Notes: generated by a model from the letters alone, not told the origin. Shown: positions 1 to 41,045, counted from the stretch's first letter. The stretch is DNA of 41,045 nt from Nitrospirota bacterium (GCA_027021335.1 JALUUO010000062.1:1-41045), one strand, 5' to 3'. Numbers and translations: made by a program.

Positions 1-222
1 TTTATTGAATCAATTGATCCCGATAGATGTTTGGGATGTGGACGGTGTTATAAAGTTTGCGGCAGAGATGTTCTTGCCCTGATAGACAAACCCTTTGAAG
101 GGGATGATGATTATGGTGACGATATGGGAAATAAAGTTATGTCTGTCTCAAACCCGGAAAACTGTATCGGATGTGAAGCATGCTCAAAGACATGCTCAAG
201 AAAATGTCATGAACATATATAA
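1..222 (+). CDS. fdxB: nif-specific ferredoxin III (FdxB), 5' end cut by the window
   Basis: The frame is open from base 1 to a TAA at 220-222, so the start lies outside the window. The visible 73 residues carry two 4Fe-4S motifs, CLGCGRCYKVCGRD near the start and CIGCEACSKTCSRKC near the end, separated by an acidic stretch (EGDDDYGDD). This spacing, the GRCYKVCGRDV wording and the NCIGCEAC second motif match the nif-specific ferredoxin III family (FdxB type), which donates electrons in nitrogenase assembly or function. The usual proline after the last cysteine of each motif is absent. From family knowledge this gene normally sits among nif genes, so a nif cluster probably lies to the left. 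It converges with the large pilin gene; no clear terminator is visible in the 38 bases between them. Confidence 0.85.
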   Translation, partial: FIESIDPDRCLGCGRCYKVCGRDVLALIDKPFEGDDDYGDDMGNKVMSVSNPENCIGCEACSKTCSRKCHEHI

Positions 223-260
223 ATGCAACTCAAACTTTTCAATATATTGTGAAAACAGCC

Positions 261-3200
261 CTATGGACATGTTCTGCTTGTCTGCATATTTGCTGTGATT
301 TCGCTTTCTGATAATGCCCTGTTAAAGATATAGACCTCATCTATCATTCCTATGAACTCTTGGTTAACATCCCAGCCTCCGCCCACGGAATCCTGTTCAG
401 AGGTCAACCAGAGACCGTCTGGAGAAATATCGATTGCAGTAGATGAAACCGAGCCACCGCCAAGGGACAATCCGTCCAAGTAGACCCATTCCTGGACGCC
501 TTCTCTCATCCAGGCAACATGGTGCCATAAACCGTCGGCTATAGACGCAGGTAAGATGTAACTGTTATTCGGCCCCTTTAGATAGGTATTTATTGTTGTG
601 CTGTTAGGTAAAAACAGAAGAAGTTCGTTATTCTGTGAAGCATTTGCCCCTGAAATGACCGCCTGTTGACCGGTTTTGCTGCTGTTTATCCAGGCGGTCA
701 CAGCAAAATTCTGAAGTGTATCAACAGCTTGATAAGGCAGCTTTAGCCTGTCATCATTATCCGCAAACAAGCCGCCACGGCAGAGTTGACCGCCAGCCGT
801 TGTGTCCGCTCCATTGTAGCTCTCTGCATCGTAACCATTGCCTGAAGAATCGATAATATCGGCAGCAGGTGTGCCGCTCCAGGCAAATTCATCCATATGG
901 TATTCAGCCACTGCTCCGGTATAACAGCCGCCCGTGCAGGAGGAACTGCCAAGGCTGTAAAGCTGGGCTATATCTATTGTACTTAGACCCTTTTGGTACA
1001 GCATCACCTCATCCACCCTGCCGTCCAGGCAGTAAGAGCCGCTCCAGGCACAACCTATTGTGAATGGATCAGAAGATGTACGTGGTATTTGCGAGTAATT
1101 CAGTGATCCCTGCTCTACATTATCTATGTATATCTTCATGGTTACTCCGTCGTATACTCCAACCACATGATGCCAGTTGCCGTCACTTACGGATACGCTT
1201 GAATAAAGATTACCGTTACCACCGTCTGAGTATATTTGAAAAAGTATCAGACCGTCGTTGCGCAGCCAGAGACCGTAGTTACGGTTGGTGGAATCCCCTT
1301 TGCCTGCAAGCCGCGCCCAGCTTGCCGGGTTGTTATTAACCCTTACCCACAAGGCAAGAGAAAGGGGAGCCGTAAGCTGCATAGCAGGATCATCAGAAAC
1401 ACTGACGTAGTCATTTGTTCCATCAAAAAACCCGGCCTTGCAGAGCTTACCGGCTTCAGTGGTCTGCGCTCCATTTTGGGCAGTACCGTCCAGATTGTTA
1501 CCGCTTGAATCTTTCACCTCAAGGGCTGTCCCGTTCCACGAACACTCATCCAATCTCCATTCTCCCACCATACCGGCATAATAAGGGGAGTCGCTTCCAT
1601 CACTGGTAACCTCAAGCGTATAGAAACCGGTCGTTACATCGTTGTCAATGCATGTTGCATCGCGGACCGAGAGAGAAAATTGAGTTGTAATCGTGCTGGA
1701 TATGCCGGATTTACGGAACCTGGCTGTAGCTGGACCGGTTTTAATAATTTCAAAGCCACCCGGATCAGTGCCCAGCCAATTTATCTGCCAGTTTTCCATC
1801 TCACCTAACCGTGGTCCGCTCACCGTGAAGTCCCAGTAACATGTGGAAGAGTTACAGGTTAGAGCAGCAGGAGCAGGTGTAACACTTAGCGTACCGTTAG
1901 ATATATTAACCGGCAGCGCCACCTCGTCCATGCGGCTGCCGGCATCAGTTACCCGCAACAAAACATTATGGGTGCCGGCACAGGCATCAATAACAGTTGT
2001 CTGAACCGGACTGCATCCGGAACCGGTGCAAAGGTGACCGGTTACAGAGTTATCCATAGAAATACCTGGAATATCCGAAGAAACAAGCTCCCATCCATAG
2101 GGGGAAGTTCCTCCGGTTGCAGCAGGGGTAAAACTGTAATTAGTCTGACCTATGACTGCCGGGTCCATAGCCGTGCTGGTAATTACTACAGAGTCAGCAG
2201 AACAGTCCCTGGTTGCCTCCATATCCGTCTTGATCTCATTTTCAGCCAGGGCACGGTTATATATTTTCAACTCATCTATCATGCCGCCAAAAAAATTACG
2301 GGGACTGACACTGCCCCTGGCCCCGATCAAAAATCTGCTTGAGTTACCGCCTATAGCGCCAGTCTGATCTCTGGAGAAAACCTCCTCACCATCTTTATAG
2401 AGAATCTGCTGTACTCCGTCATACACCGTGGTTACATAAATCCAGGTATCCTGGGTGACAGAAAAACTAGTGCCGCCGGTCCATACCCAGTACGGCTGCC
2501 ATGCGTACTGTAGGTAGCCGCCATTGACCCTGGCTTCGTAGAGGTTTTCCTTGTTATAAATAATGTTTTCGCTGGATGAGCCGTCCCAATTGATCCAGGC
2601 GGAGACCGTCCACCTGTCTGCATCTGGATCGAGATCGCCGTCAGGCGGATCTCCATGATCCAGGTATCCTCCGTTATTAGCATCCACGCGTGTAAAAACT
2701 CCGGCCCTGCATACCCTGCCGCCGGAAGGGGTTGTCTGAACAGGCAAAGAGCCGGAGCCGCGCGAACCGGCAACACCAGCACTTACTCCGGTACCGGAAT
2801 CCACCACTTCATCTGCCGTTCCACTCCATGGAAAGTTTTCCATCCTGAAATCCGAAACCGCCCCTGTATAACAAGATCCCGGGCACGAAGACCTGGTCAT
2901 ATTGTATAGGTCGACCACATCTTTCTCGGTCAATTCCCGCTTAAATACCATCACCTCATCGATCAGACCATTAAACCCGTTGTTTGTATTAGGGTAGTAC
3001 CCCCCTATTACAAATGTCTCGGCATCATGAATATCACTGGTTAAATTATCAGTGGCAGTTGCTTTCAACACGCCGTCAACATAAAGTTTTGCACCATTAA
3101 TCGAGTCATAAGTGTAGACTGCATGATGCCACTTGTTGTCATTATAAAGCTCGGCTGTGTATCTTATCTGTCCGCCACGTGTACCAGTATTTTCATCTGC

Positions 3201-5036
3201 AACCCAGGCACGAAGTGCTCCTTCAGGCGGATAGTAGGATGAATCGAAACACAAAGCCGTACTCCAGCCGGCACTGCCGGCCGCATCCGAAAACTCGATC
3301 AGCCTGGGGTAATTACCGCCGCCCCCCGGAGACTTAAACCAAGCGGCCAAGGTTACCTGGTTACTTAGAACCATGATATCGCTGCCGGTAAGAACATCAC
3401 TCACAATTTTATCATCAGCACCGTCAAACGATGCAGCACGGCATATTTTGCCGCTATGACTCGCATTAAGACCACCTTCGGCACGGCCATAGTGCATCAG
3501 GTCACCAAGAGAATCTGCTACATCGTAACTTGTTCCGCTCCAGACTGTGCACTCATCAAATCGCCACTCCGCCTCCAGCCCCTCGGAGTACGGAGCAGCT
3601 GCACCAGACGAAGTTATTTCAATTCCATAGGTTGCGGAAACCTCGTTGGCAGGACAACCATTGTCCACAGCTCTTATGGTAACCGTATTATCGTAAACAC
3701 CGGAGCTGCTACTCTTCCAGAAATCCGCAACAGCAGGAGAATCAGTAAGCGTGTCTATCTGAAAACCTCCAGGATCTCCTGCTCCCCAGTCTGCAATCGA
3801 CCAGGTGAACGGTCCCATGTAATCACCATCAGCACTGAACTGCCTGGAAAAAGTGGATGAAACTACATATAAATCCGGATCAGGCAGTTCACTTGTGGTC
3901 GGCCTTATGGTCAACGTTCCCTGAATAACACTGATTTCAAAGTTCGCCTCGTCGTAATCATAGGTACAACTGCTTGACGATGCGGGAGTACGGTCCGTTG
4001 CTCGAACTGTTATGTTGTAGGGAGAGTCGGTATAGCATACATCCAATGTTCCGGTTATCTGTCCTGACAAATAATTTATAGTGATTTTACCGGCCAACGC
4101 TGCAGGAACAGACTCAAGTGACCAGTAGTACTGTGGATACGATTCGCCGCCGTTGGCCTGAAATGTGTGAGAAAGAGTTCCGCCTATTACGGTGTTTGGT
4201 ATCGTACTTTGAACGATGGTTACACAGGGAGCGGCAGTACAGTTAGGGTCTGCGGCACAATTAGGGTCTGCGCAGTCAATGAGCTGATCGCCATCATCAT
4301 CAGTGCCGTTGCTGCAGTTTTCCGTGCCAACTCCTCCTCCACCGCCGCCGCCACCGCCGATACAATTTACCTGGTTAAGCTCACTTAGTGAAAAGGCCCT
4401 GACGATATCGTCATACGTGAACGACTGGATCTTTCCAGGCATGTTAAAACCGGTACCCACCAAGCCGTTACATTCATCAAAAAAACCGTTCTGGGCATCA
4501 AGATCCTTGGGGCCGCCGCTTGCAACTACGTAGGCCTGGTTACTAGAATTGGAGGAACCAGCACCAGTGCACGGTTCAGCTGTTGTTGTATAAATCTTGT
4601 TTATGTCAAACACGGCTGTAATAGAGCTGCTTATAGCTGTGCAGAAAGTGTTTGCATCAGCAAAAGAGATACTCAAATCATCATACACAGCGTACCGTAC
4701 AGGCTGCTGCCAAGCATCAAGATTATTCGAAAGGCCAAGGGTTATATAAGGAAGCTCACCGGCACTGTCTATCCCCGTACAAGGCGTATCTTCAGCTCCG
4801 TCGCCGTCACGGTCCGGACAGGGAAGACGGTGATTGGCAATACTGTAGCCTTCCAGCGCATGGTCCATCTTTTCAAGGATAGCACGTGCTTTTTTGGTTT
4901 TTGTGGTTTGAATAAGCGAAGGCAGCACCGTAGCAATTATCGAGACCACGATACCGATAATAACCATGACAACAGCAAGCTCTACAAGTGTAAAACCGGA
5001 TGAACAGGTGTCTTTGACTCTATGGGCCTTAATCAT
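261..5036 (-). CDS. giant pseudopilin-like protein with four LamG/concanavalin-like domains
   Basis: A 1591-residue protein that begins with a class III signal: a short basic leader, then SSG|FTLVELAVVMVIIGIV, the prepilin-peptidase cleavage and methylation motif with the conserved Glu at position 5 of the mature chain. The first ~230 residues look like a pseudopilin globular domain. A nine-glycine linker and a DDDGD-type Asp-rich, Cys-containing motif (NGTDDDGDQLIDCADPNC) follow. The rest alternates Ig-like segments with four LamG (concanavalin-like) modules, each opening with a variant of W-[RH]-x-[DM]-E and closing with a variant of LSExEI...R-x-C. LamG modules of this style are known from MshQ-like proteins of MSHA pili. 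I infer a surface adhesin displayed on a type IV pilus or type II secretion pseudopilus. It is far longer than ordinary pseudopilins (150-300 residues). It lies 68 bp downstream of the PilZ/DnaJ gene on the same strand. Binding partner unknown. Confidence 0.85.
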   Translation of the reverse strand: MIKAHRVKDTCSSGFTLVELAVVMVIIGIVVSIIATVLPSLIQTTKTKKARAILEKMDHALEGYSIANHRLPCPDRDGDGAEDTPCTGIDSAGELPYITLGLSNNLDAWQQPVRYAVYDDLSISFADANTFCTAISSSITAVFDINKIYTTTAEPCTGAGSSNSSNQAYVVASGGPKDLDAQNGFFDECNGLVGTGFNMPGKIQSFTYDDIVRAFSLSELNQVNCIGGGGGGGGGVGTENCSNGTDDDGDQLIDCADPNCAADPNCTAAPCVTIVQSTIPNTVIGGTLSHTFQANGGESYPQYYWSLESVPAALAGKITINYLSGQITGTLDVCYTDSPYNITVRATDRTPASSSSCTYDYDEANFEISVIQGTLTIRPTTSELPDPDLYVVSSTFSRQFSADGDYMGPFTWSIADWGAGDPGGFQIDTLTDSPAVADFWKSSSSGVYDNTVTIRAVDNGCPANEVSATYGIEITSSGAAAPYSEGLEAEWRFDECTVWSGTSYDVADSLGDLMHYGRAEGGLNASHSGKICRAASFDGADDKIVSDVLTGSDIMVLSNQVTLAAWFKSPGGGGNYPRLIEFSDAAGSAGWSTALCFDSSYYPPEGALRAWVADENTGTRGGQIRYTAELYNDNKWHHAVYTYDSINGAKLYVDGVLKATATDNLTSDIHDAETFVIGGYYPNTNNGFNGLIDEVMVFKRELTEKDVVDLYNMTRSSCPGSCYTGAVSDFRMENFPWSGTADEVVDSGTGVSAGVAGSRGSGSLPVQTTPSGGRVCRAGVFTRVDANNGGYLDHGDPPDGDLDPDADRWTVSAWINWDGSSSENIIYNKENLYEARVNGGYLQYAWQPYWVWTGGTSFSVTQDTWIYVTTVYDGVQQILYKDGEEVFSRDQTGAIGGNSSRFLIGARGSVSPRNFFGGMIDELKIYNRALAENEIKTDMEATRDCSADSVVITSTAMDPAVIGQTNYSFTPAATGGTSPYGWELVSSDIPGISMDNSVTGHLCTGSGCSPVQTTVIDACAGTHNVLLRVTDAGSRMDEVALPVNISNGTLSVTPAPAALTCNSSTCYWDFTVSGPRLGEMENWQINWLGTDPGGFEIIKTGPATARFRKSGISSTITTQFSLSVRDATCIDNDVTTGFYTLEVTSDGSDSPYYAGMVGEWRLDECSWNGTALEVKDSSGNNLDGTAQNGAQTTEAGKLCKAGFFDGTNDYVSVSDDPAMQLTAPLSLALWVRVNNNPASWARLAGKGDSTNRNYGLWLRNDGLILFQIYSDGGNGNLYSSVSVSDGNWHHVVGVYDGVTMKIYIDNVEQGSLNYSQIPRTSSDPFTIGCAWSGSYCLDGRVDEVMLYQKGLSTIDIAQLYSLGSSSCTGGCYTGAVAEYHMDEFAWSGTPAADIIDSSGNGYDAESYNGADTTAGGQLCRGGLFADNDDRLKLPYQAVDTLQNFAVTAWINSSKTGQQAVISGANASQNNELLLFLPNSTTINTYLKGPNNSYILPASIADGLWHHVAWMREGVQEWVYLDGLSLGGGSVSSTAIDISPDGLWLTSEQDSVGGGWDVNQEFIGMIDEVYIFNRALSESEITANMQTSRTCP

Positions 5037-5104
5037 ATTGTTCCGGCAAGCTTCAACCTAACCACCTGAAGTTAGGGCTTGTTACAAACGATTCCTTGGC
5101 AAAG

Positions 5105-6823
5105 TCACCGTTTTGCCACAACTTTGTTCACGGCTGCAAGGCCTTGCCGGGCAGCATCACTGTCCGGATCCATATTAAGAACCTCTTTAAAAATCTTTTT
5201 AGCGCGTATAGGCAGCCTGGCTTTAAGGTAAAGTCTACCGAGCTCCAGAAGATATCTGGAATTGTACGGCTCTTTTTCTATAGACTTCAGGAAACACTCT
5301 TCTGCTTCTTTCAGCCTTTTCGGCACCAGGGAAAGCGCCTTGCCGGCGGCAAAGTGGTAGAGCCCCTTTTCCGGCTCAAGCCGCGCAGCCATACGAAACA
5401 TCTCTGCCGCTGCAGCAAAATCCTCTTTGCCGTATTTTATATTTCCCCACTTGTAAAGATCATCTGCAGACTGTTTATAGCCCTGCCCCTTTTTAACTGA
5501 TGATACGGCTTCCAGGCGTTTTGCTTTGAGTGTTTCATCGTATTTTTTACGTCTTAACTCATCAGACAGAAGATCATGCGCATCGTTTACCCTGCTGAAT
5601 ATATCGTTCAGCTTCGACTCATAGCCCTTGCCCAGCCGGTGATGCAGATCCGGATGAAAGTCCCTGGCCATGGAATAATATGCCTTCCTGATTTCATCGT
5701 AACCTGCGGACGTCGGCACACCCAGAATTTCGTAGTGATTTTTACTGTCAAGCTGAAAATGCATCCTATCGATTCGGGACTCGATCTCTGTCACTTCTGA
5801 AGTCGAATCTTTTTCGGGGATTTCGCTTTCAGGAATGGATTCTCCAAGCTCTACCAGATAGGAACCGGTTAGAACACTGGCCGCCCTCAAAACCGTCTCC
5901 TCGGACAGTGAACAACCATTCATAATCTGACGGATAGATGTTCTGCCATCTACGAGCTTCAACACCGTTTTTTCATCTTCTGTAAGAGTAATACTCTGAA
6001 ACAGGTGTAATGGATCAGTACTGACGGACAGTGGAATATCAATTATAGGCGACAACATCTCTTTCAGGCGACCCAGCGAAATCATTCGAGTTCCGAAAAC
6101 AATAAGATCAGCATTGCTGACATCAAGCTTACCGCTTTCCACAGGTGGACGTCGGCCTTCTAAGAATTCGAATTCGCCCTCGGACCAGCCAAAGATTCCC
6201 TTAACTATTTCCTTAGTTCTAAAGATATCGGCTCCTGCAATATCGTCAGCATTTAAACATCCGAACTCCAAAAGAAATTTATCCATGTTTTCATTTGGTG
6301 ACCTCATGTGCGCATCCCACACATTGTCGAAGTCTGTCTGACTTATTCTACCCGCCCTAACCAGTAACGCAGGAAAAGTGTCGAACTCCTGGTTGGAATC
6401 AGCAAACACAATATCACCCATATCAATAAAAATACTCTTAATCGTGGAACCACGGGTAAATCTAAGTTCTCCTGAAACTCTACGGTCCATCAAAGTAAAA
6501 AGAAGCTCGGTAAGGCTGATTGTACTGATATTGCCCTGCCTGGGAAGAACCTTCTCAACCCCCACAAACACACAGTCCGAACGACTGCTAACCCAAACAA
6601 CACAAACATCAGAGACCGAGTTTATCTCGTTAAATGATACCTTGTACTTATCACCAGGAGCCACAGCAAATCCAGGCTCAAGCATAAGCTTAAAACCGAA
6701 AGACGATACATCCACAGTCCGGGCATAGATGTTTCTATTACCAGTACCTAAGAGCGAAGCATTCAGTCTTCTCCTTACACGCCGGCTTCGCCTGCGTTCT
6801 TCATTTGTGCCGGATTTTTCCAT
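5105..6823 (-). CDS. PilZ - PATAN (DUF4388) - DnaJ - TPR multidomain protein
   Basis: A 572-residue soluble protein. Residues ~8-95 form a PilZ domain with an Arg-rich start (RRRSRRVRRR) and the DVSSFG form of the (D/N)xSxxG c-di-GMP motif at 39-44. Residues ~97-225 resemble the PATAN/DUF4388 domain (two-part GELRF...FIDMGDIVFA signature), followed by a winged-helix-like segment to ~325. A J domain lies at ~363-430 with the HPD triad at 390-392. Three to four TPR-like repeats run from ~450 to the end. Family knowledge: PilZ binds c-di-GMP, PATAN domains occur in motility and polarity regulators, J domains recruit Hsp70. I infer a c-di-GMP-responsive regulator or assembly factor, perhaps for surface structures, since the next gene downstream is the giant pilin. 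No signal peptide is seen. Confidence 0.85.
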   Translation of the reverse strand: MEKSGTNEERRRSRRVRRRLNASLLGTGNRNIYARTVDVSSFGFKLMLEPGFAVAPGDKYKVSFNEINSVSDVCVVWVSSRSDCVFVGVEKVLPRQGNISTISLTELLFTLMDRRVSGELRFTRGSTIKSIFIDMGDIVFADSNQEFDTFPALLVRAGRISQTDFDNVWDAHMRSPNENMDKFLLEFGCLNADDIAGADIFRTKEIVKGIFGWSEGEFEFLEGRRPPVESGKLDVSNADLIVFGTRMISLGRLKEMLSPIIDIPLSVSTDPLHLFQSITLTEDEKTVLKLVDGRTSIRQIMNGCSLSEETVLRAASVLTGSYLVELGESIPESEIPEKDSTSEVTEIESRIDRMHFQLDSKNHYEILGVPTSAGYDEIRKAYYSMARDFHPDLHHRLGKGYESKLNDIFSRVNDAHDLLSDELRRKKYDETLKAKRLEAVSSVKKGQGYKQSADDLYKWGNIKYGKEDFAAAAEMFRMAARLEPEKGLYHFAAGKALSLVPKRLKEAEECFLKSIEKEPYNSRYLLELGRLYLKARLPIRAKKIFKEVLNMDPDSDAARQGLAAVNKVVAKR

Positions 6824-6908
6824 GTCTAACTTCGAGCTTTCCTACCTTATTATTCGGCCTTTGCCAGCAAGTACTTAAACAAATTAATAAGCTATTTAGC
6901 TTTTATTT

Positions 6909-7235
6909 CTAGAGGGTTTCGGAGACATTATCAAGTCGCAAAAGGTACTCATTCCACTCTAGCGGCAAAAGATGTTTCTTTTTGTTGTTACACCCCTTGC
7001 AGGCAGGTACACAGTTGGATTTTGTGGTCTTCCCCCCCCGGATTATCGGAACCATATGATCCATTGTCAGGGCCTCCGATAAAAAACTGCCGCCGCAGTA
7101 GTGGCACAGACCTTGTTCACACTTCCGTTTCCACCACTGGGTGCGGCGAAGTTCACGGGCCTTTCTCTTTTCTCTACTTACATCTTCCCGGCTGACTTCC
7201 ACAAAGAAGTTCACTTGAGCCTCATTTCTCTGCAC
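6909..7235 (-). CDS. HNH endonuclease family protein
   Basis: A small protein (108 residues) with a clear HNH fold: CHYCGG, then [11 protein letters not shown], then [14 protein letters not shown], giving the two CxxC zinc pairs and the H...N...N/K core. Small free-standing HNH proteins of this kind are common and most have unknown substrates. The frame opens at a GTG at 7235 that overlaps rnhA by 25 bp; a second GTG at 7214 gives a four-base GTGA overlap with the rnhA stop and has GAGG just upstream, so a 101-residue product is equally or more likely. It follows murA and rnhA in one tight minus-strand run. A run of eight G on the coding strand encodes part of the RGGK stretch (7032-7039). 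Confidence 0.85.
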
Positions 7236-7675
7236 TTATTTATCGCCTCCCGTGCCAGACGATCACACTTCTCATTTTCTGAATGCCCATCATGCCCCCT
7301 CACCCATTGCCAGGTAATATCATATTTTTCCGTCAGCCTAAGGAGATTCAGCCAGAGATCCTTGTTTAAAACGTCCTTCTTTCCTGATGTCTTCCAGGAA
7401 TTTTTCTTCCAGTTATGAATCCACTCGGTTATGCCTTTTACTACATACTTGGAGTCGGTAACGACACAAACACGGCAGGACCGTTTTAACGACTCAAGAG
7501 CACGGATCACAGCCATAAGTTCCATTCGATTATTAGTCGTTTCAGCCTCAAACCCGGAGAGTTCTTTTTGCTGCCCCTTGTATCGGAGAATCGCTCCGTA
7601 TCCACCCACACCTGGGTTCCCGCTGCAAGCACCATCGGTAAATATCTCTACAAGGTCGGTGTTGTCTTTTTTCAC
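7211..7675 (-). CDS. rnhA: ribonuclease HI
   Basis: A 154-residue enzyme that cuts the RNA strand of RNA-DNA hybrids, for example R-loops and replication primers. All family landmarks are present: [11 protein letters not shown] with the first catalytic Asp, NNRMEL with the catalytic Glu, TDSKYV with the second Asp, and [17 protein letters not shown] with the His and last Asp. Length is normal for bacterial RNase HI. It starts with GTG at 7675, sharing one base with the murA stop (TAGTG), so translation is probably coupled to murA. Its 3' end overlaps the HNH gene. Confidence 0.97.
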
Positions 7676-8931
7676 TAATCCTTTTCCCTCACAATATCTG
7701 CACCTACAGCCAAAAGTTTTTTCTCTATTGCCTCATAGCCCCGGTCCAGGTGATATATACGACATACCGTTGTTTTACCTTCTGCCACCAAACCGGCCAG
7801 AACCAATGAGGCGCTTGCCCGTAAATCTGTCGCCATCACCTGAGCCCCACGAAGCCGCGACACTCCTTTTACCATGGCCACAGCACCATCAACTCTTATT
7901 TCAGCACCCAGCCTGTCCAGTTCGGCCACATGCATATACCTGTTTTCGAAAATACTCTCCGTGATTATACTGGTACCTTCGGCAACAGATAAAAGAGTCA
8001 TCAACTGAGCCTGCATATCTGTCGGAAAACCCGGATACGGCATAGTTTTAAAGTTCACAGCCTGTAATTTTCCGTCAGACCAAACACGTATTCCATCAGG
8101 AGAATCATCTGATACACTGATCCCGGCCTCACATAGTTTTTCTATCACAGATCTCAAGTCATCCGGTCTTGCTCCTCTGATGAACAGATTCCCTCCTGTT
8201 ATTGCCGCTGCAACCATAAAGGTTGCAGTCTCTATGCGATCTGCAATAACCGAATGTGAGACAGGTTTCAGATCATCCACCCCAAAAATACGAATCTTTG
8301 AAGTCCCGGCACCTTCGATCTTCGCCCCCATTTTCTGAAGAGAATCAGCAAGATCAACTACCTCCGGCTCGCATGCTGCGTTTTCTATAACAGTTTCGCC
8401 ATCAGCCAATGTGGCTGCCATCATCAGGTTTTCAGTACCGGTAACAGTGGGGATATCAAAACTTATATGAGCGCCGTGAAGACGTGATGCGTAGGCTTTT
8501 ACATAACCATCTTCCAAAACAATATCCGCACCCATTTTTTGAAGGCTTTCAAGGTGAATGTTTATCGGACGGGCACCAATAGCGCACCCACCGGGAAGTG
8601 AGACAATTGCTTTCCCCATCCTGGCCAGAAGCGGCCCGAGCACAAGCACCGAAGCCCGCATGGTTCTAACCAGATGATATGGTGCCGTCATACCATTCAT
8701 AGCAGTGGTATCTACCGTCACAGAGGAATTTGAAGCCGAAAATTCAGCGCCCATGTTTTCAAGAAGGTGTCCCATAGTCTCAACATCTTTTAGATCCGGG
8801 ACATTCGACATGGTAGAGACACCAGAAGCTAGAATCGCAGAAGCCATGAGCGGAAGCACAGAGTTCTTGGCTCCGCTTATCTTTACCTCACCATGCAACC
8901 GCCGGCCGCCTTTTATAATCAATTTATCCAC
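7675..8931 (-). CDS. murA: UDP-N-acetylglucosamine 1-carboxyvinyltransferase
   Basis: A 418-residue cytoplasmic enzyme for the first committed step of peptidoglycan synthesis: transfer of enolpyruvate from PEP to UDP-GlcNAc. Seen in the sequence: GAKNSVLP near residue 20 with the conserved Lys-Asn pair, the [10 protein letters not shown] loop with the active-site Cys (the fosfomycin target), and the repeated inside-out alpha/beta barrel halves. Length matches the family. It heads the murA-rnhA-HNH run, and its start is nine bases upstream of the PhzF gene's 3' end in the same direction. Confidence 0.97.
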
Positions 8932-8939
8932 GATTCACT

Positions 8940-9842
8940 CTAGTTAAAACGGTTAAAAAAAAATCCCTTGGCAACCTTTATAACCGTTCCACCAACAAAG
9001 ATATCTATTTCACTTTGATTCCCTTCAGCCTTAAGGAAAATCAGTGAAGGCCTTCCCATATCATAACCTTGTTCAATTCTAATATTAATACTATTAGCAC
9101 CAAAATAGCTGTATTTAACCAGATATGCCGCCAAACAACCATTTGCGCTCCCAGTAGCCGGATCTTCGGGAATACCATAATACTCTGCAAAAACCCGCAC
9201 ACTTAGGTCATTCCTGGAACTGTTAGTCTCCGGACAGAAAACCAAAACGGCTTTAGCCCATTCATTTTTAATCTTGTTAAAATACTCTGCCTTGTTCAGC
9301 TTAACACGTTTTAAAGCATCCATATTTTTCAATGGAACAATAATAAAAGGAAACCCTGTTGAAATAGCTTCAATAGGAAACCTATCATCAAAATCTTCTT
9401 CTTCAAGACTTAAAACAGACGAAAATGCTTTGACATCAAACAAACGACCAAAACTCGGAGAAAACTGTTTCATCCATAATACATCCATATTACAATCAGC
9501 AGCAGTGCTGAAAGTCACAGAAACTCGTCCTGCTTTTAGGTTTAAGGTTACGATTTCAACAGGATCTTGGAGAATCTCGTTGCGAATGATATAAGCGGTT
9601 CCAAGTGATGGATGACCTGCGAATGGAATTTCTTTTTGTGGAGTAAAAATACGAACATCAAAACCACCGTTTTGTTGCTCGCCAGAAAGAATGAATGTTG
9701 TTTCGGAATAGTTTAGTTCTCTTGCAATTTGCTGCATTTCGAGGCCGGAAATATCCTCTGAACAGCTAAAAACAGCAAGTTGGTTTCCCTCATACTTTTG
9801 TTCCGCAAACACATCAAGTATGTAAAAAACAGACCTTTCCAT
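8940..9842 (-). CDS. PhzF-family isomerase-like protein
   Basis: A 300-residue protein of the PhzF/diaminopimelate epimerase-like fold. Signature stretches are YEGNQLAVF near the start, ELNYSETTF carrying the conserved catalytic Glu (about residue 46), IPFAGHPSLGTA, and PEDPATGSANGCLAAYL near residue 220. Known members catalyse isomerisations, such as the phenazine precursor step, but most genomic copies have no assigned substrate. No phenazine or other pathway genes lie nearby, so only the family can be named. It follows the rubrerythrin-like gene by nine bases and precedes murA, consistent with co-transcription. Confidence 0.9.
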   Translation of the reverse strand: MERSVFYILDVFAEQKYEGNQLAVFSCSEDISGLEMQQIARELNYSETTFILSGEQQNGGFDVRIFTPQKEIPFAGHPSLGTAYIIRNEILQDPVEIVTLNLKAGRVSVTFSTAADCNMDVLWMKQFSPSFGRLFDVKAFSSVLSLEEEDFDDRFPIEAISTGFPFIIVPLKNMDALKRVKLNKAEYFNKIKNEWAKAVLVFCPETNSSRNDLSVRVFAEYYGIPEDPATGSANGCLAAYLVKYSYFGANSINIRIEQGYDMGRPSLIFLKAEGNQSEIDIFVGGTVIKVAKGFFFNRFN

Positions 9843-9851
9843 AACATCTGC

Positions 9852-10334
9852 TCAGCCATTTACAGAACCTGCTTTATGCTCTTGTTGGTATTTACTCAAC
9901 CAGACAACGTGGCTTCTTTCCTCATTTATAATTTCATCGACAAGTTCTTTCTCTTCCACCATGTCTCTTAGAATATGAAAATAAAGCAACGTCTCTTTTT
10001 CAAAGTTAAGGGCGAATGCAGCGGCGTCTGCCACTGTTTTGACATGCTCCAACGACGGCAGGGATTTATTTTTACCGAGAAAAAATTCAGACTCAACAAT
10101 AGCTCTTAAATATTGAGAAACCTCTTCCCATCCTTCCGGTTCCTTTCCTGAGACTTTCCTTGTAAGTTCAGAAAATATTTTTTCATGTTGCAATTCTTTT
10201 GTTGCAAGGAAGTCAAAGAGTTTTTTTAAAGCCTCATCTTTTTTAAACTTCTCCGCCATGGCAATATAGAATTCATAGCCAAGCTTCTCTGTCTGAACAG
10301 CCTGTTCAATGACTTCTTTTATAGAAAATACCAT
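9852..10334 (-). CDS. rubrerythrin-like ferritin-family diiron protein
   Basis: A 160-residue four-helix protein with spaced iron-ligand motifs: EKLGYEFY, ATKELQHE (ExxH), FEKETLLYF and INEERSHVVWL (ExxH). It lacks a C-terminal rubredoxin domain, so it is a rubrerythrin-type domain alone. Such proteins reduce peroxide or handle iron in anaerobes; the electron donor cannot be read here. I start it at the ATG at 10334 because GGAGG lies nine bases before it; an ATG at 10343 directly abuts the same GGAGG and would have no spacing. It sits between the YkgJ-type gene and the PhzF gene, all on the minus strand. Confidence 0.88.
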   Translation of the reverse strand: MVFSIKEVIEQAVQTEKLGYEFYIAMAEKFKKDEALKKLFDFLATKELQHEKIFSELTRKVSGKEPEGWEEVSQYLRAIVESEFFLGKNKSLPSLEHVKTVADAAAFALNFEKETLLYFHILRDMVEEKELVDEIINEERSHVVWLSKYQQEHKAGSVNG

Positions 10335-10351
10335 ATACAACATCCTCCCTT

Positions 10352-11266
10352 CTAGTTGTCAATCCTATTCTTCTTCATTTTCCGCATATGAGCAATATCC
10401 TTTTCTGCTTTTTGTTCCCGTCTTTGTAACTGCTGTTTTCTAACCTCAGCCAATTTTTTACGGTGTTCAGCAGCCTTAACCTTAGCTTCATCGCTGACAT
10501 CAAAATCGCCCTCGCCAAAAAGAGCAAACCTAAGCCATTTAAGGGAAAACTTAAGCAGTTCAATTTCATTATCTCGAATCTTATCCACCAGGTCAGGTTT
10601 AAGTTTATAAGCAGATAGGAACCTGCTTTCAAATACAAACTTCCTGAACATGTCGAGATTTGAGCTTACCATAAAGAAAAGATCAAGGGAACCTTTGCTG
10701 AACTCCATCATACCAAGGCTTTTGGCCTTAATCACTATTTCCAGCCAGTCACGGGTAATGCTGTCATGAAAATCGACACCCTGATCTTCTCTCCACTCAT
10801 TAATAGTCCACTCCTTATCTTCTTGGTGTCCTAGGCAGTGATCCTCTTTAACCAACACAAAAAACTCCCGCAGTTCGGGCTGATCAACCTTTTTCATATG
10901 AACACGACCTATAGGGTAGTACCTACATGTGGACGGACGATCCGTATAAACGCTACAACCATCCTGCCCTGAAAGAAACGGACAAGTTTTTGTTTCATCA
11001 TCCAACAGTTTTAGAACCACTATCGGTAAAGGCGTTCTATCAATCGCTGCTGGCTGCGTATATTTAATGAGGAACTCATCGTACGACAACCCAAGCCGGT
11101 TTTTCAGACGAAAAATATCGTAGGGGGTAAGATTTATCCGCATAGCGCTGCAACACTTATTAAAGCATCCGATTCCTGGGTAACATTTGAACTTGAACCT
11201 GTCAGAAGCGCTCAATTCACGAGGTTCAATAACTCCCTTTTCGATATCAATATTTAATTTATCCAT
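10352..11266 (-). CDS. YkgJ-family cysteine-cluster protein
   Basis: A 304-residue protein with the YkgJ / CxxCxxCC-family metal-binding pattern: CYPGIGCFNKCCSAM near residue 30, CPFLSGQDGC near residue 95, then RPSTCRYYPIGR and a later Cys in EDHCLG. The family is thought to bind zinc or an Fe-S cluster and has been linked in places to protein modification, but no specific role can be assigned. The last ~45 residues are highly charged and probably coiled. It lies downstream of the hppA terminator and is likely transcribed from its own promoter in the ~60 bases before its start, which I could not resolve. Confidence 0.85.
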   Translation of the reverse strand: MDKLNIDIEKGVIEPRELSASDRFKFKCYPGIGCFNKCCSAMRINLTPYDIFRLKNRLGLSYDEFLIKYTQPAAIDRTPLPIVVLKLLDDETKTCPFLSGQDGCSVYTDRPSTCRYYPIGRVHMKKVDQPELREFFVLVKEDHCLGHQEDKEWTINEWREDQGVDFHDSITRDWLEIVIKAKSLGMMEFSKGSLDLFFMVSSNLDMFRKFVFESRFLSAYKLKPDLVDKIRDNEIELLKFSLKWLRFALFGEGDFDVSDEAKVKAAEHRKKLAEVRKQQLQRREQKAEKDIAHMRKMKKNRIDN

Positions 11267-11326
11267 TTCCCGGCATCCTTTGCATGCTGATTAATTATTA
11301 TTTAATATAAGATACTCAAATAAAAA

Positions 11327-11354
11327 GAGGGGAGCATAATTTTCAGCTCCCCTC
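11327..11354 (-). terminator. rho-independent terminator after hppA (possibly bidirectional)
   Basis: A perfect nine-base-pair stem, GAGGGGAGC and GCTCCCCTC (11327-11335 with 11346-11354), around a ten-base loop. On the minus strand it is followed by TTTTTATTT, as expected for termination of the qmo-hppA transcript whose last stop is at 11422. On the plus strand it is followed by GTTGTTTTTT, so it could work in both directions, although no plus-strand gene approaches it here. Confidence 0.9.
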
Positions 11355-11421
11355 GTTGTTTTTTGGTTTATGGTTACCCTGACCACACCAATCCAAATCG
11401 ATATTGTTAAAGCAGAAATTG

Positions 11422-13473
11422 TTATGATGCAATAAGCGGCGCAATAACCAGTGAAACGATCGCCATAAGCTTAATCACAATATTCATAGATGGTCCAGAT
11501 GTATCTTTAAACGGATCACCCACAGTATCTCCCACAACTGCAGCCTTATGAGGATCAGATCCCTTTCCACCATAGTGACCTTTTTCTATATACTTTTTAG
11601 CATTATCCCAGGCACCACCACCATTGGACATCATAAGTCCAAGCAAAATTCCACAGATCGTAGCACCAGCCAGCATACCGCCAAGAGCAACAGGTCCAAG
11701 AGCAAATCCTACAATAACCGGAGCTAAAATCGCTGTAATACCCGGCAACACCATCTCTTTAAGTGCTGCAGATGTGCTAATATCAACACAACGTTCAGTG
11801 TCGGGTTTAGCGTTTGGATCACCGGAAAGCAAACCGGGAATCTCTCTAAATTGCCGGCGAATTTCTTCCACCATCTTCATAGCCGCCTTACCAACAGAAG
11901 TCATGGTAAATGCAGCAATAAGAAATGGAATCACACCACCTATCAGCATTCCTATAACAACCTCCGGTTTCGTAACAACTATCAACAACTCATTACCCGG
12001 TCCCCAAGCATGTTCTACAGCTTGTTTATATGCAGCAAACAAAGCCAACGCCGTTAGCGCAGCAGAACCTATTGCAAATCCCTTACCCATGGCTGCAGTT
12101 GTATTGCCAATAGCATCCAGGCTGTCTGTAATATCTCTTGTATCCTCACCAAGACCGGCCATTTCCGAAATACCTCCTGCGTTATCGGCTATCGGCCCGT
12201 AAGCATCCACACTCATTGTTACACCTATAGTGCCAAGCATGCCTACAGCCGCAATACCAATACCATACAACCCTGCGTTACTGGAGGCTACATGGATGGC
12301 GATAACCATTGCAAGTATAGGCAGGGCTGTCGACTCCAATCCTACAGCCAAACCGGTAATAATGTTAGTTCCCGGCCCAGTTAATGACGACTTAGCAATC
12401 TTTTTTACAGGTCCAAACATGCCTGTATAATATTCAGTAAGAAGTCCTATTGCAATTCCGCCCAGACAACCGGCAAGCAGCGCCTTGAAAACACCCGAGT
12501 CAAGCTCCATGCTACTTATCCCTAGATACCCTCCCAAAAGAAAAAGGCCGGCAGCTATAAAGGCCGAGTAACGAAGAGCTGCTGCTGCATCCAACTTTTC
12601 GAGCACCTTCATAGAAAGAATTCCCAGAAGCGATGCAATAAAACCTAAAACTGTTAGTACCAGAGGTAATGCCATAAGACTGCTTTTAGGGCCCAGTGCT
12701 ATAATCTTGGACCCTGCAACCGCCGTAGCTCCAAGAGCTATGCTAGCAATCATCGAACCGACATATGATTCAAATAAGTCCGCACCAAGGCCGGCCACGT
12801 CGCCTACGTTATCGCCGACATTATCAGCAATCACACCAGGATTTCGTGGGTCATCCTCAGGTATGCCAGCCTCGACCTTACCCACAAGATCAGCGCCGAC
12901 ATCAGCTGTCTTTGTATAAATACCGCCACCAACACGCATAAAAAGAGCGATCATAGATGCCCCCATTGCAAAACCATTTATGCTTTTTACAATATGAGTA
13001 TCACCAGGAGCAACATAAAAATGATAGAATATTCCAACACCAACAAGTCCAAGGCTGGCAACTGCAAGTCCCATCACTGCGCCACCGTTAAAAGCCACAG
13101 ACAGCGCCTTTGACGGGTCCGGCTTAAAAGTCTCGGCAGCCTGAGCGGTCCTAACATTAGCCTTGGTTGCGCCTTTCATCCCGATAAAACCGGCTGCGAT
13201 AGAACATAATGCCCCACCTATAAAAGCGATAGCCGTTCTAATTCCAAGACCTGGCGCAAAAGCGACCAGACCAGCAACAACAATAACAACAAGGGCAAGT
13301 ACTTTATACTGCCTTACCAGGTAAACCATAGCACCGCTTTCTATTTGATCGGCGATGTCTACCATCAGCCCGCTCCCTGCCGGCAGTCTTTTGATAGCAA
13401 AATAAATCATCAGGGCAATCATAAGACCACCCGCTCCAAACACAGGAGCTAACCCAGCTAAACTTTGAAACAT
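11422..13473 (-). CDS. hppA: membrane-bound ion-translocating pyrophosphatase
   Basis: A 683-residue polytopic membrane protein that hydrolyses pyrophosphate and pumps H+ or Na+. The diagnostic [30 protein letters not shown] and [11 protein letters not shown] motifs are present, as is the C-terminal [15 protein letters not shown] motif. The GNTTAA stretch has Ala where K+-independent enzymes have Lys, so it should be K+-dependent. The pumped ion cannot be decided from motifs alone. Being directly downstream of the sat-apr-qmo genes, it probably recovers energy from the PPi released by ATP sulfurylase and pulls sulfate activation forward. A good ribosome site (AAGGAGGGG) precedes the ATG. Confidence 0.97.
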
Positions 13474-13540
13474 TATAAACCCCCTCCTTATAAATTAACC
13501 GGCCCAACGAAACAGATCAGACCAATTAAACAAACTTAAA

Positions 13541-14662
13541 CTATTTTTCCATATCTACATGATGGGCAAACACCATGGCAGTAGTTCTATACACCATGTG
13601 CGCCATCTTAGAAAAAGGCGCATAGGCAAACAAAGAAAAGACGAGAACCAAATGAGTGAAATACGTAAGATAAGCTAAAGGCGCAATTCCCAGAAGCCGG
13701 ATGCCCCAGGACATGGCACCGGTTGCACCAACCAGAACCACCAACCAAATGAAAAGCCAGTCAAAATAGCTGCCCTCACCTGCCTTTTCTGCATTGTCTT
13801 TTCTGTTTGAAACTACCTTATATATACCGTAAAGAAGGCTGCACATACTCGCAAAAGCAAGCCATTTCATTGGATTTATAAGCGAATACGGCGACTCCAG
13901 ATGAAATCCGTATAGATAGACAAGAGCCCATGTAGTTGTCACTGCAAGACCTGCAAAACCCCAAAACACAAGCTTATGCGCACTTGCACGAGCACTGGTC
14001 ACCTCACATTTATCGAATCTTTTGTGGGCTATAATCTCGGATAATGCGGCTATTATTGCAGGCACTACACTGCCACGCACACTTTCCCGTCCAGTTGCAT
14101 CCAGCATAGCCTTCCAGAACTTTTTTATACCAGTGAAAAATGATAATGCTGCAAAAAGGGCAGCTGTCATAAATATAGCATCCACAGCCGGAATAGGCAC
14201 CAGCTTTTCATATACAATAGGACCTTCAAGATGGTTCAACCTGCCCAGACCTAGAATGACAGCGCCGAATATAAAAATCGGAACCATGAGAAGCGGAATC
14301 AGACCAGAAGGACTAGCAACAAGCTTACCAATAGCAGAAGGCCAAGAATTGTTCTGTATACTTATTTTTCTGATTGCTCCTAAAACCTCACCGGGTTTTG
14401 CGCCACGAGGACAGTAGGCTGTACAATCACTACACTGGTGACAGAGCCAGACATCCGGGTCTCCCAGAAGCTTATCTTTCAAACCCCACTGTGCCCAGAC
14501 CATTTCCTTTCTGGGAAAAGGCCTGTCTGTATGGGTTACATTGCAGACCACAGAGCAGGTTGCACACTGAAAACATTTTTTGAGTGATTCCCCCCCCCCG
14601 CCTTCAACAGTCAGTTCTTTTACAAAATCCAGATCCGGCTGAATCAGGTTAGCATTAGCCAT
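13541..14662 (-). CDS. qmoC: quinone-interacting membrane-bound oxidoreductase subunit C
   Basis: A 373-residue subunit that anchors the Qmo complex and exchanges electrons with menaquinone. The first ~110 residues hold two 4Fe-4S motifs (CFQCATCSVVCN and CHQCSDCTAYCP) as in HdrC. The rest is a cytochrome-b-like HdrE-type membrane domain with about six helices, including RLLGIAPLAYLTYFTHLVLVF wording typical of haem b subunits. It follows qmoB in the usual qmoABC order. A run of ten G on the coding strand near codons 22-25 (14590-14599) encodes Gly-Gly-Gly-Gly just before the first cluster, an unusual slippage-prone tract in a core gene. Confidence 0.95.
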   Translation of the reverse strand: MANANLIQPDLDFVKELTVEGGGGESLKKCFQCATCSVVCNVTHTDRPFPRKEMVWAQWGLKDKLLGDPDVWLCHQCSDCTAYCPRGAKPGEVLGAIRKISIQNNSWPSAIGKLVASPSGLIPLLMVPIFIFGAVILGLGRLNHLEGPIVYEKLVPIPAVDAIFMTAALFAALSFFTGIKKFWKAMLDATGRESVRGSVVPAIIAALSEIIAHKRFDKCEVTSARASAHKLVFWGFAGLAVTTTWALVYLYGFHLESPYSLINPMKWLAFASMCSLLYGIYKVVSNRKDNAEKAGEGSYFDWLFIWLVVLVGATGAMSWGIRLLGIAPLAYLTYFTHLVLVFSLFAYAPFSKMAHMVYRTTAMVFAHHVDMEK

Positions 14663-14730
14663 ATTTTTATTCCCCTTCTGTTAATTTACTAAGCTTTAAA
14701 TTTTTCTCTGAGCATCAAGAGGCGTCTTAT

Positions 14731-17079
14731 TTAAAAACCCTTCATGGGATTAAAGCCGACGCTGTCTATAACTTCCATGAACTTATTTATTTCCTCTGGA
14801 ATTTTATCGTACTCGTCTATGGAGAGCTGAATCTGCTGAACTCTTTCGCTTTCAAGCGCAAGCCTCTGCAATGTTTCGCCTACATTATCCATCCTTCGAT
14901 TGCAAAGCTCGCTTCCTTTGGTAAAGTGACACTGGTAATCGTCTCCATACCTGCAACCAATCAGCATGACACCGTCAAAACCGGAAGCAAGAGCATCAGC
15001 TATCCAGACAACGTTGACCGAACCAAGGCAGCGCACCTGAATAAAGCGTACATCCGCCGAGTACTTAAGGCCCTTCATACCAGCCATATCAATAGCCGGA
15101 TACGCATCATTTTCGCAGACAAGACAAAGCACCCTGTACTTCTCCTCATCCTCCTCCGGAACCTCTATTGCCTTAACCATGGAACCAATCATGTCAATGC
15201 TGTAGTCCTTAAATGAAACTATTCGTTCAGGGCAAGCCCCCATACAGGTACCACACCTACGGCATCGCGTAATATTAGGTTTAGGAGTACCCTTTTCATC
15301 GTCATCCAGAGCGCCGAACGGACATTCCTCAGTACATCTTTTACACTGCGTACAGCGCTGAAAGAAGAACTCTGGATAACTTACATCTCCGGACCTGGGA
15401 TGTACAGCCATACCACGATTGCTCGACTCCAGACACTGAATCGCTTTTAAGGCCGCTCCAGTGGCATCTTCGACACACTCTGCCATTGTCATTGTTTGTC
15501 GCACACAACCAGCAGCATAGATCCCCGTTCTCCTTGTTTCATAAGGAAAACAGATAAAGTTAGAGTCGCAATATCCGCTAAAAAGCTCTAGATCCTTAAA
15601 CTCAGGCCCTTGGCGATAGGCAAGGTTTATAACCGGCTCAAACTGGGTAGAGGGTACCATACCAGTAGCCAGAACCACCATGTCAACCGAAACCTTTATA
15701 GATTCTCCAAGCAGGGTATTGTCAACACTAACAAGAAGTTGGTCATCATCACCCGATGCCCCTACACTGGTAACAGCCCCTTTTGTTAGAAAGACAGCAT
15801 CATTCTGCTGGGCCGCCTTGTAAAAATTCTCATATAACCCAGGTGTCCTCATATGCTGATAAAAGACATACGCCTTTCCGCCTGGATTATCCCTTGTCAC
15901 ATACTGGGCCTGTTTTAACGAAACCAAACTGGTAACAGAGGAGCAATAAGGAAAATCAGAGTCATCGCTCTCCCGGCCTGGGCTTTGAATAAAAGCTACC
16001 GATTTTGCCTCGATCCTTCCCTTAGCAGCCATCTCTTCGAACTGAACATTTGTAACAACATTCTTAAATTTGCCCAAGCCTAGGTGTTTAAACTCTTCCT
16101 CCGACGGTTCGTAAGGCCTCCATCCGGCAGCTACAACAACAGCACCGAACTTCTCCGCATCCGGATCCACTGACAGAATGTCAGCACAATTCACCTGATC
16201 CGCCGCTGGCTCTACAGCATCACCGGACGCATCTTTTGCATCAGTAGTACCACAGGCTTCTTCTCCTTCTTCCAGCTTTGGTGGAACATCCCACTCAGTT
16301 TTCGAGCCGGGCTCTTTAAAAGAAACCAGAAATTGTCCTGGTGCACCACTGATCCTCGCTATCTCTATATTTGTCTTGATAGTAATATTGTCATGATTAG
16401 ATACTTTATCTATTAAACCTTGTATAGTAGGTTCTTCCAAGGTATTAAAAGGTGTCTTCATCGGAAGTTGTTGCCGAATTTTTTTAGCAAAACCTCCAAG
16501 CTCCTTCTGCCGCTCCACAATAGTTACAGGGTATCCTGTTTCCGCTGCCTCAAGAGCCGCTGTCATACCGGTGAATCCACCGCCGATCACCATTATATTA
16601 TTTACAAACTCGTCTTCGGATTGATATGGAACGGGAGTCTCTTTCTTTTGAACCTTAACAATTCCCATCCGAATGTAATCCTCGGCAAGCATCTGAGTAT
16701 CTTCATCCACACCGGTTGCAGCTTCGCCTTCCTCTCCTCCTCCTGAAGACTCTCCAGAAGATTCAGCCTCTTTAGGCACGGGATGACTCCAGACCACCTG
16801 CTCACGAAGATTTACCCTCTCGGTAATTGTGTCTGCACCAAAATCAAAAACATCATAAAAAATACGATGAGAACAGGCCGCCACCACAATTGTATTGACG
16901 CCATCTTCCTGAATATCTTTTTTTATTAAATCAACACCATCAGAACTGCAAAATGCCCTGTGGGTTTTAACAACTGGAACTTTGTACTCTTTAGTAGCTA
17001 TCTCCTGGAGCTTGGCCATATCCAGGTTTTCGCCTATATCGCATCCCTCGCAGATGTATACCCCTATTTTTTTCTCCAT
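14731..17079 (-). CDS. qmoB: quinone-interacting membrane-bound oxidoreductase subunit B
   Basis: A ~782-residue soluble flavin/iron-sulfur subunit related to HdrA with a fused MvhD domain. An N-terminal IGVYICEGCDIG segment precedes the FAD-binding motif (VIGGGFTGMTAALEAAETG near 165). Two ferredoxin motifs follow near 590-625 (CTQCKRCTEECP and CRRCGTCMGACP), and the C-terminal part is MvhD-like (CLVCENDAYPA, VRCLGSVNV, GCRYGDDYQCHF). With QmoA and QmoC it links APS reductase to the quinone pool. I start it at the ATG at 17079, which has GAGAGGA five bases upstream; an in-frame ATG at 17094 would add five residues but lacks such a site. Confidence 0.95.
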   Translation of the reverse strand: MEKKIGVYICEGCDIGENLDMAKLQEIATKEYKVPVVKTHRAFCSSDGVDLIKKDIQEDGVNTIVVAACSHRIFYDVFDFGADTITERVNLREQVVWSHPVPKEAESSGESSGGGEEGEAATGVDEDTQMLAEDYIRMGIVKVQKKETPVPYQSEDEFVNNIMVIGGGFTGMTAALEAAETGYPVTIVERQKELGGFAKKIRQQLPMKTPFNTLEEPTIQGLIDKVSNHDNITIKTNIEIARISGAPGQFLVSFKEPGSKTEWDVPPKLEEGEEACGTTDAKDASGDAVEPAADQVNCADILSVDPDAEKFGAVVVAAGWRPYEPSEEEFKHLGLGKFKNVVTNVQFEEMAAKGRIEAKSVAFIQSPGRESDDSDFPYCSSVTSLVSLKQAQYVTRDNPGGKAYVFYQHMRTPGLYENFYKAAQQNDAVFLTKGAVTSVGASGDDDQLLVSVDNTLLGESIKVSVDMVVLATGMVPSTQFEPVINLAYRQGPEFKDLELFSGYCDSNFICFPYETRRTGIYAAGCVRQTMTMAECVEDATGAALKAIQCLESSNRGMAVHPRSGDVSYPEFFFQRCTQCKRCTEECPFGALDDDEKGTPKPNITRCRRCGTCMGACPERIVSFKDYSIDMIGSMVKAIEVPEEDEEKYRVLCLVCENDAYPAIDMAGMKGLKYSADVRFIQVRCLGSVNVVWIADALASGFDGVMLIGCRYGDDYQCHFTKGSELCNRRMDNVGETLQRLALESERVQQIQLSIDEYDKIPEEINKFMEVIDSVGFNPMKGF

Positions 17080-17102
17080 CTTTTCCTCTCCCATTGTATA
17101 AC

Positions 17103-18350
17103 CTACTTGGCCCCAGCAGCTTGAATGGCCTTTAGCGCCGCTGCCGTGGAAATCTGTCCGCTGGTCATAACATCCGCAGGCTTCTTTGCTACACCCGCAG
17201 GAATAATATCTCCTCCAGGAAGCAGGAACTTATTCTCATCATACCCAACACTGCCTCCAGGCACTCTTTCGGAAGCTGTTGACGGTTCCATACCTGTAGC
17301 CAAAACGACCATCTCAAATTCCTGGCTAATAATATCGCCTCCAACAGTATCCTCTACTGTCAAGATCACATTGCCATCCGAACCCGGCTCAACCTTGGCA
17401 ACCTTACCTTTAACAAATGAGACGTTCTCGTCATCCTTGACCTTTTTATAAAAATTCTCATATCGACCCGGACTTCTAAGGTCTATATAAAAAATAGTTG
17501 CTTTTGATTCGGGGTTTTTCTCTCTTATATATGTAGTCTGCTTCATCGAGGCCAGGCAGCAGACATAAGAGCAATAGGGAAGATGATTTTCATCGCGACT
17601 TCCGGCACACTGAACAAAAGCTATGGAATTTACTTGTTTGCCATCGGATGGACGTACAATACTTCCACCGGTCGGGCCACCTGGTGAGGCCATACGTTCC
17701 ATCATCATATTAGTAATAACATTTGGAACCTTTCCAAAACCCAGGTTATCTATCTTTGACGCGTCATATGGATTCCAGCCTGTAGCCCATACAATCGAGG
17801 CCACATCAATGTTGAAAGTACGTGGCTGCATCGAAAAGTCAATAGCACCATATGGACAAGAATCCTGAATTTTCTGTTGGGAAGCAGTGCCGGTAACAGA
17901 CTTATCTATAACATACCGCATAGGCATCGCCATTTCAGAAGGTTTATAGATAGCCTTACGATTGTTCATACCAAAATTAAATTCATTCGGGATATCCATA
18001 TCACAAGCTTCTTCACACTTAGCACATACAGTGCAATGTTCGTTAACATATCTAGGCATCTCTTTCAGCGAAACTTGAAAATCTCCCGGACCACCTGAAA
18101 TCTTTTCCACTTCGGTCATTGTGTAGTACGTGATTTTTTTATTCTTTTTAATACGTTGAAAATTTATCTCCAGTCCACAGGTTGGCGGACAAAGTTTTGG
18201 GAAATATTTGTTGAGCTGTGCCACCCTGCCTCCCAAGTAAGGGTTCCTCTCAACGATGACTACCTCACGTCCCACTTCCGCGGCTTCCAGGGCGACTGTC
18301 AAACCGCTTATTCCTCCACCCACAACCAGGATGGTTCCGTTATCTGCCAT
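17103..18350 (-). CDS. qmoA: quinone-interacting membrane-bound oxidoreductase subunit A
   Basis: A 415-residue HdrA-like flavoprotein. It has an N-terminal Rossmann FAD motif (ILVVGGGISGLTVALEAAEVG), the CPPTCGLEINFQR stretch, a cysteine-rich CTVCAKCEEACDM segment near residue 110, and a closing VLATGMEPS FAD segment with a C-terminal TAAALKAIQAAG helix. It is thought to be the partner facing the APS reductase. The start is placed at the ATG at 18350, six bases after GGAGG; the ATG at 18356 overlaps that ribosome site. It is the first gene of qmoABC and is separated from aprA by 234 bases containing a large palindrome and repeated boxes. Confidence 0.96.
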   Translation of the reverse strand: MADNGTILVVGGGISGLTVALEAAEVGREVVIVERNPYLGGRVAQLNKYFPKLCPPTCGLEINFQRIKKNKKITYYTMTEVEKISGGPGDFQVSLKEMPRYVNEHCTVCAKCEEACDMDIPNEFNFGMNNRKAIYKPSEMAMPMRYVIDKSVTGTASQQKIQDSCPYGAIDFSMQPRTFNIDVASIVWATGWNPYDASKIDNLGFGKVPNVITNMMMERMASPGGPTGGSIVRPSDGKQVNSIAFVQCAGSRDENHLPYCSYVCCLASMKQTTYIREKNPESKATIFYIDLRSPGRYENFYKKVKDDENVSFVKGKVAKVEPGSDGNVILTVEDTVGGDIISQEFEMVVLATGMEPSTASERVPGGSVGYDENKFLLPGGDIIPAGVAKKPADVMTSGQISTAAALKAIQAAGAK

Positions 18351-18386
18351 CGTCATCCTCCATATTAGTAAATAATCTTTAATCAG

Positions 18387-18450
18387 GTTAACTAGTTAAA
18401 CCGGTACATTCGCGGGCAACATCTGCTCCAAACAATTAAACTAGTTAAAC
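18387..18450 (-). promoter_or_regulatory. paired TTAAACTAGTTAAAC boxes upstream of qmoA (possible operator)
   Basis: Two near-identical, partly palindromic boxes lie 37-100 bases before the qmoA start: 18387-18401 (GTTAACTAGTTAAAC) and 18435-18450 (ATTAAACTAGTTAAAC), both centred on the palindrome AACTAGTT. The spacing of about 49 bases between centres is close to five helical turns. This suggests a dimeric regulator binding on one DNA face. No known regulator motif is recognised, and the link to qmo control is inference from position only. Confidence 0.4.
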
Positions 18451-18498
18451 TAACTAAATATAATGAATAAAACTGAGTATTGAATCAGGAGATATCCA

Positions 18499-18538
18499 CC
18501 AGATACTGAGACTGTATTAATACAGTCTCAGTATCTGG
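18499..18538. repeat. perfect 40-bp palindrome between aprA and qmoA
   Basis: Bases 18499-18538 read identically on both strands for all 40 positions, with no loop beyond the central TTAA. As RNA this would form a hairpin of about 18 base pairs 47 bases after the aprA stop codon. There is no following run of U on the minus strand, so it is not a classic terminator. It could be a processing or mRNA-stabilising hairpin that sets aprBA above qmo in transcript level, or a factor-dependent stop. Confidence 0.85.
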
Positions 18539-18584
18539 CTTCAGTCTCGGCAGGTATTTGTCAAGTCAAATTACAAAATTCGCT

Positions 18585-20561
18585 TTAGATAGCCGCATCA
18601 GTGATAAGTTGAACATAATCTTTCTTGAAAGTATTCCACTCACCCTTTTCGACATCGTACTTAGAGTTAACAAAACACTTCCAGTTTTCCTCGTCAACAA
18701 AGTTAAAATCCGACTTGTAGTAGAAACCCGGGTAACGCGTTTCCTTTCTGAAATAGATATGTCTGAGATGAGCTTCCACTGTCCAGAGCCGGTGATAGTT
18801 TTCCCAAGCCCTCAGAAGCTCATGCAAGTCGCCTGCAGCCATCTTTTTGGCATCTTCGTGAAGCATATTAAAACGCTCCTGGGCAGCCTCAAGCATCTTG
18901 TCCGAAGTCATGTAGTATGTAGAGGTTCCGGCTCCATATTCATCACTAATTTTTATCAACCTGAGCAGAAAACCTTTCGGCTTAATGAAGTTTGAATTAA
19001 CATCACGATGCGTGGACTTATCCTTGAACTCATGCCAAGTCTTAACCGGACCGTAAACTATATCCACAAGCTCTTGCGAAGTTTCCTTAATTGTCGGAGT
19101 AAAGTCCTTATGATTCAAGTAGTACTTTACCATCTGCTTGGCAGCAATTCTTCCCTCAGCATGTGAACCGGAGGAGAATTTATGCCCTGAAGCCCCAACA
19201 CCGTCGGCTGCAGTAAAGAGTCCGTTAACCGTAGTCATCTGTTTATAAGCCACACCGGCTTCATCACGGACCTTGTATGAGTCCGGCACCCAATCTTCAT
19301 CAGGGCCGCCAACCCAGATACCGCAACAACCAGAATGAGAACCAAGAAGATAAGGCTCGGTAGGCATAAGCTCGGAACCGACCTTCTCAGGCTCAACATT
19401 CATGCCTGCCCAAAGACCGGCTTGACCAACCGACATATCAAGAAAATCTTCCCATGCCTCGGCCTCCAAATGCTTGACTTCCTTAGGGGTCATGTCTTTA
19501 GCCAGGTTCTGAAGAGCAGTTGCAGTATCCATATAGATAGGACCACGACCTTCCTTCATCTCTTTAAGCATCAGATGGTTACGCAGGCAACTGGCAGGAA
19601 CCTTTGCAAGCCCGTATGGCGGGTAGTCACCAAGCATCTCCTTGTTTGTAGCCATATAGTTTTCACCAAGGTTGTTTGTAGCCTTGGCCTTAAAGAGCAA
19701 GAACCAGGCACCAACCGGACCATATCCATCCTTAAACCTGGCCGGCACAAACCTGTTTTCCATCATTGTAAGTTCAGCGCCAACCTCGGCACAGAGAGAG
19801 TACGTAGAACCGGCGTTCCATACAGGATACCAGCAACGACCCATGCCTTCACCAGTTGCACGCGGACGAAATACGTTAACAGCGCCGCCGCAACCAACCA
19901 TCATTGTTTTAGTTTTAATTATGTAAACCTTGTTTTCACGAAGGCTGAAACCAACAGCACCAGCTATTGTGTTTGGTTTATTGGCATCAAGCAGAAGCTT
20001 AACAATAAAGCAACGCTCAATAATATTATCAGTGCCAATAGCTGCCTTTGCAGCCTCAGCAACAATGCGCTTGTAAGACTCACCATTGATCATAATCTGC
20101 CAACGGCCTGAACGAACACACTTGCCTCCATCCTTAAGAGGCGGCAACCCTTTGGAACCGTCATGGCTCTTGCCATCGTCACCAGTCTTCCAGATCGGCA
20201 GCCCCCATTCCTCGAACAAGTGTACACTGTTATCAACGTGGCGGCCAACGTCAAAGATAAGATCTTCACGAACAATACCCATAAGATCGTTCCGAATCAT
20301 CCTGACGTAATCCTCCGGACTATTTTCACCAAGATACGTGTTAATTGCCGACAGACCCTGGGCAACAGCGCCTGAACGCTCTAGAGCAGCTTTATCCACA
20401 AGCAGAATCTTGGTATCCTCAGGAGCCCACTTTTTGATCTCGTAAGCGGCTCCACAAGCACTCATACCACCGCCGACAATAAGAATATCGACTTCTTTCT
20501 CAACAACTTCCGGGTCCAGAGTAGCCGGAAGCTCACCAATTGGTTTGTTAGGTAATGCCAT
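18585..20561 (-). CDS. aprA: adenylylsulfate reductase alpha subunit
   Basis: A 658-residue FAD subunit that reduces APS to sulfite and AMP, the second step of dissimilatory sulfate reduction. It has the FAD motif DILIVGGGMSACGAAYEI near residue 25, the characteristic YxxxGxNSxxDY-like region (INTYLGENSPEDYV), and the conserved GGAVNVFRPRATGEGMGRCWYP stretch seen as GCGGAVNVFRPR and GMGRCWYP. The C-terminal helical domain is intact, and length is normal. The start is the ATG at 20561, eight bases after AAGGAGG; an in-frame upstream ATG at 20591 lacks support. It follows aprB by 91 bases. Confidence 0.98.
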   Translation of the reverse strand: MALPNKPIGELPATLDPEVVEKEVDILIVGGGMSACGAAYEIKKWAPEDTKILLVDKAALERSGAVAQGLSAINTYLGENSPEDYVRMIRNDLMGIVREDLIFDVGRHVDNSVHLFEEWGLPIWKTGDDGKSHDGSKGLPPLKDGGKCVRSGRWQIMINGESYKRIVAEAAKAAIGTDNIIERCFIVKLLLDANKPNTIAGAVGFSLRENKVYIIKTKTMMVGCGGAVNVFRPRATGEGMGRCWYPVWNAGSTYSLCAEVGAELTMMENRFVPARFKDGYGPVGAWFLLFKAKATNNLGENYMATNKEMLGDYPPYGLAKVPASCLRNHLMLKEMKEGRGPIYMDTATALQNLAKDMTPKEVKHLEAEAWEDFLDMSVGQAGLWAGMNVEPEKVGSELMPTEPYLLGSHSGCCGIWVGGPDEDWVPDSYKVRDEAGVAYKQMTTVNGLFTAADGVGASGHKFSSGSHAEGRIAAKQMVKYYLNHKDFTPTIKETSQELVDIVYGPVKTWHEFKDKSTHRDVNSNFIKPKGFLLRLIKISDEYGAGTSTYYMTSDKMLEAAQERFNMLHEDAKKMAAGDLHELLRAWENYHRLWTVEAHLRHIYFRKETRYPGFYYKSDFNFVDEENWKCFVNSKYDVEKGEWNTFKKDYVQLITDAAI

Positions 20562-20652
20562 TCTTATATCCTCCTTAATTTTATCCTTCAAATATTAGCT
20601 AATTTAAGATTGAAACACTTTAAGTCACCTGTTTATACAGGTTCCTCATGTT

Positions 20653-21087
20653 TTACTTCACCATCTGAGCAGGATCAGGAGTAGGAACGCTTTCCTCATT
20701 ATAAAGACAGTTATCGTTCAGATCAGAACCCTTTGCTTCGTTTTGCGGATTAATAGAACCTTCAGGCGTGGTTCTAATAGGGAATTTAAAACGCTTTAAG
20801 TTTCCGTTACGGAAACGGATAGTCCACATAATAGAGTCTGAACTCATAAGTGGAGCAACAAGGCCTCCCAGGGGAACAATATCCGAATAAGCGCGAACTT
20901 CGATAGCGCCCTGCGGACATATCTTAACGCATGAATAGCACTCCCAACAGGCATCAGGCTCCTGGTTGTAGGCCTTCATCTCGTCACTGTTTAAGACCAT
21001 AAGATCGTTCGGGCAGATGTACATACAGGCTGTCTTTTCACCGCCCTTGCAGCCGTCACACTTGCTAGGGTCAACAAAACTAGGCAT
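20653..21087 (-). CDS. aprB: adenylylsulfate reductase beta subunit
   Basis: A 144-residue iron-sulfur subunit that passes electrons to the FAD of AprA. It begins MPSFVDPSKCDGCKGG and carries two 4Fe-4S motifs: C-x2-C-x8-C-x3-C (CDGCKGG...CMYICP) and CWECYSCVKICP. The ~60-residue C-terminal tail that wraps around AprA in the known structures is present (ending TPDPAQMVK). It precedes aprA, as in other sulfate reducers. GGAGAG lies before the start. The 113-base gap to sat leaves room for a separate promoter. Confidence 0.97.
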   Translation of the reverse strand: MPSFVDPSKCDGCKGGEKTACMYICPNDLMVLNSDEMKAYNQEPDACWECYSCVKICPQGAIEVRAYSDIVPLGGLVAPLMSSDSIMWTIRFRNGNLKRFKFPIRTTPEGSINPQNEAKGSDLNDNCLYNEESVPTPDPAQMVK

Positions 21088-21200
21088 AATTTTCTCTCCT
21101 TTTTTTTCTTAAGATAGTCCGGCCCAGCGTTTTATGCTACGCCAATGGTTGATGTTTTATTTAAATACAAACTTCTAAATCTCAAACAACTATATATGGA

Positions 21201-22412
21201 TTAACCCGTAGCCGCCTTATGCAGTTTCACCTCAACCTTCTCAGTGAGCCCTGCATAGTACTCCCGGAGTATGGTCAATACTTCGGGACGGCTGAAGTGA
21301 TCAGGGACCTCATCACCTTCGGAAAGCATCTTTCTAAGCTTGGTTCCGGATAGAAGCATGCGATCCTCTTTGCCATGAGGACATGTACGCATTGAGGCCA
21401 TGCCATCACACTTTGTACAATAGAAGGTCCAATCTATCTTCAAAGGCTGGGTCTCCATAGCATCACGGGGAATTTCATCAAATATTTTATGCGCGTCAAA
21501 CGGGCCATAGTAGTCGCCAACACCTGCATGGTCACGCCCGACAATAAGATGGCTGCAACCGTAGTTCTGCCTAAAAAGAGCATGAAGCAACGCCTCACGT
21601 GGCCCGGCATAACGCATATCCAGGGGATAACCGGCCTGAATAGCCGTATCTTTTACAAAGTACTGGTCTAAAAGAGTGTTGATTGCTCTTGAGCGGACAT
21701 CCGCAGGGATATCACCAGGCTTAAGTTTTCCAAGGAGTTGGTGAATAAGAACGCCATCACATGTTTCGATAGCGATTTTTGCGAGGTACTCGTGAGACCG
21801 GTGCATAGGATTACGGGTCTGAAATGCCGCAACTTTTGACCAGCCCTTGTCTTCAAAAATCTTTCGGGTTTCAAAAGGCGTGAGATAAACGCCCGGGTAT
21901 TCATCCGGGAATGAACCCTGGCTTAAAACTTTGACCGGACCAGCCAAGTTGACATCTCCCTGCTCCATCACCTTGGCAACACCGGGATGCTCCATATCCG
22001 TGGTTTTGAAAACCTGCTCACATTCATGCGCCTTGTCGTAGGTGTACTTTTCAGTCACCTTCATCGTGGCCATAATCTCACCGGACTCTTCATCAACAAG
22101 GGCTACTTCCTCACCATCTTTTATGCTGTCGGCCTGGCCGGAGGTTGTAGAAAGTGTGATAGGAATCGGCCAGAAGGTACCATCTGTCATCTGGTAATTG
22201 TCACAGACCCCTTGCCAGTCTGCCTTACCCATAAAACCGTCAAGCGGAGTAAAACCGCCTATACCCAGCATTATGAGGTCACCTGTCTCCCGCGAAGTAA
22301 TCCTGACCTGCGTGAGAGACTTTGCCTTCTCCTTTTCAGACACTAAAGCTTCACCTTCAAGAAGAAGCGGTTTCAGCTTTTTTTCTTTTCCATGCGGATT
22401 AACTAATGACAT
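21201..22412 (-). CDS. sat: sulfate adenylyltransferase (ATP sulfurylase)
   Basis: A 403-residue enzyme that activates sulfate with ATP to give APS and pyrophosphate, the entry step of sulfate reduction. The catalytic [13 protein letters not shown] motif (QxRNPxHRxHE) and the [17 protein letters not shown] motif are present, with a CxxC...C...H zinc-type cluster ([17 protein letters not shown]) near residue 315, as in homomeric prokaryotic Sat. Length fits the single-domain bacterial form with no APS kinase fusion. GGAGGG precedes the ATG. It is the first gene of the sulfate block, with a candidate promoter about 200 bases upstream. Confidence 0.98.
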
Positions 22413-22607
22413 ATTTTAAATTCCCTCCTGCAAAAATTGAGCTGTTTCTTAGACTTAAACTCGGAATATCAAAAAAGACCCGTTCAACACAAAAACAAAA
22501 CCGTAGACAATGAGTTGATGTAGAGCCCAAAATTACGACAATTATTGTTGCCAAAAGGGCACTTTTATTACAAGTTAATTATTAAAATTCACCTATAAAG
22601 TTTCCTT

Positions 22608-22636
22608 ATATTATCTGTAAAAAGCAATACTTACAA
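22608..22636 (-). promoter_or_regulatory. candidate sigma-70 promoter of sat
   Basis: On the minus strand TTGTAA (22636-22631) and TAATAT (22613-22608) are separated by 17 bases, a good match to -35/-10 spacing. A long leader of about 190 bases would follow. The rest of the 22413-22711 gap is AT-rich and holds a small palindrome, ACAATTATTGT (22538-22548), in the putative leader. No riboswitch was recognised. Confidence 0.4.
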
Positions 22637-22711
22637 GGAGTTTAAGGAACTATCTAGATTGCGGGCGAAACTGACATCACTGATTTACTACCTGGTTTAC
22701 ATGCGTTTGAA

Positions 22712-23890
22712 TCAATGACACTCAGACGAAACCATGTCCAGTTCAGCAAGGGAATTTCTAGATGCCCTAAAAGTCCCTATAATCGCTTTTTTGGGACATT
22801 TAACAACACAAATTCCACAGCCGATGCATCTCGATTCATCAATTTTGTGTTTCTCTTTAATAACACCGGAAGCAGCGTCAACAGGACAGACTTTAGAACA
22901 GATGGTACACCCGTTACATTTATCTGTAATATAAGCTACTTCACGCTCTGGCATATAGTCGTATATCGCTTTAGTCGGACATTTCGAAACACAAAGACCG
23001 CAAGACTGACATTTATCAAAGTCTATACGCGCAAGATAGTTATCCAGAGTAATCGCCTCATATGGACATGTCTTTACACATGTTCCACAGGCAATACATC
23101 CCACCTTGCAGACTTTTCGAACAATAGGCCCCTTGTCTTTCGAATGACAGCTTATAACAACCGGACCGTCTACAGGTCCAAGTTCCAGAACCATCTTGGG
23201 ACATGTGCTCACACATTTACCACAAGCCGTACATTTCTCAGGGTTAATTACAGGAAGGCCGTCAGCACTCATATCTATGGCATTAAAGGGACAAGCCCTT
23301 TCGCAGGAGCCATAACCAAGGCAACCATAAATACAAGACTTATCTCCACCGGCAGCTATTACTGCAGCACGACAGTCCATAACACCTTCATACTTGAACT
23401 TTTTTAAGGACCTGGATGTCCCGCCCTGACAGTAAAGTCTTGCAATCTTTGGATCCGACTTCTCCGCCACCTTACCGGTAATTTGCGCAACGGCTTCAGC
23501 ACACTTATTCCCACCAGGAGTACAGAGATTAACCGCAACATTCGGATCAGTCACCACAGCCTCGGCATAAGCGGCACAGCCGGCATAGCCGCAGGCCCCG
23601 CAATGAGCATTGGCAAGGACTTCCTTAACCTGATCTATTCTCGGATCCATTTTCACCGCAAATTTCTTCGCGGTAACCGCAAGCCCCAGACCAAATATAG
23701 CCGCCACACCAGCCACAAAGGCGAGAGTAAACTTCAACAGGTGCATAAGTTCGACCGACTCTTTCGCCTCAATACCTCCGCCTACACCCACTAAAGGAAG
23801 AGGCATAACGTCTATTATACGCCCAATTTCCAACCACCCTCCAAGCGGCTGTGCCATATCCATAATTAAATTTATTATATTGTTGTCCAT
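22712..23890 (-). CDS. rnfB: Rnf complex subunit B, polyferredoxin form
   Basis: A 392-residue subunit of the Rnf ferredoxin:NAD+ oxidoreductase. A membrane helix near residues 50-72 is followed by the RnfB Fe-S domain (HCGACGYAGCAAYAEAV, then C-terminal Cys ligands). Six further cysteine clusters follow: CIYGCLGYGSCERACP, CTACGKCVSTCP, CIACGTCVKTCP, CQSCGLCVSKCP, CNGCTICSKVCP and CIGCGICVVKCP. This is more than the two 4Fe-4S motifs of the short gammaproteobacterial form but is seen in some anaerobes. It lies ten bases after rnfA. No rnfCDGE genes are in the window, so it either works with subunits encoded elsewhere or is a second partial set. Confidence 0.93.
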   Translation of the reverse strand: MDNNIINLIMDMAQPLGGWLEIGRIIDVMPLPLVGVGGGIEAKESVELMHLLKFTLAFVAGVAAIFGLGLAVTAKKFAVKMDPRIDQVKEVLANAHCGACGYAGCAAYAEAVVTDPNVAVNLCTPGGNKCAEAVAQITGKVAEKSDPKIARLYCQGGTSRSLKKFKYEGVMDCRAAVIAAGGDKSCIYGCLGYGSCERACPFNAIDMSADGLPVINPEKCTACGKCVSTCPKMVLELGPVDGPVVISCHSKDKGPIVRKVCKVGCIACGTCVKTCPYEAITLDNYLARIDFDKCQSCGLCVSKCPTKAIYDYMPEREVAYITDKCNGCTICSKVCPVDAASGVIKEKHKIDESRCIGCGICVVKCPKKAIIGTFRASRNSLAELDMVSSECH

Positions 23891-23900
23891 AAGTTTTAAA

Positions 23901-24488
23901 CTAAAGAGTAATCAGCCCGGCAAACCCTGTAAAGGCCAAGGCTATAAGACCCGTGGTTACAAAAGCAATCGGCATCCCCTTAAACGGCTCTGGAACATTC
24001 GCCAGTTCCAATTTCTCTCTGATGCTGGCCATTATTATCAATGCCAAAGCAAAGCCGACCCCGGAACCGAACCCAAAAAACAGGCTTTCTATAAAACTGT
24101 ACCCCTCACCGGCATTAATAAGAGGAACAGCGATTATGATACAGTTTGTAGCGATAAGCGCAAGGTAGACACCCAGTTTATAATAAAGAGCCGGAGAAAC
24201 CTTTCGAACAATAGAATCCGAAGCCTGCACTAAAGCCGCAACCACACCGATAAAAATCACGATCTTAAGAAAAGTAATATCAAACGGCAGCATAACATAG
24301 TTAAAAATGAGCCAACTAAAAGCCGCACTAACCACCATCACAGCTATGAACGTGATGCTCATACCTACTGCTGTCTCCATTTTCTTTGAGACACCGAAAA
24401 AAATACATAGCCCTAAAAACCTGGTGAACACAAAATTATTGATAAGTGATGCAGCTATAACAAGCTCAAACAACCTGCCAAATTCCAT
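23901..24488 (-). CDS. rnfA: Rnf complex subunit A
   Basis: A 195-residue integral membrane subunit with six predicted helices. It shows the RnfA/RnfE family wording NNFVFTRFLGLCIFFGVSKK near the start and SFFxGFGSGVGFALALIIMASIREKLE-like sequence near the end (residues ~140-165). From the known complex, RnfA and RnfE pack head-to-tail around a shared membrane iron-sulfur centre. I start at the ATG at 24488, six bases after GGAG; an ATG two codons earlier abuts that site. It begins an rnfAB pair upstream of sat. In most operons rnfCDGE precede rnfAB, but here the upstream neighbour is unrelated. Confidence 0.93.
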   Translation of the reverse strand: MEFGRLFELVIAASLINNFVFTRFLGLCIFFGVSKKMETAVGMSITFIAVMVVSAAFSWLIFNYVMLPFDITFLKIVIFIGVVAALVQASDSIVRKVSPALYYKLGVYLALIATNCIIIAVPLINAGEGYSFIESLFFGFGSGVGFALALIIMASIREKLELANVPEPFKGMPIAFVTTGLIALAFTGFAGLITL

Positions 24489-24587
24489 GATCATCTCCTA
24501 ATTCTTGTATGCGCGAATGTAACACCCACCCATATATCAATCATGTCTTAAATGTACCGGCAAAAGACCCTATTTGATAAAAAGACC

Positions 24588-24614
24588 AACTACTTTAACC
24601 TAATCGAAGTAGTT
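24588..24614 (-). terminator. hairpin with T-rich tail between the rhodanese/MBL gene and rnfA
   Basis: AACTACTT (24588-24595) and AAGTAGTT (24607-24614) form a perfect eight-pair stem around 11 bases. On the minus strand GGTCTTTTT follows after four bases. It lies 57 bases after the stop of the rhodanese/MBL gene and about 100 bases before rnfA, fitting a weak intrinsic terminator. Confidence 0.5.
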
Positions 24615-24670
24615 TCTTCAATAGACTTTCAACAGCGCCCGTTTAAACATTCAGTTATTTTATAATTTTG

Positions 24671-25804
24671 CTACAAGTCTGCTTTTGCCATACCGCACAG
24701 GTTCTTGCCTATCTCCAGCTCCTTCATTCTGTCCTCTGCCGCGTTAAGCAGACCTAGATTGACTTTACGTATGTCCTGGTAACGTTCAGGGTTTATCGGC
24801 AGGCTGTTCTTGACCAGGTCTTTAAACTTTTCCTTATCAGGCAAGCGAAACAAGTCCAGGTTTCTTCGTGAGTTTCCCAGCGTGGTACATACGGCTCCGG
24901 ACTCATCCTCATCAAAAAGCGGTACTGCGTGAGAGGGGAAAATCAAAACACCGTCATCCAGCGCGGCATACCTCTCAAACAGAGTATTGTAAAGCATCAG
25001 GCTCCATGCATCAGCTTTCCCCCCCAGATCCGGACGCCCTATAGCCGACTTCATGATTGTGTCTCCAGTAAACAGAATTTTTTCGTCCAACAAAAAAGAG
25101 GTGCTCCCCGGCGTGTGGCCCGGCGAATCTATAACTTTAAGAGAATGCTCACCCAATTTGAATATACCGTCATCATCCTTCATGGGCGTGATCTTATATG
25201 CGGCCCCGTCCGTGTCAGCCGAGTTAATATAATATTCAGCACCTGTAAGTTCAGAAAGCATTCTGCCCCCGGAGATATGGTCGGCATGAATATGAGTATC
25301 GAAAACATGCCTTAGTCTCAGATCATCTTGTTCAAGTATAGAGGTAAAGTTCTCAAGATGACGTGCAGCATCAATTACTACAGCCTCGCCATTTGCAGCG
25401 ATAATATACCCCAAACATCCACGTGCCACCCGGTTGATCTGGTATATAACAGGCTTATCACACACTCTGACGGTTTGATAAAACTCACTCCATGCGTCCA
25501 TTCCACCTTCCAGGCTCTGTGCATAATAACCACGCTCCTGAAGCCACTTGGCTGTATAGCGCGAAGAATCGCCATGGGCACATATAGTAATAATCCGCTT
25601 GTTCTTTGGAAATCTGTCCTGATACTGCTCTTCTTCACCTATAAAGTCCGGCTGCGGAATGTTGAGAGTTTCGATCGCCCGTGGCCCCTCTATTTTCCAA
25701 TTTTCGAATTCGTCCGTGTTACGCAGATCAAAAATAAAATCGATTTCACCGGAGTTCAAAAACCTCTTGAATTCTTCAGGTGAAAGGCTGATACTATCTA
25801 CCAT
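24671..25804 (-). CDS. rhodanese - metallo-beta-lactamase fusion, persulfide dioxygenase-like
   Basis: A 377-residue protein with an N-terminal rhodanese domain (residues ~5-115; active-site loop CAHGDSSR with Cys75) and a metallo-beta-lactamase domain with THIHADH (His171, His173, Asp175, His176), SPGHTPGS, FTGDT and PSH metal ligands. The MBL part resembles ETHE1-type persulfide dioxygenases, which bind a single iron and oxidise glutathione persulfide. In many fusions the MBL domain comes first; here the order is reversed. I infer a role in sulfane-sulfur or persulfide handling, which suits a sulfate reducer, but a hydrolase role cannot be excluded. The ATG is preceded by AAGGAGG. Confidence 0.85.
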   Translation of the reverse strand: MVDSISLSPEEFKRFLNSGEIDFIFDLRNTDEFENWKIEGPRAIETLNIPQPDFIGEEEQYQDRFPKNKRIITICAHGDSSRYTAKWLQERGYYAQSLEGGMDAWSEFYQTVRVCDKPVIYQINRVARGCLGYIIAANGEAVVIDAARHLENFTSILEQDDLRLRHVFDTHIHADHISGGRMLSELTGAEYYINSADTDGAAYKITPMKDDDGIFKLGEHSLKVIDSPGHTPGSTSFLLDEKILFTGDTIMKSAIGRPDLGGKADAWSLMLYNTLFERYAALDDGVLIFPSHAVPLFDEDESGAVCTTLGNSRRNLDLFRLPDKEKFKDLVKNSLPINPERYQDIRKVNLGLLNAAEDRMKELEIGKNLCGMAKADL

Positions 25805-26119
25805 AGATTTTGCCTCCTTGGGTTCTTAAATCTTAAGCCTGTATTAGACCTAACCATTAACTATGAATGAGTGTTTCTTTGAAAAGTTTAAACCAAAAAA
25901 TCAAAGCGATCAAATACATTTCAAAGTGCTTACCAAATTACACACAAGACTTTAACATATTCGGCAAGCTATTGAATTTATTAAATTATTCACAGTAATC
26001 AAGTCATGAATCAAAAACATATTCAATAGTTTTATTGAATAAAATCAAATAGTTATGATATTGTGACCTTTCAAGAAAACACTAAAATTCATATTTAAGC
26101 TAAAAAGGAGAAAAGTAAT
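25805..26119 (+). promoter_or_regulatory. AT-rich intergenic region with repeated TATTGAAT boxes
   Basis: This gap separates two divergent genes. It contains a perfect eight-base inverted repeat, ATTCAATA (26021-26028) with TATTGAAT (26033-26040) around GTTT, and another TATTGAAT at 25970-25977. The paired copy is about 80 bases before the next start and may be an operator. -35/-10 elements could not be placed with confidence. No gene was seen. Confidence 0.35.
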
Positions 26120-26413
26120 ATGTCGTCAAATGTCGAAGATATAACCGTCAACTACGAAGAAGATAACATTCTGATAGTGAAGGAACTAGATAAAGTTATA
26201 CTCTCCAAAGGAGCATGGGCAACAATTATCTTCAGGTTCAAGCAGTGGGACCGTAAAAATGAAAAATATGGCGGAGACTGCTACTCTATTCGCAGATACC
26301 AAAAAAGAAACAATATCTATAGCCAAAAATCAAAATTCAATATTTCCAGTAAAGATCAAGCAATAAAAATTATTGACGCCCTACAGAAATGGACAAAGGA
26401 AGCAGATGCTTAA
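26120..26413 (+). CDS. small protein of unknown function
   Basis: A 97-residue soluble, charged protein starting at an ATG eight bases after AAGGAGA-type sequence. A central segment (AWATIIFRFKQWDRKN...YSIRRYQKR) followed by a Lys/Ser-rich strand and a C-terminal helix (IKIIDALQKW) resembles the strand-helix pattern of small PC4/YdbC-like single-strand nucleic-acid-binding proteins, but I see no decisive motif, so this is only a guess. It is monocistronic: the next feature is the oppositely oriented tRNA-Arg 77 bases downstream. The inverted-repeat boxes upstream suggest regulation. Confidence 0.7.
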   Translation: MSSNVEDITVNYEEDNILIVKELDKVILSKGAWATIIFRFKQWDRKNEKYGGDCYSIRRYQKRNNIYSQKSKFNISSKDQAIKIIDALQKWTKEADA

Positions 26414-26490
26414 CCAGATGGCAAGATCTCTGCATATAGCGTTCAGTACAGTACAATACAAGGCAATTTTAAAGCTCTGTTTTGATTTAA

Positions 26491-26567
26491 TGGCACGCCT
26501 GGAGGGATTCGAACCCCCGACCCGCTGCTTCGAAGGCAGCCGCTCTATCCAGCTGAGCCACAGGCGC
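26491..26567 (-). tRNA. tRNA-Arg (anticodon UCG)
   Basis: On the minus strand the 77-base cloverleaf can be drawn in full. The acceptor stem is GCGCCTG with CAGGCGT (one G-U pair), the D arm GCTCAGCTGGATAGAGC, the anticodon stem GCTGC/GCAGC around the loop CTTCGAA (anticodon TCG), and the T arm GGGGG-TTCGAAT-CCCTC. CCA is encoded at the 3' end (26491-26493). It reads CGA codons and, by wobble rules, perhaps CGG. Confidence 0.97.
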
Positions 26568-26884
26568 TTTACAATTTCCAGGTTCAGTGGTTATTTTAAC
26601 AGAAGCTTAAGAGATAAAGTCTCCTGTTGCCTGTAATCCCGCAGAAACATTGTATTTTTTAGATTCAGAGCCGTAAGCCCCCCCAGGTATCAGCACAAAA
26701 AGCCTGTAAAACATCTTGAGCATTTTGAGCCGGTGGATACGTTAAAGAAGAAACAGTTATCTGTAGAGGGCATGCCTGAAGAGCGTCTTCTTGCATATCG
26801 CACCAAGGGTACATACCGGGGCCTGGATCAAACCCAGCAAAGTAAAAGCTCTAGTGGATATGAAGTTTATCTGTTCTTTGTTTT
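26568..26884 (+). other. intergenic stretch with a possible decayed coding fragment
   Basis: No intact gene is seen. A frame is open on the plus strand from 26637 and reads with a protein-like composition (for example KPVKHLEHFEPVDTLKKKQ and MPEERLLAYRTKGTYRG) until it runs into the oppositely oriented zinc-ribbon gene at 26885. It has no good start or ribosome site and a run of seven C near 26679. It may be a gene remnant, but chance openness cannot be excluded. Confidence 0.25.
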
Positions 26885-27361
26885 TTATTCATCTTCAAGC
26901 AGAAGGATGAGTTCGCAATCCGGGCACTGCTTTGCATCATGGCCAACTGGATGGCCACATGCAGGACATTTCCCTTCGGCGGCAAGTGTTTCGGATTCAC
27001 TGATTTCCGGGTGCATTTCCCTGTAATAGTCCTCTATGCGAATGGCGGCCGCTGCGGCATCTTCTTTCGTGACAATTAGGTGGTGCGTTGTCTCACATGT
27101 GCCGCTGGCACAACCCGTGTCGAGACTGACACGGCAGGAGATACCGCTTTCCAGAAGAACGTGATGCAGCTCCTGTATCCACTCCTTTTCTCCTTCTCTG
27201 ACTATAACCTCTGATGCGTCAGGCAGAGACAGCGATGTCTCTGCACGCTTGTTTTTCTGCTTGATTTGCTCAGGAGACATAAGCTCGACTTCGCAGTCTG
27301 CACACTCTGTCACGCTTGCGAAATACTCTGCACCACATTCCGGACATAGTTTTATCTGCAT
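26885..27361 (-). CDS. double zinc-ribbon protein with DUF2007-like middle
   Basis: A 158-residue protein with two zinc-ribbon knuckle pairs: CPECGAEYF...CADCEVEL at the N-terminus and CPACGHPV...CPDCELILL at the C-terminus. Between them is an ~80-residue segment (VIVREGEKEWIQELHHVLLESGISCRV..., then HHLIVTKEDAAAA) similar in outline to the DUF2007 signal-transducing-protein fold, with two extra Cys in a GCASGTCET loop. Function is unknown; such proteins are usually small metal-stabilised adaptors. It lies upstream of the M23 peptidase 3' end only by strand order and has no clear operon partner. Confidence 0.8.
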   Translation of the reverse strand: MQIKLCPECGAEYFASVTECADCEVELMSPEQIKQKNKRAETSLSLPDASEVIVREGEKEWIQELHHVLLESGISCRVSLDTGCASGTCETTHHLIVTKEDAAAAAIRIEDYYREMHPEISESETLAAEGKCPACGHPVGHDAKQCPDCELILLLEDE

Positions 27362-27424
27362 AGTATTTATATTTAGGACTGTTTAGATCGCCTTAGGTGT
27401 AAGTTATAATGTTTTTTATGCGGT

Positions 27425-28741
27425 TTAACTGGAAGAGTTGTCTTTAAGATCGCCCTTAAGAACCGCATATCGGGCTGCATGAAAAAGAGCCTCAAGACTT
27501 TGCATTTCGCTCTTAAACATAGCCAGGAGATCGTCTGAAAGAGGATCCGGCCGGATGGATTTCAGTTTGAGAGGGTCTAAAAAGCGTCCTCTGAATTTCA
27601 CCCGGTAGTCCAAATGAGATCCGGTGGAAAGGCCAGTTGAGCCGACATAACCGATTATCTGCCCTTGGGTTACCTTTGAGTCCTTGCTGATATCCTTTGC
27701 AAAACCGGATAAATGCGCGTAGTAGGTTTCGTGGCCGGTGGGATGTTTAAGGATTATCAACTTACCGAAACCGCCTTTTCGTCCGGCGAAACGCACAGTG
27801 CCGTCACTGGCTGCTTGTACAGGCGTACCGGTGGGTGCGGCATAATCTACCCCCAGGTGAGGACGACGGGTTTTGAGAATGGGATGAAGACGGCTTTTCG
27901 AAAACCGCGAGCTTATGTACTTGTATCTAAGCGGAGAACTAAGGAAGCCACGTCTTAAAGGGCGGCCTTTTTCGTCGTAATAACCGGATGCTTCCTTGTT
28001 GCCGCTGAAGTAATGGGCCTGGTATAGTTGACCGTTGTTTTTAAAGTGCGCAACCAGTATCCGGCCGTATCTTTTAAGTTCTCCATCCAGCCACCGTTCT
28101 TCTATGAGTATTTCGTACGAATCGCCTTTACGAAGATCAGTGCCGAAATCAATATCCCAGGCGAAAATTTCTGATAAATCGATAGCCAACCTGTCAGGCT
28201 CAAGCGTGTCACTCAGGCTGTTAACCAGGTTGTCTTCAACGGTTCCGGTGATTATTGAGTAGTGAATGTCGTAAACTATAGGAACATTTTCAGAGATAAA
28301 GCCAATCGGATCTTCAGCATTGCGTGATATCAGTACCTTATTAAAACCATCGATTGTATATTCATAGTTTTCTAATTCGCCCTCGGGAGATATAATAATG
28401 GAATAAGGATTTCCAGCACGCATTTGCTTGAAATTAAAGACTTTTTTGCCGGCCAAATTAACTGCGTGAACAGTTTTTGCAGAAATTCCGTACCGGCTCA
28501 GAAGTGATGCAAGGGTTTCACCGCGTTTCAGTATGCCCTGTACATGTATACTGGAGGGTTCTTCCGGTTCTGCAGCCATAACCGGTTCCTGAACCGCTGC
28601 TGCTTCTGCCGCCAATGGAGCAATAGCTGGTGAAGATTGTAAAGACGGAGCAGTTTGGGTGCGATCCTGAACAAAAACAACTGCCGCCAAGACAGCAAGC
28701 AGGGCGATAGCAGCAAATCCGGTTTGAACTTTGTAACGCAT
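27425..28741 (-). CDS. M23-family peptidoglycan endopeptidase-like protein, membrane anchored
   Basis: A 438-residue envelope protein with an N-terminal membrane helix (TGFAAIALLAVLAAVVFVQ), a Pro/Ala/Glu-rich linker, an OapA/LysM-like segment (LKRGETLASLLSRYGIS), a central domain, and a C-terminal LytM/M23 domain. Zinc-site motifs are HPILKTRRPHLGVD (H...D), YYAHL, and GSHLDYRV where the family's HLH motif normally stands; the second His is replaced by Asp. It may still bind zinc through Asp, as this variant seems to recur in related proteins, or it may be a non-catalytic amidase activator. It likely acts in cell-wall remodelling. It is divergent from the Nudix gene. Confidence 0.88.
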   Translation of the reverse strand: MRYKVQTGFAAIALLAVLAAVVFVQDRTQTAPSLQSSPAIAPLAAEAAAVQEPVMAAEPEEPSSIHVQGILKRGETLASLLSRYGISAKTVHAVNLAGKKVFNFKQMRAGNPYSIIISPEGELENYEYTIDGFNKVLISRNAEDPIGFISENVPIVYDIHYSIITGTVEDNLVNSLSDTLEPDRLAIDLSEIFAWDIDFGTDLRKGDSYEILIEERWLDGELKRYGRILVAHFKNNGQLYQAHYFSGNKEASGYYDEKGRPLRRGFLSSPLRYKYISSRFSKSRLHPILKTRRPHLGVDYAAPTGTPVQAASDGTVRFAGRKGGFGKLIILKHPTGHETYYAHLSGFAKDISKDSKVTQGQIIGYVGSTGLSTGSHLDYRVKFRGRFLDPLKLKSIRPDPLSDDLLAMFKSEMQSLEALFHAARYAVLKGDLKDNSSS

Positions 28742-28901
28742 GACGTATAAGTTAAGGGTACGCAGTAAGCTCTGTCAAGTTAAACAACTACAAAACCCCT
28801 TGAAGCCGGGTAAGGAGACTGGGTAAGGCATTCTGTTATTTCTTATCGTCAAAACCACTGTATAACATTAATTTTACACATTTTATGAACGAATAAGTCC
28901 C

Positions 28902-29465
28902 ATGAAAATTCTAAACAAAAAAACTCTCTGGGAAGGCCGGTATCTTCGAACATCCCTTATTACTTACCTGGGCCGTGACGGCATACAGCATACCTGGGAG
29001 GCTTATGATCGTCCGGGGATAAGCGGTATAGTTGTTATCGTTCCGGTTACCGATGCCGGAAAACTGCTTTTAATCAGGCAGTTTAGGCCTGCTATCGGTG
29101 ATTACGTGATAGAATTGCCTGCTGGGCTTAATGACCGGGATGAATCTCCGGCCGACTGTGCCAGGCGTGAGCTTGAAGAGGAAACAGGTTATTGTGCGGG
29201 CATGATGGAACGCTTGATTTCCGGGCCGTATTCTGCTGCCGCCACAAGGGGAAAACTTGATGTTTTTCTGGCCACAGGACTTGAGTTTGTAGGAAAAAGC
29301 GGTGGTGACGATAACGAGGATATTGAAGTTGTCGAGATTTCTATTGATGAGGCCATGGATTTCCTGATAGCAGCCGAACGTAAAGGTGGCCTGGTAGACC
29401 TTAAAATCTTCGGCTTGGTAGAGCTTGCAAGGAGAAAATATATGTCCCAATTCCCTAGTTCATAA
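28902..29465 (+). CDS. Nudix hydrolase, ADP-ribose pyrophosphatase type
   Basis: A 187-residue protein with a complete Nudix box, G-x5-E-x7-REL-EE-TGY (residues ~72-95), preceded by LLIRQFRPAIGDYVIELPAG, the wording typical of ADP-ribose pyrophosphatases that hydrolyse ADP-ribose to AMP and ribose-5-phosphate. Substrate choice is inferred from this similarity. It ends two bases before the glnE start, so the two genes are probably co-transcribed from a promoter in the 160-base gap shared with the divergent M23 gene. Confidence 0.92.
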   Translation: MKILNKKTLWEGRYLRTSLITYLGRDGIQHTWEAYDRPGISGIVVIVPVTDAGKLLLIRQFRPAIGDYVIELPAGLNDRDESPADCARRELEEETGYCAGMMERLISGPYSAAATRGKLDVFLATGLEFVGKSGGDDNEDIEVVEISIDEAMDFLIAAERKGGLVDLKIFGLVELARRKYMSQFPSS

Positions 29466-29467
29466 TC

Positions 29468-32338
29468 GTGAATCCGGATTACAATAAAAAATATATCGAT
29501 AAATATATTCACCTGGCCGGAGATCCGCACAGGACGGAAAGCAGTCTTAATGACCTGCTTGCAAAGGCTCCCGACCTTTACAATAAACCGGAAATACTGC
29601 GTTATGCCTCAATTCTTTTCGGAGCCAGCAGGTTTCTAGCCAACTACTGCATAAGCAACCCGGACGCCCTGGAAAACGCTGTCAGGCTGTTAAAAAAGCC
29701 TGTGGACAAGGACTACATCTCCGGATATATCGCTGAAAATCCCTGCCCCATGGATATAGAAGGCGCAATGCGATACCTGAGACGGATGAAGAAGCGCATG
29801 ATTCTTTGTATAGCGCTCAGAGACCTCAGCCGGCAAGGGGATTTGCCGGAAATAACGCTGGAACTAAGCTGGCTGGCGGAAGCGCTTATAGAAACGGCGC
29901 TCGTTGTAGCCCAAAGTCTGCTTAGAACCCGGTTTGGAGAGCCGGATAAAAACAAGTTTGCCGTGATCGGCCTTGGCAAATTGGGCGGAAGCGAGCTTAA
30001 TTTCAGCTCGGATGTAGATTTAATGTATGTTTACGACAACGAAGCAGGGGAGACCTCCGGCATACTTTCATCAAGCGGTGTCCGCAGAAACAGAATTTCC
30101 AGCCATGAATACTATTGCCGGCTTGCGGAAACTATCGGCAAGCTGCTTGCTTCTGATACATCTGACGGCTTTGCGCACCGGGTTGATCTTAGGCTTCGTC
30201 CGGGAGGTACACGAGGCGAACTTGCTCTTTGTTTGGCTGCCTATGAGCTTTATTACGAATCCTACGGCAGAGGATGGGAAAGAGCCGCCCTTATCCGGGC
30301 AAGGCCGGTGGCAGGTGACCAGAAGCTTGGCGAAGATTTTTTAAAAACCATAAAACCGTTTGTCTACCGCAAGTACCTTGATTACAGTTCTGTAGACGAA
30401 CTAAAAAACATGAAGCTCAGTATAGACAGTACGGCACACAAATACGATATAAAAAGGGGCGTAGGCGGAATCCGGGAGATAGAGTTTTTCACCCACAGCT
30501 TCCAGCTTATTTATGGCGGCAGGGAACCACTGCTAAGAAACCGCAACACACTTAAGGCCCTGCATATTCTTAACCAAAAGGGTCTTCTGGCATACCAGGA
30601 CCTTCAGTCGCTTACAGAAGCGTATATTTTTCTGCGGACCCTGGAGCACAGGCTGCAGATGCGTCATGATCTTCAAACACACACAATGCCCCGCGAAGAT
30701 GAAGAGCGTGACATTTTGGCCCGGGTCATGAATTTTCCTAACAGACAGTCCCTTGAGGATGAACTGCAAAAGCACCGCAATGCGGTACACTCCATTTTCC
30801 TTGCCCTTTTTCATGATGAAGACGCGGTGGAAGCGGAAGAAGAAGAGTCGCGCTTAAAAGAGGCCGCGCTTTTTTCCGGAGATTCCTTTGGAGAAAAGCA
30901 GTCCATAGAGGCTGCTATACGAAAAACATTGGCTGGATATAACGTTTTTATAGAACCTGAAAAGGCTGTTAAAAACCTTAACGCCATTAATGAATCGTTG
31001 GCTCTGCACCAGACAATACGGACTAGGCGGCAGCTTCTTGGTATTCTTCCAGGGCTTTTCCAGCGCGTTAAAGAAAGCTCTGATCCGGACCAGGCTCTGG
31101 ATAATCTCCAGTCGTTTCTAAATTCTATCGGTCCCAATGAATCTTACATTTCAGTGCTGGCCGAAAGTACCCCGCTTTCAGGTCACCTGATCACGCTGTT
31201 TGCCGAATCGCAATACCTTTCCCGCCTTCTTATTGCTAATCCCAACCTAATAGATGTTCTTAGAGAACAGGGGATTTACGGCAATAGAACCTTGGCCGCT
31301 CTTAAACGGGACCTGGAGATTACAATACGACATAGCGCTGATTGGGCCTCTGCGCTTCGCAGGTTCAAACTGATGGAAGAGGTGAGGTTGGGCCTTTTAT
31401 ATCTAAATGGCGAGATCTGCCTTAGAAAACTTCTGCGCGGCTTAACCAAGACGGCCGAAGCCATACTGGATGAAGCTTTTATAGTTGCCGACCGTGATCT
31501 GTCGGCCAAGATGACACGCCCTTCAGGAAGCATGGTGGTGATAGGGCTGGGCAAGCTTGGAGGCTGGGAGTTATCCTACGGCTCGGATCTAGACATAATA
31601 TTTATTCACTCAGGAAGTGGCCAGGGTTACTTCACAAAACTGGCCGAAAAGATGATAAATGTTCTTTCTACATACACCAAGGAAGGCATTGCGTATAAAG
31701 TTGATACCAGGCTTCGTCCAACCGGCAGAAACGGCCCTCTTGTTCAGGATATTCACGCCTCACGCCGCTACTACATTGAAGGCGCCGAGCTATGGGAGAG
31801 GCAGGCTCTGCTCCGGGCAAGACCGGTTGCGGGCGATCTGTCGCTTGGAGCTGATTTCTTTCGAGTTACAAGGCAGGCTGTTGCCATAAGCGCAGGGCAT
31901 AAGGATCTTGCAAATTCCATAAGAAATATGCGGGAAAGAATCCAGGCCGAACTTTCGAGGGAAACAGACCATTATGACTTAAAGTTAGGTTACGGCGGCT
32001 TGAACGAGCTGGAATTTATGATTCAGTATCTACAGTTGAAACATGTAGGTGAGAAGCCGGAGGTTGTGGTTCCAAATACTCCGTTGGCAATACGCCGGCT
32101 TATGAAGTATGGCTTTCTCTCCCAGGAAGATGCGGATGACATCGAGTCGATTTACTTTTTCTACAGGGAGATAGAAACAATGATAAGATTAATGGGCATA
32201 AGCGCTATGCCCAAGGAAGGTCCGGATCTCGCATCGCTTGCCAGAAAACAGCATGAACAGTATGCAGAGAACCTGGCCGCTTCTTTTCTTAACGCAAGAA
32301 AAAATATACGGACTCTTTGGAATGCTATTGTTGTCTGA
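29468..32338 (+). CDS. glnE: bifunctional glutamine synthetase adenylyltransferase/deadenylylase
   Basis: A 956-residue regulator of nitrogen assimilation that adds AMP to, and removes it from, glutamine synthetase under control of PII. Two nucleotidyltransferase cores are visible: IGLGKLGGSELNFSSDVDL near residue 165 (deadenylylase half) and IGLGKLGGWELSYGSDLDI near 690 (adenylyltransferase half). Each is followed by RLRPxGxxG and GxxWERxALxRARPVAGD-type motifs. Length is normal. It starts with GTG at 29468, close behind the Nudix gene. Confidence 0.97.
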   Translation: MNPDYNKKYIDKYIHLAGDPHRTESSLNDLLAKAPDLYNKPEILRYASILFGASRFLANYCISNPDALENAVRLLKKPVDKDYISGYIAENPCPMDIEGAMRYLRRMKKRMILCIALRDLSRQGDLPEITLELSWLAEALIETALVVAQSLLRTRFGEPDKNKFAVIGLGKLGGSELNFSSDVDLMYVYDNEAGETSGILSSSGVRRNRISSHEYYCRLAETIGKLLASDTSDGFAHRVDLRLRPGGTRGELALCLAAYELYYESYGRGWERAALIRARPVAGDQKLGEDFLKTIKPFVYRKYLDYSSVDELKNMKLSIDSTAHKYDIKRGVGGIREIEFFTHSFQLIYGGREPLLRNRNTLKALHILNQKGLLAYQDLQSLTEAYIFLRTLEHRLQMRHDLQTHTMPREDEERDILARVMNFPNRQSLEDELQKHRNAVHSIFLALFHDEDAVEAEEEESRLKEAALFSGDSFGEKQSIEAAIRKTLAGYNVFIEPEKAVKNLNAINESLALHQTIRTRRQLLGILPGLFQRVKESSDPDQALDNLQSFLNSIGPNESYISVLAESTPLSGHLITLFAESQYLSRLLIANPNLIDVLREQGIYGNRTLAALKRDLEITIRHSADWASALRRFKLMEEVRLGLLYLNGEICLRKLLRGLTKTAEAILDEAFIVADRDLSAKMTRPSGSMVVIGLGKLGGWELSYGSDLDIIFIHSGSGQGYFTKLAEKMINVLSTYTKEGIAYKVDTRLRPTGRNGPLVQDIHASRRYYIEGAELWERQALLRARPVAGDLSLGADFFRVTRQAVAISAGHKDLANSIRNMRERIQAELSRETDHYDLKLGYGGLNELEFMIQYLQLKHVGEKPEVVVPNTPLAIRRLMKYGFLSQEDADDIESIYFFYREIETMIRLMGISAMPKEGPDLASLARKQHEQYAENLAASFLNARKNIRTLWNAIVV

Positions 32339-32647
32339 TCCGGCTTTTATCAAAGTTCAGTGATTTCCGGAGAAATAATGCGATTGCATTAAATTTGCTA
32401 TGAACAGCAAAATATGGTTGTATATATATTCTCAAGATACTTTGTACTTTGAAAGTACTTTGAAAGTATTTTGAAAATATTTTGAAAATATTCCGGCAGA
32501 CCATTATAAGCTTGTTTAGTTTTTCTTGTAAAACCTAGGTTGCTGTTCAAGTCGAGCTAATCGTTGTGAAAATCCGTGCTGAAATACTAAATTTGTGTAG
32601 TCAGGGTATTAGATAAAACTATTTTTCAAGGGGGTAAAACAACGCTT
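32339..32647 (+). other. AT-rich intergenic region between glnE and the cyclophilin gene
   Basis: No gene was recognised apart from the short signal-peptide ORF starting at 32648. The stretch holds the 11-base tandem repeats listed separately and a possible promoter just before 32620, where TTGTGT is followed by an AT-rich TAGATAAAACT stretch. The promoter match is weak. Confidence 0.4.
32447..32490. repeat. four tandem 11-bp repeats with overlapping palindromes
   Basis: Units are ctttgaaagta (32447-32457), ctttgaaagta (32458-32468), ttttgaaaata (32469-32479) and ttttgaaaata (32480-32490). Adjacent copies create overlapping 13-base palindromes of the form TACTTTGAAAGTA. The 11-base period is close to one helical turn, which would place sites on one DNA face. 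Either a regulator array or simple repeat expansion could explain this. Confidence 0.8.
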
Positions 32648-32812
32648 ATGAAAAAAATGGAGAAAATCATTTATCTACTGGTGTTTGCTCTGATGTCGTT
32701 TCCTTTTGTTGCACAGGCCGAAGTAAAAGCAGAACTTTCACCAAGGAGGAGATTAAACGCATGTCTGATACAAAAGCTGTTATTGAGACGAAATTCGGCA
32801 AGATTGAGCTGA
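32648..32812 (+). CDS. short ORF encoding an orphan signal peptide (possible gene remnant)
   Basis: From ATG at 32648 to TGA at 32810-32812 there is a 54-residue frame whose first 24 residues form a textbook Sec signal peptide: MKKMEK, a hydrophobic core (IIYLLVFALMSFPFV) and an AQA|E cleavage site. The remaining ~30 residues are basic and look non-functional, reading in another frame through the ribosome site and first codons of the cyclophilin gene. I infer either the remnant of a secreted protein (perhaps a periplasmic cyclophilin lost by deletion) or a frameshifted leader once joined to the gene downstream. Unlikely to be a working protein by itself. Confidence 0.45.
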   Translation: MKKMEKIIYLLVFALMSFPFVAQAEVKAELSPRRRLNACLIQKLLLRRNSARLS

Positions 32813-33285
32813 AGTTTTTTCCTGAAAAGGCGCCGAACCATGTAAATAATTTCATAGAGCTTGCCAAAAAAGGGTTTTACGACGGCACAACGTTTCATCG
32901 TGTCATTCCTAATTTTATGATTCAGGGAGGCGATCCAAACTCCAAAGATCAAGACAAGAGTAAACACGGTACAGGCGGTCCGGGTTATTCTTTAAAGGCC
33001 GAGTTTAATGATATTGCGCACAAAAGAGGCATTCTCTCGATGGCCCGTTCTATGAACCCGGATAGCGCAGGCTCTCAGTTTTTTATCTGTGTGGCGGATG
33101 CCCGAAGCCTGGATAGGAAGTACACGGTTTTTGGAGAGGTGATTTCAGGAATGGAGGTGGCTGATAAAATAGTCAGCCAGCCAAGGGACAGGCGCGATAA
33201 TCCTAACGAGCGGATAGAGATGAAGATCAATATTATCGAGCCTGCCAAAGCTCCAGGGTCTCCTACGGAGTTGAAGGTACAATAA
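32761..33285 (+). CDS. cyclophilin-type peptidyl-prolyl cis-trans isomerase
   Basis: A 174-residue single-domain cyclophilin that speeds prolyl isomerisation during protein folding. The family signatures are FHRVIPNFMIQGGDP (with the catalytic Arg), GILSMARSMNPDSAGSQFFI and the closing FGEVISGMEVADKI. The ATG at 32761 follows AAGGAGGA with good spacing and gives a cytoplasmic protein. A signal peptide is encoded just upstream but in a different frame, so export is not predicted as the sequence stands. Confidence 0.95.
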   Translation: MSDTKAVIETKFGKIELKFFPEKAPNHVNNFIELAKKGFYDGTTFHRVIPNFMIQGGDPNSKDQDKSKHGTGGPGYSLKAEFNDIAHKRGILSMARSMNPDSAGSQFFICVADARSLDRKYTVFGEVISGMEVADKIVSQPRDRRDNPNERIEMKINIIEPAKAPGSPTELKVQ

Positions 33286-33456
33286 TACAATAACTTGTAA
33301 CTGTTTACAGGGGACAAAGAGCAGTTGGCATGGGACAGGAAAAGATATTAGCTTGATAAACTCGCTACATGGATTTTTTGAACGCTATTTTTTTAAATAA
33401 TCGGTCCATATTCCTGCACCCTGTACCCTGACAACTGGCCCCTCAGTTTTTATATC

Positions 33457-34410
33457 ATGACATCCAATGAAGTTCCAGTAGTCGAGACAGTGCAGGATGC
33501 TCTTGATCTTCTTTTCCGGGAAAAGATTTCTGATGAAGAACTGTTCGGTTATTCAGAGAGTCTCCGGAAGCGGCATTCAGGAAACCGTCTGGATCTTTGC
33601 TCTATCCTGAACGCCAAGTCAGGCTCTTGCCCGGAAGACTGTTCTTTCTGTGCCCAGTCGGCACAAAGTAAAACCGCTACTCAGGTTTATCCGCTTGTGT
33701 CCCGGGAAAAAATCAAAGAGGCGGCTATTTCCGCAAGGGCAAACGGAGCGAGGCGGTTCTGTATCGTGACCAGCGGCCGTGCTGTGGCAGACGACTCGGA
33801 CCTGGCTCTTATAGAAAACTCCATACGTGATATTGCTGAGACAGGCCTTCTTCCATGTGCCACGCTCGGCATGATGAACAGTAAAAATCTAAAAAGGCTT
33901 AAATCCGCAGGCTTAAACCGGTATCATCATAACCTTGAAACCTCCGAGGCTTTTTTTCATGAGATTTGCTCTACGCATACTTACAAACAAAAGGTAAGAA
34001 CAATACTTGATGCTCAGGAAGCAGGTTTATCTGTATGCAGCGGCGGTCTGTTTGGTCTGGGTGAATCATGGAGGGACCGGATAGAGATGGCTATTGCGCT
34101 TAGAGACCTGGGGGTGGACTCGGTGCCGATTAACTTTTTGATTCCTATCACAGGAACACCGCTTGGTAAAAAGGCTGTGATTGATCAGGCAGAGGCTCTC
34201 CGTATTATCGCCTTGTACCGCCTTGTACTGCCGGATAAGGAAATCCGTGTCTGCGGAGGCCGTAGTATGGCATTAAAAGAATCCGGCAGCGATATCTTTC
34301 GGGCCGGAGCCGACGGCTTTCTGATAGGCAACTACCTTACCACTGCCGGCCTTGCTCCGGAAGACGATCTACGCATGATCAAGGAGGCCGGTTTTGAGGT
34401 CATCCATTAA
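33457..34410 (+). CDS. bioB: biotin synthase
   Basis: A 317-residue radical-SAM enzyme that inserts sulfur into dethiobiotin. The radical-SAM cysteines are in CPEDCSFCAQS (CxxxCxxC, residues ~52-59). The LDLCSILNAKSG lead-in, YHHNLET and CSGGLFGLGESWRDR motifs and the INFLIPITGTP motif are all biotin-synthase wording, and length is normal. It overlaps bioW by 17 bases, so bioB-bioW form a translationally coupled pair. Other biotin genes (bioF, bioA, bioD) are not in the window. Confidence 0.96.
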   Translation: MTSNEVPVVETVQDALDLLFREKISDEELFGYSESLRKRHSGNRLDLCSILNAKSGSCPEDCSFCAQSAQSKTATQVYPLVSREKIKEAAISARANGARRFCIVTSGRAVADDSDLALIENSIRDIAETGLLPCATLGMMNSKNLKRLKSAGLNRYHHNLETSEAFFHEICSTHTYKQKVRTILDAQEAGLSVCSGGLFGLGESWRDRIEMAIALRDLGVDSVPINFLIPITGTPLGKKAVIDQAEALRIIALYRLVLPDKEIRVCGGRSMALKESGSDIFRAGADGFLIGNYLTTAGLAPEDDLRMIKEAGFEVIH

Positions 34411-35230
34411 CGCCAAATTGTATAGTCGGGACGATTCCATCTACAGCGTTAGAATGCGAGCCTCGACAAAAAACGGCCGCCATATCTCGGGTGCTGAAGG
34501 GCTCTATAGCCGGACGGAAGCTGTTTTATCAGCCCGGCAATACGCAGACCGTGCTCTTTGTCATGAAAGGGGTCGTCCGGGTAAGGTTCTGATCACAATA
34601 GAACCAATCACCGAAGAACCCCTTCGTATTTCGACCCTTCCGCTTTGCACCGTGAATAATGAAAATCCTGAAACCGCCAGAGTTGTTGCCGCCAAAATAC
34701 TCTCGGCTCTGGGAATCGGCAAACAGGCCATTGATGCGGCCTTTGATATCCTAAGGCACAGTGAAGTCCTACGCGGCGCCGCCATTTTAGACACTGAGGG
34801 AGTCAGGCTCGACCCTGACTTGATGCGAGGTGTCAGAGTATCGAGAATGGGCATATCCAGCGAGGCGGGGAAAAAACTTTCAAGGGCGCTGGGCCGCCAG
34901 GGTATTAACACATCCACCGTAAGGGAAGCTCTGGTACTTTCGAGCAAGGTGAATTATCACTTCGAGGTGATCGGAGAAATCTGTATATCAGACAATCCCG
35001 GATACACGACAGGTTACATAGCTTCCAGCCGTCTCGGATACATACGGATTCCCGTGATTAAAAAAAAAGGACTTGGGCAGGGCGGCAGAGTTTTTTTTCT
35101 TAACTCCCGAGACAACGATATAACCGACACAATCAACTACCTGGAGAAACGCCCGGTCATTGTGTCGGCTATAGCCAAGTGCCGTGGGCTTCGTAGCTTA
35201 AACGAAATCCTGGCAGAACTAGTGAACTAG
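34394..35230 (+). CDS. bioW: 6-carboxyhexanoate-CoA ligase (pimeloyl-CoA synthetase)
   Basis: A 278-residue enzyme that joins pimelate to CoA with ATP, the first step of one route to biotin. The family's YSVRMRAS and HISGAEGL start, a RGAAILDTEGVRLDPD region, the VNYHFEVIGEICISDNPGYTTGYIAS region and GGRVFFLN are visible. The start is TTG at 34394, with AAGGAGG six bases upstream inside bioB; this is an uncommon start codon but the ribosome site is strong. It stops in TAGTG, shared with the next gene. Confidence 0.93.
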   Translation: MRSSINAKLYSRDDSIYSVRMRASTKNGRHISGAEGLYSRTEAVLSARQYADRALCHERGRPGKVLITIEPITEEPLRISTLPLCTVNNENPETARVVAAKILSALGIGKQAIDAAFDILRHSEVLRGAAILDTEGVRLDPDLMRGVRVSRMGISSEAGKKLSRALGRQGINTSTVREALVLSSKVNYHFEVIGEICISDNPGYTTGYIASSRLGYIRIPVIKKKGLGQGGRVFFLNSRDNDITDTINYLEKRPVIVSAIAKCRGLRSLNEILAELVN

Positions 35231-36099
35231 TGAAGGTTGTTCTTATCGGCAATCCCGCGGCAGGCGGCGCCCAGGGCAGAGGGCTCGATAGTGCCGTCCA
35301 CCTTATAGAAAACCGTGCAGGAAATCTTCGCGTTTTTATTACCAAAAGACGTGGAGATGCCGAGCGCTTCGCCCGTGCCCACCAAGACGCCGACCTTGTT
35401 ATAGCCGCAGGTGGTGACGGGACTTTCAACGAGGTAATAAACGGCCTGATGCCGGCCGGGGGCACAGTGGCATTTCTGCCTCTTGGAACCACCAATGTTC
35501 TGGCCTATGAATTGGGGCAACCAAAGGGGCTTGAAGCTCAAGTAGAAAATATATTCAACTCAAACGCCAGAAATATATCCCTTGGAAAAATAAATGATAG
35601 ATACTTCGCCCTGATGGCTGGAATCGGATTTGATGGAGAAACTGTATACAGGCTTAACAGCCGCTTGAAGGGGTATGTCGGCAAGGGCGCTTATGTGGTT
35701 TCAGGGCTTAAAGTCTGGCAAAAGAATATACAAAAAACCATGCGGGTGAAAACAGATAAAGGGGATATTATTAATTGCCGTACAGCAATCCTCTCGAATG
35801 CATCCTGCTACGCCGGCCCTCACCGATTTGCTCCGCAGATTTCCCTTTATGAACCTAAACTCTGCCTTTCCGTGTTTACCGGCAGGTCGTATAAGAGCCT
35901 TTTTATGTTTGCGCTCAGGCTGGTGCTTCCTCTGCCCGGAAGTCAAGACAGTATCGAATCCCGCAAAGTGAGATGGGTGGAAATTACTTCCGAAGAACAA
36001 CAGTACATCCAGGTGGATGGAGATTATTTCGGTAGCATCTCCGCCGCTAGGTCTGCCGGAATCTCGGTGGTGCCATCGGCTCTTTACCTCAAGGGATAA
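35230..36099 (+). CDS. diacylglycerol kinase-like lipid kinase
   Basis: A 289-residue protein of the DAGK catalytic-domain family (YegS/DgkB-like). It has the NPAAGG start, the AAGGDGTFNEVINGL nucleotide-binding loop near residue 60, and FLPLGTTNVLAYEL. The C-terminal beta domain typical of the family is complete. Members phosphorylate diacylglycerol, sphingosine-like or related lipids; the substrate is not predictable. It starts with GTG at 35230 overlapping the bioW stop, so it closes the bioB-bioW transcription unit. Confidence 0.92.
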   Translation: MKVVLIGNPAAGGAQGRGLDSAVHLIENRAGNLRVFITKRRGDAERFARAHQDADLVIAAGGDGTFNEVINGLMPAGGTVAFLPLGTTNVLAYELGQPKGLEAQVENIFNSNARNISLGKINDRYFALMAGIGFDGETVYRLNSRLKGYVGKGAYVVSGLKVWQKNIQKTMRVKTDKGDIINCRTAILSNASCYAGPHRFAPQISLYEPKLCLSVFTGRSYKSLFMFALRLVLPLPGSQDSIESRKVRWVEITSEEQQYIQVDGDYFGSISAARSAGISVVPSALYLKG

Positions 36100-36144
36100 T
36101 TTTATTAGAGTCTGTCCATAAATAAATTGCCTTTTTTTATTTTT

Positions 36145-36233
36145 GTCATACCCGAAGTCCTTTAGTCGGGTATCCAGAACTCATTGAAAATAATTGAAAA
36201 TACTGGATTCCGGCTTAAAGACTGCCGGAATGA
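36145..36233. repeat. inverted pair of REP-like palindromic elements
   Basis: Two related ~32-base elements face each other. 36145-36177 runs GTCAT...ATCCAG and contains a TACCCGA/TCGGGTA stem. 36203-36233, read on the minus strand, runs GTCAT...ATCCAG and contains a TTCCGGC/GCCGGAA stem. Both share the loop wording AGTCtTTaAG. Such pairs are typical dispersed intergenic repeats. It lies between the lipid-kinase gene and intI, whose 3' ends face each other, and may also help end transcription from both sides. Confidence 0.75.
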
Positions 36234-36306
36234 CAGGCAGAGTGACTGAGTTTATGGAGAAGCTCTAATTACTTATTATTGAAAGCCTTCACATACAGTT
36301 AAAAAG

Positions 36307-37677
36307 TTAAAAATCTAGCGGACTCCTTGCCTCTTTGAATGTCCGTGACTTTATGGTGTGGGTGTAAATCATGGTTGTCCGCACATCACTATGCCCTAAA
36401 AGTTTCTGTATTGTTCGGATATCATAATTTGCCTGCAACAGGTGGCTGGCAAAGCTGTGCCTGAAAGTATGGGCGGTTGCTCTTTTTAGAAGTTGAGCTT
36501 CTCGAACGGCTTTTTTTATAGCCTTCTGAACGTGGGTGTGATGAAGGTGAGAACGCCTTATCTCATTGGAACCCGCAACCTTGGTTAACTGCTTTGCAGG
36601 AAAGAACCACTGCCATACCAATTCCTTAGCGCAGTTTTTATATTTATTCTCAATTAAACTAAACATGAAGGCGCCGTTATAACCAATATCCAAATCCTTT
36701 TGGTGTAATTTTTTAACCCGTTCCAGGTGTGCTTTCAGTTCCGGCATAAGTGTTTCCGGCAACGGAACTGTCCGGTCTTTTTTCCCCTTGCCGTCATGTA
36801 TTGTCAAAACACCGGTGTTGAAATTAAAACTGTTAATTCTCAAGTTCATGCATTCAAACAAACGAAGTCCGCATCCGTAAAGTAGTTTGGCTATCAAATC
36901 ATAAGGATAAGGAAGTTTGGCAATAACTGCATCAATCTCCTCACGGGACAAAACAACAGGTATATAAAGTTTTCTTTTTGCCCTCACATTATCCGTATGA
37001 TCGCCGAAATCCTTCCTGAGAACGTGCCTGAAGAAGAAAAGCAGTGCATTAAAAGCCTGGTTCTGAGTAGACGCCGCAACATTGCGTTTGACCGCGAGGT
37101 AGGTAAGAAATTCCTTTACATCCGCACTGGACAGCAATTCAGGAGCTTTGTTCCGGGTAAAACCTTGAAATTTCTTTGCCCAAATAGAATACGCTTTCAG
37201 AGTTTTGGGAGAATAATGCCTCGTCTTGATTTCTGCCGACAGATCTGCAAGTGCCTTGTTCCAGTGAAAACTCGCAGTACCCGAAAAATTATCAGACCTC
37301 GACTTTCCTTGTTGAGGCGAGGCCTCTGAAGGTGAAGGTACAACCTTCTTTGCTGTTTCCGCGGACCGAATCCCTCCTTTGTTCGGCTTCGTATTGCCCT
37401 GCGACACCGTTTTGCCGGATGTCCGGAGAAGCTGGTAATACAGAGATATGGCATGAGCAGCCTGTTCCTGCTGATCAGATGTCTGATTTTTCTTCCGCAG
37501 TTCGGCGATGAATTGTGTCAGACTTTCCTTGTTCGAGTCCTTCATTTCATATTTAAAACAGAAGTCCAGGTAGAATCGTAACCATTTTTTGTAATAACTG
37601 TGTTGAGCGGTGGGGACTGCACGTTTTACAAGCATTGCCTGAAAACGGGTCAGAATATCGCGCGGGATATTAATCAT
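36307..37677 (-). CDS. intI: integron integrase with an extended N-terminus
   Basis: A 456-residue tyrosine recombinase. Catalytic residues are visible: Arg272 (LLYGCGLRLFE), Lys near 300 (GKGKKDR), His403-x-x-Arg406 (HTFRHSFASHLL), His429 (LLGHSDVRTTM) and Tyr438. What makes it an integron integrase is the family-specific insertion at ~355-395 (WQWFFPAKQ...RRSHLHHTHVQKAIKKAV) and the ARSPLD end, both matching IntI. Typical IntI has 320-340 residues; here ~130 extra N-terminal residues hold what looks like a second SAM-like core-binding domain (residues ~22-85) joined by a disordered linker. It is transcribed away from the cassettes, the standard integron layout. Confidence 0.92.
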   Translation of the reverse strand: MINIPRDILTRFQAMLVKRAVPTAQHSYYKKWLRFYLDFCFKYEMKDSNKESLTQFIAELRKKNQTSDQQEQAAHAISLYYQLLRTSGKTVSQGNTKPNKGGIRSAETAKKVVPSPSEASPQQGKSRSDNFSGTASFHWNKALADLSAEIKTRHYSPKTLKAYSIWAKKFQGFTRNKAPELLSSADVKEFLTYLAVKRNVAASTQNQAFNALLFFFRHVLRKDFGDHTDNVRAKRKLYIPVVLSREEIDAVIAKLPYPYDLIAKLLYGCGLRLFECMNLRINSFNFNTGVLTIHDGKGKKDRTVPLPETLMPELKAHLERVKKLHQKDLDIGYNGAFMFSLIENKYKNCAKELVWQWFFPAKQLTKVAGSNEIRRSHLHHTHVQKAIKKAVREAQLLKRATAHTFRHSFASHLLQANYDIRTIQKLLGHSDVRTTMIYTHTIKSRTFKEARSPLDF

Positions 37678-37701
37678 GTAAGAATATCAATAAATTGTAT
37701 A

Positions 37702-37731
37702 AATGTAAGATTTGTAATGTTATACAGTTAA
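37702..37731 (-). promoter_or_regulatory. putative intI promoter overlapping a LexA-like box
   Basis: On the minus strand TTAACT (37731-37726) and TACATT (37707-37702) are 18 bases apart. Between and across them lies CTGTATAACATTACAA (37727-37712), which matches the CTGT-N8-ACAG SOS box of gammaproteobacteria except for the last base. LexA control of intI is known in other integrons. LexA boxes of Desulfobacterota can differ, so the match needs care. Confidence 0.45.
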
Positions 37732-37914
37732 CTAATGATAGTAAAACAAAGTTTTTTTGTCAATTATGATGGATTCGTAAAAGTCAGAAAGTGCCTAAAT
37801 GTCATTTTAAGCATTGAAAAATATTAATGTTATCAATGTGTTATAAAAGTAATATTTCCAGCTTAGCTTGAAATGACAGGCTTTTCGAAGTTTTTACGAA
37901 CACATCAATTATTA

Positions 37915-37943
37915 TTGACAAAAAGAATAAAACTCGGTAGTTT
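37915..37943 (+). promoter_or_regulatory. candidate cassette promoter (Pc)
   Basis: TTGACA (37915-37920), a perfect -35 box, lies 17 bases before TAGTTT (37938-37943), a modest -10. A stand-alone TATAAT sits at 37954-37959 just before the attI core. Position and direction fit the promoter that drives first cassettes in integrons. Which -10 is used cannot be decided from sequence. Confidence 0.5.
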
Positions 37944-38019
37944 AAAGAAACTTTATAATTACTTGTTATGTTTGCAGGCATTAACAGCCATAATCTATGT
38001 GAGTGCCCAGGAGGGCAAC

Positions 38020-38181
38020 ATGAATCAACGCAACTATGCATTAAAACTTATGGTTCATGAATCGGCTGGTTCACCCAGCCTCGACTCAAAGGTTCATTCA
38101 GTATCTCTGAGTGACCTGAATTCCATAGCATTATTGCGACGATTAACGAGCTGCCTGGGCACTCACTCCAAAAAGCCATGA
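38020..38181 (+). CDS. 53-residue ORF heading cassette 1, translationally coupled to RAMP-TIR
   Basis: An ATG at 38020 follows AGGAGGG with ideal spacing, the strongest ribosome site in the cassette. The 53-residue product (begins MNQRNYALKLMVHESAG) has no recognised domain, no signal peptide and no membrane segment. It stops in ATGA overlapping the RAMP-TIR start (38178). Short leader ORFs in or beside attI are known to boost translation of first-cassette genes, so this may serve as a translation enhancer, a small antitoxin-like partner, or the remnant of an earlier gene. The frame is open upstream to 37873, but the 38020 start is far better supported. Confidence 0.55.
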   Translation: MNQRNYALKLMVHESAGSPSLDSKVHSVSLSDLNSIALLRRLTSCLGTHSKKP

Positions 38182-39605
38182 AAGAACTGATTTCAAAGAG
38201 ATATTTGGCTCTCGCATTGGAACCGATCCATATCGGGAGTCAGAGCAAATCAACTCCTTCAGCAACTGCAAGAGATGTTGACGGCTTTCCGTTTATTCCA
38301 GCTTCATCTTTGAAGGGCAGCGTAAGGTCATTATCGGCCGGTCTATTCAAATTTGAGGGTTGTGACGGAAAAGGGTGGCATTGTCCACAACCACATAAAT
38401 GTCCGTCTTGCTCGGTATTCGGTTTCGCTAATTTCCATGCAGGGACAGCTTCAAGCCTTGTTCGCTTTTCGTCGGCGAGTATGGTCTTAATTCCTATTAA
38501 ATCTGAATTCGGAGTTTTTTGGCTTTCATCGTGGTATAGGCTGTCGAAAATAGGATTGGTGCCTGAGCCTTCGGAATCAAATAAAAAGCATTGGGCTTTT
38601 GGTGAACAAATCCAGGACTTACAAATAGAGTGGTTAAGAAAAAATCTAAAATTAGATATTGATCCCAAAACAGAGAAAATATCTACCCAAGAATGGATAG
38701 GCCCATCTGATTTAAGGGATACGTATGAGCGTGCCATTGTTATAGATGAATATAGTCTTTCTTCTCTCTTCGGTTTTTTTACGGGGCTTTCAACATCAAT
38801 ATCAATAGACGGTCTTACAGGACGCGCAAGGGACGGTGCACTTTTTGAGGTTGAACATATTAATCGGATGTCTGTTCTCTGTTTTGAAATAGTTTATATT
38901 AATCCAATACTACGTGGCATCCGACAGTTTATAAATAATCAGAGCCTTACTAATGTTGAGATTCCAGCGGATATTGAGCACGTTGAGCAAATAATTCAAA
39001 GTGGTCTTGAAAAGTTAAAATTCTATGGAATAGGTGGAAAGCGAAGCAGAGGGTATGGCAGATTAAAGATCTGGGAACTTCCATCAATAGAAGACCTATC
39101 CAACGGGGAGCAGGATTTTTTAATTCCTCCTCGCAGTTCTGTCCCACTTATTTTTATATCTTACTCCTCAAAAAATGTTTCTATTGCCAGACGTCTTGCC
39201 GCAGACCTCCAATCTGAGCAAATGGATGTATGGTTGGACGAAAAGAAAATATTGGTTGGTGATTCGATTCATCAGAAAGTTGAAGAAGGGATTTCAAAAT
39301 GTGATTACTTAATTTTATTAGTATCTCAAGATTCTATGCGGTCTAATTGGGTTCAAGATGAAATAAATGCAGTCCGGACTAGAGAAAAAAGCCATAGCAA
39401 AACAATCCTTCTACCTGCCCTTTTACCGGATGTAGATAGTGCATGCTTGCCATCCCTTCTTTGTGATAAGAAGTTCACTAAATTTGCGCCCAAATATGAA
39501 GACGGACTAAGGGAATTAATTGAGTCAATAAAGGGTCATGAAAATCGAAAAATAGAAAAACATAACAAGGCTAATTCAGCCGACGCAAAAAAGCCGCGCG
39601 GCTGA
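38178..39605 (+). CDS. RAMP (Cas7/Csm3-Cmr4-like) - TIR fusion protein
   Basis: A 475-residue two-domain protein. Residues ~8-300 are a RAMP domain: LEPIHIGSQSK, then FPFIPASSLKGSVRSL (the Cas7 thumb-proximal IPxSSLKGxxR signature), a Cys cluster with Cys62, 69, 75 and 78 ending CPSCSVFG as in Csm3/Cmr4 zinc sites, and the closing glycine-rich loop GIGGKRSRGYG (284-294) typical of RAMPs. Residues ~322-465 form a TIR domain (IFISYSSKN, WLDEKKILVGDS, ...SNWVQDE with the putative catalytic Glu395). From family knowledge RAMPs bind RNA and many bacterial TIRs degrade NAD+. I infer an RNA-sensing NADase effector for abortive defence. No cas10, other cas gene or CRISPR array is nearby. The stop lies inside the attC. 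Confidence 0.88.
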   Translation: MKELISKRYLALALEPIHIGSQSKSTPSATARDVDGFPFIPASSLKGSVRSLSAGLFKFEGCDGKGWHCPQPHKCPSCSVFGFANFHAGTASSLVRFSSASMVLIPIKSEFGVFWLSSWYRLSKIGLVPEPSESNKKHWAFGEQIQDLQIEWLRKNLKLDIDPKTEKISTQEWIGPSDLRDTYERAIVIDEYSLSSLFGFFTGLSTSISIDGLTGRARDGALFEVEHINRMSVLCFEIVYINPILRGIRQFINNQSLTNVEIPADIEHVEQIIQSGLEKLKFYGIGGKRSRGYGRLKIWELPSIEDLSNGEQDFLIPPRSSVPLIFISYSSKNVSIARRLAADLQSEQMDVWLDEKKILVGDSIHQKVEEGISKCDYLILLVSQDSMRSNWVQDEINAVRTREKSHSKTILLPALLPDVDSACLPSLLCDKKFTKFAPKYEDGLRELIESIKGHENRKIEKHNKANSADAKKPRG

Positions 39606-39620
39606 TTAGCAGCGTTATGC
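39560..39620 (+). other. attC site of cassette 1
   Basis: A 61-base imperfect palindrome with all attC parts. R'' is ACATAAC, followed by spacer AAG, L'' GCTAATTCAGCCG, an AAAAAA loop region, L' CGGCTGATTAGC, spacer AGC and R' GTTATGC (39614-39620). The arms pair as GCTAAT and CAGCCG with one extra T in the L'' strand, the extrahelical base that sets strand choice for the integrase. It resembles attC sites of well-studied mobile integrons. The TGA of the RAMP-TIR gene (39603-39605) lies inside it. Confidence 0.9.
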
Positions 39621-39639
39621 AAAAAAATGGATCAAATTA

Positions 39640-39984
39640 ATGAAGTTGTATTACTACGCAATTGATGGCGATGACATTGGAGCGTGTCTTGAAAAACATG
39701 CGTTATCCAATGACTTGGAAGCAATTCGATATTTGTCGACTAATGTCTACAAATGCCTTGATAATATAAAAACATATTTAGAAGAAAATTCCGCTACTAT
39801 AGTATTTTGTGGTGGAGATAGCATACTAGCAACATCAGAAAATCGAATAGAAATAACTATTGATAAATTGACATTTGGGGAGTTTAGTTTTTCTGCTGGA
39901 ATTGGCGATACGTGTTGCAATGCAACACTCGCACTCAAGAAAGCAAAAGGTCTTGGCAAAAAACGTATTGAGGTAATGCTATGA
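39640..39984 (+). CDS. minimal CRISPR polymerase (mCpol), OptS-like nucleotide cyclase
   Basis: A 114-residue single-domain protein of the mCpol family, a Cas10/GGDEF-related nucleotidyl cyclase. Motifs: the metal-binding YYAIDGDDIG near the start (Asp9, Asp11, Asp12), the beta-hairpin VFCGGDSIL (GGDS at 58-61 in place of GGDD), and FSAGIGDT...ALKKAKGLGKKRIEV at the end. In the Panoptes system the mCpol protein OptS makes a cyclic dinucleotide all the time. The second Asp of GGDD is Ser here, so activity should be tested. It overlaps the CARF gene by ATGA. A seven-codon leader (ATG at 39617, stop overlapping this start as TAATG) precedes it; the ribosome site is weak (GGAT). Confidence 0.88.
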   Translation: MKLYYYAIDGDDIGACLEKHALSNDLEAIRYLSTNVYKCLDNIKTYLEENSATIVFCGGDSILATSENRIEITIDKLTFGEFSFSAGIGDTCCNATLALKKAKGLGKKRIEVML

Positions 39985-40625
39985 AAGCAAAGCTTCTAGT
40001 TCAAAGTGATAAGGTCGAAACGTATATAAATGTAATGGCCGCTTTATGTGATAAATATCCAGTCAAACAAATCATGCTTTCTTTCATAGAAAAGGAGCCT
40101 GACGAATCATTCATCAATGAGATTCAATCCAAATTAGTTGAGCTGTCTAGTCGCCCAAACTATTCAAAAGCATCAAGGGTTTTGCTGGAGGGAGAAGCCG
40201 CGAATAGTGATCATGTCTTATTGGTTAAAGGTTGGGATGTAGTAGATGTTACAGGTGTTAGCAAAGAAGTGGCAATTAATATCTCTGCTGCATCTATTGG
40301 TAATAAAAAAGTACATGTATGTCAATTAAGCTGGAAACAGCGGTTCAAAAGAGATGAAGAGTGGATATTAAAAGAAGGTAATCATTATTATACGGATTTA
40401 ATGAGCACAGGTGCGTTATCAAAGTTGTATCATGAATATTTCCAAAAAAAGCATGTGATTATAGCGTTTGGTGTTCTTTTTTCAATAGTTTTCAGTGTTG
40501 CTATAGCAAAAATAGTTTGGCCTACATTTATAGTTCCAGAAGATGTGGTAAATTTGTTTAGTTTATTAATTGGTGCAGCAGGGTTGTATTTAGCAATCAT
40601 GAGCCTAAGAAGCAAAAATGCATAA
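39981..40625 (+). CDS. CARF-like sensor with two C-terminal membrane helices (OptE-like effector)
   Basis: A 214-residue protein. Residues ~1-120 form a Rossmann-like domain with the CARF hallmark DVTGVSKEVAINISAAS (residues 89-105; D-x-T-G-x-x-K) and a following strand KVHVCQLSW. A linker leads to two hydrophobic helices at ~158-180 and ~186-208. From the Panoptes and related systems I infer that the CARF domain binds the cyclic nucleotide from the mCpol partner and controls a pore or membrane-disrupting helical pair. Known OptE proteins are membrane effectors held off by the nucleotide; here the sensor precedes the helices. Start is ATGA-coupled with GAGG eight bases upstream. Confidence 0.82.
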   Translation: MKAKLLVQSDKVETYINVMAALCDKYPVKQIMLSFIEKEPDESFINEIQSKLVELSSRPNYSKASRVLLEGEAANSDHVLLVKGWDVVDVTGVSKEVAINISAASIGNKKVHVCQLSWKQRFKRDEEWILKEGNHYYTDLMSTGALSKLYHEYFQKKHVIIAFGVLFSIVFSVAIAKIVWPTFIVPEDVVNLFSLLIGAAGLYLAIMSLRSKNA

Positions 40626-40687
40626 CAAAATAAGGATTAGTCCTGAGTCGAACGAAGTGAGTGCTCATGACTAATCCCTGGTTCAAG
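40620..40687 (+). other. degenerate attC site of cassette 2
   Basis: R'' GCATAAC (40620-40626), spacer AAAATAA, arm GGATTAGTC with a mismatch then TGAG, loop, arm CTCA-GACTAATCC, spacer CTG and R' GTTCAAG (40681-40687). The stem is strong, but only the AAC/GTT triplet of R''/R' pairs, as expected if R' comes from a different neighbour. The unequal spacers (7 and 3) are unusual. The hairpin could also serve as a terminator for the mCpol operon. Confidence 0.65.
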
Positions 40688-40794
40688 AAGCCGCGGTTGC
40701 TATAGGGGAAAAGGTAGGAGTTTTTCTCTTGGGTGTAAAAGAATTAACGTTAGGAAATAAGGAGAAGCAGAATAATAAACATAAAAACGATGCT
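40675..40794 (+). pseudogene. possible C-terminal gene remnant next to the last attC
   Basis: The frame is open from after the TAA at 40672-40674 to a TGA at 40792-40794 and reads with protein-like composition (VQEAAVAIGEKVGVFLLG, then a Lys/Asn-rich tail). It has no start codon or ribosome site and begins essentially at the R' core of the second attC. It may be the 3' end of a gene cut by array insertion or rearrangement, but 40 open codons can occur by chance. Confidence 0.3.
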
Positions 40795-41045
40795 TGATCT
40801 GCAATTCTGTATTGCTTTTGCACAAAATATCCGGAGCAAAACAGTGAAAAACCGTTATTAGTGCGCACGTGTTCCCTTATGCCTTTTTTTTCTTTGAAAA
40901 AAGGTCATTTAGAGAGTTTTTTTTAAAAAAGGCAATAATTTTCGCTATAGTTTTGTTTTATCCTGGCCCCCTGCATGCCGGCGTCGGAAGCGCTGGCGTA
41001 GGTCTCAGAAATGCAATAAACTTTGGAACCTGTCCACAGCGTTTA
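40795..41045 (+). other. right-edge region with a possible secreted-protein start
   Basis: AT-rich with several long T and A runs (40884-40930). A frame open through the right edge encodes a signal-peptide-like stretch near 40923-40976 (LKKAIIFAIVLFYPGPLHA), then GVGSAGVGLRNAINFGTCPQRL to the end. No ATG is in frame; GTG at 40869 is the only upstream candidate, and the T runs make a frameshift plausible. Treat as a partial, uncertain CDS. No further attC is complete before the window ends. Confidence 0.3.

Follow-up and report, generated by a model that had tools for sequence, protein, structure and literature searches.

Can an integron carry, as its gene cassettes, signalling genes derived from type III CRISPR systems? 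This question is raised by the far end of contig C62 of a Nitrospirota genome (2.7 Mb, 121 contigs); the contig was analysed over its whole length of 41,045 nucleotides and is referred to here as the window. The original prediction described an integron with CRISPR-type-III-derived signalling cargo. The integrase, the attI site, the first attC site (attC1) and the profile matches of the RAMP-TIR and mCpol/CARF-TM genes all agree with it, and judged from the sequence the integron is real, as is its cargo with CRISPR-type-III-derived genes (Table 1). The window also contains aprA and hdrA-like genes, which fit a sulfur-metabolising anaerobe; the suggestion that the host is a sulfate reducer is plausible on these grounds, although they do not prove it.

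Table 1. Features of the integron, with positions counted from the first letter of the window
Feature	Position	Strand	Basis
intI, integron integrase, 456 aa	36307..37677	-	TIGR02249 profile, tree
intI promoter-like site, TTGACA-17-TATCAT, 11/12	37735..37763	-	consensus match only
Pc candidate, weak, toward cassettes: TTGACA, 17 nt, TAGTTT	37915..37943	+	alignment
attI core, ACTTG^TTATGT, crossover G37965^T37966	37959..37972	+	C99 comparison
Cassette 1	37966-39614	+	attI crossover to attC1
Small ORF, 53 aa, after AGGAGG-like site	38020..38181	+	sequence
RAMP-TIR fusion, 475 aa: Cmr4-type RAMP ~7-300, TIR_2 325-448	38178..39605	+	Pfam, PADLOC
attC1, canonical, R'' ACATAAC, R' GTTATGC	39560..39620	+ (active structure bottom strand)	covariance model
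Cassette 2	39615 to ~40680	+	
mCpol / OptS-like minimal CRISPR polymerase, 114 aa, motifs DGDD and GGDS	39640..39984	+	PF18182 1.6e-32
CARF-2TM protein, 214 aa	39981..40625	+	PADLOC CARF_m9--CARF_TM 1.7e-39
attC2, degenerate candidate: R'' GCATAAC, symmetric 9-bp stem, R' GTTCAAG with core GTT	40620..40687	+	
End of window (whole contig C62)	41045		

Integrase, attI and attC sites

The product of intI scored 371.7 bits with the TIGR02249 integron-integrase model (cut-off 265; E=3.2e-111). A tree was built from 37 integrases of the same class, IntI1, the second integrase of the genome and the two Xer-type recombinases of the host. The protein fell inside the integron integrases, with the host's own Xer-type recombinases outside at a support of 100/100, and its identity as a Xer recombinase was therefore rejected; the IntI-type recombinase of the original prediction is upheld, and the feared grouping with XerC/D-type enzymes was not seen. 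At its N-terminus the SAM-like domain is duplicated, giving an extension of ~140 aa with two Phage_int_SAM_4 stretches. Such an extension is common in the same class, where most integrases have 406-544 aa compared with 337 aa in IntI1.

A sister integron on contig C99 allowed us to locate the attI site. It carries the same integrase in a broken form, with pieces 84-95% identical and internal stops, and the ~340 bp ahead of the integrase are nearly the same in both loci. The alignment remains near identical through ACTTGTTA and then diverges immediately, and because the identity stops there we placed the attI crossover at G37965^T37966. On this comparison the two loci are one attI in two copies with differing first cassettes; the attI adjoins intI, the cassettes are inserted at G^TT, and what had been a putative attI now has a defined junction. 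Of the predicted divergent Pc-like promoter a weak candidate remains, with its TTGACA at 37915, which is conserved in the sister integron (there with TATTTT) but was not called by the promoter scan.

For the attC sites we used a covariance model made from 17 attCs of class 1 cassettes and related integrons, none of them from the window. The bottom strand of attC1 scored 51.1 bits (E=7.5e-12) and the other strand 13.1 bits; the class 1 attCs, which belong to the training set, gave 45-69 bits with the same model, and the best other match in the 41 kb reached 11.6 bits. In addition, attC1 had a fold z of -4.7 and a pattern score of 16.4, as against at most ~13 in 123 kb of simulated sequence. Cassette 1 begins with GTTATGT, of which the R'' box of attC1, ACATAAC, is the exact reverse complement; in the same way GCATAAC, the R'' that follows cassette 2, corresponds to GTTATGC at the start of that cassette. 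Such a correspondence is expected of intact cassettes.

The site after cassette 2 was not recognised by the covariance model (<7.5 bits), so it was rejected as a normal attC at the level of the model and retained as a degenerate candidate. Its layout of AAC, 9-bp stem and GTT occurs only once in the window, and 820 kb of simulated sequence contained nine such layouts; its hairpin has a fold z of -4.2, and it overlies a stop codon, with the contig end 358 bp beyond. The rarity of the layout by chance and the position on the stop codon make it a degenerate attC at best, and a second attC in the window is doubtful. It had been foreseen that both sites might score at background; attC1 lies far above it and attC2 at it, so that of the two predicted attC-bounded cassettes the first is confirmed and the second ends in a half-site and hairpin only. 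The integron cannot be called complete either, because the contig ends at 41045. Other contigs were searched for the rest of the array without a join being obtained; an attC on contig C35 scored 27 bits but had no shared sequence.

Further cassettes lie in two more integrons of the genome, on C99 and C98, and on a contig of 3 kb that has an attC. One cassette of C99 matched the FRG / PDC-S15 model and one of C98 the DUF4062 / PDC-S60 model, both predicted defence genes, and other integron cassettes of the host also look defence-like. As far as the 2025 work on chromosomal integrons with anti-phage cassettes is represented in PMC12409362, those integrons likewise have anti-phage-type cassettes behind attI. 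The window differs from them, as they are described there, in its Nitrospirota host, the N-terminal extension of the integrase, the very short array and the mCpol and RAMP-TIR cargo.

The RAMP-TIR gene of cassette 1

The domains of the cargo were as described in the original prediction, with profile matches for RAMP, TIR, mCpol and CARF-TM. In cassette 1 the small ORF overlaps the start of RAMP-TIR by ATGA, and the longer frame that holds it had no match in Pfam, NCBIfam or PADLOC. The fusion protein matched the Pfam RAMPs (6.8e-19) and TIR_2 (2e-23) families, and its best PADLOC model was Cmr4 (2.3e-21), although with 45.3 bits it stays below the NCBIfam Cmr4 equivalog cut-off of 87. An AF2 model was calculated from an alignment of 34 Cmr4 relatives. 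The RAMP part was well modelled, and its best Foldseek matches in the PDB were Cmr4 subunits of type III-B complexes; the TIR part was poor because the alignment had no TIR rows.

Comparison with Cmr4 relatives showed that an Asp present in 83 of 85 of them, which we take to be the slicer residue of the Cmr4/Csm3 families, is replaced by Pro27 in a loop three residues shorter. The protein retains the zinc cysteines 62/69/75/78, the SLxGxxR motif, the TS..ID..TG segment of the thumb and the RGxGR loop. In the same alignment of 85 relatives, the near-universal Cmr4 residues at R205, N149, G151 and D99 are changed, and RNA binding may therefore be lost. In the TIR domain, Glu395 of NWVQDEI lies in a W..xE segment and aligns with the Glu of bacterial TIR NADases including AbTIR. 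The protein thus shares with Csx11-associated Cmr4 of type III-B systems the RAMP fold, the zinc cysteines, the thumb, the glycine-rich loop and the best structural matches, whereas it differs from them by the absence of the slicer Asp, by the TIR at its C-terminus and by having neither cas genes nor an array adjoining it: the gene is alone in its cassette, and the cmr/csx11 module occupies another part of the genome.

A TIR domain in CRISPR-derived signalling is also found in Cat1 (CRISPR-associated TIR 1), which was among the PDB sequence matches, and in TIR-SAVED. These proteins sense cyclic oligoadenylate by CARF or SAVED domains, whereas the partner domain here is a RAMP. In SPARTA (short Argonaute-TIR), a nucleic-acid-binding protein triggers a TIR NADase without slicing; this is a parallel in the way of working only, as the RNA-binding folds are unrelated.

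We searched ~85,000 genomes for relatives of the RAMP part. The best 80 were all Cmr4-like and all lay beside other cmr-type genes, and a TIR was found in none of the 80 stretches around them. Csx11 adjoined 65 of these 80, a share that is biased because the relatives had been collected with patterns from Csx11-type Cmr4s. Searches that covered plasmids, phages, viral contigs and genome contigs as well as 231 genomes of the class and 396 of the phylum gave no full-length relative, and the candidates from an alignment scan were ordinary Cmr4s only, so that among the collections searched RAMP-TIR is a single sequence. A description of such a fusion was not found in the open-access literature by the terms tried. 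RAMP-TIR appears to be new, and it is the part worth following. The original prediction had called the whole combination unfamiliar, which holds for this unmatched fusion but not for mCpol with 2TM-CARF, a published pair (PMC12657218).

The mCpol and CARF-2TM genes of cassette 2

The nearest solved proteins of the mCpol were Panoptes OptS / mCpol structures, 9mnr (8.8e-13) and 9nwn, and together with the profile match in Table 1 they identify a stand-alone mCpol of the OptS kind. The start of the CARF-2TM gene overlaps it by ATGA. Hydropathy indicates two C-terminal transmembrane helices in CARF-2TM, at ~157-180 and 188-210; a structure model from the single sequence was set aside as unreliable (pLDDT 51). 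Genes of the 2TM-CARF type accompany 40% of mCpol operons/genes (PMC12657218), and since this architecture is published, cassette 2 puts a known Panoptes-type design into a new kind of carrier.

Like Panoptes (optSE, mCpol with S-2TM-beta; PMC12657218, PMC12657230), the cassette holds a two-gene operon of a stand-alone mCpol and a 2TM effector. In contrast to the S-2TM-beta effector OptE, its effector matches CARF_m9--CARF_TM, senses by CARF rather than by a beta-barrel and sits in an integron cassette, so the system is Panoptes-like and not Panoptes proper. The CARF-effector variant was described but not tested by the authors of the Panoptes work (PMC12657218, PMC12657230). Another likeness is found on contig C11 of the same genome, which carries a CBASS with a patatin phospholipase, a CD-NTase and an E2-like protein; a CBASS with a patatin effector and an E2-like protein has been reported as coupled to Panoptes (PMC12657218). 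As the mCpol is nearest to OptS and this CBASS, the presumed partner guarded by Panoptes, is present, a guard role of cassette 2 is most likely.

No mCpol and CARF-TM were found in plasmids, and a survey of the class of genome G345 gave one further strong mCpol locus only, which was already known. A second mCpol gene, from a different class of the phylum, lies beside an attC-like site (locus L184), which hints at repeated travel of mCpol systems in integrons. Our search of the open-access literature found no account of an mCpol within an integron.

The statement that the system occurs without cas10 or CRISPR is correct if confined to the locus, but does not extend to the whole genome. A III-B module of the Csx11 type, which has a Cmr4 of its own, is present on contig C118, and remnants of cas1/cas2, namely a Cas1 fragment with two Cas2-like ORFs, stand at the start of C66; no CRISPR arrays adjoining either were found in the stretches examined. 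A motif search of the host Csx11 gave no GG[DE]D, and the Cas10-palm matches in the genome were limited to mCpol. An active cyclase in Csx11 was rejected on these two results, and mCpol may thus be the only CRISPR-type cyclase of the cell.

Possible functions of the two cassettes

It seems slightly likelier than not that the two cassettes of this chromosomal integron are anti-phage cassettes, one for an abortive-infection effector, RAMP-TIR, and one for a Panoptes-type guard. In RAMP-TIR, the Cmr4-derived RAMP, slicing-dead and with the RNA-binding core motifs kept, would be the sensor or docking part, and upon its activation the TIR would destroy NAD+ or make an NAD-derived signal and the cell would stop. 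In cassette 2, mCpol would constantly make a cyclic dinucleotide that keeps CARF-2TM inactive. Phage sponges or phosphodiesterases directed against CBASS or type III signalling would strip this nucleotide, and CARF-2TM would then kill the cell by the guard logic of Panoptes, which would protect especially the CBASS of the same genome. A bolder idea, tentative and short of probable, is that RAMP-TIR may found a new kind of immune effector, in which a Cas7-type protein that stands alone and no longer slices would sense RNA or an anti-CRISPR and directly turn on a TIR NADase, the whole being spread in an integron cassette next to a guard based on cyclic nucleotides.

For RAMP-TIR itself we would rank a stand-alone RNA-triggered NADase before a subunit docked in the host III-B complex, and the latter before an anti-CRISPR decoy. 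As an accessory subunit of the Csx11-type complex, the protein would occupy one of the Cmr4 positions of the backbone, with the TIR turned on when the complex recognises its target; the complex, whose Cas10-like subunit apparently cannot synthesise cyclic oligoadenylate, would thereby gain an output. Such a module is present in the host, its Csx11 and Cas10-palm results fit, and the RAMP part is ~30-34% identical to Csx11-associated Cmr4s, the gene that 65 of the best 80 relatives adjoin being Csx11 itself, subject to the search bias given above. However, the gene is part of a mobile cassette and is separate from the cmr genes, the RAMP is no nearer to the host Cmr4 (34%) than to others (33%), and several backbone-conserved residues are lost; we consider docking unlikely. 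Considerably less probable still is an integrated decoy, in which a phage anti-CRISPR would bind the dead Cmr4-like bait and unleash the TIR, a guard logic like that of the mCpol cassette. A slicing-dead RAMP joined to a killer domain, a neighbouring cassette of guard type and a type III module in the genome to be guarded would suit it, although no anti-CRISPR against a Csx11-type Cmr4 was identified in this analysis.

The sign of the signal in cassette 2 could also be the opposite, infection switching mCpol on and its product activating CARF-2TM, which would then form holes in the membrane in the manner of type III CRISPR or CBASS. In type III systems, cyclic nucleotides are the activators of CARF effectors. 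For CARF-type effectors, which are not S-2TM-beta, the authors of PMC12657218 left open whether mCpol nucleotides inhibit or activate. This mCpol, however, is nearest to the OptS enzymes, whose activity is constitutive and, where the effector is 2TM-beta, inhibitory, and the pair stands alone with no visible trigger; activation is on the unlikely side. That both cassettes have decayed or fallen silent, as functionless passengers, is very improbable: the last attC is degenerate, the integrase of the sister integron is broken and Pc is a weak candidate, but every ORF is open, the mCpol DGDD/GGDS motifs and the TIR Glu are kept, and the ATGA overlaps suggest coupled translation.

The locus shows parts of CRISPR origin made up into individual mobile cassettes. 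In the favoured reading, a Cas7 subunit has been turned into the sensor arm of a TIR protein, and an alarm of the Panoptes type has become open to capture and shuffling by an integrase. If RAMP-TIR works, it would be a compact NADase responsive to RNA or to an anti-CRISPR, and it makes isolated Cas7 proteins as immune sensors a testable idea.

Features beside the window integrase and RAMP-TIR

An ORF of 53 aa, preceded by a strong ribosome-binding site, overlaps the RAMP-TIR gene by ATGA; its product may be an antitoxin to RAMP-TIR or a partner of it. In the gap between the integrase gene intI and the lipid kinase gene lies an imperfect inverted-repeat element (GTCATACCCGAAG...CCGGAATGAC), of the form seen in dispersed repeats. 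The integron integrases of the host's class (intI and L051-L090) have N-terminal extensions of about 70-200 aa relative to IntI1; in intI the extension is a duplicated SAM-like domain.

Coordinates of the features
Feature	Contig	Position
53-aa ORF	window	38020-38181
Inverted repeat	window	36140-36240
intI	window	36307-37677(-)
Sister integron	C99	L012:9285-11555
attC, its first cassette	C99	L012:11178-11265
Third integrase, DUF4062/PDC-S60-like gene and attC-like site	C98	L011:6599-9050
CBASS	C11	L200:2764-5632
Csx11	C118	L014:4136-7186
ORF and 27-bit attC	C35	L196:1198-2237
HEPN/mCpol-type gene and attC-like site	C77 (genome G345)	L184:116-1615

Other integron and defence loci of the host

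The host genome G000 has a sister integron, in which the integrase is a broken copy of intI and the attI flank is near-identical to that of the window; its first cassette differs, encoding a 287-aa FRG-domain, PDC-S15-like protein. A third integrase (325 aa) is adjoined by a DUF4062/PDC-S60-like gene, with a weak attC-like site (16 bits) 3' of it. On a 3-kb contig, the ORF before a 27-bit attC appeared restriction endonuclease-like by eye, and had no Pfam or PADLOC matches.

A CBASS (patatin phospholipase, CD-NTase and E2-like protein) appears to sit within a type I restriction-modification locus. A gene resembling PD-Lambda-4_A lies farther along. Csx11 of the host's III-B module lacked a GG[DE]D motif and had no Pfam match.

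An mCpol-type gene in another class

In G345, a genome from another class of the phylum, a frame-disrupted HEPN/mCpol-type gene overlaps at its end with an attC-like site, which scored 14.9 in the scan and belonged to the model's training set. This locus may be a second mCpol cassette, in another class.
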